Source of the DNA: Rhodocollybia butyracea
Lineage: Eukaryota > Basidiomycota > Agaricomycetes > Agaricales > Omphalotaceae
NCBI GenBank assembly: GCA_015501585.1
Contig: JADNRY010000233.1
Location: forward strand, 32,700-96,699
Direction: 5' to 3'
Length of the DNA: 64,000 nucleotides
The translations under genes were made by a program, and so were the position numbers. Positions 1 to 64,000 of the stretch are shown here, one piece after another (position 1 is the stretch's first letter; each line of letters starts with the position of its first letter). Below the pieces are notes generated by a model that was not told the DNA's origin, made no database searches, and saw only the letters and a list, made by a program, of their open reading frames with translations.

Positions 1-1071
1 TTTGACGGCCATGCGGGGAAACACGCCGCAGAATGGTGCGGAACTCATTTCCATCAAGTGCGTCATAAAAACTATCAGTTCATGTCATTATTGCTCCACT
101 GACGCCGTACTCGCGTAGTGTTTTCTTGACAGTCTTCGTTCCTCACCCGAGATGAACGTGCCGGATGTTCTCAACAAGACTTTCCACCAAGTTGACGCAA
201 GCCTGTCGCAAATGTGTGAGGAATCTGAAGGCAAGATCCATTCCGGATGCACCGCCGTCACTGCTTTCCTGAGGATCGAGGATGCCGATGGCCGTCAGTC
301 TTTCCTCGAGCGTTCGGAACCGCAGTCTCCGGAATCTCGCCAAGAAGAACTGGGCTCTCCACAGGAGAGTAGTGGCGAAAGCGTCTCTGGAGACGAAAAC
401 GGCAAACTGAAGAAGAAAAAGAAATCCTCTAATCCTATCAGGAAAGCATTGATGAGCTTGAGCGGAGGCTCAATATCGGGAGCGATTTCACCGAAGAAGT
501 CGCGGTCTCCTGTTATCTCGCGTAAACCTTCCAGGGAACTCAAGCCGGTCTGCGTTCCTCCGGAAACTTCGAGACGTGTTTTGTACTGTGCGAATGCTGG
601 TGACGCTCGCGGGGTTCTATGCAGGGCAGGAAAAGCTGTTAGGTTGACGTACGACCACAAAGGCTCAGATAAGCAGGAAGCGAAGCGGATAACCGATGCC
701 GGAGGTTTTGTCATGGGTGGACGAGTGAATGGAGTGTTGGCGGTGACGCGTAGTCTCGGAGATTCGTCGATGAAAGAGTTCGTGGTCGGGGCGCCTTATA
801 CGACAGAAACGGAGCTGTGCGATGAAGATGAATTCTTGATCTTGGCGTGCGATGGAGTGAGTCTTTTCGTCTTCTACTTGACCGAAACTCGTTTACTCAA
901 CGGAATTAGCTCTGGGACGTCATTGGCGACCAGGCCGCAGTAAACCAGATTAAAACCATGAACGACGCTCAAACCGCTAGCAATCACCTACTGCGTTATG
1001 CATTGAACAATCATACAACGGATAATGTGACAGTTGTAGTGGTACGTTTCAAAAACCAACCACAGCCATGA
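1..1071 (+). CDS. PTC1: PP2C-family Ser/Thr phosphatase, Ptc1-like (5' end outside window)
   Basis: Metal-dependent protein phosphatase; yeast and fission yeast Ptc1 dampen stress MAP-kinase signalling. The window opens inside the gene at the metal-binding DGHAGK motif. Exons fit as 1-57, 152-856 and 910-1071, all joined in phase 0. Exon 2 carries HSGCTAV, the NAGDAR strand, a conserved DHKGSD, the GVLAVTRSLGD motif and the LACDG metal-binding motif; exon 3 continues with LWDV and the closing NNHTTDNVTVVVV strand. Odd: about 90 residues of Ser/Pro/Lys-rich, probably disordered sequence (around 300-560, with a run of five lysines) are inserted between the HSGC and NAGDAR motifs. The family is certain; the Ptc1 assignment rests on motif wording and is less sure. 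The start lies upstream of the window. Confidence 0.9.
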
Positions 1072-1575
1072 TGGCTTTACTCTTCTTCTGGGGTTTATTC
1101 GTGATGGATATCGTGGATGTTTCCATTCCCAATGACGCTTTGTATCAATTATACACAGTTATACACCAGTATCGCAAGTTTCTTCTATAGGGCTTTTGTA
1201 TTACTTGCTATATCGTTTACATATACATATTCGTGCAGTAAACAATACGAAATAATGAGGTCGATGACGATCTTCATTGAGTTTCGTTTACAGTAGATGA
1301 TGGGTTAGGTAGGGTAAGGAAGGAGGTAAAGCGGAGATGAGATAAAAAACCAAAGATATTGAACGACCATGCTGGGGTCCCAATAGAGGCGAGATAATAA
1401 GGATAGGGACGATGCAGTGGAAATGCAATTGAAAAATGCAGTGTTTGTGCGAAGAGGAAAGATAATAAACAAGCAAAGAAGAATGAACACTGAAAAGGAA
1501 ATAACGTTTAAGAGTACAGTATTGTACACTGTTAGGCATCGTTGAAGACGGAAATGAAAAAATTCTTTACAACCG
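1072..1575. other. Convergent 3' intergenic region
   Basis: This lies between the convergent ends of the PP2C gene and the Ert1-type gene. It is AT-rich, consistent with two 3' UTRs. The short open frames on the minus strand at 1288-1539 have no recognisable similarity and overlap one another, so I see no gene. Confidence 0.6.
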
Positions 1576-3579
1576 CTATAGTAACGGCAGCCATTGACCT
1601 AAACAGAAACTTGTTCGGTATGACAAGATGCACCAGCTATCTGCGCACACACCTATGACTACGCTTGGGAGATCGAATAGATCCCTACGGATCGAGAAAC
1701 AGAACGTTGAAGGCACCGGGGCTCCATTCGGTTTTAGTAGGACACAATGTGAATATACTGACTGGGTCGTGTTTTCAAACGCGTGTTCTGCAAAGTTTTC
1801 CCAGTATTCGACCACAGACTGGTTTTCAAATAACTGCGGGGACCGTTAACTCGCTGTTCATTGACGAAAGAAGAAGTCTTGCCTCGTAGATGTACTTCTT
1901 CTTCCCCAGCAGCTCTTCCATCGACCATTCTGTCAGCATACAAAACTCGGGAGCTACTAGACAGATCTCGCCCGTCCTACGCCAGACAACAGTTGGCGTG
2001 CCACTGAAAGAGATGAGTTTCTCGAGTTCCTAAGATATTGACAGGCAATTCAGTGCTGTTGAGCGTGAATGATGAAGGGCGCCACGTACTAGTAGTGACC
2101 GCTGGAAACACTTTTCCACGAACACTTCGTCGTCGAAAGACAAGGGCATTTGCAGTGCAATGAGGGAAGGGCGAAAGATGGCCAGAGCCCGTACGATACG
2201 CAGTATATCGTTCTTCTCGAACCTTGAGAGGAACAGGAACCCGAAAACAAAGAACGATATAAGATATATGCAGGTTATCGAGCAGAGGAGCGAAAGGAGC
2301 GAAATAGTGTGTTCAGAGCTTCAAGTGGAGACTCTGCTGTGAATTGGCTCTTGTAATGAATATACGCACCGAATAGGCAGATGTTTCATTAAGAAGTGAT
2401 ATCCTTCTGTATAGTCGAAAGGCTTGGTGACACGATCGTTTATGCTTTGAAGCTTCGATCCAGGTGTATACCCTCCCATTGAAGAATCGTTAGGTCGCGG
2501 AGCGGAAGGCGTGAGGCTCGGAGAAGCGTTGGAGTGCGGAGGAGAGAGAAGACCATGCGAGGATTCGTCAATAAAGACGGACAGTGGTGATTTTGGTGAT
2601 TTTTGAGGATATCGAGGCTGGACTGGATGTATTACGGAGCCAGTAGACTGTTGGTATTGCGGATATTGTAATTCAGTAAGTTCCGACGTTCGTGGTGGGT
2701 CCTGGTACTGGTAAGTGAGGTATGGCGAAGCGGCGGAAGATGACATGAACGTGGAAGGTTGGGAGGCGAGAAGAGGATCCGAAGAAGGCCAGCTGGCAAA
2801 TGTTGGCGGAGGAGTAGATTCACCCTGCGGAGGACTTGGATTATTATTACCCAAGATTGCGGACAGGATGGAATATTCAAGATTTGCAGCTTCGGAGCCA
2901 AATGGGAAATTGGGATCAAAGGGAACTTCAAAATTCTCCTGAAGTAGAGAATCGGCTAGAAGATGGACAGCTTGAGAACAAAACATCAGGTGTAAAGTGT
3001 AGGACGCTGACACGTAGTAGGTATTTGAGATGGAGGCTGCTCCAACTGAGGTACTGGCGTTTGGGAACGCGGAGGCTCTGTGACAACTGTAGCAGCTGCA
3101 GCAGGTGCCTGTTGGCTTTTATTTCGCTTTAGCTGTTCTACCGAGTGGCGTGAGCCAGGTAAAAAAAACCTGACAAGTTGAACGCGCAACACACCGAGTT
3201 CCTCTTCGTCAAGAAGATACTTGGCCTTCTTTCGATGGCCCTCTGTACAACTAGTGGCGATCCCTCGTTTTATACAACGCTGACAGGGCCGAGCTATGAG
3301 ACTATGAGCAAGGAAATCATCTATTGAAAGAAAAAAATACATACTATCATCGCAAGTAAGATGAGCTTTTTGGCAGTGAAAACAAGCGCGATTGGCCTTT
3401 TTCTTCTTCGGTCCGTCTCTGGGCTTTTTGGTTAAAGCCAAAGCGGAATCTGGCCCTGATGGTTCTTGTGTATCGTAGCGTTTACGCTTTGCGCCGGACT
3501 GTTTCGGAGGTGAAGAGGAATAATTGTGGTTTACTGGCGCAGGGGCTATCGGTACAAGCGTACTTTCTGCCATGTACAA
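1576..3579 (-). CDS. ERT1: Zn2Cys6 transcription factor with PAS domain, Ert1-type gluconeogenesis regulator
   Basis: A DNA-binding regulator; Ert1 proteins activate gluconeogenic genes such as PCK1 and FBP1 on non-fermentable carbon. Reading the minus strand from 3579: a basic stretch, then the zinc cluster ([15 protein letters not shown], then [10 protein letters not shown] and SC) split by an intron near 3300-3347, then the [11 protein letters not shown] segment typical of Ert1. A Pro/Ser/Gln-rich middle follows (about 3100-2480). The conserved [20 protein letters not shown] block (2380-2450) leads into a PAS-like C-terminal region in small exons (2230-1576) containing [18 protein letters not shown] and a closing FSIRRD segment. 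The last exon ends at 1576. The intron between the TYE-like and LFENQ segments (about 1830-1880) has a GC-AG donor. Alternative: another PAS-containing Zn2Cys6 paralogue. Confidence 0.85.
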
Positions 3580-3665
3580 AAATGAGAGGGACCAGGGAAA
3601 AACGGAAACGGAATCCGAAGGTCATTTATGACGGCCGGACGGGCGCTTAATACCGCTATGATCGC

Positions 3666-4579
3666 ATGCTCCCCCGTCAAGAGTTAAAATGGCTCAAAAA
3701 AGCGGCTTTGGGCTCAAATCGTCCACTGCAGTCTTTAATTCGGCGTCGCCAACTAAGGGAGCCTTTACAGTATATTATAGGTAGCTCTGGTATTTTTCCC
3801 TCAAACTATTTGATTCACTGTCGCTATTAGGCACACAGCCCTTTGCGGGACTTGAGCTTCGTGTCAGATCTCCTATACTTATACCCCGCCCAGGTAGAGT
3901 TGTTTCATTTTTTTTTTTTTTTTCAAATTTTAAACTAAATTTTTCAGAGACTGAAGACTGGGTTTTAAGATTCGGAGAATATCTCTCTCGGTCTGCTCGT
4001 CGTCCTCGTTCTTTACTAGACCTTGGGACCGGCACGGGTTGCATTCCGCTCTTGCTATGCCACATGTGGCCCGATTCGTTGGTTGCCACCGGCGTAGACA
4101 TATCTCCCCATGCCGTTCAACTTGCCAATGAAAATGCCGCACTCTGTGGTATATCACGTTTCCAGGCTCATACCGCCGATTTTTTACATCCACTATTTCC
4201 CACTACAATGAACGGTCCTCCCTTCGATATCCTTACCTCTAATCCCCCTTACATTACAGCTAGTGAATACCTTCAACTAAGGTGAGATTTTCCGTTCTAT
4301 CTCCCTCACTTTCTCATTTAATGTAACTTTAGCGATGATGTAGCGAAATTCGAAGACCCCGCTGCTCTGATAGGCGGACATGATGGACTGGAATATTATC
4401 GCGCAATTACTGATCTCATAGCCCGGGACGGATTTCTGTCCTCCGACGCCGTAGTCGCACTCGAAGTCGGCCACGAACAAGCTGACGCCGTTTGTAATAT
4501 GATTCGTCCGAAGGGATACGAAACTAGCGTTTGGTTGGACCCGTGGGGTAAAAAACGCACTGTTGTTGCTCACCGATGA
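3666..4579 (+). CDS. MTQ1: HemK/Mtq1-type N5-glutamine methyltransferase
   Basis: Class I SAM-dependent methyltransferase of the PrmC/HemK/Mtq1 family, which methylates the glutamine of the GGQ motif in release factors; the Mtq1 branch acts in mitochondria. Exons 3666-3780, 3831-3893, 3948-4281 and 4333-4579 join in frame to 252 residues. Visible motifs are LIPRPETED, the SAM-binding LDLGTGTGC, VDISPHAVQLA and the catalytic NPPY, followed by EDPAALIGGHDGL. The start at 3666 is the first ATG after an in-frame stop; the HemK-typical QELKW follows directly. The N-terminal domain looks short (about 40 residues before the LQYIIG segment), so an additional upstream exon is possible. A T-rich tract of about 18 nt precedes exon 3 as a polypyrimidine tract. 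Confidence 0.85.
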
Positions 4580-4864
4580 ACATCGGATGCGGTCCGATTG
4601 TCATACTGGAGTACAAAGCCTTCCCGATGCCACCTGGCAGTTGTTTTTAGTCTTGTTCAAAATTTAGCTACATCAATACATACACTGTTATGCTTATGGT
4701 ATTCCCCAAACTAATCACTTAGTTCCAAGTCTAAAGTTTTTTCCCGCACACGACCGCCCGTGTGGTAAAACCCGAAAACCCGATCGATAGGAAATGAATC
4801 CAAAATAAGTATAGAATCTAATCGCCGATAACGACCTCCTAATTATCTCTCACCTCTCCCAGCC

Positions 4865-6995
4865 ATGTCTTTTGAGCAGATAGGACTTGAAAATTTCAAC
4901 ACTTTCTCAGGTTCAACTGGTAGGTTCAAAGCAAAATTCTACTACTTCATCAAATAAAGATGCTTTCACAGAGCTGTCCAGCGTCGCTTTAGGTGGGCGC
5001 GTGTTATCGGTGTCGGATGAATTTTTTGCAGAGGCTTTTAATTTACTGTTGGTTGGGGTAAGAAATGGGTGCCCAACATCCTTCTTCTTGCTCACCTCCT
5101 CCCACAGCCTGCACCGAGTTTGAAGGGACAATTTGGGCCCAACGGGGCTTTGTATAGTGGATGGGAGTCTCGCAGACATAATCCTACATATGATTGGTTC
5201 TCCTTGTCTTACAATCCCAGGTCTTGCCACTGATTTGACATACGCATAGGTGTATCATCAAGCTGGGGGCCCCAGGAAAGATACTCGGATTCGACATTGA
5301 CACTACTCACTTCAATGGTGAAAACACGTTTTTTCCAGGAATAACTGCATTTGCTGAAATCTTATGTCATCCTTCCTCTCAAAGGCAACGAGGCTCCTGA
5401 AGCTTCGGTGGAAGCCCTCTATGATCCCTCGTCCAATGATCCAAATCCTACAGATTCCAGAGTAACGACTTTTGTTTGAGTTCCATATCTGATCTTTGAT
5501 GAATTTTGCCCAGTGGACAGAGATTCTACCCAAAGTCAAATTGGGACCATCTTCGAGACATTTATTCACAATTCCGAACGTACCCAACGCGACGTTTGTA
5601 AAGTTGAACATGTATCCTGATGGAGGGATCGTAAGTCCACAGTAAGATTGCGGCATCAGAGACTCATTATTCCTTCAAGGCACGTTTCCGCGTATATGGC
5701 AATGTTGAACCGGTCATGCCCACCGAGCTCACCGAACTCTTCGATCTTGCTCATGTCTTTGCAGGAGGCCGAGTTGAATTTGTATCGGATCAGCACTTTG
5801 GTGTTGGCTCAAACTTGATTCTACCCGGTCGAGGAAAAGACATGGGAGATGGCTGGGAAACGAAGAGAAGTAGATCGATTGGCCACAAAGATTGGGTTAT
5901 TATCAGACTGCATGCGTTCCTTTTCTTATACGAAAATTCACCAATGCTGACTCACTCATAGGGCGGCTCTTGCAGTGCTTGAACAGGTCGAACTAGACAC
6001 TGCCCATTTTAAGGGCAACTTTCCAGAGAGCTGTGAGATCCATGCCGTATCGCTAGCAAAGGATGTGAACTGGACTGTGGAACGTAGTGAGAATGAAAAC
6101 TGGACACTCATTTTACCTCGGACGAAGCTGGGACCTCATAGACAGCACTACTTCCAGCTTGAGAACGTAGAGAATATGGCTTTCACACACGTCAGGGTGA
6201 CCATTTATCCGGATGGTGGATTGAAGCGAGTGCGCATACTTGGGAGACGGGCAAATGTTGAAGGGCTGGAATCATTAGCTGTAAAGGTTGCCTTGCCTGG
6301 ACTAGATACAACGCCTGTTCCGGTAGCGTCCAAGTCCACCTCATCCAAATCGATACTGCCAGCACTTCCATTGACCCCAGAAGCATTCGCACCTTTTGGA
6401 CAAGTTATCCAAGCTTATGGGGACCATACTGCCGCTCCGAAAGGAACCAAGATAACCCCAGCAAATGCTGGAACAGCCAGCAAATTCCACAAGTTATCTC
6501 TACTTGCGTCATCCTATCCTCCTGACGCGCAAGCGACAGCTGGCTTGTCTGTGTATCGATGCCAGCCATTGAAGAACATAGACAAGGACGGTACAACCGA
6601 GCTTACAGTGCTTGAGCGACATTCATTTACCAATCAAGCGTTTATACCGATGGGATGTGGGCCGGAAGATTTAGAAAGCTTGGCAGACCCAAGTCATCGA
6701 TATCTTGTTGTTGTGGCCAAAAATGGAGAAGATGACAAACCAGATCTTAAGACTCTGAGAGCCTTCATAGCGAACACGGCGCAGGGTATCGTTTATTCTA
6801 CAGGAATCTGGCGTGAGCTTTCCATCTTTTTCATGTACTAACTAACCTTACCTACCGGCCTGCGCAGACCAACCGATGACGGGACTTGACAAGGAACTGG
6901 ATTTTACATGTGTGGAGACTCAGATTGGGAATGGAGGCAAAGAGGATTGCGAAATTGTAGAGCTAGAGACTAGTGTTCGGCTGAGATTACTGTAG
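4865..6995 (+). CDS. DAL2-DAL3: Bifunctional allantoicase / ureidoglycolate lyase fusion
   Basis: Two consecutive steps of purine breakdown in one protein: allantoate to ureidoglycolate plus urea (allantoicase), then ureidoglycolate to glyoxylate plus urea. The first half has two allantoicase repeats. Repeat 1 has ALGGRV, a WESRRHNP block and YPDGGIARFRVYG; repeat 2 has [21 protein letters not shown] and [15 protein letters not shown] (to 6255). A Pro/Ser/Thr linker (about 6300-6370) leads to the second domain, starting [13 protein letters not shown] and continuing through [20 protein letters not shown], and ending GIWHQPM across the last intron (6810-6867). The final exon ends at 6995. There are roughly eight introns; the small exons between 5100 and 5700 are placed by similarity. 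A comparable fusion is known in Cryptococcus (named DAL2,3,3), so the architecture is not new, but it is diagnostic of basidiomycetes. Confidence 0.9.
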
Positions 6996-7082
6996 AGGGT
7001 TGCTGAGTGAGCGTGAGGGAGAATTGTACTTTTAGGCTGCTGACTTATCAAAAATTCTCACAATTTCAATTCTGAGTCTTCC

Positions 7083-10000
7083 ATGTCGGAGACCAGGAAG
7101 CGCTCTCACAGCGTCGACGACGACAAAGTCATACTCAAAAAGCACATTATATCAGATGATAATGGCTCACCCAAAGTTAATGGCCTTGGTACTGGCCAGA
7201 ATGACGACGTAGAGCCAACAGGCGACGATAAGCTCGAGGTAAATATCAACAGTCTTTTTTTCTTGCCCATTCTGAACCTTTTTTGTTCAGCTCTTTCGCA
7301 AAGAAGCTATATATCGACGAATGCTACATTATTCACGCCAGAGCGAAGCATCTCAGAAACGTATTTCGGAGTTGGAGGAGCGGAAAAATACTTGTGAGGC
7401 TGGTCTGGCTGCCATGACAGCGTGCTGGATGCAGGTATGCTGTAGACTATTGAGTTCTATGAACAGTATCTCACTATTCCACAGCTGGTTGATGCCATTC
7501 GAGTGCTGGTTCCAGAGTCATCAGAAATGTCGCCTTCAACTGAAGACCTTAAAGGTAACCCACAATAACAACCACTCCTACATGATTCTAATGATTATCA
7601 GACCTTTTTGAACTCAGTAGATATGTTTCCGACGATTCCATGCCTGAACTTAACTCTGCACTGGACAAGAGCGCACATGCAACGCAAGAGCTAGTATCGA
7701 AACTTGTTCAGAAGGGGTCATCTCAGGTCTCTCATGACTCAGCACTGAAGTTGTATCAGAAAACTCAGTCAGAGGTGCGTTTCCTTTTGTATTGGAATCT
7801 ATATCTTGAATTCATCTTGTTACCATAGTGCGGTGCGTTACGATCACAAGTTGGAGTTCTTCAGGTCAGACTTTCCGAATCGCAAGAACTTGAGCGAACT
7901 CTTCGCCAACAGCTTGCGGATGAACAGAATCGCGTTCAAAGGCTCAAAAGCAGGACAGTTCAAGCAAATCTGCCTAAAGCAGGGATGGGTTCAATCGAGG
8001 CTTCAGAAACGACGGAGGATGCACCGATTAAACCGTCCTCTCCTTCAGTGAGTGGTCTGGTTATCTGGTGGGAGTTTTGACTGTTCTAATTATCCTTTTC
8101 TGATTGCTTATACCGTGTTTAGCCAAACGGTGATGTTCCAAATAGGATGCAAGAGGAATGGGAAGAGAGAGACGCTAGGCATGTGCGTCAGCTTCGTGAG
8201 CAGGACAAAACCATCGAAGAGCTACGGAAAGTAAAAGCTGCGCTTGAAATCGAGGTAAAGCTCGTACGATTTGGTCGCCTTTCCGATGGTTCTCATGTTT
8301 TGATAGGTTATGAGGAAATCTCTAGTTAAGGAGGAGGTGATGAAGAGCCCTTTCTATCAACGTGTATTACAACGCTCCGCCAATGCCATCAACGCTGCTT
8401 CCTTGAAGGAGGACGAACTCAAACAGATCAGATCAGAGTTTGCCGATTACAAAGTGCAGAGAGTGAAATATGAGAAGGAATTGCGAGTGTGTACCCATCT
8501 TCAATCGTACCGATTCTTTTCTAATCATTTTCACAGGATGACAGTGCAACTGCAATCAACGACACTCTTGCACTAATCGCGCGACGGGACGCTGACAATG
8601 CGCGCCTTCGTGAGGAGCGAGATCAACGTGCGGCCGATATACACGAACGCCGCAGCAAGGAGACCGTCAGGATAGCATCTTGTGAAGAATACAAATCACT
8701 CGCCGCATCCCGTGCAGTACGTCACACTTTTTCAGTTTGATGGTGATCCGAGGGATTGATGGTTCGCTTAAGGATCGAATATTAACTTTGGAATCACAAT
8801 TGCAACGAGCCAAAGTCAAACTTGCTGCGAATGTTAATCGTGAAGACATCGTCAACTTTCTTTTAGAAACACCCGACAAAGACATCCAGTTTGTGGATCA
8901 TCTCCAGGCTCGCCTTGCGTACGTGCTGGACTCACTTAATCTTTCAAATAATCCAATCATGTTACCGTTGCAGGGATACCGAAGCGAGACTCTCAGCCTT
9001 AGAAGAAGCTCTTCTAAAACTCAAGCGGGACCACCCGGATGTCGCCCAGCATATGCAGTCGGAAGCCGAAGCGTTGCAAAAGCTCACTCAGGCAACTTCC
9101 CAGCTGACGAAGTACCAAAATGTGTACGGCGAGCTATCTGGGTCATCATCAGATCAAATGGCGCGTGAATTGCAACGGAAGGAGGAAGAGATTCGTCGAC
9201 TGCGGTTACTAGATAGCCAACATGCCCAGGTATGTCTTTCCTCAACTTCCTACTTGTCTCCCTTGATTAAGATATCTCTTAGGCAGAGAGCGCTCTATAC
9301 ACCGAAATCGAAAAGCTGTCATCGGCATGGGAGACTCTGGATGGTCAAGTCAAGAATAAAGTATTCGATCTGAGTGCGATGGAGGAACGTTTAACCAGAG
9401 CCACAGTTGACGTGCGCGTTAATTCCTGGTTTCTAGTGTGACTGTCTCAACGAGTTTCTTATAGAGGGCCAAATCCGACAACAAGTATTATGCAGCCGTT
9501 CGAGAAAAAGACACTATAGAAGGAGAGCGGAAGAGTGCGCTGCGTAGCCTTGAGAGGCAAAGCAAGGCTTTCGAACTTTTGAGGCAGTCTGAAGGCCTTG
9601 CCAGAGAGCAGACGGTAAGCCCATTTTTCAAGTCATTTTTGACGTAAACCCAATTTACTTTATACTAGAAAACTTTGCAAACGGCGCTGGACAAGCATCG
9701 GTTATTCTGCCAGGAAGTCCACGAGGCTCAAATCAAGTCGCACGCTAACAAAGTTTTGGAGCTCCAAGAGAAAGCGAGTGAAGGATCAAAGATGGCAGAA
9801 ATCGTACGCGTCCAACCATGCCTTCCGCTTTGTTGAAAATTACTGACCTCCTTGTAGTATCGCTACCAGCTTAACAGGTTCGAGCAGGAACATCTAAAAC
9901 GACAAGACGCTTGGCGAAAGGAGATGGATGCGATGTCTACTTCGAGATTGGCTTTGGAGAAAGAAAGGCTCAATGTGCAATCCAAAGCCAAGTTCGATTC

Positions 10001-10336
10001 GACTCGTCATAAAAACAAATCGGAAGACCCAAATGCCGAGCTCATGGTGCGTCTAGACATTTTTGAAAAAAGGCTTGTTCACTCAATCGTAGTGCCCGAC
10101 GTGCAGTCTGTTCTTAAATGCTCAACGTGTAACCTCAACTTTCGTGATACTGTGTTAACAAAATGCTCGCATAGTATGTTAAACTGTTTTGGTATGATTG
10201 ACCTAGTATACTGACATGTAGAGCAGCATTCTGTAAGCCATGCGTAGATGCAAGGATATCGTCGCGACAGCGAAAATGTCCTGCGTGCGGAGCAGCATTT
10301 GCTCAGTCGGAGGTCGTCAAGTTATTTAGGCAGTAG
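7083..10336 (+). CDS. BRE1: E3 ubiquitin ligase Bre1 (histone H2B monoubiquitination)
   Basis: Bre1 with Rad6 monoubiquitinates histone H2B in transcribed chromatin, upstream of H3K4 methylation. The start ATG at 7083 opens a charged N-terminus (ETRKRSHSVDDD). Many short exons follow that together encode nearly continuous coiled coil (for example SQKRISELEERK, ELERTLRQQLADEQ, KAALEIEVM). The last exons (10090-10336) give a C3HC4 RING finger: KCSTC, then RDTVLTKCSH, FCKPCVDARI, KCPACGAAF, ending SEVVKLFRQ, the usual Bre1 C-terminus. I estimate about 750-800 residues, normal for the family. It is transcribed towards the convergent uS9m gene, about 205 bp away. Individual intron borders were only partly checked. 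Confidence 0.92.
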
Positions 10337-10541
10337 ACGATTGTTCTTTTGCGTTTCCTTTTACTTAACTTTATCTTATCTCCGATCATGTTATTTAAAC
10401 GCCAACCTATTAGTGAAGATTTGTAGAGCTCATTGCTATACCATCCATGTATTACTTATTCCTCATTTGCATAATCAGTCAAGGTGGATTAACCACAACA
10501 CTGTACTATAAGAGTGTAAAATAAAGCCAGGATGGTGAAGG

Positions 10542-11742
10542 TTAACGCTTGACCCAAGTATACTGGAAAACGTGAAAATATTAGCAGAAGCGTACGAGAG
10601 AACGAGAAAGATACATACCGCCTTGCGAGCCTTTGCAAGCCCAGTCTTTTTTCGTTCCACCATACGGGGGTCACGTCTAAGCAATTTAGCTGTTGTAACC
10701 GTCAGGAGAGACGAGGAATGGACAAGGATATGATCGCACCTTTTCTCAGCACTGTACCTGTCTCTGGTTCATGCGCAAATATTCCCTTTGCAATGCCGTG
10801 CGCTATAGCACCCGACTGGCCAGTCGTACCTCCTCCACGGACGAGTGTGAAAATATTGTATTTTCCCAGTACGCCTGCTATCTTGAGAGGTCGAACAAGA
10901 CGCTCTCGATCGACAGGCTGAGGAAAGTATTCGACAATGGGGAAATTGTTGATTAGAATGGTAGAAACCGAGACATTCACTGCTGGAGCTTTTGACTGGC
11001 TTTGGGGTAAGCCGAATACTTCTTCTACGTCCACGTCCTCTTCTTGAGGAGACTCCTTGACTGGAATCATCCATACTCGAGCAGTGCTCGTTTTCCTCCT
11101 TCCAGATGTATATGAGCGTCCACACCTGTCCAATTCGATGGGTTTTCGTATTCCTCGTGTCAGGATTGCATCCTTCTTTCCACTCTCAAAGATGGTCACA
11201 ATGCCACTAATCTTGTCTGCGATTTCTTCATACCCAGCAGTAGTGGCTATGCGAAGGTATTCATTAAGCTCATTAAGAAGAGCAATAACCTTGCGATACC
11301 GAGAAATCGTTATCGTGGTTTCAAAATCCACAGTCATCTCTCGTGGAGTTTTCCAAACCGTAGGCATTGGTATTAAACTCTTCCGAGCAAATTCTGGCAG
11401 AGGAAGGAGGTGAAGTCGTTTAAGGGTGCCGCGCGTGCTGGAAATGGCATTTTGTAGTTCGATGAGATTGTCGTAATATGAAGCACGACCTGTATAAAAA
11501 CTAGGAGATTCTGGATGTGGTTTGGGTTTTTCGTCAATTTCGTCCAAGTCTTCTTCCTCTGCCTCGACTTCGTCTGCTATTTCCTGCATGAGTGCCGCAT
11601 CAAGCTCCTGTACCCCGGAGCGTCTAGGACGCGATTCGCCAACATGGTTTAGTTGTGAAGGAGGAATGAAAGAACGTGTAGTTGAGACGAAGCGATAGAA
11701 AAGAGGTCTACGAAGGACAGCAAAGACCTGACTTCGCAGCAT
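10542..11742 (-). CDS. MRPS9: Mitochondrial small-subunit ribosomal protein uS9m
   Basis: Component of the mitochondrial small ribosomal subunit, S9 family. The C-terminal half has the S9 signature GRSYTSGRRKTSTARVW, then RGGGTTGQSGAIAHGIAKG. Two introns near the 3' end split the conserved tail: the third exon completes the family ending KARKAYTWVKR and a TAA at 10542-10544. I chose the Met at 11742 because MLRSQVFAVLRRPLFYRFVS is an amphipathic, arginine-rich mitochondrial presequence. The same frame stays open to an ATG at 11793, whose CATG also contains the start of the divergent Coy1 gene. A long acidic linker (around 11540-11590, rich in Glu and Asp) is ordinary for fungal homologues. 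Confidence 0.92.
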
Positions 11743-11791
11743 AGGTTGAAGAAAAAACGATATTATCACGTGAACGATTTCTCTCTTCGAC
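11743..11791. promoter_or_regulatory. Very short divergent promoter between uS9m and Coy1
   Basis: The chosen start codons of the two divergent genes lie 49 bp apart. If uS9m used its more distal in-frame ATG (11793), the two start codons would overlap within a single CATG. Either way the 5' UTRs must overlap the neighbouring transcription unit or be very short. No TATA box is evident. Confidence 0.5.
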
Positions 11792-14578
11792 ATGGCCGAC
11801 CATAACTTTTCGGGTGCTCTCGCAACATGGAGAGGTAATCTTGCATTATGCTTAATCTACACGCTCTAAGCCCGGTATAGATATAAATCTCTCGGAATTG
11901 CAGCAAACTCTCATGCTACAAGGCATTGAACTTGTCGACAACCAAAAGGAGAATCTTGTGGGACGTAAAGCACTAGCGGACAAGACGAAGGGTATGTTGA
12001 ATATTGAAATCTTCAGCAAACGAATGCTCATCATACTCCAGAGTTCAAGAAGATTCCCGATGAAGAGAAACTGACTGCGTTCAAAGGTCTACTCAAAGGC
12101 ATGTTCAAACCCGAATCATGAGACTTTCATGTAACCTCCACAAATTTCAGCATACCAGACGGAAATTGACAACCTCACAAAGCGATCCAAAACGTCCGAG
12201 AATGCATTCCTGAACGTATACAAAGTTTTCGCCGAGGCTCCGGATCCTTACCCGTTGCTTGAGGCAGCTGTGGTGCGTCAAATTCAACGCGAGCCATTAT
12301 TGTCCTCACTGTAACTCTCTCTAGGACCAAACTGTAAAAGCGGCCGAACTTCGTGATCGTGAAGCAGAACTTCGCAAAGCGCGAGACGAGAACGTTGAGC
12401 TGCGTAAGCGTGTCAATGAACTTTCAAATGTAGAAACAGCTCGGAAGAAAGCAGAGGCAAAAACTGAGCAGCTAGAGCAAAAGGTGTGTCCCAAAATGAC
12501 CCCTGCTGTTACGACATTTAGCGTTCTTGCAGATGGAAGACATGATACAAGAGCGAATAGCACAGAAGGAGAATGAGCTTAATGCAACCTATGACGAGAA
12601 ACTACGCAACTACGAAGACCGGTACACTTATATTTGTCAACTTTCACTTGTTCTCCGTATTCACAAGTTACTAGGGAGCAGGATCTCCAACGCCAACTAT
12701 CCTTGACCAAGAACCAACTACGGGACCTTCGAATGTCGAATGACTCCAATCAGGCTAAGCTTCTGGACCACAGTTCACGACAAGGTTAACCTGTCTGTGT
12801 CCACCATACATTCCTTACCTCTAACCACAATACCCAGATCAAGAAGTCGTGGAAAAGCTAGCAGAAGTAGACATGATTGTGGCTGACCTTGAGCGGGCCA
12901 ACAGTCGTGTTGCAGCTCTCGAGCGACGCAATGTACGTGCCCTCCTCGCGTACTTTTACCTCTCATGAATTGTACTAGGAAATGCTCCGTGCGGAAAATG
13001 AAACTATGCGCAGCGGCGCTGAGTCCTCAGAAAGGTAAGCTCATCCCATCCCATCTGTATCTGGCCATTTCTTATCATTTAAAACCAGGGTGAAATCTTT
13101 GGAAGCGCAAGTTGTCAGTCTGGAAGCCGAAACGGAACGAATGACGCGTGTATTGGATACACAGAAAGCGCTTACTGTTGAAATGGAAACATCGTTGCAC
13201 AAGAAAATTGATGAATTCACAAAAGATCTTCAGCGTCGAGTGAGTTGAGATGTCTCTCCGAGGATAATACTAACATGATCCAGGTAACGGAGGTAGACCA
13301 TCTCAAACAGCGTTTAAAACAGTACAATGACTATGACGAGATCAAACGAGAGTTGGGGATCATGAAGGTAAAATTGTCGAACCCATTTGTATCACAAACT
13401 CAATCCGGTTCCAGTATGTCGAATTTGCAGGATTTGAAGACGATATGGAAGATGACCATCCGCTTGCCAATGGCTACGATGTTGGAATTCAACTTCCCAA
13501 CCCCAACGCAGATAAAGCCAACGCCCAGCAAGGAAAATCTCTTGAAGCCCTCTTGGCCTCCAAGAATAAACGATTGTTAGAGGAACTGACCAAGTTCAGA
13601 GTACGTCGCTTGCTCTATTTTACATCTTGTCACCAGACGAAACTTGTGTAGATTCTACATGGGGAGCTGGAGGCCTCTCTCCAACAAACACAAGAAGACT
13701 TAAGCTCAGTGAGCGTAGAGCTCCAAAAACAGAAAAGCTTGAATGAAAATCTCGAAAATGATCTTCTTTCTTTAAATAAATCTAACAGCGATGTCACCCC
13801 ATCTGGATCTTCTGACCTTCTTGCTGACCTGGAACTGAATCAAAACGCAGTATGTGTGGTCAATGTACCTGCAAATTTCCTCATTAACCTGTGCCCAGGA
13901 TTCCTCAGCGAGAAGTACTCCAATTGCTTTCGCACCCTCTGCAGACACCTCCATACTCCCTATTGTCACTAGCCAACGTGACCGATTCCGTCAAAGAAAC
14001 GCAGAGCTGGAAGAGGTGATTTACATCTTTCGAGCCTTGTCTGACTGTTTTACTTACCATTGGGGACGAAAAGGAACTTCGAAAGCAATTCCACGCGATA
14101 TCCGAACTGCGTGCGGAGATGAAAAATCTTCAAGGGGATAACTTGAAACTGTACGAAAAGGTGCGATATATGCAAAGCTATCGGGAGGAAGGAGGTGGTC
14201 GTGTGGTGACTTCCCAACTGGATCCTCTACCAGCACCTACTGGAGCTGCGGACGACATGAGCGTATATCGTACTCGTTACGAAGCCAACATTAATCCTTT
14301 CGTAGCCTTCAGAGGCCGGGTAAATGTCTCCTTTCTCAAACGCATTGATTTTATTAACTCTGCCTATACAGGAAGCAACACGCGCAATCCAGAATCTCAA
14401 TCCGATTGAAAGGGGAGTACTCATTCTCACACGGACTATCCTTGGCGACCGCCGTGCAAGGACTTTCTTCATAATCTATGCCTTTTCATTACATCTTCTC
14501 GTCATGTACGCTATATACGAGCTGAGTACTACGACAGAACCTGCTCCGCAACAGCGATGGAAGCCGTTTAATCCATAA
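11792..14578 (+). CDS. COY1: Golgi membrane coiled-coil protein CASP/Coy1
   Basis: CASP-family golgin involved in retrograde and intra-Golgi vesicle tethering. The N-terminus contains family-typical segments: LMLQGIELVDNQKENLVGRK, then PDEEKLTAFKGLLKAYQ, and NAFLNVYKVFAEAPDPYPLL. A long coiled coil runs through roughly a dozen small exons. The C-terminal block (14290-14578) has NPFVAFRGRE, IQNLNPIERGVL and LTRTILGDRRARTFF, followed by a single membrane helix (about YAFSLHLLVMYAIYEL), the tail anchor. The start at 11792 gives a short first exon of 42 nt. Estimated length is 650-700 residues. It shares its promoter with the uS9m gene. Confidence 0.92.
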
Positions 14579-14679
14579 TGATTTTTGTACTATCTATTGT
14601 ACTATATGATACAAATTATTAGGACCACGCATATATACATCTACCACTACATGAACCAATACTTTAGCTTTGTCTTTGA

Positions 14680-17030
14680 TTATGAGCGCAGCGCAGGGGT
14701 CTTTTTACTGCGATAAAAGGTGAGTGCACGATCGACAGCGTTAAGTACAGGTTGCATGGCCTAATCCACAACTTCAGAAAGAACAATTGTTAAGCAGAAG
14801 GATAAACACGTACAACTTGAACGCGAGTTGGATCTATGCCTTGTTGTTGAGCAGTTTGTACGATCGCCGCCACTTTCTCATGGGTTTTAGACAGATACCC
14901 AACCATTTTGGCGGCCTTTGTTGCTCTTTGTGCTGGTGTACTGGAGTTGAGAATTGGGCCATCTGTCATTGGTGGAGATATCGATGTCCAGAAATGACGC
15001 AGAAATTCGTTGGCGGCAGTTTGACAAGATCTCATTTGTCGGAAGAGCACTTCGGGGATATCGTCTATCGAGGGTAAATAGATACCATTCAGGTAAAGCG
15101 AAGGTTGACACACTTTTCCGGGCCTTAACATCCAACCGCGCATGAACATTCTGTGTCATTGAAACCAATGCGGCGTCATAAGCCTTGCGCTCAACTTTCA
15201 GCTGGTTGGAAGTTCAGTGAGGTAACAGTAGGAGCAAGGAAGGAATAGAAAACCTGCGCAAGATTGGTATTCCACTGCTGTAGATCCGTTGAGGTATTTC
15301 GTATAATAGATCTGATATCCAGTCGCTGAACTGGGAATTAGGATTATTTTGCTAGCCTATTTTGATCTTCGTTACCTCCTTTAACTCGTCAACCTGAGTG
15401 CCTTTCATACGACCTTCGAAATACCGCTGTCTATCTTGCATTTCAAGCGCAATTCCTGCAGACGATTCGGGGTCATGCAGGTCTTCGATATCTATCTCTT
15501 CAATTTCGCGCTGTGAAGGAAAGGCATGTTTAGCCACTTGACAGCTATATAGACTAGCCAGCTAACCTCATCGGTATTCAATCGTTGTCGCTTGGCAGAA
15601 GGACCTTCTCCCCTACCAAAACTGTCAGCATAGGTGATTAAAATATGATGAAAACGACTTGCAATGCAGAATTCAATAATCTCTCTGAATGTTCGTTGAA
15701 TTTTCGAATCAATGGCAATGCCCCTCTTTGCTTCCCAGCTTGCATAGTAATATCTTGTTCATTACCGGTCTGCAGAGTCCAACGATGATGAGATTATGGT
15801 ATACAGGTCGCGAAAACATGCAATATTACTTCTTCATGGTCCTGGCGTGTGGCGCCGAGGTCGACAAATAATTCCACTTTATCATCTCTTTGACGTCTAG
15901 GTTCGAGTTCTGCTCATGGAATACGCGAATGATGAACTCTGAAAGTAATTTGAACGGATGGATCGAAACGAACCGTCATCATCCTTCTCCAAATACTTGT
16001 CAAATATCGGGTCGTCTTTGACCACATGCTGAGCTGCAGCAGATCGGATAGATGCACGATGGGCGTTGAACAACTTAGAACGAAAGTAACGCGTCCAGAA
16101 TTCGGCCTCGGAGAGCTTTTTAACCATATAAATTTATGTTATTACGCCGTAGGAATGGGACAACGCCGAATACCTTTGATGGAACAGTCTCGGTATATGC
16201 TTTTGCGACCACAGGATATTGTTCAAATGTATCGTGGATAAGTTGAGGCGTCAATTGGATGACCCCATCGACAGTTTCAGTCCGTGGGTCCACTATCACG
16301 CCCGACTTGCCTTTGCGTTGTGATTCTTGGGCTACTTGAGCATATATCAGATGCTGAAAGGGTGGATTAGACATTTACATCATAGTGTAGAGCGGGCCCC
16401 ACCTCTCGACCTTCCCAAAACTCAGCTTCACTGATATGTCCAGCGACTACTAATTCACGGTGCAATGCAGCTAAATCCGGATTGTTCAAAAACACATTTT
16501 TTCTATGACGAAAGTCTGCAGCAGGATCTGTTCCAGGAATTATAGGAGCACGTAGAGTATCACTTGAAACAGAAGTGGCTCTAGATGTTGAGGGACGTGA
16601 GGAAACCACTGGAGGTTTTGGCGGTTGAAGTGACGAAGATATTGGTGCAGGAAGAATAGGAAGTTTGGTAGAGGTTTCCAAAGCTTTGCGATTGCGGCTA
16701 ATGATAGTGGTCAGGTCAGATTTGAATTTTTCGCGTTCGCTGAGCGCTACGGGGTTCGGTGAAATGAAAGTAAAGTTGTGACCATTGTCGTCACTGAAAA
16801 GCGCGATTTTTAGTTTAACTTGAGGCGCGCCTTCTTTACTGCAGAATAATGCTGTTTGCTGTTGAGCTTCTATGGTTTGAAGAAAGAATATAAGACTCAC
16901 AAGATGCTTCAGCATGAGGAACCCGAACGGAAGGTGCTTTTTGACCATTTTGAGTCCATTGTAAGTGAGTGTCTGTGAGTTCCAAGACTCCTTGTGTTTT
17001 CTTATAGACAACTTTTGCCGTGGTAGGCAT
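14680..17030 (-). CDS. TFB1: TFIIH subunit Tfb1/p62
   Basis: Core subunit of the general transcription and nucleotide-excision-repair factor TFIIH. Starting at 17030, the N-terminal PH-like domain reads KVVYKKTQGVLELTDTHLQW and continues across an intron to LKIALFSDD and NFTFISP. A Ser/Pro linker follows, then two BSD domains (HISEAEFWEGRE near 16430 and LSEAEFWTRYFRSKLF near 16090). The C-terminal helical region (15540-14680) includes DEREIEEIDIEDLHDP, EVLFRQMRSCQTAANEF and the final FYRSKKTPAALRS-type ending before the TAA at 14680-14682. It lies tail to tail with Coy1 (about 100 bp apart). Confidence 0.92.
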
Positions 17031-17183
17031 TCAAGAGCGATATGTCCCTGGTTTCTGCTATGTCTTTCATGTCATGTGACTCTAGACGCCAGTGATAAGC
17101 GCCCCAAGTGACATTGGCAACGCTTCGAGTCATCGTGCATAAATCTTCCTTCTTCGCATCCACCAGCTTAGAAGTTTGTCAGA

Positions 17184-20100
17184 ATGTCGTTTGCTCCTCA
17201 CGACAGTCAGTATACTCTCTGATGTTTACCGATATCGCTAATCGCGAAAATTCTCCAGTCTCTGCCCCCTTCAATTTCCCGAAAGAAGAAGAAAAAGTTA
17301 TCGCATTCTGGAGAGAGATCGACGCGTTTCAAACCAGCTTAAAGCTTTCCGAAGGACGACCAGAATACACTTTCTTCGATGGTCCTCCATTTGCCACTGG
17401 TCTGCCTCATTATGGGCATTTGCTAGCAGGAACTATCAAGGCAAGTTCATGGAATCATTAAATAATCTTATCCTGTATTTATATTTGTCCAGGACATCGT
17501 AACTCGGCATGCCTCCTCTAGTGGCTTTCATGTATCCCGTAGATTCGGCTGGGATACCCATGGACTTCCCGTGGAGCACGAAATTGATAAAAAATTCGGC
17601 ATAACCTGTAAAGAAGATGTTATGGCGATGGGTATAGGTAATTACAACGCAGAGTGTCGGAGTATTGTGATGCGATATTCTGGTGAATGGAGAAATACAG
17701 TAGAAAGAATGGGCCGATGGATCGATTTCGATAATGATTACAAAACCCTCAACATCACTTTCATGGAATCTGTGTGGTGGGCCTTTGGTGAACTATTCAA
17801 GAAAGGGCTGGTGTATCGGGGACTACGTGTCATGCCCTACTCCACAGGATTAACTACCCCATTATCCAACTTTGAGGCAGGGCTGGACTACAGAGATATA
17901 AATGACCCAGCTGGTTAGCACATTGTCTACCTCGTCTCGTGAAGTTGTTCCACAATAACTTACACCTCTCACAGTCACAGTTTCATTTCCTTTAGTCGAT
18001 GATCCAGAGACATCATTCCTCGCCTGGACAACCACTCCCTGGACACTACCTTCCAATCTTGCTCTATGTGTCCATCCAGATTTCACTTACATCAAAATTC
18101 ACGACGATGAAAAAAAACCAAAATTTCATATTACACGAAAACTTGCTTTCAACGCTCTACAAAGATCCCAAGAAAGCCAAGTTCAAGAAAATCGGTCAGT
18201 TCCAAGGATCTGACATGAAAGGCTGGAGATACGTCCCGCTCTTTGAGTATTTTACAGATAAGGTGAATAATATGATAGAAACTTCTCGTGCTTCTTCCGA
18301 TATTCATTTCTGTCACAGTTTGAAGATAAAGCCTTCCGTGTCCTTGTGGATACTTATGTCACTGCGTCCGACGGTACTGGCATTGTACACCAAGCTCCCG
18401 GGTTCGGTGAAGATGATCACCGCATCGCTATCGCACATGGTGTCTTACGTCCGGACGAAATGCCTCCCTGTCCGATTGACGACAAGGGTGATTTTACTAA
18501 GGAGGTATCCGATTTCGCGGGGGAAAACTTCAAGGTAATCCAACTTTTCTTATTATCTTTTTTCTGATCAGGTCGCGCGTGTTGTAGGCCGCAGATAGCA
18601 AAATTCAAAAAATGCTCAAAGCTAAAGGTCGTCTCATAGTTCAATCCACGCTCAAGCATTCTTATCCTTACTGTTGGAGGTGAGTATATACCCCTTTACT
18701 TGTCCTGATGCTGATGCCCACTCAAAAATCAAGATCACAAACTCCGCTAATGTATCGTGCATTCCCTGTGTGGTTTGTCAAAGTCAGCCCCATTGTGGAC
18801 GATCTAGTAAAGAACAATGCCGAGACCAGATGGTAAGTGGATCATTCCGCGGCCGACCATTGCTAACCGTTCTGTAGGGTACCACAGAGCGTCGGAGATG
18901 GCCGTTTCGGAAACTGGCTTGCCTCGGCTCGAGACTGGAACATCTCACGGAATCGATACTGGGGGACACCTATCCCCTTGTGGGTCAGTGAAGACATGGA
19001 AGAAGTACTGTACCCTTTATTTCTTTTATCATGATCAGTTTTTATTTTTGCCTTAAGGTCATCGCCGTCGGTTCGGTCGAACAATTAGAAACCCTCTCCG
19101 GTGTGAAGGGGATAACGGATTTACATAGAGAAAGCATTGACCATATCACCATTCCTTCACGGCAAGGAAAAGGAAACCTTAAACGTATCGATGAAGTATT
19201 TGACTGCTGGTTCGAGTCTGGAAGGTCAGCGATCCCTTTCCACTGGCTTTCGAATGATTTCTTACTCTTTCATAGCATGCCGTACGCACAGCAACACTAT
19301 CCGTTCGAAAACAAGGATATCTTTGCCAAAGGCTTCCCTGGAGACTTTGTGTGTGAAGGTATAGATCAAACTCGTGGATGGTTTTACACTCTTCTTGTTC
19401 TTTCAACGCACCTGTTTGGAGTTGCGCCGTGGAAGAATCTTATTGTAACTGGGCTAGTGCTTGCCGCGTTAGTGTCGAATCCCTCCATGTTCGTACCCGA
19501 ACTTATCATCGTTCTTCAACAGTGATGGCAAGAAAATGAGCAAGAGTCTTAAGAACTATCCTGATCCTAATATCATCATTGACACGTACGGAGCTGATGC
19601 TACCAGGTAAGCCTGGCGATACGTCGCCTGCGATCAAACTGTAACTCTTGGCTTAGGATGTATCTCGTCAACTCTCCCATCGTTCGGGGAGACAACCTGC
19701 GATTCCGGGAAGAGGGTGTCAAGGACGTCATCTCCCGCGTCCTCCTTCCTTGGCTCAACTCTTTCCGCTTCTTCCTCGGCCATGTCGCCATTCTGAAGAA
19801 AGCCACAGGAATCGATTTCAAATACAATCCGCATGCGCCCGTTCCGAACAATGTCATGGACCGATGGGTTCTTGCTCGTTGCCAATCTTTGATTCTGTTG
19901 GTACGACAAGAAATGGCTGCGTATAGGTTATACACCATCATCCCTCGTCTGTTGGACTTGATTGACGAGCTTACGAACTGGTATATTCGATTCAACCGGA
20001 AACGATTCAAAGGAGAAGACGGCCCTCAAGATACGGTCTCGGCCTTAAATACCCTATTTGAGACGCTGTTTACTCTCTGTTTAACCATGGTAAGAGCGTC

Positions 20101-21100
20101 TTTCATTTCCTTGTTGATCCGACTCACAGTTTGTGATAGTCCTCCTATACTCCATTCTTCACGGAGAACATCTATCAGACTCTGCGTCACTATATCCCGG
20201 AAGACCCGAAGGCAGGCGACCTTCGTTCCGTGCACTTCCTCCGCTTCCCAGAAGTGAAGCAAGACTACTTTGATGTCGACATCGAGCGACAGGTAGGACG
20301 TATGCAGGCTGTCATCGAGCTGTCGAGGAATATTCGAGAGAAAAACAATCTCTCACTCAAGGTTGGCATTTCATTCATAGATGAAACTAGACTCAGCTCA
20401 CAGTATGCCCTAGACACCTTTGAAGGAGCTTTTGGTATTCCATACGGATGAACAGTACCTTACTGACATTCGACCATTGCAACGATATATTGAGTCGGAG
20501 CTCAACGTTCGTGATATCATCTTCAGTTCCGATGAGGCATTATCCGGAGTACACTACCGCGCGGTTGCTGACTGGAGCATCCTCGGAAAAAAGCTCCGCA
20601 AGGATCTTGGTCGCGTTAAGAAAGGCTTGCCTGAAGTTACCTCGGACAAAGTCAAAGAATACATCAAGTCTGGGAAGATGGATGTGGATGGTATCGCTCT
20701 TGTCGAGGGAGACCTCACTGTACAGCGGTACCTTGAACTTCCACCGTCTGATGTTGGTCAATATGGGACGCACACGGATAATGACGTTGTCATCCGACTA
20801 GATATTCAGATTCACCCGGATCTCCAAGGGGAATGGCTTGCACGAGAACTCACTAACCGTGTTCAAAAGTTGCGCAAGAAGGCTGGATTGCAAGCCACCG
20901 ATGACGTCGAGGTTTACTATTCCTTTGAGGAAGACACCGGCGCAGACTTGCGTGCTGCGATACAGGAGCATGCGGAGTTTATTCACAAGACAGTAGGTAA
21001 TGTGCCTACCGACGAAAAGGAACGGAAACAAGGAACGGAACTCATTCGGGAAGAGCAGGAGATTGCAGATGTCAAGTTCATGTTGACGTTAGTGAGGTAG
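17184..21100 (+). CDS. ILS1: Cytosolic isoleucyl-tRNA synthetase
   Basis: Charges tRNA-Ile with isoleucine; class Ia synthetase, about 1,050 residues as usual for eukaryotic cytosolic enzymes. Visible motifs: the HIGH signature as HYGH within [35 protein letters not shown], an editing domain ([29 protein letters not shown]), DCWFESGSMPYAQ across an intron, RGWFYTL, and KMSKS right after an intron at about 19535. Anticodon-binding domain residues follow ([13 protein letters not shown]). The 5' end is uncertain. The ATG at 17184 requires an intron with a weak donor before the [16 protein letters not shown] segment; an ATG at 17222 reads straight into it without an intron. The stop is at 21098-21100. 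Confidence 0.95.
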
Positions 21101-21167
21101 TTTGATCATAATACACATCTAGTGCTACAAGTTGTTGTACATTACCTGTAGATACAGCGTCTAGAAT

Positions 21168-21940
21168 TTATTTTTTGGATGAACCAAACCCTCCAAAACC
21201 CATCAGTTGAGCCATTTCATTGTTCTCTGGATTATTGGCTAGTTGATCTGCAAGTGCCTTTTCCTTTTCAGCCTTCTTTTTCGCCTTTTTCTCCTCTCGT
21301 ATCGCAGCTTCCTTGTCTCTCACTTCAGCCAGGCGTTGATCAAAATCGTAGGCTTTAGCAGAAGTGGTTTCTTTGGTCTTTTCTCGAAGAAGATTGATTC
21401 GTGCCCGAACTTGTTCCAAAGTTGAACGTTCCAGTCGAGTGCTTTGACCGATGGCCCTCAAATCTGCGAGAACAAGTAAGATGGTGAAACGAAAATACCG
21501 ATATATTGACGCACGAGCACGACTATTTATGTGGTCTAAATAACCAGTGGTATCTTTGTACGTCCGATTACATGTCTCACAGAAGAAACCTGGTTGGCCT
21601 GAGCCTCTTCCGCCAGGATTCTGGACAACCATCGTCTTGTTAAGATTTTTGTCCAGTTCAAGAGCACCTTCTCGTTGTTTCATTAGCTCTGTCGGCTTTG
21701 GTAGATCTTGCTTTGGCCCTTTCCTGGGTCTTTTCCCTAGTAATAGTATGTAGATGAGCAGAGAGTTTAGAGAAATACCAGCTTGCCTTGCTTCAAGCGC
21801 TCCTCGTTATCCTGCATCCGTTCCTTTTCCTCTGCATCCCGCTTCTTTGCTTTGGCCTCGTATTCTTCTTTGTCCCATTTCTTCCTAAAATCCGTATCGG
21901 CAGCCTTTACACCATAAGCACCTCCACTCTTGTCAGTCAT
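21168..21940 (-). CDS. SNU23: U4/U6.U5 tri-snRNP zinc-finger protein Snu23/ZMAT2
   Basis: Spliceosomal protein of the B complex and tri-snRNP. From the ATG at 21940: KSGGAYGVKAADTDFRKKWD, Lys/Glu-rich helix, then after an intron QKQDLPKP-like linker, GQPGFFCETCNRTYKD and YLDHINSH joined across an intron to LRAIGQSTRLERSTL. The intron (about 21465-21525) falls between the two zinc-binding histidines of the C2H2 finger and joins in phase. The tail is a Lys/Glu-rich helix ending MGFGGFGSSKK. About 215-220 residues, as expected. It is convergent with ILS1 (67 bp between stops) and divergent from Erd1 (87 bp between starts). Confidence 0.93.
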
Positions 21941-22027
21941 AATGGCGGTGACCGTGACGGAGAAGGAGAAAGCGGACACGTGTTCATAGATTGTATATTA
22001 TTCCATTTCTTTTCATGCACTTCGATA

Positions 22028-23531
22028 ATGAGCGAGCCAGACGTTGAAGTCGGTTATTCTCTGTCTTTTCCTCTGCCTTTCCGTGTTTTCGCCCTGACAA
22101 GTCTGGGTATTCTTGCTTGGGCAACAAATCTTCATGGCCTCGATAAATTTGGTGTCGACGCCGTTACTGCGCTCGATTTACGCATAGGCGACCATTATTC
22201 ACCTCGAAGAGCTGATATAGCAGCTCTGTACAAGAATATCTACCGAATATTCGTCATTTATTCCGCGTGGTGTTTCGTCTCATGGGCCATATTTCGTTCC
22301 CTCAGCAAAGGCGATCCCAGTTTGGTCGACGTATTCGGATACATCCCAGCTGTCTTCGCGCTTGTAACCCTCCTTGTTCTGTTACTACCGTTCGATGTAT
22401 CTTTCAAGGTTGAGCGAGACAAGTTTCTTCAGTACGTCCTATTCCGCGAATCTGCGCCGTTGTATGAATCAATTTTGTTGCCAGTGCAATTCGACGGTGC
22501 ATTTCATCTCCGCCAGACCTTCCTGTATATTTTGCAGACATAGTTTTCGCCGATGTGTTCACGTCGTTCGCTAAGGTTCTAGGAGATGTCTTCATATGTC
22601 TCCGTATGCTCCTTCCTGGAAATAGTCTTCTACAACCACCTGCTGACCATAGCTGGACCCGCTGGATTATGCCTACTATCATGAGGTACTGTATTGAATT
22701 TTATAATATACCTCATCTGACTCGCACCAGCGTTCCTTACCTAGTTCGTTTTCGCCAATGCATCATTGAGTGGCTCTCCGTGGATAATACTAGTCAAAGG
22801 CCATTAGCCAATGCTGTGAAATATGCAACTGCTTTCCCAGTCATGTATCTCTCTGCGGCTCAGTTACTCGTAGTTTCTGATCTTATCAATGAAAAGGGAA
22901 GAGAAGCCGCGAAGGCAGCGTGGCATGGTGAACATCCACTATTCAGACTATGGTAGGTTCCCTAAAGAAGTGCTCCTCCTTGATCACCGATTTGACTCCA
23001 TTTAGGCTTCTATTCGCAGCAATCAACTCCTTGTATTCATTCTGGTGGGATGTCACCAACGACTGGGGCTTGGAATTATTGAAGCCAAGCTCTAGATCCT
23101 CGAAGCGGCCTGCTCCCCCTCGACGTCTTCTTCTCCCTCACCTTCATTCTGGCTCATCTTTGGAGTCTCATCTTCCTGCCGAAGAGACGGAACAATATGT
23201 TTCACATCCATTGGGATTACGCTCTACACTGCTGTATCCTCTTCCTGTTTATCCCTTGCTTGTGTTCCTCAACCTCGTCCTCCGGTTGACATGGTCCGTC
23301 AAGCTGTCGAGCCATCTTCATTCCAAATCTGAAGGCAGCATCACAATCTTCCTTATAGAAGTTGCAGAGATATTTCGTAGATGGATGTGGGTATTTGTGC
23401 GAGTTGAATGGGAGGTTGTTAAAAAGGCGCGGGATGCGCGTATTTCCGCCAGAACAAACCTAGATGACCCCGATGAATCCGAGTTTGAAATGATCCCAAC
23501 TACCGTTATCGATCGTGATGTACACTTATAG
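22028..23531 (+). CDS. ERD1: EXS-domain Golgi membrane protein Erd1
   Basis: Multi-pass membrane protein of the EXS family (Erd1/Xpr1/Syg1). Yeast Erd1 is needed for retention of ER luminal proteins and for recycling of phosphate and glycosyltransferases in the Golgi. The N-terminus has hydrophobic helices (FRVFALTSLGILAWATNL, VFALVTLLVLLLPFDVSFK). The EXS domain follows: WIMPTIM, then VPYLVRFRQCIIEWL after an intron, NAVKYATAFPVM, LWLLFAAINSLYSFWWDV and DWGLEL. C-terminal helices include FLIEVAEIFRRWMWVFVRVEWE. No SPX domain is seen, which fits Erd1 rather than Syg1. The frame around 23090-23250, rich in Ser, Pro and His, may hide an intron. Confidence 0.88.
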
Positions 23532-23798
23532 GTGAGCAAGGACTATAACTTGATAGGAGCTGTTACAAATCTTCCTTTCAGAGAATTTCTACTCATACTA
23601 CTGTCCAATAATATTACTTGAGTTACCTATTTTCTTGCAGTCCCGCTTCCTGATTGTTCCGGGCTCTTGATTCCGAAGGATCGTAGCGCGCAAGTCCGGT
23701 ACCGGGAAATCTCGTGTTGGTAACTCGGATAAGTGACAGGGGAAGAAAGATGAAGAAAACTGCATTGTAGACGGTGAGTGCTGTCGCCTCTTACCCAC

Positions 23799-23944
23799 CT
23801 GGGGGTAGACAGATGGCGGCGGCGGAAACTAATAACGGACTAAAGCGGAGGAGGTGATTTCCGAAAGTAACCATATTTGTCAATTCGTACTTTTGTCATG
23901 AGACGTCCCAAGCTTTCTTGTTCACAAGGCTCTTTCATATAAAA
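23799..23944 (+). promoter_or_regulatory. Formate dehydrogenase promoter: TATA box and possible carbon-repression site
   Basis: A TATAAAA box lies at 23938-23944, 91 bp before the FDH start codon, a rare canonical placement in this window. A CTGGGG at 23799-23804 fits the Mig1/CreA consensus SYGGRG. The TATA box is seen directly; repression by carbon source is inference from a six-base match only. Confidence 0.45.
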
Positions 23945-24034
23945 GGTCTCACCAAATGGAACCCATGCCCCATCTCATCCACTTTTTACAATCCAACTTG
24001 ACAATCCCAATACATCAAAACACTTGAAATCAAC

Positions 24035-25778
24035 ATGGTCAAGGTACGAAGCCTCTCAATGTTATAAAACGAATACAGGTTCATTCTGCGGAAACAGGTT
24101 CTTGCTATTCTGTACAACGGTTTCACAGCGGCCGAGGAGGAGCCCCGTCTCCTTGGAACCGTTGAGAACAAGGTAAATCGTGCTCAAGCTTACTGATCGA
24201 GCACGATCTAAACTATCTCTCAGCTCGGCATTGAGGAGTGGCTTGTTTCACAAGGACATGAACTAGTTGGTGAGGAATATCACTAATCGTATACCCCAGC
24301 AGCGAGCTGATTGTTCTCCCAGTAAGCGCCAGCAAGGAGGGCCCAGACAGCGACTTCCAGAAGCACATTGTCGATGTACGCACTCGGAGTACTTTCATGT
24401 ATAGCAATTGCTTACCTGTTTTTTTTGTAGGCGGAAATTCTGATTACCACTCCATTCCATCCTGGCTATCTGACGCGCGAAATTATGGAGAAGGTAGCTG
24501 ATTTATGCCGATCTGTATTCTGTACAGGTCTAACGATGCTTGAAGGCCAAGAACCTCAAGCTTTGTGTTACGGCTGGTGTAGGAAGTGATCACATTGACT
24601 TGAACGCCGCTGTCGACCACAAAGTTCAAGTTCTCGAGGTTTGTTATCTGCTATGTACTGGCCATTCTCTTTATCTGACGAATGATCTCAGGTCTCTGGA
24701 TCTAATGTTGTCTCAGTTGGTATGTCATTTCCAATATCATCACACCTTGATTTTGACAAGTACTCGCCAGCTGAACACGTTGTCATGTCCATTCTTCTCC
24801 TTGTTCGAAACTTTGTTCCGGCCCACGAGATGATTGAACGCGGTGGTATGACATGAACCTCGTCACATTTCTACCTGGCTGACCGTCTTCTTCGCAGACT
24901 GGCAAGTATCTGATGTTGCACGTAATGCATTTGATCTCGAAGGCAAAGTTGTTGGAACCATTGGAGCTGGCCGAATCGGATACCGTGTCCTCCAACGTCT
25001 CCTTCCCTTTGACTGCAAAGAGCTTCTCTACTATGACTATGCAGCGCTGCCCGCTGGTGCTGCTGAAGCTGTCAAAGCTCGTCGCGTTGAGGATCTCAAG
25101 GTTTGTGTATTTAGAGATTTACATTGCCATGTCTTTTAACATGTATTTTTCAAGGAATTCGTCTCTCAATGTGATGTCGTCACTGTCAACTGCCCCTTAC
25201 ACGAGGGTACCCGTGGTCTTGTTAACGACGAGCTGTTAAAACACTTTAAGAAGGGTGCTTGGCTTGTGAACACCGCTCGTGGTGCGTCTTGGTTCGCTTG
25301 TCAAAAGCCGAACCAAAGTTTGACTAACTACCATACACCCATCTCCTCAAAAAGGCGCGATTTGTGATAAGGACGCAGTTGCACGTGCTCTGAAGAGCGG
25401 ACAAATCACTGGATATTCTGGCGATGTGTGGAACGTCCAGCCCGCTCCCAAGGACCATGTTTGGCGCACGATGAAAAACCCTCTCGGGGGAGGTAACGGT
25501 ATGGTCCCCCACTATAGCGGTACAACTTTAGGTGAGAATTAAGCTAAAATACGATTCCCAATTACAACATTGACCTGAATCTTTCAGACGCCCAGGCCCG
25601 CTATGCAAATGGCACAAAGAGCATTATTCAAAATTACCTCTCAGGCAAGCCCCAGGAACCCCAAAACATCATTGTTGGCCTTGGCAAGTACGAGACCAAA
25701 GCTTGTAAGTTCCTTCTTTGGATACTACAATCTTCATAACTGTACTAATTGCAACTACTACTAGACGGCCAACGCTGA
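24035..25778 (+). CDS. FDH1: NAD-dependent formate dehydrogenase
   Basis: Oxidises formate to CO2 with NAD+; D-2-hydroxyacid dehydrogenase superfamily, cytosolic. The first exon is only ATG-GTC-AAG. About eleven short introns split roughly 360 codons. Joined exons read [60 protein letters not shown], the NAD-binding [42 protein letters not shown] and, near the active-site histidine, [13 protein letters not shown]. The last exon supplies YGQR-stop at 25778. It has no targeting peptide. Very small exons (for example around 24240 and 24700) make automatic prediction error-prone here. In wood and litter fungi FDH handles formate from oxalate breakdown; that role is inference. Confidence 0.94.
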
Positions 25779-27799
25779 ATGTCGAACGATGGTGCCTTTG
25801 TATCATCAGGACTCTTGGAAATATGTACATAACTATAACTCTGCTCAAATGGTATGTATTAATTTATAAAGAAATCACTGCACAATAGTACGAGGTTGGA
25901 ATTTTCAAACTAGTCCGCGAAGAAGCATGCGCACTCTCCGCTTCTAGATATTTTAAGGGATAATGCAGTCAGTATGTAAGTAGTTGCAAGTTAAGAAGTC
26001 GCCCTAGCGGTGACGGGTGAAAAAGTAGGTAGCGCCTTTGGCTGGTCACGTTGTAGCTAGGCCTTTGCTTTCACTGTTGACAATGAAGATTGGCCCGTAC
26101 CCTATATTTACTCCTTCGAAAATGTCATTTCACGGAGTTTTGAATGGGGCTTGCGTTGGCGTCAAAAGTTGGAATCTCGAGCCCCGCCTTAGAACAAGCA
26201 TCCAATGTCGTGCCTCTTTCTCCTCTATTGGATTCAGGTGATCAATCGATCACCAAGCATAATCCTTGGTCGTGTGAAGGAAGAAACCGACTATGTCTAG
26301 TTTGCTTGGATCCCACAAGTCTTTCAAACCTTCTCACTTACTGTTGGTGTTTGAAACAGACGCTAAATTTATTTGATCTATGCAATTCCGAACATGGTGA
26401 GCTACGTGTTACCAGAAACGCGGCTAGCAGCACTTTGAACGACACCTGAGCCAATTACCTTGTTGTAGAACGATGTCTTTGGTGTACGTATCAAATTGGA
26501 ATCCTCCGAGTGTACCACTCACAAAGCATTTGCAGGAGTTGATCCAGGCTGAGTTTAGCCTTCAGGCCTTCAGGTGCCGATGCCCCGGTATACCGACGTA
26601 CTAGAACTGTATAATTGCCCGATGATGAAGTCCTCATTGAAGATGAAGACATCCAGGATTGCACTGCGGGTTCGAATCGTCACTTGCGCTTCCACCGGGA
26701 GCCAAATTGTTCCTTTTCTTCTCTTTGAGTTTCTCCTCAAGTTGACAACAAGCTGTCCTTTTCCCGCCGTTGCCATTGGAAGCTACACCACTACATTTAT
26801 TTCTGTGGCGAAGGGGACTCGTGTGCCGTTTTCGGTTTGGCTCTGATCAGTAGTATATGAATCATAGTGGTCATCAGAAGTATAGGTAATCCAGGATAAT
26901 CCGCAAGAATGTGCAGGCTGAAAGGCTTACTATCCCTCTGATACCCTTCTGACATTCAAGTTGAACTGGGACCGCAGGATGGCATCCTCATTGGAACAAT
27001 ATTGTCGTCGGCTGGACTAAAGTTCAAGATTCATTATCTATCCACGCAGTAATCCGGGAAGCGTTCTTCCGGGCCTTACGATAGATGAGACCAGATGCGG
27101 GAATGAGAAGGCTTTCTGAGTTTAGTAAGGCGTCGTGGGTTCATCCAGTCGTTGCTTCTAGGAACAAGGCGGTATCCCCCACAGGTGCGTCGCGGCATGT
27201 ACTTCGTTCAAGCTGCTGGAATAATTACTTCGTACGTATTCGGACTACTATTTCTGGCGTTTGGCATTCGTATACGCCGTATGTCACGGTGAAGGTGCCT
27301 CAGTACTTCTTACGGTCAAAAGAAAGTTATTAGGACATTTCAACATTTCTTGCCATCGATGGGTCAAAATCTATGTAGCAAGATTCAAGCAAGATGTAGG
27401 TAAAAGGTACAAATTCAAGTGAAAAGCACCTCCGTACAGTTGAACCTAGCTCACGCAGATCAGTGGCGTATTCGATTTGGTACTACCTTAGTTTTTTTCT
27501 TTCCAACTGAGGTGAGCCCGCTCTGCGTGCATATTTATCTTCGCTATTTACTGACGTACCTAGTTTAACTTACTCTAACACAAGCATCATCAAATATCCC
27601 GACATCTTTCTATCGAGTTTGATCAGGAAAGCTGCAGCCTCCTCACTGCGTGTTAAAGTTCCGAAATACTACCCGGTGGTATACTCCATCACATGGCATT
27701 CTCCTTTTAACACTTATCGAAATTCATACCAAGTGGTAAAAGCCATTGTTCCCAGCCAGCGATCCTCTCTCATACGCTCTCGCTGATCAATATTGTACC
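25779..27799. other. Two kilobases without an intact gene
   Basis: After the FDH 3' UTR no frame longer than about 100 codons shows a credible domain. Between 26570 and 26850 the minus strand reads a Lys/Arg-rich stretch ending DVFIFNEDFIIGQLYSSSTS that looks protein-like but has stops on both sides. The segment at 26036-26100 resembles 29716-29785: both read on the minus strand as a degenerate PIF(I/V)V(N/D)S segment followed by traces of a RDQPA motif. I interpret this as the eroded remains of one duplicated gene or repeat. Confidence 0.4.
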
Positions 27800-28719
27800 A
27801 TGTCAATGCCCACTCCCGGGCCGCATCCACCACCACCACCTTTACCTGAGCATATGAAGCTCGACAATTGGTCTGATATTCCATTCCCACTTAATAAAAT
27901 CCTCGAGATCATGCTCAAGACTTGCTGTCAGCTCATTTATGGGCACGTAGATCTTGAAGAAGCTTGGAGAGTCTGCATTAATGATACTGATGAGCAAAAG
28001 TGGATTGTTTTCGAGAAGCGATATTCTGACAGGATAGGTCAACTGAATATCATTGTAAGTTTATATGTGGCACGTTAAGCGGATCTATCCTAATAGTAAT
28101 GGACTGACTTTCTTCTCTGATTTTGACTTAGGGTGGATTGATATTCACTGGTCTTGCTACTTGGATCACAACTGCCCCACCGCTGGCTAATACATTGAAT
28201 TACAACGAGAGGGGCTCATATATATGTCTTCTAGTCGCATTTGGTGGTACCTGGGGTGGCATCGTCGTGGGCTCTGCAATCATGTATGGTAGCTCAATGA
28301 TCGAGTCAACAGTTGGTGCAAAATGGTATCGCGAGGTGCGCAGTCCACAGGTCTTACTGTCTGTTGCAGTGGACTGAAATTTCCGAGTCTTGAAGACACT
28401 CATGAGTACACGTTCACGGGTTTTTTGGACCCTTGTCATGTTGGCATACCCATTTTTTGCCATGGGTGTTGCAACTGCCTTTGGAATCCTCGGTATGTGG
28501 CCTCCTGCTCAACTGTTGTTACTTTGACATAGTACTGAACCAAGGGCTTATTCAGGGTTTCTCCTCGCTACCTGGCGTTCTCCTGACAAACTCGTGAATA
28601 CCGCTGGTACTTTACTCTTCGCTTTCCCTATGACAATGTTGTTTGCATTCCTGTGGACTCAGACTACTCTGCTACGACGGTCTGGATTGGCAAGGACTGG
28701 CTACTTTCCTGGTCATTGA
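27800..28719 (+). CDS. Small multi-pass membrane protein of unknown function
   Basis: I do not recognise the family. Exon 1 (27800-28054) encodes a proline-rich N-terminus (PGPHPPPPPLPEH) and a soluble helical stretch (WSDIPFPLNKILEIMLKTC). Exon 2 starts at 28132 after a clean GT-AG intron and has two membrane helices (around GGLIFTGLATWITT and ICLLVAFGGTWGGIVVGSA). A third helix (RVFWTLVMLAYPFFAMGVA) and a fourth (AGTLLFAFPMTMLFAFLW) lie in the 28390-28719 exons, joined by an intron at about 28492-28554. The splice joining exon 2 to the third helix is unclear: no simple GT-AG pair near 28335-28390 restores the frame without losing residues. A frameshift there is possible. An in-frame ATG also exists at 27746. 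Confidence 0.55.
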
Positions 28720-28764
28720 TTTCTATTCGAGATCTTGAAGAATTATTATTTATCTTTGTTCGAA

Positions 28765-29530
28765 TTACTCTGTACGGATATTCATTGTGGTTGGTGAAGA
28801 GGGCCGCCGAGAACGAGAAGTGAAGGGTGTATAGGATATTCGTTGTAGTTTGGTGAATACAGAAGAGGGCCGCCAAGAACAAGAAGTGGAAGTTGTATAT
28901 GAATCTCGATGATATCTGAGCTCCTGATTCAGGATGCGAACTTCTTTCTCATGTACAAAGGCCCGGAGTTGGATAGGCTCAGTAGACAGAGGATTGCGGT
29001 AAACACACAACAGCTCCTAAAATAATCATAAGCAGTAGTCGAGAATCCGAGGGCTCGTAAATCGAGTACTGGAAGTTGATGCCATATTGAACTGGTCCCT
29101 AGCTCTCGGAGAAGATGTCGGGGAGGAAAAGGCGATTGTTCTTGACTGCGGAGACTGAACTCGGTATTGCCCTCTTCAAGGACTTCTTTGAGGAAAACAG
29201 CTAATCGAGACCACATATCTGGTAGACTCCAATTCAGGTCATCACCAGCATGGACGATGATTTTGATAATCTGCAAAGCCACCAGCAAAGAAGGTCATAT
29301 GCCTGGGTCTGTAAATTGCACTGAGCGATGTCTAGCTGCGGCCCTTCTAACTCTAATTCTGCAAGAGTTTTCATCTTCAGCTTCAGCGCAAGTGCCAGAA
29401 GAACAACCAATGCCGTGCCAGTTTGCACTTCGGCAAGTTCACCGAAGATATCGATCATGTCTGCCAGTGCTGGCAAACAGACTGTGTTTACGATCAAAGA
29501 AACTAAGGATAGTCGGCTAGGTAGTGACAA
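28765..29530 (-). pseudogene. Broken helical protein fragment of unknown family
   Basis: On the minus strand from 29530, a helical repeat-like sequence (ADMIDIFGELAEVQTG, ALALKLKMKTLAELELEG) shifts frame near 29280 to VALQIIKIIVHAGDDLNW and MWSRLAVFLKEVLEEGN, then shifts again near 29010 into a frame with RNPLSTEPIQLRAFVHEK. The three frames read like one protein broken by two indels or unrecognised introns. The leucine-rich helical texture suggests an armadillo/HEAT-like protein, but no specific family is recognised. Confidence 0.4.
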
Positions 29531-30767
29531 TAGTCAACCCGTCGAGCAGGAATTGAACAAAGTTGAGCTGTTAGCCTAGCTAGCTGTCTTTTGTGAAGAG
29601 ATACTGTCACATATAAATGTGCACTGTGCCGCTGCGGCCACTCAACAGATCTGAGTCACCACCTGTCACGACTCCCCGCTATTCCTTAAATAAGGACCAT
29701 CTGGCCGGCCTTCCTTCCGCTGGTTGGTCACGTTGTGACTGTGCAATATTTTCTCCTTTGCTGTCGACAACGAAGATTGGGTACACTGGTGACTGCTTTT
29801 CCCATCGATAATCGTGATCGTCTCGGGCCTGGAGGAAATTTCCAAAATATTTGTGTGCCAAGACATCTTTGCCTGGTTTCTACCGTCGGGTTGAGAACAA
29901 CCGTACGACTGCGGCCGGGGGATCCCCCGGGGAATCCCCCTCCCACAAGTCACAGGATCAGTTACTAATCTCGTTATTGTCATCACTCATACCGGCATCC
30001 GGCAGCTCCTCCCTAATCAGGTGTACTAATGCGTCTGCCGGACTTCATTCACTGACTTCGTTCACTGACTTGTTCGTTCACCCAGGCTGACTTGGTGTAC
30101 TGACTTCACCAACTTACCAATACTGTACCTGTAGTATGCAGATGTTTCGCACTTCCTAATTGCACTGACTATATGTAATACATTTGTTGGCTTGCTACCT
30201 ATGTGTGATGCCTTCACTGACTTTGCCCACTGACTATCCTCACTGCTTTAGTATGTGCTATCAGTGCACTGACTATTCTCACAATTTTCCAAACCCAGTG
30301 ACTATCCTCACCATCTGAGTAGGTGAAATCAGTGAACCAATTGTCCTGATAAATTTTTAAAGCCCAGCCCCACCAAGTATGTTCACTGACTAACCTCACT
30401 GCCTTAGCATCTGCAGTAGGTGCACCCACTCCACTCTATCCTCAGAGCAGTCAGTGAATGGAATGGGTACAGTTTTGCAGAGTGTAAGTGAGATGCATTG
30501 GCATTTTGGATAAGTCCATGTAGAGTCAGTTTATGAGCTCAGTGCACAGAGTAAGCTGGAAAGGAAAGAAATAGTCAGTGAAGGAAGTTTGCGCATAGAT
30601 TTGGTGTGCAGAGTTGGTATATGAGCTCAGTGCACGGAGTAGGTGTGCAGAGTCAGTATATGAGCTCAATGCATGGAGTTGGTGTGCGGAGTCAGTTGGA
30701 AGTCAGTATATGACCTTAGTGCACGGAGTGAGCTGGAGGAGAAGAAAAGAAATAGTCATGCAGGGAG
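29531..30767. repeat. Degenerate simple repeats before the transposon island
   Basis: This holds a GC-rich palindrome around 29916-29931 (CCGGGGGATCCCCCGG), many copies of CACTGACT between 30040 and 30400, and then the opposite orientation (AGTCAGTG) from about 30450. A minisatellite at 30530-30730 repeats a unit containing GAGCTCAGTGCACRGAGT and GTGTGCAGAGT with 40-60 nt spacing. No gene is visible. Confidence 0.6.
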
Positions 30768-31025
30768 TATATAACGCCCTTAGGCGAGAGTCTTACGTTC
30801 ACACGAAAGAGCACGACAAAGGCTATGCGATTGTGTACTCGTAGTGTAGAAGAACTACAGTAATTTATGTAATTCGACTAGTTATAGTAATCGAAATGAA
30901 TAGAATAGAAATGATATCTAATCGTAAGATAAGATAAGATAAGAGTCGCGATGTGACAAAAGTTAAGGCCGCGCCATAAGGCGCGGCCGGAAGGGAATCA
31001 GGCAAGATGGGGAGGAGGCGTTACA
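30768..31025 (-). repeat. 3' LTR of element A
   Basis: 258 bp, direct repeat of 38774-39031. In element orientation it starts TGTAACGCC and ends GGCGTTATA plus a mutated terminal dinucleotide (the copy in element B ends in the expected ACA). It contains a perfect 9-bp hairpin (GGCCGCGCC, loop ATAA) at 30967-30988 and three overlapping GATAAG boxes at 30928-30943 on the plus strand, possible sites for GATA factors. Confidence 0.9.
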
Positions 31026-31036
31026 CCCTCCCCCAC
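31026..31036 (-). promoter_or_regulatory. Polypurine tract of element A
   Basis: GTGGGGGAGGG on the minus strand immediately before the 3' LTR, the usual primer site for plus-strand DNA synthesis. The identical tract precedes the LTR of element B at 47096-47106. Confidence 0.8.
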
Positions 31037-31109
31037 TAGATTAGTACCTAGGGTACTAATCGAATGATATGATGGGATAAATCCCCAATAAGACGTATTA
31101 CTGGGGGGA

Positions 31110-31254
31110 TTATCCATCAGATTCATCCATCTGGGGAGACGTATCTCCAGATGATGAAGACGGTCCTGCGGGAGCAGGTCCAGATGAAGAATGAGCTGGA
31201 GCAGTGGCTCCAGCAGCGGTGTTGTTTGTCTTTTGACGGCGTGTCTTTCTCCAT
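31110..31254 (-). pseudogene. Accessory reading frame of element A, reduced by a 2.2-kb deletion
   Basis: The start (MEKDTPSKDKQ from 31254) and the last codons (ending SGDTSPQMDESDG at 31110) match the beginning and end of the 2.3-kb accessory frame of element B, but the middle (about 2,166 bp) is missing and the two ends are in different frames. The breakpoint lies at a short stretch similar on both sides (ACAAACAACACC in one, ACAACAAAACACC in the other). Confidence 0.8.
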
Positions 31255-31453
31255 GATGGTGAAAGAGTAAGTTGGGAAAGATAAATTTTTCTTTCCCTTT
31301 TTATAGGCACGACATGAGGCGTTGCCCAATCGTGGTTGTACATAAGGTACAGCCACCAAATGTGATTGTCGGGGCAATCTTTTACTAAAAGAAGCAGATG
31401 CCGTTGCTTCTGTGTGATTCTATTATATAGAATATTTTGATTGGAATGGAGAC

Positions 31454-33141
31454 CTAACCGGTCGTCCGTGAAAGTCGTCGCCAGTCGTCGACGCCTTGAA
31501 GTTCTAGATATCTATCTAGAGTGACTAGTTCCTTACACGTTGTGTACGGTTCTGTGGTGGTATCACCAAGATTCCATTTAATATGGAATAGTATTTTTTC
31601 GGCCATCCCAATAATGTCCGATTATTTCATCGACTAACCATTCCACTGTGGATGGTTCGCCGAAATCGTATGGCTCTGCTACAGAGCGCATAGGGAATAA
31701 TGCATCATCATTAGGATGATGCTTGCGTATTAGCGACACGTGGAAGTTATTGTGTATTCCACGCTTTGCCAACTCTGTTGGCAATCCGATTCGGTAGTTA
31801 GACAAATCTGGGTGTACCTCGACGACGGGGTACGGTCCTAAGAATTTTGGTAAGAGCTTGGTAGCCCTCCCCTCGGCAAATTTAAGTTTTTTGTTGATAG
31901 GTAAACTAAATCATTTAGTTTAATTTCGGGTTCATCCCTTCTGTGCTTATTAGCATGGAAGGTTTGTTTTACCCTTGCCTCGATAAGACTATCGTGGGCA
32001 TCAGAGAGGTGCTGCAGGGCACGATCTACGAATTCGCGTACACCCGGCGAGACTTTTGCATCGCTCGGGTATTCGCGAACCATGGATGGCATGTACCCTC
32101 CATCTACCTCAAAGGGAGCATACCCTGTGCTCTCGTTTACGCTGGAATTCAATGCGAATTCCATCATTGGGCATTTTTTCTACCCAGTCTTTTTGGTCTG
32201 CTTCGACCATTGACCGTAAGATTTGGCCAATTGAACGATTTACTCGTTCAGTTATTCCATCCGTTTGGGGGTGGAATGATGTAGACATTAGGAGCTTTGC
32301 TCCTAGTAAGTGGTGTACTTCACGCCACCATCGTGATGTGAATTTCGAGTCTCTGTCTGAGACGATGGACTTAGGTAGTCCATGTAATTTTACGATCTCC
32401 TTTACGAAGATCCATGATAATTGCGATGCAGTTATCGTTGTTTTTCACGGGTATAAGATGTACTTGTGAAGTCATCCTGCAAATGACTACCCACAGGTAA
32501 TCATATCCTTGCGATTCTGGGAATGGACCTATGAAATCCATTCCAATTGATTCCCATGGTTTCGTGGGGATCGGAAGCGAATGTAGCAAACCTATTGGTT
32601 TGCGATTGCTTGTTTTAATTTGCTGGCAAGTCTCACAAGACTTGCAGAATTCTTCAATGTTGCCATTGACCCGTGGCCACCAATACCATCGTCGTACATA
32701 GTCGGCGGTTCGTTGTCCTCCGAAGTGACCAATTACTTCGTGAGCTTGTTCGGCTATTATGCCTCGCAAGCTCTTTCCATTGGCCGCTCGGCCAGACGGA
32801 ATGCAGAGAACTATTTCTCCGCCATGATTTTTTGTGTAGATTAAACCATTTTCTACTGAGAATGGTTTATGGTGCTCAGGTTTACTGAGTACCTTGCAGA
32901 ACAATGGGTCATCGGTATATAACCGCTTGACTTCTTCGATGAATTCATCCCTTTCGGGTAGAATTGTTAGAGGTTCTACACCTCTAGGCCTTGATTGGAA
33001 GACATTAATGTCTTCCTCGTTTGGGAGGATTACTGGTACCTTTGGTACCTGTATTTCCGCATTGGCTTGCATTTCTGCAGCCTCTTCATCTTGTCGTTCG
33101 ACGGGTTCGACTATTGGATGTTGCGCCGTTTGTTTTACCGC
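31454..33141 (-). pseudogene. Integrase with C-terminal chromodomain of element A
   Basis: It follows RNase H after a one-base insertion near 33140 (GGTAAAACAAAC where element B has GGTAAACAAAC). Visible are the HHCC zinc domain (HEVIGHFGG, SCETCQQIK near 32630-32760), the start of the DDE core (GMDFIGPFPES near 32530), and later core parts in other frames (SVNESTGYAPFEV near 32110). The C-terminus has EWLVDEIIGHYWDG and a trailing helix, a chromodomain expected to bind modified histone tails and direct integration into heterochromatin. The frame is broken near 32380, 31838 and 31580, so the enzyme is inactive in this copy. Confidence 0.85.
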
Positions 33142-34759
33142 GCAGGCATGATGAGCGCCTTAACTCTATATTGGCTAAGTGTTCCTTAGCCAATTCTTCG
33201 ACTCTTCCTTGTGGAAGATCGTCCAGATTTTTGTCAATGCGTATATCCGCATTTACATATTCATGCGGTTCATGATATTCATGAATCACATCAGATTCGT
33301 AGTAGCGCGATAATGCGTCGGCTACTTTGTTGTTTATTCCTTTGATATAACGTATATCAAAATCAAATCTGGATAGGTATTCCATCCATCGAGCTTGTCT
33401 ACTGGACAATTTTTGTTGCGTTAGAAAGAATTCTAATGCTTTGTGGTCAGTGACCACATGAATTCGATATCCAAGAAGTTTATCTTCCCATTTGAGAAGA
33501 GCTTCAAGGATAGCTAGAGTTTCTATTTCGAAAACTCTATAGTTATGCTGCGCTGCAGTAAACTTTCTGGACATGAAGCCGGCAGGCCTACACTGTTGCC
33601 ATGTAGGTCCTTGACCGTACATGCATCCGACGCTGGATACCGACGCGTCGCAGATGACCCATATAGGTTCGTCTTTACTAGTATTTATAGGCTTCAGTAT
33701 TGGAGCCTTGGTTGCCAGTCTTTTGATGTGCTGAAAGCACGTTTCATGGACTGGCATCCATACGAAAGGAATATTGTTCCTTGTCATTATAGACAGTGGT
33801 CCAGTATACTGGGCTACATCTGGCATGTACGGGGCTATGTATTGTACTAACCCCAAGAATCGTTGTACGTCGTTGAACATACGCGGAGTTTGCCATTCGC
33901 GAATCCTGTCCATCTTGTCGGTATCCGCGTGGATACCTTTATCGTCTATGGAATGTCCAAGACAGTCCACTGTAGCAGAGAAGAGCTCGCATTTAGCGGC
34001 TCGAAGGAAGAAATGATGCTTCCTAAGGCAATCAAGTACATCTCTGATGTGCTTAACATGTTCTTCTAGTGTATCACTGAAGACAAAGATATCGTCGAGA
34101 TATGCGTGTACATATCTTCCGATAGCGTCGCGAAAGATGAATGTCATCATTTGCTGGAAAGTGGCTGGGGCATTACAGTCCCCCATCATCATGACATTAC
34201 TGACGAATGTCCCGAAGATGCAGGCAAATGCTGTTTTCCACACATCGCCTGCTTCAGTACGAATTTGTTCGTACGCATCACTAAGATCGATCTTGGATCG
34301 ATACTTATGTTTGGCTACATCCGTTCGGATGTTATCCTGGTCAGGGAAAGGAGTGACATCCTTTACCGTGTTATCGTTCCGTTGACGATAGTCAATAATG
34401 GTACGTAGTGTACCATTTTTCTTTGGAATACAAGGCATAGGTGCGGCCTGCGGAGCAGGTTGCTGTATCCACCAGTCTGATCTGGTGTATTTACCGATTT
34501 TATCAGTAAGTTGCGTTTTTAGATGATCTGGGCACCTAGGCATATAATAATTATATCGCCGTTGTTCATCGATTAGTTTAATTCGATGATTAATTTCTCG
34601 TAGTGGTGGGAGTACCTCTGGTACTCCCCCAAGTATATCTCTATACTCATCGATTATCATCGCGTGGATCATCGGTATTTGATCCTTCGACATAATTGTC
34701 GAGGTCTTCTGCCGATAACATAGTTGTTTTCGGTGTTTGTGATGAATCATTTTCATCAT
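33086..34759 (-). CDS. Reverse transcriptase and RNase H of element A
   Basis: A 557-codon open frame. The RT fingers read MPCIPKKNGTLRTIIDYRQ, the palm KIDLSDAYEQIRT, and the catalytic YLDD box sits in HAYLDDIFVFSD (about 34090). The thumb and connection have RFLGLVQYIAPYMPDV. RNase H starts near 33655 (WVICDASVS, IETLAILEAL, VTDHKALEFF) and ends with VADALSRYY. It begins in a different frame from gag-protease, with an intermediate overlapping frame at 34647-34859, so expression would need frameshifting or this copy carries indels. Confidence 0.9.
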   Translation of the reverse strand: MMKMIHHKHRKQLCYRQKTSTIMSKDQIPMIHAMIIDEYRDILGGVPEVLPPLREINHRIKLIDEQRRYNYYMPRCPDHLKTQLTDKIGKYTRSDWWIQQPAPQAAPMPCIPKKNGTLRTIIDYRQRNDNTVKDVTPFPDQDNIRTDVAKHKYRSKIDLSDAYEQIRTEAGDVWKTAFACIFGTFVSNVMMMGDCNAPATFQQMMTFIFRDAIGRYVHAYLDDIFVFSDTLEEHVKHIRDVLDCLRKHHFFLRAAKCELFSATVDCLGHSIDDKGIHADTDKMDRIREWQTPRMFNDVQRFLGLVQYIAPYMPDVAQYTGPLSIMTRNNIPFVWMPVHETCFQHIKRLATKAPILKPINTSKDEPIWVICDASVSSVGCMYGQGPTWQQCRPAGFMSRKFTAAQHNYRVFEIETLAILEALLKWEDKLLGYRIHVVTDHKALEFFLTQQKLSSRQARWMEYLSRFDFDIRYIKGINNKVADALSRYYESDVIHEYHEPHEYVNADIRIDKNLDDLPQGRVEELAKEHLANIELRRSSCLRGKTNGATSNSRTRRTTR

Positions 34760-34910
34760 ATTTCTCCAGTATTACTGGGAAATGGTGCGGAAAGCTCCTT
34801 GCGGAGCGTTGTAATTCTGAACGAAGATGTTCTTCGTCCACTATCGTCTCAATTTCCACTATTGGAATTTCGTTATTTTTCGACTTCTTTGAAGTTGAAA
34901 CTGCAGCTAG

Positions 34911-37900
34911 TCACTCTTTACTAGCTTGCGTTTCCGTTCTTCGGAATTTCCCGTTAAGGGTTTCCTTTTTCATTGCGGTTCGGTGCGCAAATTCCATTGC
35001 GTCCTCCCCCACGGAAAGATATGGTGCTACCTTTCCTTTGATAAGGATTACATCCTTATCGAAGTCGAGTTGTATTCCATGCTTACGCATAAATTGCGTT
35101 CCTAGGATCGCATCGTATCTATCGACATTTATAATGTCGAAGTATACTTTTTCATCAATACCTCCATAGGAGGTATTTACACTCGTGCCAGAATTGAATT
35201 TGGCTTTACTTCCTACCGTTCCTAGTTGTAGTGAATGCTGATCAGCTAGCTGATGAGCTTTTATGTTCGCTATGCGAACAAACGAGGGGCTTAATGCCTC
35301 TATTGTGCATCCAGAGTCAAATAGCGTAAACACTTCGACTCCCCCGATATTTACTATCACTGTCATTGGACGACAATCTTTCGCTGGACCTCTATTTGGT
35401 CGCGGCATTTGTTTACTTGAAGTTCGAAAACCTTTACCTTTTTCAGGTTTTGGTTCTCCGTCTTCATGGTGACTGATAGCAGTCAACTGATCTTCATTCA
35501 TTATGAATGAATGATAGTGAGGATCTATGGATAAGAATAAATCATCATCCATATCCTCTTCTATGCAGACCGGTGGTCCGCAATCATCTAATGGATTTTC
35601 AAAATCCTCAGAATCAGTCTGAACCGGTTCCATTATGCGACCATAGTAGTCGCTAAAGTCATTGTCGTCGTCATATAGTCGACCGACATATTCATCCTTG
35701 TATGGTTCGAGGGTGTATTCTCCTTCGGACGATTCCTCGTCATTAGGATCAGTTATGTTTGGAGATTCATCATTTTGAATCTCTTCTTTGACTATCGGAG
35801 GAGATTCTATCTCCTCTTCTTGGATGACATACATGCGGGGTTGCCCGTATCGTTCACAAGTAGGGTCATTTGCAAAATGTCCCGGTTTGCCACATCCGTA
35901 GCAGAGTTTTCTAGTGCTTGTGTCACTAGACGGTTTAGGTCTTGAACTCTTAGAGTTCGTTACCTGTCCCGTGCTTCTGAGTGTATTCTCAGTGCGTACG
36001 GGCTTCGATTTATTATTGGAGAAGCGATGCTTCACCAGTTGAAATGATCGTCCTTTGACGAGCACTGGACCATATTTATATGGTCCTGTTCTACCACTTG
36101 GTTGTACTTTTGCTTCACGGCATATTCGCTTAGTGATATATTTCGAGTCTTCAGAGCTCGGTTTCTTACGTGAAGTCACGTAGTAATCTTCGAGATGACG
36201 ATTGTCCTCGAGTCTAGTAACCGCTTTGACCATCGTTCTGAGTTTAGCATACTCTGGAACGATGCCTTGGTTCGCTAGATGTTTCAGTATCGTAATGGGT
36301 AACCCATTAATGAATCGATTGCGCATCGCAGCCGAATTAGGCGGCTGCTGCATCCTTGCCGCCCATCTTAATAGGGTGGCATGATAATCTCGTACGCCTT
36401 TAGCGGGCGAGTATATTACTTGTTCAAACTGCTGAGCAGCTTGATGTATTGTAGATGCTTGTACGCATCTATCGAAGATTCCTATTATGGCGTCTTCGAA
36501 TTTCCAGGATATTGTGATCCTATGAGGTCCATCGACTTCGTCGTTGTACCAATCAAGGGCTTTGTCCTTGAGGAATAACCCCAATACCTGGAGGCGTGTT
36601 TTATCGTGGTCTTTACCACAATAGCAATTTACAGCCATCCATCTGAGAAGGATGGCTAACCATCTCTCGAAAATTTCTACGTCTGGCGTACCATCGTATG
36701 CCTCAGGCGTTGGGAGCTTGATATTCTTAGCTCCGTCTGTATTTGTGACGGGTTTCCCCACTGCATGACGTACCATACGTCGATACACTCTGTGTACCTG
36801 GTGTTTCCATCGGGCACGACGTTCGTCATCCCCTGTTTTCTCTCGCAGTTTAGCTGCAAGTTTTCGTCGCACCTTACGCTGTTGCGATTTACTAAGATTT
36901 GCCTGTGGTTGAATTATATAATTCACCCAGGAATCATTAGATGAGGAGTCAGAATCGGACTCCTTGTCGTTATCGTCTGATGATTCATCAGACCAAGGCG
37001 TACCTTTACGCTTCTTGTCTCTATCGCTAGAGTCAGAGCTGTCGGAGTTATCATCAGGATCTCCAGGTGTGCCGGAGGCATACCTAACTCTGCCACCCTT
37101 GTAGGGTTGCGACGATTGAGCTTGCTTTGAGGAGGTATTATTATACTCCCGATCCCAAACTTCTCGTGGAGTAGTTAGTTTGTCGACGGGGATGCCGTCG
37201 TCATTGAATCCTACCATCTGGTCAGGGAATGCATCCGGTATCATACCGGATGTTCTGAGACTATAGTTGTGTTGTCTCTGAATCGCTACGCGACTTTCCC
37301 AATCGCTCGTTATCCCGTTCGGGAGCGGCATTACTATTGGCGATGCCTGTACTATTGTAGCTGGCAGTGTTGGTAGTACTACTGTTTGTGGTACTGCTTG
37401 TTGTATTGTTACTGGTGGGATCACCGTAGTAATTGGCTCTTTCTTTACAGAAGCCTTCATTTTAGCAGGTACTGTTTGTACTTGCTGTGTAAGAGTTACC
37501 GGAGGTAACTGTTGTTGTGCGGGTGGTACTACTGTATGTATTACCATTGTGCTCGGACCAGGTCCTTGCCTGTTTTGTTGACGAACGACTTGTGTCGTTG
37601 TCTGTGTTTGTGCCATACGTACCGTTATCGGTGCTGACGGCGCTATCGTTTTCGTTTGTATTCCTTGTGTAGGAATACTAACATCAACCAATGGTTGGTT
37701 TTTACGATAATGTTCATTCAATTCTTGAATGAATGCTTCGTGAGCTTTGATAAGGGACTCATTTCTCAATGGTCCCACTATTGTTGACTCTGTCCGTTGG
37801 ATGGGGTCATTTTTCCGTATACTAATTGTAGGCGGAGTAGGTAACGATCTCGGTCCTCTTGGGGCCGGAGACATTCTTCCTTTATAGGGATCGCTTTGGC

Positions 37901-38627
37901 GATCACCTTCTTCTACAACCTCAGTTTCAAGGTTGTCAAATAGACCTTCACCTTCAGGTGGGTCTATCGGATCAAATGAATCCGTATGCCATACGTTATG
38001 TATTGGCTTGAAAGATTCTTTAGGTCTCCGATCTCGGGCACCTGGTGGTTCGTATATTCCCATCATTTGACGGAACGGATGTGTGGTAGGCTTTATGCCT
38101 TCCCAACGACTTGTTTGTTCGTTGTCAGGCGGTAATGCCGCCTGTAATACCGCTGGCGTTACTGCTGGCGGTCGGGCTACGGGCATTGCTATGCTCGTAA
38201 GGTTACCAGTATCTGGTAACGGTCTGGACTTACTCATTCCGGATGGTCCGGACCAACGTTCTACCGCGGTAGCTATACAATTTAGTGCTTGTGCACCTTG
38301 TCCATAGAACTGCGATAGTTCTTGCATGGCCTCCTGGAGGTCTTTCATGTCTGCGAAGCCTTTATTGCTAAAGGCTCCCTGAGACTCATTAGACTCAGAA
38401 AGTTTATCGTGTGTCGTATTTGACGCACGCTCACGGATGTCTTCAACATCACTTACATTCTGCCTGTCGTTAGACGGCTCAATTTCAGGACTTTGTCCTG
38501 CATACGGTGGTAGTCGTGAACTATGACTACCGTCGTGTGAATTTATTGGTGACGTGGCATCACCATGTTGTGAGTGGCGATTGCTCGCATCTCGTTGGGA
38601 CTTCTCTGAGTTCCTATTTTGGTCCAT
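34911..38627 (-). CDS. Gag and aspartic protease of element A
   Basis: One 1,238-codon frame. The first ~640 residues are a disordered Ser/Gln/Pro/Thr-rich extension, unusually long for Ty3 elements. The Gag capsid-like domain follows (AYDGTPDVEIFERWL, then FEDAIIGIFDRCVQAS), a zinc knuckle near residue 905 (CYGCGKPGHFANDPTC, CX2CX4HX6C, two residues longer than the usual last spacing), an acidic linker, and a retropepsin near residue 1100 (VFTLFDSGCTIEALSP, later DRYDAILGTQFM). The frame is open throughout and is the best preserved part of the element. Confidence 0.9.
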   Translation of the reverse strand: MDQNRNSEKSQRDASNRHSQHGDATSPINSHDGSHSSRLPPYAGQSPEIEPSNDRQNVSDVEDIRERASNTTHDKLSESNESQGAFSNKGFADMKDLQEAMQELSQFYGQGAQALNCIATAVERWSGPSGMSKSRPLPDTGNLTSIAMPVARPPAVTPAVLQAALPPDNEQTSRWEGIKPTTHPFRQMMGIYEPPGARDRRPKESFKPIHNVWHTDSFDPIDPPEGEGLFDNLETEVVEEGDRQSDPYKGRMSPAPRGPRSLPTPPTISIRKNDPIQRTESTIVGPLRNESLIKAHEAFIQELNEHYRKNQPLVDVSIPTQGIQTKTIAPSAPITVRMAQTQTTTQVVRQQNRQGPGPSTMVIHTVVPPAQQQLPPVTLTQQVQTVPAKMKASVKKEPITTVIPPVTIQQAVPQTVVLPTLPATIVQASPIVMPLPNGITSDWESRVAIQRQHNYSLRTSGMIPDAFPDQMVGFNDDGIPVDKLTTPREVWDREYNNTSSKQAQSSQPYKGGRVRYASGTPGDPDDNSDSSDSSDRDKKRKGTPWSDESSDDNDKESDSDSSSNDSWVNYIIQPQANLSKSQQRKVRRKLAAKLREKTGDDERRARWKHQVHRVYRRMVRHAVGKPVTNTDGAKNIKLPTPEAYDGTPDVEIFERWLAILLRWMAVNCYCGKDHDKTRLQVLGLFLKDKALDWYNDEVDGPHRITISWKFEDAIIGIFDRCVQASTIHQAAQQFEQVIYSPAKGVRDYHATLLRWAARMQQPPNSAAMRNRFINGLPITILKHLANQGIVPEYAKLRTMVKAVTRLEDNRHLEDYYVTSRKKPSSEDSKYITKRICREAKVQPSGRTGPYKYGPVLVKGRSFQLVKHRFSNNKSKPVRTENTLRSTGQVTNSKSSRPKPSSDTSTRKLCYGCGKPGHFANDPTCERYGQPRMYVIQEEEIESPPIVKEEIQNDESPNITDPNDEESSEGEYTLEPYKDEYVGRLYDDDNDFSDYYGRIMEPVQTDSEDFENPLDDCGPPVCIEEDMDDDLFLSIDPHYHSFIMNEDQLTAISHHEDGEPKPEKGKGFRTSSKQMPRPNRGPAKDCRPMTVIVNIGGVEVFTLFDSGCTIEALSPSFVRIANIKAHQLADQHSLQLGTVGSKAKFNSGTSVNTSYGGIDEKVYFDIINVDRYDAILGTQFMRKHGIQLDFDKDVILIKGKVAPYLSVGEDAMEFAHRTAMKKETLNGKFRRTETQASKE

Positions 38628-38773
38628 GTGATCGAACTTTTGTTGAGCGCTTTTGATGCGGAGTAAGAGTGGTGATAATTTTTTAGATTACTTTATAATT
38701 CTAGTCGAGTAGTTATTACTTCTCGTAGTTTTGTGCACACAATCTTTTAATAAAGATTTTTGATGCTCAAAAA

Positions 38774-39031
38774 AGTATAACGCCCTTAGGCGAGAGTCTT
38801 ACGTTCACACGAAAGAGCACGACAAAGGCTATGCGATTGTGTACTTGTAGTGTAGAAGAACTACAGTAATTTATGTAATTTGACTAGTTATAGTAATCGA
38901 AATGAATGGAATAGAAATGATATCTAATCGTAAGATAAGATAAGATAAGAGTCGCGATGCGACAAAAGTTAAGGCCGCGCCATAAGGCGCGGCCGGAAGA
39001 GAATCAGGCAAGATGGGGAGGAGGCGTTACA
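38774..39031 (-). repeat. 5' LTR of element A
   Basis: 258 bp; on the element strand it begins TGTAACGCC at 39031. Its outer edge joins element B gag sequence directly, with ACA shared at the junction. The stretch 38628-38773 is the leader; it includes a short hairpin (AATCTTT, ATTA, AAAGATT) close to where the primer-binding site should be. I could not match a tRNA primer. Confidence 0.9.
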
Positions 39032-41625
39032 ACAGGGGATGACAAATGTCGTGCCCGATGGATACACCAGGTACACAGAGTGTATCGACGTATGGTATGT
39101 CATGCAGTGGGGAAACCCGTCACAAATACAGACGGAGCTAAGAATATCAAGCTCCCAACGCCTGAGGCATACGATGGTACGCCAGACGTAGAAATTTTCG
39201 AGAGATGGTTAGCCATCCTTCTCAGATGGATGGCTGTAAATTGCTATTGTGGTAAAGACCACGATAAAACACACCTCCAGGTATTGGGTTTATTCCTCAA
39301 GGACAAAGCCCTTGATTGGTACAACGACGAAGTCGATGGACCTCATAGGATCACAATATCCTGGAAATTCGAAGACGCCATAATAGGAATCTTCGATAGA
39401 TGCGTACAAGCATCTACAATACATCAAGCTGCTCAGCAGTTTGAACAAGTAATATACTCACCCGCTAAAGGAGTATGAGATTATCATGCCACCCTATTAA
39501 GATGGGCGGCAAGGATGCAGCAGCCGCCTAATTCGGCTGCGATGCGCAATCGATTCATTAATGGGTTACCCATTACGATACTGAAACATCTAGCGAACCA
39601 AGGCATCGTTCCAGAGTATGCTAAACTCAGAACGATGGTCAAAGCGGTTACTAGACTCGAGGACAATCGTCATCTCGAAGATTACTACGTGATTTCACGT
39701 AAGAAACCGAGCTCTGAAGACTCGAAATATATCACTAAGTGAATACACCGTGAAGCAAAAGTACAACCAAGTGGTAGTACAGGACCATATAAATATGGTC
39801 CAGTGCTCGTCAAAGGACGACCATTTCAACTGGTGAAGCATCGCTTCTCCAATAATAAATCGAAGCCCGTACGCACTGAGAATACACTCAGAAGCACGGG
39901 ACAGGTAACGAACTCTAAGAGTTCAAGACCTAAACCGTCTAGTGACACAAGCACTAGAAAACTCTGCTACGGATGTGGCAAACCGGGACATTTTGCAAAT
40001 GACCCTACTTGTGAACGATACGGGCAACCCCGCATGTATGTCATCCAAGAAGAGGAGATAGAATCTCCTCCGATAGTCAAAGAAGAGATTCAAAATGATG
40101 AATCTCCAAACATAACTGATCCTAATGACGAGGAATCGTCCGAAGGAGAATACACCCTCGAACCATACAAGGATGAATATGTCGGTCGACTATATGACGA
40201 CGACAATGACTTTAGCGACTACTATGGTCGCATAATGGAACCGGTTCAGACTGATTCTGAGGATTTTGAAAATCCATTGACGACCATTTCAACTGGTGAA
40301 GCATCGCTTCTCCAATAATAAATCGAAGCCCGTACGCACTGAGAATACACTCAGAAGCACGGGACAGGTAACGAACTCTAAGAGTTCAAGACCTAAACCG
40401 TCTAGTGACACAAGCACTAGAAAACTCTGCTACGGATGTGGCAAACCGGGACATTTTGCAAATGACCCTACTTGTGAACGATACGGGCAACCCCGCATGT
40501 ATGTCATCCAAGAAGAGGAGATAGAATCTCCTCCGATAGTCAAAGAAGAGATTCAAAATGATGAATCTCCAAACATAACTGATCCTAATGACGAGGAATC
40601 GTCCGAAGGAGAATACACCCTCGAACCATACAAGGATGAATATGTCGGTCGACTATATGACGACGACAATGACTTTAGCGACTACTATGGTCGCATAATG
40701 GAACCGGTTCAGACTGATTCTGAGGATTTTGAAAATCCATTGACGACCATTTCAACTGGTGAAGCATCGCTTCTCCAATAATAAATCGAAGCCCGTACGC
40801 ACTGAGAATACACTCAGAAGCACGGGACAGGTAACGAACTCTAAGAGTTCAAGACCTAAACCGTCTAGTGACACAAGCACTAGAAAACTCTGCTACGGAT
40901 GTGGCAAACCGGGACATTTTGCAAATGACCCTACTTGTGAACGATACGGGCAACCCCGCATGTATGTCATCCAAGAAGAGGAGATAGAATCTCCTCCGAT
41001 AGTCAAAGAAGAGATTCAAAATGATGAATCTCCAAACATAACTGATCCTAATGACGAGGAATCGTCCGAAGGAGAATACACCCTCGAACCATACAAGGAT
41101 GAATATGTCGGTCGACTATATGACGACGACAATGACTTTAGCGACTACTATGGTCGCATAATGGAACCGGTTCAGACTGATTCTGAGGATTTTGAAAATC
41201 CATTAGATGATTGCGGACCACCGGTCTGCATAGAAGAGGATATGGATGATGATTTATTCTTATCCATAGATCCTCACTATCATTCATTCATAATGAATGA
41301 AGATCAGTTGACTGCTATCAGTCACCATGAAGACGAAGAACCAAAACCTGAAAAAGGTAAAGGTTTTCGAACTTCAAGTAAACAAATGCCGCGACCAAAT
41401 AGAGGTCCAGCGAAAGATTGTCGTCCAATGACAGTGATAGTAAATATCGGGGGAGTCGAAGTGTTTACGCTATTTGACTCTGGATGCACAATAGAGGCAT
41501 TAAGCCCCTCGTTTGTTCGCATAGCGAACATAAAAGCTGATCAGCATTCACTACAACTAGGAACGGTAGGAAGTAAAGCCAAATTCAATTTTGGCACAAG
41601 TGTAAATACCTCCTATGTCACTCCT
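39032..41625 (+). pseudogene. Gag/protease remnant of element B with internal triplication
   Basis: Starts within Gag at the residues before the capsid domain (CRARWIHQVHRVYRRM). It has stops at 39476-39478 and 39740-39742, both CGA to TGA relative to A. The zinc-knuckle region is present three times; because the repeat unit is 463 bp, each junction also changes the frame. The last copy continues through the acidic linker and protease (FDSGCTIEALSP) to NTSY, where a deletion of roughly 0.8 kb joins it directly to the RT segment VTPFPDQDNIRMDV. Confidence 0.9.
39817..41205 (+). repeat. Three tandem copies of a 463-bp gag segment
   Basis: Copies at 39817-40279, 40280-40742 and 40743-41205. They look virtually identical by eye, beginning ACGACCATTTCAACTGGTG and ending GAAAATCCATT plus GA or AG. 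Element A has a single copy. Near identity shows the triplication is recent compared with the divergence of A and B. Confidence 0.95.
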
Positions 41626-42840
41626 TTCCCTGACCAGGATAACATCCGAATGGATGTAGCCAAACATAAGTATTGATCCAAGATCGATCTTAGTGATGCG
41701 TACAAACAAATTTGTACTGAAGCAGGCAATGTGTGGAAAACAGCATTCACCTGCATCTTCGGGACATTTGTCAGTAATGTCATGATGATGGGGGATTGTA
41801 ATGCCCAGCCACTTTCCAGCAAATGATGACATTCATCTTTCGCGACGCTATCGGAAGTTATGTACACGCATATCTCGACGATATCTTTGTCTTCAGTGAT
41901 ACACTAGAAGAACATGTTAAGCACATCAGAGATGTACTTGATTGCCTTAGGAAGCATCATTTCTTCCTTCGAGCCGCTAAATGCGAGCTCTTCTCTGCTA
42001 CAGTGGACTGTCTTGGACATTCCATAGACGATAAAGGTATCCACGCGGATACCGACAAGATGGACAGGATTCGCGAATGGCAAACTCCGCGTATGTTCAA
42101 CGACGTACAATGATTCTTGGGGTTAGTACAATACATAGCCCGTACATGCCAGATGTAGCCCAGTAGACTGGACCACTGTCTATAATGACAAGGAACAATG
42201 TTCCTTTCGTATGGATGCCAGTCCATGAAACGTGCTTTCAGCACATCAAAAAGACTGGCAACCAAGGCTCCAATACTGAAGCCTATAAATACTAATAAAG
42301 ATGAACCTATATGGGTCATCTGCGATGCGTCGGTATCCGGCGTCGGATGCATGTACGGTCAAGGACCTACATGGCAACAGTGTAGGCCTGCCGGCTTCAT
42401 GTCCAGAAAGTTGACTGCAGCGCAGCATAACTATAGAGTTCTCGAAATAGAAACTCTAGCTATCCTCGAAGCTCTTCTCAAATAGGAAGATAAACTTCTT
42501 GGATATCAAATTCATGTGGTCACTGACCACAAAGCGTTAGAATTCTTTCTAACGCAACGAAAATTGTCCAGTAGACAAGCTCAATGGATGGAATACCTAT
42601 CCAGATTTGATTTTGATATACATTATATCAAAGGAATAAACAACAAAGTAGCCGACACATTATTGCGCTACTACGAATCTGACGCAATTCATGAATATCA
42701 TGAACCGCATGAATATGTAAATGCGGATATACGCATTGACAAAAATCTGGACAATGTTCCACAAGGAAGAGTCGAAGAATTGGCTAAGGAACACTTAGCC
42801 AATATAGAGTTAAGGCGCTCATCACGCCTGCGCGGTAAAC
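41626..42840 (+). pseudogene. Reverse transcriptase/RNase H remnant of element B
   Basis: Begins after the deletion with VTPFPDQDN, lacks the N-terminal RT fingers, keeps the YLDD box (HAYLDDIFVFSD near 41875) and RNase H (WVICDASVSGVG, VTDHKALEFF). Broken by stops at about 41675, 42111, 42165 and 42484 and by small indels, so non-functional. Confidence 0.88.
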
Positions 42841-44512
42841 AAACGGCGCAACATCCAATAGTCGAACCCGTCGAACGACAAGACAAAGAGGCTGCAGAAA
42901 TGCAAGCCAATGCGGAAATACAGGTACCAAAGGTACCAGTAATCCTCCCAAACGAGGAAGACATTAATGTCTTCCAATCAAGGCCTAGAGGTGTAGAACC
43001 TCTAACAATTCTACCCGAAAGGGATGAATTCATTGAAGAAGTCAAGCGGTTATATACCAATGACCCATTGTTCTGCAAGGTACTCAGTAAACCTGAGCAC
43101 CATAAACCATTCTCAGTAGAAAATGGTTTAATCTACACGAAAAATTGTGGCGGAGAAATAGTTCTCTGCATTCCATCTGGCTGAGCGGCAATGGAAAGAG
43201 CTTGCGAGGCATAATAGCCGAACAAGCTCACGAAGTAATTGGTCACTTTGGAGGACAACAAACCTCCGACTATGTACGACGATGGTATTGGTGGCCACGG
43301 GTCAATGGCAACATTGAAGAATTCTGCAAGTCTTGTGATACTTGCCAGCAAATTAAAACAAGCAATCGCAAACCAATAGGTTTGCTACATTCGCTTCCGA
43401 TCCCCACAAAACCATGGGAATCAATTGGAATGGATTTCATAGGTCCATTCCCAGAATCGCAAGGATATGATTACTGTGGGTAGTCATTTGCAGGATAACT
43501 TCACGAGTACATCTTATACCCGTGAAAACAATGATAACTGCATCGCAATTATCATGGATCTTCGTAAAGGAGATAGTAAAATTACATGGACTACCTAAGT
43601 CCATCGTCTCAGACAGAGACTCGAAATTCACGTCACGATGGTGGCGTGAAGTACACCACTTACTAGGAGCAAAGCTCCTAATGTCTACATCATTCCACCC
43701 CAAACGGATGGAATAACTGAACGAGTAAATTGTTCAATTGGCCAAATCTTACAGTCAATGGTCAAAGCAGACCAAAAAGACTGGGTAGAAAAATGCCCAA
43801 TGATGGAATTTGCATTGAATTCCAGTGTAAACGAGAGCACAGGGTATGCTCCCTTCGAGGTAGATGGAGGGTACATGCCATCCATGGTTCGCGAATACCC
43901 GAGCGATGCAAAAGTCTCGCCGGGTGTACGCGAATTCGCAGATTGTGCCCTGCAGCACCTCTCTGATGCCTCGATAGTCTTATCGAGGCAAGGATAAAAC
44001 AAACCTTCCATGCTAATAAGCACAGAAGGGATGAACCCGAAATTAAACTAAATGATTTAGTTTACCTATCGACAAAAAACTTAAATTTGCCAAGGGGGAG
44101 GGCTACCAAGCTCTTACCGAAATTCTTAGGACTGTACCCCGTCGTCGAGGTACACCCAGATTTGTCTAACTACTGAATCGGATTGCCAACAGAGTTGGCA
44201 AAGCGTGGAATACACAATAACTTCCATGTGTCGTGAATACGCAAGCATCATCCTAACAATGATGCATTATTCCCTATGCGCTCTGTAGCAGAGCCATATG
44301 ATTTCGGCGAACCATCCACAGTGGAATGGTTAGTCGATGAAATAATCGGACATCATTGGGATGGCCAAAAAATACTATTCCATATTAAATGGAATCTTGG
44401 TGATACCACCACAGAACCGTACACAACGTGTAAGGAACTAGTCGCTCTAGATAGATATCTAGAACTTCAAGGCGTCGACGACTGGCGACGACTTCCACGG
44501 ACGACCAGTTAG
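42841..44512 (+). pseudogene. Integrase and chromodomain remnant of element B
   Basis: Contains HEVIGHFGGQQTSDYV, SCDTCQQIK, GMDFIGPFPES and, at 44276-44512, a complete chromodomain reading (EWLVDEIIGHHWDG, FHIKWNLGD, ALDRYLELQGV). The frame is interrupted at 43182 (CGA to TGA), near 43475 (one-base loss) and at several later points. The chromodomain is better preserved here than in A and confirms the chromovirus assignment. Confidence 0.88.
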
Positions 44513-44711
44513 GTCTCCATTCCAATCAAAATATTCTATATAATAGAATCACACAGAAGCAACGGCATCTGCTTCTTTTAGTAAAAGATTGCCCCGACAA
44601 TCACATTTGGTGGCTGTACCTTATGTACAACCACGATCGGGCAACACCTCATGTCGTGCCTATAAAAAGGGAAAGAAAAATTTATCTTTCCCAACTTACT
44701 CTTTCACCATC

Positions 44712-47022
44712 ATGGAGAAAGGCACGCCGTCGAAAGACAACAAAACACCGTCGCTGCCTCGGCAGCAACAATGACAAAACGATGGCGCTGGGCAACCAGC
44801 GCTATCTCCATCCTCTATACCGGCTCAACTGAGCAATCAGTTGATACCTAATCAACGAACGGTTGGCGCGTCGACGAACCCGCCAGCACAACTTGTGTTC
44901 GGCACAGCGAACGCATATCCTGCTGAACCAGCGGGATTACAACAAGCCAGTAACATGGCAGGTACGGGGTCATCATTGATGGCCTTCAACCAGGTATCCA
45001 ACAACGTTGGACACCAATTATTGTGGACATTCCACCCTAATATAGGGTGTTGTCTTCACGAGATTTCGAACATGGGGATTTGTCCTCATTGCCAAAACTT
45101 CCTCCAGCATTCGACGGAGGCATTCGTTATGGCGGACCCTAGTTGGACCGCCGCTGGTAACGCTCAAGAGGAGTACTACCGGCAACACCATCGACACAAC
45201 GTGTCGAACAACAAAAACGAATCAGCGGTGCAGCTGGCTATCCAGCTTGGCACCGCTAGCCATGACTTATCGTCTCTTACGAGACGGTATACTGATCTAC
45301 AGCGCGACTACGATGACGCAGCGCGCGAAATTCGCAGCCTCCAAGAGAGGTGCAATAGATACTCAGATGAATTGGAAGGATACCGACGGTATTCATCTAC
45401 CAGACATGGTCATGGCTCTCCTCGTTATGAGGAGGAAAGCCAGTCTGGGAAACGACAAAGGGTAGAAGCTCCGGCTTCAACCGTATTCTTGTCTAACGAC
45501 GACTCAGTGTCATTTGACATTGATAGTAGCGCAGGTCCAATGGACCTGGATCATCAACGACAGGAGCACCTGCTCCATTGTCTTCCTACGCAGGAGCGGT
45601 ACTTAGTACCAATCCTGCTTCGTCTTCTACCATTCCTCCTGAAACTCAGGAGGACGCTCCGGCAGTACTGCCAGCACTCCTCATCAAAGGAGTGATGGTG
45701 GCTACTTTGCCACCGATGGCTGGATTCGCTACGGCGAAGATGCCAATCTCGTTGAAGTCAATGACAATTGACGACTTCCCATTTCTTATGGGATTCACAC
45801 CGCTCGCGAGGCTACCCTCGCTAGAGCAGAAAATCTTATATTCCCGGCTAACAGCCGAGAAGTCATATGGTATCTTAGGATACTTCGCGAGTAGACATGG
45901 CTACAACACCTCACGGCATTGGACACTATACCGGGTCTTAGACCAGGAAGTCCGATCCCTCCGAAGAGGAGATCTAACTCACATAAGTGAGTTACAACAA
46001 ACTCTGCTCGTCAACTGGTTTGAACCAGTTTTCGTATCGATTGCCCGAACTGCCAAGCAGGACAAGGCTGCTGGCATCACTGCTGGCACTCTGGATGGAG
46101 AAAACTCCGTCCAAAAGAAGAAAAAAGGGAAAGGCCGTATGAAGCCCGCCCCTGTAGGCTGGTCCAGCAGTACTGCTGCCGGACCCTCATCCATTCGAAT
46201 GGCTCCTGTGGGCACTGCACCGCGAGCCGAACTCTCACCGCCGTCCCGACATGGTACGGCTGATGCCTGGGCGGCATATCTTGTCACCCCACAAGGGTTG
46301 ACCATGCGCCCTTCGGGCATCGTGTACCGTGAAGACGGTGCAGTAAGCGAGCGCTCCATTCGTGGACGCCAGCTGATCAATCCCAGGCGGCCTGATCCGC
46401 CTTCTGGAACCCCTCTGGACGTATTGTCCAGATATTTGCTGTTGGCGTCGGAGGTTATCCTCCGTCACCATTATTATCGCCTTTTAGTGGCTACGGGGCG
46501 AATTACAATCGCCTCGCCTCCTCCGCCGCAAACATTGTTTGCTAATTACCTCAATGGCACCATTGAGGATGTTGCCCGATTCTTTGCTGAGCAAGGAATC
46601 TCTGTTGCGGATCTCGAAGATTCCGCTTTGTATGCAGCCACATGGCTGCAAACATTCAATCCGCATAATGCGGAAGCAGCATTAGCTGCTTCAATACTCA
46701 GGGGATGTATGCCCCTCATCTTCGTCTCCCTGCTGGGATCAACGATCACTATTGTACCCTTACGGGTACAATAGACAATTGTCCGCCGGCCATCACTGAT
46801 GTCCAGCTTACTCCAACGGTGGTGCCTACGGCACCGCAAGTATTCAACCCGCCGCCTGTGCCTGTGCCACAGGCTTCATCTATTGCATCGACTTCGTCGA
46901 TGACAAACAACACCGCTGCTGGAGCCACTGCTCCAGCTCATTCTTCATCTGGACCTGCTCCCGCAGGACCGTCTTCATCATCTGGAGATACGTCTCCCCA
47001 GATGGATGAATCTGATGGATAA
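44712..47022 (+). pseudogene. Long accessory reading frame (about 770 codons) between chromodomain and 3' LTR
   Basis: I do not recognise the family. It starts at ATG 44712 (MEKGTPSKDN), has one stop at 44772, then stays open in the same frame to about 45560, continues in a second frame to about 46740 and in a third to 47022, so it reads as one gene with one nonsense change and two frame shifts. In order: a Pro/Gln-rich start; a possible metal site (CCLHE, then GICPHC); a coiled coil (SLTRRYTDLQRDYDDAAREI, then SLQERCNRYSDELEGYRRY); a basic patch KRQRVE; a folded-looking block (IDDFPFLMGFTPLARLP, LEQKILYSRL, YFASRHGYNTSRHWTLYRVL); a lysine run (KKKKGKGRMK); a second block (DVLSRYLLLASEVILRHHYY, VARFFAEQGISVADLED); and a Pro/Ser/Thr tail ending SPQMDESDG. 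No signal peptide or membrane helix, so not an env-like protein. Confidence 0.7.
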
Positions 47023-47095
47023 TCCCCCCAGTAATACGTCTTATTGGGGATTTATCCCATCATATTGTTCAATTAGTACCCTAGGTACTAATCTA

Positions 47096-47106
47096 GTGGG
47101 GGAGGG
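47096..47106 (+). promoter_or_regulatory. Polypurine tract of element B
   Basis: GTGGGGGAGGG directly before the 3' LTR, identical to that of element A. Just upstream (about 47073-47093) is a hairpin with 9-bp arms, ATTAGTACC and GGTACTAAT, around CTA, also present in A (about 31042-31062). Confidence 0.8.
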
Positions 47107-47363
47107 TGTAATGCCTCCTCCCATCTTGCCTGATTCCCTTCCGGCCGCGCCTTATGGCGCGGCCTTAACTTTTGTCGCATTGCGACTCTTATCTTATCTT
47201 ATCTTACGATTAGATATCATTTCTATTCTATTCATTTCGATTACTATAACTAGTCAAATTACATAAATTACTGTAGTTCTTCTACACTACGAGTACACAA
47301 TCACATAGCCTTTGTCGTGCTCTTTCGTGTGAACGTAAGACTCTCGCCTAAGGGCGTTATACA
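47107..47363 (+). repeat. 3' LTR of element B
   Basis: 257 bp, starting TGTAATGCC and ending GGCGTTATACA, inverted relative to the LTRs of A. It carries the same 9-bp GC hairpin and GATA run. The intact ACA end shows the proper terminus of the family. Confidence 0.9.
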
Positions 47364-47968
47364 CATATGTATGTCTCCTCCCCCCATTTCAGCTCCTTTA
47401 TGCTTATGTCTCTGCAGCTTTATAGACCCTAAGGATTCTAATGACTCCACACATGTTGCCATTGTGTGTCACCCCCTCTCTCAGGCCCTCTAAATCAACT
47501 CTCGATTGAACATGCACTGATTATGAATCCTTTGTAGTGTCGACGGGCAAGTAACTCACAAGCTAGGTGTAACAAAGCAAGCAGTGCCTATTTTTGACTT
47601 GCCCGAATGTACTGGAGAAATTCAGTTGTGTTGTGCGGATCGAATACTCAGCGGGTTACATTTTTTCTTTTTATGGATAGGCTGGAGCGCTTATTTAATT
47701 TTTTTTTTTTCCAATGTAGTTTTATGCCCGGATTATGAATCCTTTGTACGACGGGCAAGTAACTCACAAGCTAGGTATAACAAAGCAAGCAGTGTCAATT
47801 TTTGACTTGCCAGAATGTACCGGAGAAATTCAGTCATGTTGCGAATACTCCGTGAATTTTTTTTAGCGTTTTATGCCCAGAGTATGAATCCTTCTTTGCA
47901 AACCCCATTGAGCATACATACTCAGCCCAAAGTTGCATCGCTAGTACTCGTAATTGACATTAAACGAT
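47364..47968. repeat. Imperfect tandem duplication
   Basis: A unit beginning ATTATGAATCCTTTGTA and containing CGGGCAAGTAACTCACAAGC occurs at about 47520 and 47734, with the start of a third at about 47881. Spacings are about 214 and 147 bp. No gene is visible. Confidence 0.6.
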
Positions 47969-47976
47969 CACCTGGG

Positions 47977-48324
47977 TAGTGCTCCGAAGGCTCGGCTTCA
48001 ACTGGCGGCGCGCCGGCCCTAAGCCAGAATTAAGCTAAGCCGAGCCGAGCCGATATAAATTTGGCTAATAGCCGCTTTGAGCGGCTTAGCCATGGCTTCG
48101 ATAAGTAGGAACGGGCCGTAGCTAACACCGCCTACATTTGTTTATACCACCGCAAAAACAGGATTGCGGTGGCATAAACAACTTTGCACAGCCATCAATA
48201 TATCTACAGTGGCTGAAGCCGTAGCGCGCCAAGCCGGTCACTATAGTCAGTAAGCCGAGCCATTTAAAGCCAAATCTGATCAAAGCCAAGCTAAGCGGAG
48301 CTAAGCCAAGCCTTCGGAGCACTA
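47977..48324. mobile_element. Non-autonomous hAT-type MITE with 8-bp target duplication
   Basis: 348 bp with terminal inverted repeats TAGTGCTCCGAAGGCT (right end AGCCTTCGGAGCACTA) flanked on both sides by the same 8 bp, CACCTGGG (47969-47976 and 48325-48332). Eight-base duplications and TAGTG-type ends fit the hAT superfamily. Subterminal regions are rich in short AAGC(C/T)-type words on both strands, typical transposase-binding repeats. It has no coding capacity. The perfect flanks imply a fairly recent insertion. Confidence 0.88.
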
Positions 48325-48523
48325 CACCTGGGTGATCGGCCATTCAGTGGGCGCCTATCGGGCGCTCGGGGTATGAGCCTCGTGGTTTTGTACTTTGTTC
48401 TTATCCTTCACCTCAAGACTTGCAAAATCAATGGACGCTCCCCAAAATGTATGTGTATATTGAATATAGTGTCTCAAGCGTTCAGATATAATTTTTTCTT
48501 TCATCTCAAAGACTGATTTCAAA
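48325..48523. other. Upstream region of the unknown multi-exon gene
   Basis: About 200 bp between the MITE and the next start codon; pyrimidine-rich near 48485-48510. No TATA box stands out. Confidence 0.4.
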
Positions 48524-49490
48524 ATGGATGTTGATGAAGGAGTGGCTCCTGATCCTGAACCCGCATCAAATCTTGGAAAGCATAACCGTCAGCCTGAAGA
48601 AGAGCCAAAGGAAGATGATTCTTCAGAGGTATGTATGTAAGGCTCACTGGAAGAGCTTTATATGCCAACAACTTGTGCATTCAGGCTCCTCCAGTCAAAT
48701 ATGTCCATGGAACAAAGGAAGTTGAATTACAGGAAAAATATGACGCTTCATTAAAGACCAACCAGGAAGACCGAAAGGTATTCATTAATTTTGACTCAAA
48801 GCTTACATACTTGCCAATCCTGCACAGTTAATCAAGGCATTAAAGACACAGATTCAAGATTTGCAAGATCAGAAGGAATCGCTAGGGGTGTGTGTTGCAG
48901 CGTTTGATACTAAGAAATTCATGTGGGTAATTGGAGTTCCAGAGTGCATTGTTAGGATCAAAAGGAGAAACCGATTCACTTGTGAAGACAAATATGTCAG
49001 TACAAAAAGCCTACCGAGACCTCATACAGGTATGTTTCTTCATCCTAGGCTTTTGTCAATGGTTTTTGACTATATTTTGCAATTAGACACAAGGTATTGG
49101 TCCTGTAGTAGCCCGGTAAGGCCCTCAATTCTTCCAAGCATATGAATACTGATTTGGCTGGCTAAGGCCGATATTTTGTGGAAAGAAAAAGCAACCAATA
49201 CACCTTCTCATACTGATATACCAGCAACTTATCTGAATGTAAGTACCTTCATACTGTTGGTAAGAATAATGCATATCTTCAATCAGACTGCGGCCCTCGC
49301 GAATGAAGAAATTCAACAAGTAACAACGTTGTAATCTCACACTTCTTCACACTTCCGTAATATTGCTTAGGCCAAGTTACAGATGGCCGCGGAAGAAAAG
49401 GAAAGTGGTGACATAACTCACGCCAACACTGTTGCATCTTTCTTCGGAAATCGAGCACTTAAAGGTATCACTGGATGCAGGTTCACGTGA
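48524..49490 (+). CDS. Multi-exon protein of unknown function, acidic and coiled coil
   Basis: Not recognised. Three 5' exons are clear and in phase: 48524-48628 (acidic, PEEEPKEDDSSE), 48685-48777 (KYVHGTKEVELQEKYDASLK) and from 48828 (IKALKTQIQDLQDQKESL, coiled coil), with standard GT-AG introns of 50-56 nt. Further plausible exons include KKAYRDLIQ near 49010, DILWKEKATNTPSHTDIP near 49170, ALANEEIQQ near 49300 and AKLQMAAEEKESGDITHANT near 49375, with a stop at 49490. Joins after 48885 are uncertain. The gene sits alone between repeats; intact splice sites argue it is or recently was a host gene rather than transposon debris. It may equally be a duplicated gene fragment. Confidence 0.5.
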
Positions 49491-50884
49491 TTTGCCGTGA
49501 TATATGCTGAACAAATGTGCAAATCTCACCAAGTGGGAATCACATAATTTTTGATGCTTTTGGTAAAATCATTGTAAAATCATGTTAAAGCTGAGATATA
49601 TAGATTTGTCATTAGATATTTACAAGGGCAGAAGTTATTCTGGAGGTATGATGGAAACATGGTGCTTAAAGTCAATATAAAATGCTTGTATGTCATCTCT
49701 TCCTAGTACAATATACCAAAAAGATACAGGAAAGTTATGCAAAACATCTTCAATAATTTCACCCAACTTATGGGAAGTTGCTTTCTGGTTTTTTACCTAT
49801 AAGGTGCCAGAGTTGTGAGAAATGTATGTTGAGAATATGATGATATATAATATTTATATGTCATCCATTCCTTGTACTATATACAAGAAACATACAGAAA
49901 AGTTGTGCAAAACATCTACTATAAAAGTTGCTTTCTGGGTTTTACCAATAATGAGCCAGAATTGTGAAGGATGTATGCTGAGCATATAAAGATATATAAT
50001 GCTTATATATCACACATTCTTTGCGCTATATATGAAAAACATACAGAAAAGTTTTGCAAAACATCTCCTATAATTCCACTTAACTTACTGGAAGTTGCTT
50101 TCTGGGTTTTTACCTATAACAAGCCAGAATTGCAAAGGATGTATGCTGAACAAATGAGCACAATTAATACTCAAATGATTCAAATCCATCTTCATAATTA
50201 ATCACAAGAGCTGGTGATTACAATTTTGAAAATATGCTAAAGAAAAATGTTAAAGTTATGTCAACACAGGCTCATGTAAGCTGTTTTATGAACAATGAAA
50301 CTATAATGAACATATGAATGGTTAATATCACTGTTAATCCATTGTAAATGTGGCAAGTTTTGGTATAAATGTGGGGGAGCTATGATGTATGTGATTAGCA
50401 TAACTTCACTGTAATCATTACCACATACAGGGAATACATCTGTAAACTATTATACCTATTATATCATACACATTTACTATCTGTTCACAATGAGGGTACT
50501 GCATTATTAAAAAAACATGGGGTTTAAACACAATAAATAATGAGGAAACTATAATAAATTTGACATCTGCACTGATCTATATATTCATCATTACTTTAGC
50601 AGATTTGGATGAACTGACAGAAAATGTACAAAGGACAAGTGTGGATGTTATTGATTTTTGAGTTGCAAGTTGGGGTCTAATGATGTGGCAACATGGGGGA
50701 TATATGAGTTGTCAATTATATGATAGAATTATGTTAAAAAGTACATGAATGTGACAATGATTTATGCAAACAATTGTGGGCAATGATATAGAAAGAGTGT
50801 GCGAAGTATGCAAAAGGTGTAGCAAAGTGATACCAAATAAATTTTTGTAAAATTTATACAAAACAAAGAAATAATGTTGAAGAA
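49491..50884. repeat. AT-rich region with imperfect tandem repeats
   Basis: At about 49640-50150 a unit of roughly 150-170 bp recurs three to four times, recognisable by ACATACAGAAAAGTT, GCAAAACATCT, GGAAGTTGCTTTCTGG and AAGGATGTATGCTGA. The rest is AT-rich without genes. Confidence 0.6.
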
Positions 50885-51345
50885 ATGTTAAGTTATGCAC
50901 ATTGCTGGAGTATAATCTGGTATCTAGTGTTAGCCTGGATATTGCATATCTGGTGGCCATCTGTAGCCATGGTGGAGCATATCTCGCACATGTGTATAGC
51001 CACAGCAGTGTATAGTGCTTTGGTGGAACATATCCAGTACATGTATGTTGCCTTGGTGTAATTTGACTGGTACATATTTGGTGCCTATCTGTAGCCTTGG
51101 TGGAGTGTATCCAGTACATATCTGGTGCCTTGGTGTAACATGACTGATACCTATTTGTTGCTGCAGTGCTGTATACCTGGTGTGTATCTGGAGCCGTGGT
51201 GGGGCATATCTGGAGCCATGGTGGGGCATATCTGGTGCCTTGGTGTAACATAACTGGTACCTATGAGTACCCTCAGGCTGGTGGCTATCTGGTGCCTTGG
51301 TAGAACATATCCAGTACATGCATGTTGCCTTGATACTACCTAGAA
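50885..51345. repeat. Minisatellite, distant relative of the 52-54 kb array
   Basis: Repeats of 50-70 bp containing GGTGGAGCATATCTGG, GGTGCCTTGGTGTAACAT and GCATATC-type words. Read on the minus strand they give Tyr-Ala-Pro-Pro and Thr-Lys-Ala-Pro-Asp repeats, which look like by-products of the repeat, not a gene. Confidence 0.65.
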
Positions 51346-52139
51346 GTAGCCGAGTGGATCATATACAGTACCTGCATATCTTGCACCATCTGAACTGGTA
51401 CCTATTGACAGCCTCCATGTTTTGTGCTTGGTGCCTATCTAGAGCCTTGCAGGACAATATTGGGTACAGATGAGTAACAGGTATGTATCAACTTATGGAT
51501 CAATTTCCAAATTGATAGTAAATTCTACCCTATTGTTTGAGTTCCTTGTCGATGGCAATGTTTGTATCTCTTTCAGCCAACAGGTATAAAACATGAAACA
51601 TGCTTAGAATCATTTTTTTGAATTAAGTTGAGTATATGAGGGTACAAGTGAAGAATGCATATAAAGTGGCCACCTCTGTGTGCTGCAGGTTTGCCAGTTG
51701 TTGATCGGTTCTCACCTGATTTGGACCAATCAAATGGATGACCGAAGCTGGTATGTGACATGGCAACACAGCGACTTCCCAGCACTCACACTGTTGTTGG
51801 AAAATAGCTCAGAGAAGTTGCAATTGTTTAATAGTAAACATTTTAGGATGCTGTTTGTTCTATTGGCTGAGATCTGCACCAAAACTCCAGCAAAATTATT
51901 CTTTGTTTGACAGCAAAGTGCCCTTCTTGCATCAGGAGCGCCCAATTGATCAATTGATCAGATCTGATGTGGAACTTGGATCTGCCATATTTTGTTGTGA
52001 CATCGGGCCTGTCCAGCCAATAGCATGGAACCTGGGAAAACCTGCATAAACCTGGGCAAGCCTAGGCTTGCCTAGGATACCGAGGGAATCCTCAAGAGCC
52101 TTGACAGGCAAGGGACAAGCCCAAAATCCTAGGATGCCA
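51346..52139. other. Spacer without recognisable gene
   Basis: No convincing frame or domain. Near 52020-52140 short words containing CCTAGG and AACCTGGG recur. It may be old repeat debris. Confidence 0.4.
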
Positions 52140-53790
52140 TAGGATTCATAAGGGTTCTACCTGGATGCCTGGTCGAGGATAGCTGGTACATATCTGGGAT
52201 GTTGCTGTTTCATACCTGGTCTGTACCTGTCCTGACTTCTGTCCGTAAATCACACTTTGGTTCTACCTGGATGACTGGTGGGGCATACCTGGTACACAAC
52301 TGGGCTCTTGCTGCTTCATACCTGTTCTGTACCTGTGGCCTCTGTGGATCAAACCTGGGTTGTATCTGGATGCTTGGTGGAGCATAGCTGGTACATATCT
52401 GGGATCTTGCTGTTCTGTACCTGTCCTCTCCTTAAATCACACCTGGGTCCTACCTGGAGGCATGGGGCATCCGACCTGGTATGCAACTGGGGCCTTGCTG
52501 CTTCATACCTGTTCCGTACCTGTGGCCTCTGTGCATCATCCCTGGGTTCTATCCAGATACATGGTGGAGCATAGCTGGTACATATCTGGGATTTTCCTGC
52601 TCCCTATCTGTTCCATACCTGTCCTGTCCATAGACCACACTCGGCTTCTACCTGGATCCCTGGTGGGGCATACCTGGTACACAACTGGGGTCTTGCTGCT
52701 TCATACCTGTTCCATACCTGTGGCCTCTGTGCATCAAACTGGGGTTCTATCTGGATACATGGTGGAGCATAGCTGGTACATATCTGGGATCTTGCTGTTT
52801 CATACCTGGTCCATACCTGTCCTGACTCCTGTCCGTAAATCACACTTGGGTTCTACCTGGATGGCTGGTGGGGCATACCTGGTACACAACCAGGGTCTTG
52901 CTGCTTCATACCTGTTCCGTACCCGTGACCTCTGTGCATCAAACCTGGGTTCTATCTGGATGCATGGAGGAGCATACCTGGTACATAACTGGGAACTTGC
53001 TGCTCCATTACGGCCATAATAGTGTGTAATAAATCAGATATTGAAGCCATCAAATGCAAGAATGTTGGTACCTGGTACAGTGGTACACAACTGTGGTCTT
53101 GCTGCCTCATACCTGTTCCATACCTGTGGCCTCTGTGGATCATACCTGGTTTCTATCTGGATGCATGGAGGAGCATGCCTGGTATGCCACTGGGCTTCAT
53201 ACCTGTTCTGTTCCTGTCCTGTCTGTAGATCACACCTGTGTTGTACCTGGATGCCTGGTGGGGCATCCCTGGTACACAACTGGGGTCTTGCTGCTTCATA
53301 CCTGTTCCATACCTGTGGCCTCTGTGCATCAAACTGGGGTTCTATCTGGATACATGGTGGAGCATAGCTGGTACATATCTGGGATCTTGCTGTTTCATAC
53401 CTGGTCCATACCTGTCCTGACTCCTGTCCGTAAATCACACTTGGGTCTACCTGGATGGCTGGTGGGGCATACCTGGTACACAACCAGGGTCTTGCTGCTT
53501 CATACCTGTTCCGTACCCGTGACCTCTGTGCATCAAACCTGGGTTCTATCTGGATGCATGGAGGAGCATACCTGGTACATAACTGGGAACTTGCTGCTCC
53601 ATTACGGCCATAATAGTGTGTAATAAATCAGATATTGAAGCCATCAAATGCAAGAATGTTGGTACCTGGTACAGTGGTACACAACTGTGGTCTTGCTGCC
53701 TCATACCTGTTCCATACCTGTGGCCTCTGTGGATCATACCTGGGATCTCTCTGGATGCATGGTGGAGCATCATCAGGAAAATGCCCCCTA
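52140..53790 (+). repeat. Minisatellite array with ~100-bp period, alternating two monomer types
   Basis: Monomers of about 99-103 bp alternate: type 1 contains GGGCATACCTGGTACACAAC, type 2 GAGCATAGCTGGTACATATC. Both share CATACCTGTTCCRTACCTG and GGCCTCTGTG. A block of about 506 bp (52643-53149) is duplicated 594-595 bp downstream (to 53743) with one lost base, including a unique insert with AATAAATCAGATATTGAAGC. Because 99 is a multiple of three, long frames open on both strands. Confidence 0.9.
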
Positions 53791-53825
53791 CACTCAAGTA
53801 ACCTTAAGCCAACCTGGCTGACCCC

Positions 53826-54530
53826 CCAGCCAACCTGAGGGCGGTGCATCCAGATAGAAACCGGGTATGATCCACACCACAGATGCTACAGGTACAGAAC
53901 AGGGATGAAGCAGCAAGGCTCCCATTGCATACAAGTTATGCCCCACCAAGCATCCAGATAAAAGCCTCGTGTGATCTAAAGACAGGACAGTTACAGAACA
54001 GATATGAAGCCACAAGATTCCTGATATGTACCAGCTATGATCCTCCATGCATCCAGATAGAAACCAGGTATGATCCACCTGAGAGGCCACAGGTACAGAA
54101 CAGGTATGAAGCAGGAAGACCCCAGTTGCATACCAGGTATGCCCCACCAGGGATCCAGGTAGAACCCAAGTGTGGCCTACAGACAGGACAGGAATGGAAC
54201 ACATAGGAAGCAGGAAGATCCCAGATATGTACAAGTTATGCTCCACCATGCATCCAGATAGAACTCAGGTATGATGCACAGAGGCCACAGGTATGGAACA
54301 GGTATGAAGCAGGTGTGATCTATGGACAGGACAGGTACAGAACAGGTATGAAGCAACAAGACCCCAGTTGTGTACCAGGTATGCCCCACCAGCCATCCAG
54401 GTAGAACCCACATGTGATTTACGGACAAGAGTCAGGATAGGTACCAACCAGGTATGAAACAGCAACACCCCCAATATGTACCAACTATGCTCCACCATGC
54501 ATCCTGGTAGAAACCAGGTAAGGCCACAGG
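53826..54530 (-). repeat. Same minisatellite in reverse orientation
   Basis: After a unique spacer (about 53775-53825, including CCAGCCAACCTG), the monomers continue as the reverse complement: GCATCCAGATAGAAACC, GGCCACAGGTACAGAAC and so on. The array is thus a large imperfect inverted repeat with arms of 1.6 and 0.7 kb. Confidence 0.88.
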
Positions 54531-54544
54531 TACAGATACCTGCC

Positions 54545-54774
54545 TGCTTCCGTGAAGAACCTGACATTGCCCCAGATCCTCCAGAAGCTGCACCAGGCAA
54601 TAGACCAGATGTTGCAGAAGGTGTCGCCATGGCCTTCATGGCCACTGTCCATGCTCAGGGAGCCTCAGAGCCCCGCACTCTTCAGGAAGCACTCCGGGGT
54701 CCTAACTTGGCCTCTTGGCTGAAGGCTGTAGACACAGAGCTCAAGTCTCTCATTGATATGGGAACTTTTGAGTG
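54545..54774 (+). mobile_element. Fragment of a Ty1/Copia polyprotein (start of reverse transcriptase)
   Basis: About 76 codons reading DIAPDPPEAAPGNRPDV then EPRTLQEALRGPNLASWL and AVDTELKSLIDMGTFE, the conserved entry into the Copia RVT_2 domain. It stops abruptly and continues as minisatellite at both ends. It is on the plus strand, differs in sequence from the Copia element at 55.4-58.4 kb, and so comes from another family. Confidence 0.8.
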
Positions 54775-54830
54775 TTCTGTACCTCTAGCCTCTGTGAATC
54801 ATACGTGGTTCCTACATGGTGGAGCATAGC

Positions 54831-55396
54831 TGGTTAAAGATGTCCACGAGTCCGGGTTATCCACAGGTACTCGCAGGTATGACCGTGAGAATACTTGCAG
54901 GTATGTCTATCTGCGGATCCCGGTATCCGTTTCCCACGGATCCGTGCGGGTCACGGGTATTGATTCAAGGAAATTTGAGCTACCTGCAGGTACCTGCAAG
55001 TTTTTGTGGGGAGGGCAAGGATAAATTTTTTCCGCTCAAATAAGGGCTGGAATATGCTCTCCTCTATGCATTGTCTGAGTAGCTCATGTGTCCACCTAGC
55101 ATGTCGCAAGTTACAAGTGGCTATATGCACTGTAGTACTATACAATTATGATGAATGTAGTCCCTCTTTAACTCCTGTGACTTGTATCAGTCAAGGACCA
55201 CTGTTCTCCACCCACATCATGCTCTATTCTATGTACTAACAAGTATCTCACACTCATACCTTACATGTATAAGTACTAAATACTTGCAGGTACAAGTTAC
55301 TTGTGAGTACCTGTGTTGACTGGGATCCACAAGTACCTGCAAGTACCCATGTTAAAACACCTGCGGATCCTGGTATCCGTTTCCCACGGATCCATG
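54831..55396. repeat. Repeat region rich in CAGGTACCTGCAAGTA-type words
   Basis: Short direct and inverted words around ACTTGCAGGTA, and two copies of GGTATCCGTTTCCCACGGAT (about 54931 and 55373). The same repeat type resumes at about 58735-58910 on the other side of the Copia element, suggesting that element landed inside it. Confidence 0.65.
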
Positions 55397-55912
55397 TGTA
55401 GAAACAGCGGTCAGTCAACACAAGGTCAACAGCATACTCACCTGAGAGTGTAGGGATGTTACACGAGTTGTAAGAGTGCTTGTTGAGAGCAGAACAAGTG
55501 TCCAGACGAATAGTAGGATTCTTGGTTATTGTTACAGGAAAATATCTACAGTATTTATACTACAGAATATAATAAACCCTATAACAATGTATGAGTCTAC
55601 TTGAGTTGTACTGCTAAACATAGTGCATATACATGTGCATAATGTACCCTAGAAGATTGAGTCCGTATGGTAATTCTATAGGTATTGTTCATAGGTACTG
55701 CAAGGCAGCGTACAAGCTATGTATCATAAGACTAATAGCGAATGGCATAATTGACTACATCTATACGAACCTGCGTAGAGGCTGCGTCTAGTGTTTGAGG
55801 GTGAGTTTCAACATAGCATATATCGACAGTTCATCGATCGTATAGCAAGTGCGTCTAGTCGACTCACATCACTGATTAGATACGACTCATAAGCGGTAAT
55901 CTAGTTTCAACA
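55397..55912 (-). repeat. 3' LTR of the Copia element
   Basis: 516 bp, defined by the polypurine tract next to TGTTGAAAC at 55912 and the inverted end TGTAGAAAC at 55397 on the plus strand. No second copy exists in the window, so the outer border is inferred from the inverted ends only. Confidence 0.7.
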
Positions 55913-56007
55913 CTCCCCCTCGCTAAGAATTGTAGCTAAGAAGAATAATTTTTATCGACTTTAAACGGCATTATAGTTTATAGACATATTGCACAGTCTA
56001 TGACAAA

Positions 56008-58410
56008 TCAGTTAAAGAGAATTCCTAGACTGTTGCGGAATTTCTGAAACTTGACAAGTGCAAGGTTCTTCGTGAGAAGATCTGCAACATTATCATCAGT
56101 AGGAACATAGAAGAGTTCTATTTCTTTTGATTCGATGCGTTCTCTGATATAATGATATCGTATATCAATATGCTTGGTTCTTCTTTCTTGTACAGGATTA
56201 GATCCTAGAAAGATTGATCCTTGATTATCACCACATAAGGGCAATACAGCGATAGTAATTCCAATCTCAGAAAAGAGAGACTTGAGCCACATAAGTTGTC
56301 TACATGAATCAGATAAAGCCATGTATTCAGCTTCAGTCAATGAAAGAGCAACTGTTTTCTGTTTATGAGAAGTCCAGCAGATTGGACCTGTGGCAAGTTT
56401 GATAATCATCCCAGTATGGGATTTTTGATCATCTGGATCTGACGCCCAGTCAGAATCACAATAGGCTAAGAAGCCATGGTCAGATCTACCATCAAAGGCA
56501 AGTACGTAAGTAGAAGTCCCAATTAAGTAGCACACAATGTAAAGTGCTTTGGCCAGGTGGTCTGGGTTTGGATTCGCCGAATACTGTGAGAGTTTTATAA
56601 CGGCATAAGCAATGTCGGGTCGGGTGCCTAGCATCAGATACAATAAAGATCCAATTCCGCTTTGGAAGCATTGTCTAAGTTTGGCATCTACACGACCAGT
56701 GTTTGCACAAGGAACCCAGGATGAAGGTAATGGGGTTGGGGTGGCTTTGGCATTAGTCAGTCCAAAACGTTCTATGACCTTTTGAAGATAAGGTTGTTGG
56801 TCAAGTGTTAAGACACGTTTGGAACGATCCCGTGTAATCCGCATTCCAAGGAACTCAGTTGGTTCTCCTAGATCACGACATTCCCATAATTTCATAAACT
56901 CATTTTTCTTTTTAAGAACAAGATCTTTGTCCTTGCCAAGAAAGAGTGCGTCATCAACATAGATGATGGCAGTTACGGTTTTGCCATTTGATTTAAAGAC
57001 GTATACACCAGCATCTGAAGAGCAGTGCTTAAATCCCAATTTTCCCATGGAGGTGTTACATTCCTTCCACCAGGATAAGCTAGCTTGTTTCAGTCCGTAT
57101 AATGCACAATGTAACCGCCATACTTTTGTTGTGCCTTCTTTAATGAAGTCTTTAGGTTGTTCCATGTAGATCTCTTCATCTAGCTTGCCATAAAGAAAAG
57201 CCTGTTTGACGTCAAGAGTCTGGATTTCCCAGTCCTCTAATGCGGCTAAAGCTAGGAGAGTTCGTACAGTTTCAAACCGGGCGACTGGTGAGAACAACTC
57301 ATTATAATCCACACCTTCTACTTGTGAAAAACCTTTTGCTACGAGTCGGGCTTTATAGCAACCATCAGATTTTTTAGTAAAAACCCATCGACAACAGATA
57401 GGTTTGCAACCTTTTGGTAGATCAACTACTTCAAAGACATTTCGTTTCTTCAAACCATTGATCTCATCTTTGCATGCTTGATCCCATTTCTTTCTTTCAG
57501 CAGATGGTAAATGACAATATGATGTTGGAGAAATCCAATTATCAGGATTATTCCTAGCGGCTTCGTGTTTAGCCAGTATCATTTCACTGTCAAGATCTGT
57601 GATAAAAGATGATTCTTCTAGAGAATCGGAGATTGCTTGCGAAAGAAGGTATTTTTGTAATTCAACTCCCCCTTCCTGAGCTAGTTTAGTCAGAAGTGCT
57701 TCCTCTTCTATGTCAGAATCCGGAGTAGCGCCGGGAGGTGGCGGTGTGACCATACAGTCATCAGGATTCAATGGACGTGGTGGTGGAACCGGTGGCGGAA
57801 CTTGATCAGGAACTATATTGCGAGCAGGCACAAGTCCACGTCTAGCGTGTCCAAAGTGCTCAGCAAGTTCTTCACGATCAGCTTGTCGGCTCCAAGTGCC
57901 AGGCGTGGGTATCATGCCAGGGCGCAAGGGTGCACGACGTTCTCTAGTGGGGTTCACACGTTTCCATGCTTCAACGTCTTTGGGACGGTAGCTGAATGGA
58001 TTAGGATTGGGAGCAGGTGGTGAAGGGTCTCTTGCTTGAGGTGGAGGGGTGGGTGATCGAGATGGTACCGGAGGATCGGGATTTGGAGCATCATCATCAC
58101 CAGGCAGATCTGGATCTGGGCCAGCTGATGGACTGTGCGGTCCATTATCCGGTTCAGTAAACGGTTGTGGTTGATCTTCCGGGAATTCCGGATCAAATGG
58201 AATGTCTGCACCATTACCATTTGAAGGTTGCGAAGGTTTCACAGGCGTGGGGGCAACAGGTATAGCGGGTTTTACTCCAGAATCAGATTCGGATTTGCAC
58301 CGTGGAAACCATTTCTCATAGAAAGTTGCTTGTGCAGCATGCACTACGGAATTATCGCTACGCATGAATAGATATCCTTTGCTTCCTTGGTCATATCCAA
58401 TGAAAGTCAT
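56008..58410 (-). CDS. Copia pol: reverse transcriptase and RNase H with end of integrase
   Basis: An 800-codon open frame with no internal stop. It starts in the Copia segment after the integrase core (MTFIGYDQGSKGYLF), and the frame continues upstream to about 58434. A Pro/Asp-rich linker of about 200 residues follows, then RVT_2: WDQACKDEINGLKKRNVFEV, then CRWVFTKKSDG, ARLVAKGFSQVEGVDY, the catalytic box IIYVDDALFLG and FLGMRITRD. RNase H reads AYCDSDWASDPDD, LSLTEAEYMALSD, KHIDIRYHYIRERI and DNVADLLTK. The intact frame implies recent activity of the family even though this copy is truncated. Confidence 0.92.
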   Translation of the reverse strand: MTFIGYDQGSKGYLFMRSDNSVVHAAQATFYEKWFPRCKSESDSGVKPAIPVAPTPVKPSQPSNGNGADIPFDPEFPEDQPQPFTEPDNGPHSPSAGPDPDLPGDDDAPNPDPPVPSRSPTPPPQARDPSPPAPNPNPFSYRPKDVEAWKRVNPTRERRAPLRPGMIPTPGTWSRQADREELAEHFGHARRGLVPARNIVPDQVPPPVPPPRPLNPDDCMVTPPPPGATPDSDIEEEALLTKLAQEGGVELQKYLLSQAISDSLEESSFITDLDSEMILAKHEAARNNPDNWISPTSYCHLPSAERKKWDQACKDEINGLKKRNVFEVVDLPKGCKPICCRWVFTKKSDGCYKARLVAKGFSQVEGVDYNELFSPVARFETVRTLLALAALEDWEIQTLDVKQAFLYGKLDEEIYMEQPKDFIKEGTTKVWRLHCALYGLKQASLSWWKECNTSMGKLGFKHCSSDAGVYVFKSNGKTVTAIIYVDDALFLGKDKDLVLKKKNEFMKLWECRDLGEPTEFLGMRITRDRSKRVLTLDQQPYLQKVIERFGLTNAKATPTPLPSSWVPCANTGRVDAKLRQCFQSGIGSLLYLMLGTRPDIAYAVIKLSQYSANPNPDHLAKALYIVCYLIGTSTYVLAFDGRSDHGFLAYCDSDWASDPDDQKSHTGMIIKLATGPICWTSHKQKTVALSLTEAEYMALSDSCRQLMWLKSLFSEIGITIAVLPLCGDNQGSIFLGSNPVQERRTKHIDIRYHYIRERIESKEIELFYVPTDDNVADLLTKNLALVKFQKFRNSLGILFN

Positions 58411-58504
58411 CGCTTCAGAGTGTGGAGATTGTTTATTTTTTTTTTACATGGTGGACTTCAAGTTCCCAAGACATCATAACTTGGAGTTTGAAACTCTGCG
58501 ATGT

Positions 58505-58654
58505 TGAATGGTCTTACGCTCCTGGATTGATGCTGGTCTTGTTCCTATTGATGAGGTTCTTGCATATCTGTGTAATTTGAAAAGCCATTGCAAGGGGAAA
58601 GGAAAGAGTGTTGCTGATGCTGATAAGTCAGATTCCGAGATTGAGCTATTGTAG
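58505..58654 (+). pseudogene. C-terminal protein fragment, possibly hAT transposase
   Basis: A short frame reading VLRSWIDAGLVPIDEVLAY, then a Lys/Gly-rich basic patch and an acidic end before a TAG at 58652-58654. The WIDAGLV segment resembles the end of the hAT dimerisation region in basidiomycete transposases. This is a weak similarity from memory of the family's general character, not a firm call. Confidence 0.3.
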
Positions 58655-58945
58655 TTTGGCTAATAATTTGTATCAATTACAGTTTGTTTGTTGTTGTACT
58701 ATATAATTACTTTTCCTATTTTAATTCTTCCAGATACTTGCACATATACTTGCAGGTACCTGTGCTGACTTGAGTCACAGGTACCTGTGGGTCTACTTGT
58801 GTAAATTACTTGCAGGTCCAAGTCAAGGTTCTCACGGGTCTTTGCCAAGTCACAGGTCAACTTTTTTGAGCTTCAGGTACCTGTCTGACGAGTCCGAGTT
58901 GACTTGGATTTGGACTCATGTGCATCTTTACCTACCTTGGACATT
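58655..58945. repeat. Resumed CAGGTACCTG-type repeat region
   Basis: AT-rich spacer, then from about 58735 the ACTTGCAGGTACCTGTG words that also occur at 54.8-55.4 kb. No gene. Confidence 0.5.
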
Positions 58946-59034
58946 GCTGCTTTATACCTGTTCCGTACCTGTGGCCGCTGTGGATCATACCTGGTTTCTA
59001 TCTGGATGCTTGGTGGAGCATAGCTGGTACATAT
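58946..59034 (+). repeat. Single minisatellite monomer interrupted by element C
   Basis: Matches the 52-54 kb monomers (ACCTGTTCCGTACCTGTGG, then TGGTGGAGCATAGCTGGTAC) until ACATAT at 59034. In other monomers CTGGG follows; here element C begins, which fixes the insertion point. Confidence 0.85.
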
Positions 59035-59224
59035 TGTTATGACCTGATTCTACACTATAGGCATACACACACTCTTTTTTCATTTATTAACAACCACCAC
59101 CATGACTATCATTAATATTTTACTACCTAACACTATCACATACATTCATTACTTATCTTCTCAACACAACTTGGGATAATGCTGCACATTACCATGGAAG
59201 CTGCAAAGACCCTTCCACACAGTA

Positions 59225-59415
59225 TTGACTCATTATTAGTCAACTCCGGTTCCACTAAATGACTCAATATCAGTCATCCATGACTCTACTGAATGACTCA
59301 ACATCAGTCATCCGCAGTTCCGCTTAAATGACTCAGTAACAGTCATTGCACACCATTCCACAGTCATGCTGACTGATCCGCAGCATTTCCGCAGTTATGA
59401 CTCAAATCTAGTCAT
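59225..59415 (+). promoter_or_regulatory. Five 19-bp inverted sites with TGACTCA cores in U3
   Basis: Copies at 59225-59243, 59259-59277, 59293-59311, 59328-59346 and 59397-59415, each WTGACTCA, five variable bases, AGTCAW, with an exact 7-nt distance between the inverted TGACT/AGTCA arms. TGACTCA is the Gcn4/AP-1 bZIP core. The first copy has TTGACT with AGTCAA; the rest ATGACT with AGTCAT. They lie 36-226 bp upstream of the TATA box, as an enhancer would. Confidence 0.8.
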
Positions 59416-59450
59416 TCTGCAGCATTTCCTAACTAGTACATATTAAACAG

Positions 59451-59457
59451 TATATAA
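59451..59457 (+). promoter_or_regulatory. TATA box of element C
   Basis: TATATAA followed by GAAGG, placed between the repeated inverted sites and the hairpin array. A transcript starting some 30 bp downstream would carry all nine hairpins. Confidence 0.65.
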
Positions 59458-59558
59458 GAAGGCTAGATTTACCAATGTACGGTAGACGTATTATTTTTCT
59501 TAAATCCAAACCCCCACTTGTTTGCTGTTATCACTTGTGTGAATCACCAGACCAACTC

Positions 59559-59916
59559 ATTGTATCTTGTTGAGCTATCTCCAAGCTACAATACACATTT
59601 ATACATCTTGTTGAGCTAACTCCAAGTTGTATCCACTAATATTCACCTGTTGAGCTATCTCCTAGTGAATACTTCTTTAATTGCCACTTGTTGAGCTATC
59701 TCCGAGTTGCAACTTCCTATTACTTGTTGAGCTATCTCCGAGTATTAGACATCACACTCACTATTACTTGTTGAGCTATCTCCGAGTATTAGACACCATA
59801 CTCACTACTACTTGTCGAGCCATCTCCGAGTATTAGTTCTGATTCATATTACTGCTTGTCGAGCCATCTCCGAGGGTAATCTTATTATTATTTGTCGAGC
59901 TATCTCCAAATAATAA
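59559..59916 (+). ncRNA. Array of nine hairpins with constant tip and co-varying stems
   Basis: Hairpins at 59559-59592, 59601-59632, 59640-59671, 59681-59712, 59717-59748, 59761-59792, 59805-59836, 59848-59880 and 59885-59916. Each has a 12-nt top TYGAGCYAWCTC, closed in most by CTTG with CRAG. Within the top, GAG pairs with CTC, leaving a 2-nt bulge (TT or TC) on the 5' side and a four-base loop (CTAT, CCAT or CTAA). The lower stems differ: ATTGTA/TACAAT, ATACA/TGTAT, TATTCAC/GTGAATA, TTGC/GCAA, ATTAC/GTAAT, TTATTATTTG/CAAATAATAA. Both arms change together, as expected if an RNA structure is selected. Role unknown; packaging, dimerisation, translation control or a host-protein site are possible. 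Confidence 0.75.
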
Positions 59917-59938
59917 CTTCTGTGAGTTTTGTATTACA

Positions 59939-60139
59939 AACTAGTTACTAACTTTACTTGAGCCTAGTTGTTTGAGTATATATTTTTTGCCTAGCGGTTT
60001 CAACAAACGGAAAGGCTTGCTCTATAATCTCATTAATTTCTCTTATCATTTTTACTGCCGAGTTACGTACTGTGAAGGTTTGGACGAGACTATTGATCGA
60101 GTCATAACATAATAATACGTCTCCACCCGCCCCCATTAA
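59939..60139. other. Leader of element C before gag
   Basis: About 200 bp between the presumed LTR end and the gag ATG at 60140. A primer-binding site should start near 59939 (AACTAGTTACTAAC), but I could not match it to a tRNA end. Confidence 0.4.
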
Positions 60140-63100
60140 ATGTCTACACAAACAACTAGAACCCGCACAGGGTCTCACCAGAACCCTCAAACATTTGTTC
60201 AAGGATCTAGTATCCAAACTATTCCAACTGGTTTTAATGCTCCAGGATATACACTGGGACAAGACATTTCCAATGTTGGAAATACCAGCAATTGGACACC
60301 CACTGATATTTCAGAAGGTGAAGTTGTAGTAATGCGGAGAGTTCATATTGGATCAAATGGATCAAATTTCAGTGAAACTGTGGTTCAGGAAGTTAGAGTG
60401 CCTACTACTGCAGAAATTGCCCAGATCTTTGCTCGTCATGATGACCATTCCACCAGTCATTCAGTTGAACGTGGTTCGCGAGGACAACAGCAGCAAATTC
60501 CTGATTTTGCAACAATTATGCCTCTACCTTCTTCATATCATAGTCATTCTGCACAATCTGATGCACACAGATCTCAAAGCGGACAACCTCCAAGGCAAAG
60601 CAGGGATATAATTCAGCTCTCAGAACCAGAACAAAATCCTTCACCTAGCCACCATTCATCACCTGTACCATCAATTAACAGGAATGTATCTCCTCAAGCA
60701 ATTGCTCCGAACAGATCAGATACACCAATAATTGAATTCTTTGACTCTTTACATGCACAATATAGAGCTCAACAGTCAACTGCAAGACCAGGTACATCAC
60801 CTGTCAGAGGATCACCAAAGTTGTCTGTAGTTCCTGAGGAAAGCCAAGAGCATTTTATTGCTCCTAGTAACCCACCTCATGGGTCTACACCTTGGCAATC
60901 TCACAATTCTCAGTCAGACCATAATGCTTTAAGTGCCATTAGGAGTTCAAACCAGTCACAAGGACATGAACAATTGCCTGTTCAACCACAAGTTTTGCAA
61001 CCAGTTTTAACTGTCAGGAACATCCCATCACCAGGTGGATCTTCCAAAAGCTCAGTAAAAAGCTCAGCAAAACAAGGTTCCCATAAGTCAAGCAATAGTG
61101 TACCAATTTTGAACCAGCTTCAAAATGAACAAACACAGTTTGACAGACTTAGTCAACAATGCCAAAAATTCTTAGAGTCACTAGGCTATAGAAGCAGTAG
61201 TGCTCAACCTTGGCAATGGGTTCAGCAGTTGGAAAGACTAGGTCAGAGAGAGCTTGCATTACTAAGTCCAAGTCTGTATCAGCGGATATCAGATGAAAGG
61301 AATAGTCAAATGTTAACATACCTATATGATGAGACACAAAGGAATGAAGTTCAAGTTCTACTGAGGGCAAGAAGTAGCACTAGCATGGAATTAGCACCTT
61401 CTGTTCATATGAGCCAGACGGCCAAAGTACAGGAAAATCCACCAAGTGTTCACACACCAGTGCAAACACCACCAAAAGCAGAAGTTCTGCCAAGTGCACA
61501 TGCCCCCATGCAGAGAAATCAATTTATTGAGAACACAAGAAATGTGGAGGAAACTCATGTTCCACTTACAGAAAGGAACTCTAGACAAAATGAAAGCCCT
61601 AACAAGACTGACAGAATTCTTGCCTGGACAAGAAGGGTTCAGCCACCAAGCCCTCAAAATGTTGAGATACCAATTATTCAACCCACAACACATATGCCAT
61701 TAGCAACTAATCCTGTTGAAAAAATTGAGCAAGTAGTGAGAAATGAAAATCAACATGATCACTCTAGGACTCAATTCCAACGAGATGAACCACCTCATGC
61801 AAGTGGTAGTCATGTGCTATTGGATCAAGGGAAAAGAAATACCAGACTTAGAAGCAGAAAGGAAAATTTTGCAATACCTACAAAATATGAACCTGCCCAA
61901 GCCTCAACAAGTCAGCAAGTATTTCCTGAGACACAAGTTAGAAAACCTACAATTGATTCTCCTCACATTCCAATGCCAATCCAATCTCCTGTGCACTTGG
62001 TAGAACCAACACCATTGCTTGCAGAACATCATAGCCAGGTTCCACAGACTCATAAGACTGTTGTACCTAGGCCTTTGAGTCTGAATTGGGGTGATGAAGC
62101 AAATGAATTTTTGCCAATCAATGGTTATCCATTCATCCCAAATAAAGGCAAGACACCTGTCAGAGCATCAGGAGGAGCGCCACCATCACCCCCACCACCA
62201 GATGATCCTGGAAATCATAGTGAAGGGAATGACCCAAGCAGAAGTAATGATGAGAACAATAGAAACAATTCCCACAGGAATGGCGGACCCAATGGATCTC
62301 CTCCACCACCAAATGATGGCGGACCTCCAAAAATACCTTGTGGAAAATCTAATTGTTGCTGCTGCAAAGATGGAAGAGATGGAAGGGACGGCAGGGATGG
62401 ACGTGATGGCAGAGATACCAATGAGCGTGATCCAGAAAGAGAGGAGCAGAAAAGAAGGAATGAAGAAAACCACTAGAGCTCTGGCAAGAGAGTCAAAGCT
62501 TGACATCAACAAACCAACTCCATTTGATGGATCTAACAGAGCTGCTTGGAGAGCATTTTTAAATTCAGTACTGATAATGTTCAATGCAAAGCCAATGACT
62601 TACTCTACAGATAATTCTAAAATTACATTTGCCGCATCATACCTTACAGGAGCTGCAGCAAAGTATTACAATAATCTAGTAGAACAACAGGCCAATGGAG
62701 AGAATGAATCCTTCATTCCATCATTGAATATCTGGTCTGAGTTTGTTAAGCTGTTTGGACGCATGTTTGGTCTCCATGATGAGAAAATGCATGCTCAGTC
62801 ACAACTAGACAAATGTCTACAAGTTCCCAGGGAGTCATTTGCAGACTTTTTAGTCAAGTTTGAAGATATTGCTAACCGCACTACTTACAATGACCCTGCT
62901 AAGAGATGGAGACTTCTGAATCAGATCCGACCAGATCTGCGCAACCGCCTAACAATGGTTGGCAATTTACCAGAAACATATCAGGATGTTGTCGATAGAC
63001 TACTAGATATTGATGGCACAACGAGAAGCATTCAATGACTCCGGACTTGGAAACAATTTCAGTAGTGGAAACAATCGAAATGCAACCATCAATAACCAAC

Positions 63101-63594
63101 CTATTGACCGCAACCAGACTGGAAATGGTTACCGCACATCTGCAAATGCAATTTTCAACCAGGAATTAATCCACCAAATAATCGCCCAATACAAGCGCAA
63201 CCACAGGGAGCCACCACATTTACTAACACGCAGACTCAAAAGACTACCTACTAGAATGAATCCAAATAATTCTAGAAATAATAATGTCAATGAGGCACCA
63301 GCTGTAGTAAGAATGGCATGGGTCACTCAAGAAGAATATGACCAAAGACGCGCAAAAGGGGCTTGCACTTACTGTGGTGAAATGGGTCATTTTGCGAGAG
63401 ACTGCCCACAACGGCGCAATAATGCATCAGGTCGAGCCACATTTATGGACACTTCCAGTGACATACCCAGCAATATTACACTTGAAGTTGAAGATGAAAT
63501 CTTGGATATTGACAGCACACTCTTGGAAGGAGGCCTGAAGGGGAGGAATATGAAGATCTCACCAGGGAAACGTCCTGAGACTCAGGAAGAATAG
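60140..63594 (+). pseudogene. Gag of element C with very long disordered N-terminus
   Basis: The first frame (60140-62476, 778 codons) is Gln/Ser/Pro/His-rich and low in hydrophobic residues, with a short helical island near 61140-61340 (QQCQKFLESLGYRS, QQLERLGQRELALLSPSLY). It ends in a Pro-rich stretch, a Cys cluster (NCCCCK) and five tandem Gly-Arg-Asp triplets (62367-62418). The capsid domain continues in the +1 frame (62490-63038: NKPTPFDGSNRAAWRAFL, then AASYLTGAAAKYYNNL, FADFLVKFEDIANRTTY). A third frame (63010-63594) has the zinc knuckle CTYCGEMGHFARDC. Frame changes near 62460 and 63020 are either indels in this copy or, at the first site, conceivably natural frameshifting. Confidence 0.8.
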
Positions 63595-63659
63595 GGGAAA
63601 CCTGAGTCAAAATGATGATACCCCAATAAATCTGCTTGCAGTACAAGAGACACACCACC

Positions 63660-64000
63660 AGCAATTATTTCTTCAATTTCTCTTCATTCATTTGTTATTA
63701 ACACTAAATTATTCTCGGAAGACTCACAGATGTACCATGCACTTGTTGATTCTGGTGCTTCAAGGTCATTTATTGATGAATCTTTAGCAAAGAAATTTCC
63801 TCACCATATTCACAAACTTCCATTTTCAATCCCCTTAAAGTTATTTGATGGAGAATATTCATCAGCAGGAAACACACTTCAGAATTCACTGTAAAATTAT
63901 TATATGAGGATGGATCCAAACATGATCTCACCTTGCTTGTTACTCACCTACATCCAGATGCACCATTAGTTCTAGGATTCCCATGGCTACAGAAGTATAA
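63660..64000 (+). pseudogene. Retropepsin-like protease of element C (cut by window end)
   Basis: Reads QMYHALVDSGASRSFIDESL, the aspartic-protease active site, from about 63718, then a stop near 63890, and in another frame the LTLLVTHLHPDAPLVLGFPW segment typical of the protease C-terminus in Ty3/Gypsy elements. The continuation lies outside. Confidence 0.8.

Follow-up and report, generated by a model that had tools for sequence, protein, structure and literature searches.

A row of nine hairpins with near-constant tips between the predicted self-primer and the primer binding site of a chromovirus-like element in Rhodocollybia butyracea

Introduction

Why should the long terminal repeat (LTR) of a fungal retrotransposon carry a row of hairpins that share their tips and differ in their stems? 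The question is raised by a 64,000-nt stretch of the genome of Rhodocollybia butyracea, an agaric of the Omphalotaceae (bases 32700-96699 of a 96,699-base contig; hereafter the window, in which all coordinates are given unless another locus is named). An earlier note on this sequence had described nine copies of a short motif recurring every 36-44 nt, each enclosed by inverted arms that differ between copies and pair within a copy, and had proposed that RNA or cruciform structure is under selection in a retrotransposon leader. What is described of packaging and self-priming in fungal chromoviruses concerns mainly fission yeast elements, as far as the accessible parts of the literature show. 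The several hundred LTR copies in the R. butyracea genome, which fall into several subfamilies, amount to a mutagenesis experiment on a leader RNA carried out by nature, and the array makes RNA selection and folding by a self-primed element directly testable.

Results

Position, tips, and copy number of the array

Nine exact copies of TYGAGCYAWCTC were found within positions 59560-59916, as the earlier note had stated, starting at 59570, 59611, 59650, 59691, 59727, 59771, 59815, 59859, and 59895 with a spacing of 36-44 nt. When up to two mismatches were allowed, 29 matches occurred in the whole window against 29.0 expected; hence the signal lies in exactness and clustering rather than in the count. 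In its own genome, the 13-mer TYGAGCYAWCTCC had 1591+1347 exact matches, compared with 5+5 for the pattern read backwards. Among the units of the window, identity was 0.91 in the 12-nt tips and 0.37-0.47 in the outer arms, which is not the pattern of a plain tandem repeat. TRF reported repeats with 93% matches at 59717-59836 and with 75-86% in wider rows, none of which reached unit 1 or unit 9. Rfam yielded no match at gathering scores for the window and none at E<=1 for 59440-60180. Among viral contigs, 19 stretches contained a 16-nt piece of a unit, none with a second unit in the DNA covered, and they were taken as chance.

The element of the window belongs to a family, here called A, with about 350 LTR copies (354 first-look candidates), of which 41 loci including the window were sampled. 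These loci are mostly those nearest to the window or earliest in contig order, they are neither random nor fully independent, and some may be the two LTRs of a single element. Each array contained 7-12 recognised units. Five tip variants accounted for 354 of the 366 units, in a search that allowed up to two substitutions and thus left strongly altered tips uncounted. The middle 44-nt units were the most variable in number, and the outer units were mostly kept, being lost or altered in some copies. A few units were chimeric, combining the left arm of one unit with the unmatched right arm of another, and resemble what unequal exchange via the constant tip would produce. A rearranged copy was also observed (L073:1303-1640), in which an LTR end with its primer binding site (PBS) is closely followed by two more array units and another LTR end.

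Table 1. Features of the element and of its LTR in the window.
Feature	Position	Strand	Basis or remark
5' LTR (TGTTATGAC...GTCATAACA)	59035..60109	+	Boundaries by comparison with L031
Five same-strand TGACTCA boxes in U3	59226..59404	+	5 of the window's 11 TGACTCA sites within 179 bp
TATA box TATATAAG	59451..59458	+	33 nt 5' of predicted RNA start
Predicted RNA 5' end and self-primer AGACGTATTATT	59484..59495	+	Exact 12-nt PBS complement, unique in LTR; ensemble P 0.72-0.98
Hairpin 1	59560..59591	+	Arm test, family A columns, ensemble; variant in 8/36 units breaks one pair
Hairpin 2	59601..59632	+	Arm test, family A columns, ensemble
Hairpin 3, two mismatches adjoining closing pair	59640..59671	+	Arm test, family A columns, ensemble
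Hairpin 4	59681..59712	+	Arm test, family A columns, ensemble
Hairpin 5, 44-nt repeat class of varying number	59717..59748	+	Arm test, family A columns, ensemble
Hairpin 6, 44-nt repeat class	59761..59792	+	Arm test, family A columns; weakest in ensemble, P 0.30-0.47
Hairpin 7, 44-nt repeat class	59805..59836	+	Arm test, family A columns, ensemble
Hairpin 8, asymmetric internal loop	59848..59880	+	Arm test, family A columns, ensemble
Hairpin 9, perfect 10-bp stem	59885..59916	+	Arm test, family A columns, ensemble
U5 arm	59964..59985	+	22 nt, 86% complementary to gag start arm
Primer binding site AATAATACGTCT	60111..60122	+	One base past LTR end
Gag start arm including ATG 60140	60138..60159	+	Complementary to U5 arm
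First ORF	60140..62476	+	Starts at first ATG of predicted RNA; no Pfam match
Gag capsid region, Retrotrans_gag	62463..63035	+	PF03732, E 1.5e-08
Gag zinc knuckle region	63010..63591	+	PF00098, E 1.1e-07

The array within the LTR and the predicted leader

The LTR could be delimited by comparison with the copy L031, in which two identical LTRs (1252 bp) are flanked by a 5-bp target duplication, ACAGG. Each of these LTRs carries an array, as expected of a complete copy when the array lies inside the LTR. The earlier description of a retrotransposon leader holds insofar as the array occupies R-U5 of the predicted RNA; the array is not solely a 5' leader sequence. Its reported placement downstream of a TATA box and upstream of gag was right, and can be narrowed to the interval between the predicted self-primer and the PBS, two elements that are 615 nt apart. 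The TGACTCA boxes of U3 are presumably bZIP sites. In L031, a tandem repeat with TGACATCA-like boxes takes their place; evolution of the promoter portion of the LTR seems to proceed through repeats of its own.

The RNA 5' end at 59484 was predicted from the distance to the TATA box and from the extent of an ATG-free stretch. The leader at 59484-60139 (656 nt) contains no ATG, compared with a mean of 9.9 in shuffled sequences, and none of 2000 shuffles was free of ATG. The nearest ATGs bound this stretch at 59475 and 60140, as would be expected if the RNA began at 59484 and were scanned to the gag start. ATG-free leaders were also found in L031 (700 nt) and in L078 of a third family, C (355 nt). 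In a second family, B, 19 of 24 leaders, counted to near the LTR end, lacked an ATG, and the other five had one or two. TATAAA was present 32-35 nt upstream of the self-primer in all 11 of the family B loci compared for it, and L077 is without TATAAA.

The junction of the LTR end and the PBS had 50 exact sites in the genome and its reversed control had none. Apart from the self-primer, no exact complement of at least 9 nt to the first 21 nt past the LTR was found elsewhere in the LTR. The corresponding pairs are AGACTTCTTATT with AATAAGAAGTCT in family B and TTTAGTCTCTATATT with AATATAGAGACTAAA in family C. Self-primer and PBS were exactly complementary over 12-15 nt, with three different sequences, in the window and L031, in L077/L075 and 10 of 11 further loci of family B, and in both loci of family C. 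Among family A LTRs, 23 had the 12-mer of the window and the others had shifted or changed forms, in a tally that was not matched to the PBS of each copy.

A further complementarity joins the U5 arm to the gag start (the U5:AUG duplex), on the downstream side of the PBS, where one of the two flanking duplexes of the Tf1 pretzel structure would lie. Dinucleotide-shuffled sequences gave an equally good duplex in 0/200 cases for the window and for L091, 6/200 for L078, 29/200 for L077, 54/200 for L094, and 76/200 for L081. The complementarity exceeds chance in the window and L091 and probably in L078, and does not in L077, L094, and L081. In combination with the duplex of self-primer and PBS, it would give rise to a pseudoknot, a structure that the folding program is unable to display. 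On the upstream side of the PBS, a Tf1-type duplex failed to exceed chance in all six leaders tested.

Base pairing and predicted folding of the hairpins

Arms paired best within their own unit, in agreement with the earlier note. In a test on the seven distinct units, only the true pairing among 5040 permutations of arms attained the observed energy or pair count, and the mean duplex energy was -7.3 kcal/mol for matched arms against -3.4 for swapped arms. The minimum free energy (MFE) of the array had a z of -3.28, with none of 100 shuffles as low. In the predicted ensemble of the whole leader, hairpins 1-5 and 7-9 co-exist with the duplex of self-primer and PBS at probabilities of about 0.6-1.0, and hairpin 6 at 0.3-0.5.

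Most stems are imperfect. One mismatch was found in six of the nine, two in unit 3, and an asymmetric loop in unit 8, so that only unit 9 pairs perfectly over 10 bp. Stem position 7 of the type 5-7 units combined two pyrimidines (T.T, T.C, C.T, or C.C) in 113 of 115 cases; a mismatch kept through all four combinations looks like a selected feature in its own right. The retention of this pyrimidine-pyrimidine mismatch indicates that pairing is not simply maximised. For the tips, the fold proposed by the earlier note (GAG with CTC, a 5' bulge, and a 4-nt loop; P 0.08-0.93) is possible and competes with a second fold of GA with TC and a 2x2 internal loop (P 0.00-0.84). The two are near-equal in most units, and a clear preference for the proposed one was found in unit 2 alone.

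Covariation in families A and B

Among the paired columns of family A, the non-majority states comprised 14 G.U pairs, four one-side and one both-side Watson-Crick changes, three A.C, and five other breaks; 15 of the 366 units, chimeric or shifted, were left out of this count, and the tip count given above omits 10 units from the second LTR of L031. Seven of the 14 G.U states were shared by at least two units (two of the seven through chimeric units), while all three A.C states were private to one unit. Two breaks were shared, one stemming from chimeric units and the other from unit 1 (8/36 units).

Arrays of family B mostly consist of four hairpins, with up to seven in L077 and three detected in L087 and L101. 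Their paired arms are closed by UG/CA, which was part of the search rule, and their loops vary from 8 to 11 nt. Extra hairpin matches in L086 and L090-L093 are probably due to chance. Since the MAFFT alignment misplaced hairpin 3, counts were made on stem-anchored blocks, for 23 of 24 loci (L088 was left out owing to indels). In hairpins 2-4, stem positions 3-7 were unpaired in 2 of 345 cells. Over 22 pairs in 15 distinct rows, 99.4% of these hairpins' positions were paired, and four pairs were altered on both sides: a CG/UA and a UA-UG-CG series in hairpin 3, and likewise in hairpin 4. The outer positions 8-10 of hairpin 3 were often unpaired, with A.C in five cells.

On four of five measures, none of 500 shuffles attained the observed value; the fifth, pair types, was attained in 128 of 500. 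Slid registers gave 17-70% pairing, all below the true register. These statistics amount to strong support rather than a formal probability, because the pairs were picked with the sequences in view and related rows inflate the counts. Of the three compensated pairs that RNAalifold identified in the full-length leader of family B, two lay outside the tip hairpins. Kissing interactions between family B loops were considered and rejected: 11 of 32 distinct loops were palindromic, at the level of shuffled loops (mean 10.6).

Taken with the arm-swap test and the predicted ensemble, the compensatory changes between family B subfamilies argue for selection on stem pairing, which is well supported; the earlier proposal of selection on structure is borne out in this respect, with RNA favoured over cruciform DNA.

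The element and its relatives

The element of the window runs off the contig end before reverse transcriptase. It is of the chromodomain Ty3/gypsy type, as judged from another copy, and looks like a self-priming element of the Tf1/sushi kind. This other copy, L108, encodes RVT_1, RT_RNaseH, Integrase_H2C2, rve, SH3_Tf2-1, and Chromo domains in two frames. A protein search with the first ORF (778 aa) returned no match at E<=1e-3 among 7988 scored candidates, a result made uninformative by the low-complexity sequence. In the window, Gag (60140-63594) is spread over overlapping frames; several other copies have open frames of 1132-1152 aa there. L031 is a recent-looking copy that is probably non-autonomous: its gag region and 3' LTR lie about 0.8 kb apart, too little to accommodate pol.

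In the capsid region, identity to family A was about 53-57% for family B and about 45-48% for family C. Two further families were observed, at 37% (L079, L105) and 27% (L107), and no recognisable leader was found in L100 and L104. Families A and B share a common design, with a TGAGY...YCC core in many tips. By blastn, no array of one aligned with an array of the other at better than E 3.7, which gives no evidence for their common descent. No array was visible by eye in family C, whose spacer measures about 330 nt. The arrays may therefore be old and fast-changing, or may have arisen more than once.

Discussion

Role of the array and alternative explanations

The reading that we favour, at a probability of about 0.5, is that the array is an RNA domain of a self-priming leader, whose hairpins are kept by selection on pairing and act as a multivalent Gag-binding signal for packaging or genome recognition while giving the leader its priming shape. 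The RNA would begin at 59484, and its first 12 nt would fold back onto the PBS and prime reverse transcription, with the hairpins occupying the loop of this fold. The tips would offer one binding site many times over, with Gag as the most likely partner; binding would mark the genomic RNA for packaging and keep the leader competent for priming. Repetition would give avidity, and this would explain the variable number of hairpins. A fixed tip on drifting stems, repeated in variable number, points to a ligand with avidity, for which Gag is the natural candidate. The sequences themselves show the pairing and its upkeep through altered letters, the place of the array between the two priming partners, and the ATG-free leader. 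From them we infer the RNA start, the self-priming, and the role of the array, and the same holds for the packaging, dimerisation, and translation signals that the earlier note associated with this region.

More tentatively, the array may represent a previously undescribed kind of genome mark, a multivalent hairpin array of compensatory evolution and free number that Gag reads and that builds the self-priming loop. Within one genome, the arrays of different families have distinct tips, and each family may in this way single out its own RNA. Binding of Gag to the tips, if it occurs, would make the array a clear example of an RNA mark present in repeated form in an LTR element. Against the favoured reading stand the variable tip loops of family B (8-11 nt), which leave no recognised sequence common to the families, the failure of blastn to align the arrays of the two families, the shared break of unit 1 (8/36), the chimeric units, the often unpaired positions 9-10 of family B hairpin 3, and the upstream Tf1-type duplex at chance level.

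The main rival to Gag recognition is that the hairpins are a folding spacer, shortening the 615-nt R-U5 stretch so that the 5' end meets the PBS, with tips that no protein reads. The location of the array between the two priming partners and the variable hairpin number agree with it, as does family C, which combines a shorter spacer of about 330 nt with no array seen by eye; yet it leaves the near-constant 12-nt tip of family A unexplained, along with the constant UG/CA closing pairs of family B (pairs that were in the search rule), and we regard it as possible but rather doubtful. An effect on translation, in which the hairpins and the U5:AUG duplex restrain or meter ribosomes scanning the ATG-free leader, is unlikely: the leader does end at the gag ATG, and complementarity of the U5 arm with the gag start is present in the window and L091 and probable in L078, but the stems are weak and AT-rich, and three of the six U5:AUG cases were not above chance.

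Tandem duplication and template switching in hairpins during reverse transcription could match the arms as a mutational by-product, and the copy-number change of the 44-nt units and the chimeric units are of the kind that such events would leave. Correction of this sort should, however, erase mismatches, whereas position 7 remains mismatched in 113 of 115 type 5-7 units; G.U pairs are also common, and family B has UA, UG, and CG states at single pairs, making this explanation very improbable. The least probable is that the palindromes act in DNA, as cruciforms or protein-binding sites. Regulators can bind to inverted repeats that lie close to a promoter. The raw MFE was lower for the antisense strand in five of six arrays, as is expected from base composition, and of the 78 distinct units of family A, 46 folded better in sense, 31 in antisense, and one equally in both. 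Against this, the z relative to dinucleotide shuffles was lower for sense than for antisense in all six arrays tested (-3.27 against -1.88 in the window; -2.5 to -4.6 against -0.5 to -2.9 in family B arrays), and A.C states were scarce and all private in family A (three) when compared with G.U (14, seven shared, two of these through chimeras). On these two grounds, the selected structure is likely to be sense RNA rather than cruciform DNA.

Comparison with known systems

In the accessible parts of the respective reports, the PBS of Tf1 pairs with the first 11 bases of its RNA (PMC7175516), the leader of the Tf1/sushi group adopts a three-duplex pretzel structure (PMC10085805), and Tj1 is described among the kin of Tf1 with this arrangement (PMC4600332). 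The present element resembles this group (Tf1, Tf2, Tj1) in its chromodomain integrase, seen in L108, and in a PBS that adjoins the LTR and complements the predicted RNA 5' end. It differs in the repeated hairpins of the loop, which those texts do not describe for the group, and in the upstream pretzel duplex, which is not above chance here.

Ty1 is primed by a tRNA. The 5' domains of Ty1 and Ty3 RNAs are structured and contain signals for packaging, dimerisation, and priming, according to the available portions of PMC5454406 and PMC11381356. A structured 5' end of the leader is thus common to these elements and the present one. By contrast, Ty3 is tRNA-primed, and tandem hairpins with constant tips are not mentioned for Ty1 or Ty3 in those portions.

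In Sirevirus LTRs, clustered repeats of dyad symmetry have a CGG-CCG core that is constant in all but one element, lie upstream of the TATA box, and are likened to transcriptional activators, as stated in the accessible text of PMC2829016. Clustering and dyad symmetry within the LTR are shared with the array; unlike those palindromes as there described, its arms vary and it lies downstream of the TATA box.

The iron-responsive elements of transferrin receptor mRNA form a row of hairpins with a constant tip and bulge and variable paired arms, read by one binding protein. The likeness to the present array is one of design only, with no Rfam match here. No description of a comparable hairpin array in a retroelement leader was found in the open-licence literature, a body that lacks most subscription papers. 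The element is of a known kind, and the array gives it a real and unusual RNA architecture.

Other features of the window

Several other repeats and elements were observed in the window. Three 463-bp tandem copies (100% matches) at 39816-41204 comprise a gag segment of another LTR element, and long minisatellites with units of about 99 and 201-205 bp occupy 52242-53770 and 53845-54313. ACCTGT-type pieces also occur near 58740-59000. Upstream of the element, at 56008-58410 on the minus strand, lies a copia-type ORF (RVT_2, E 7e-66).
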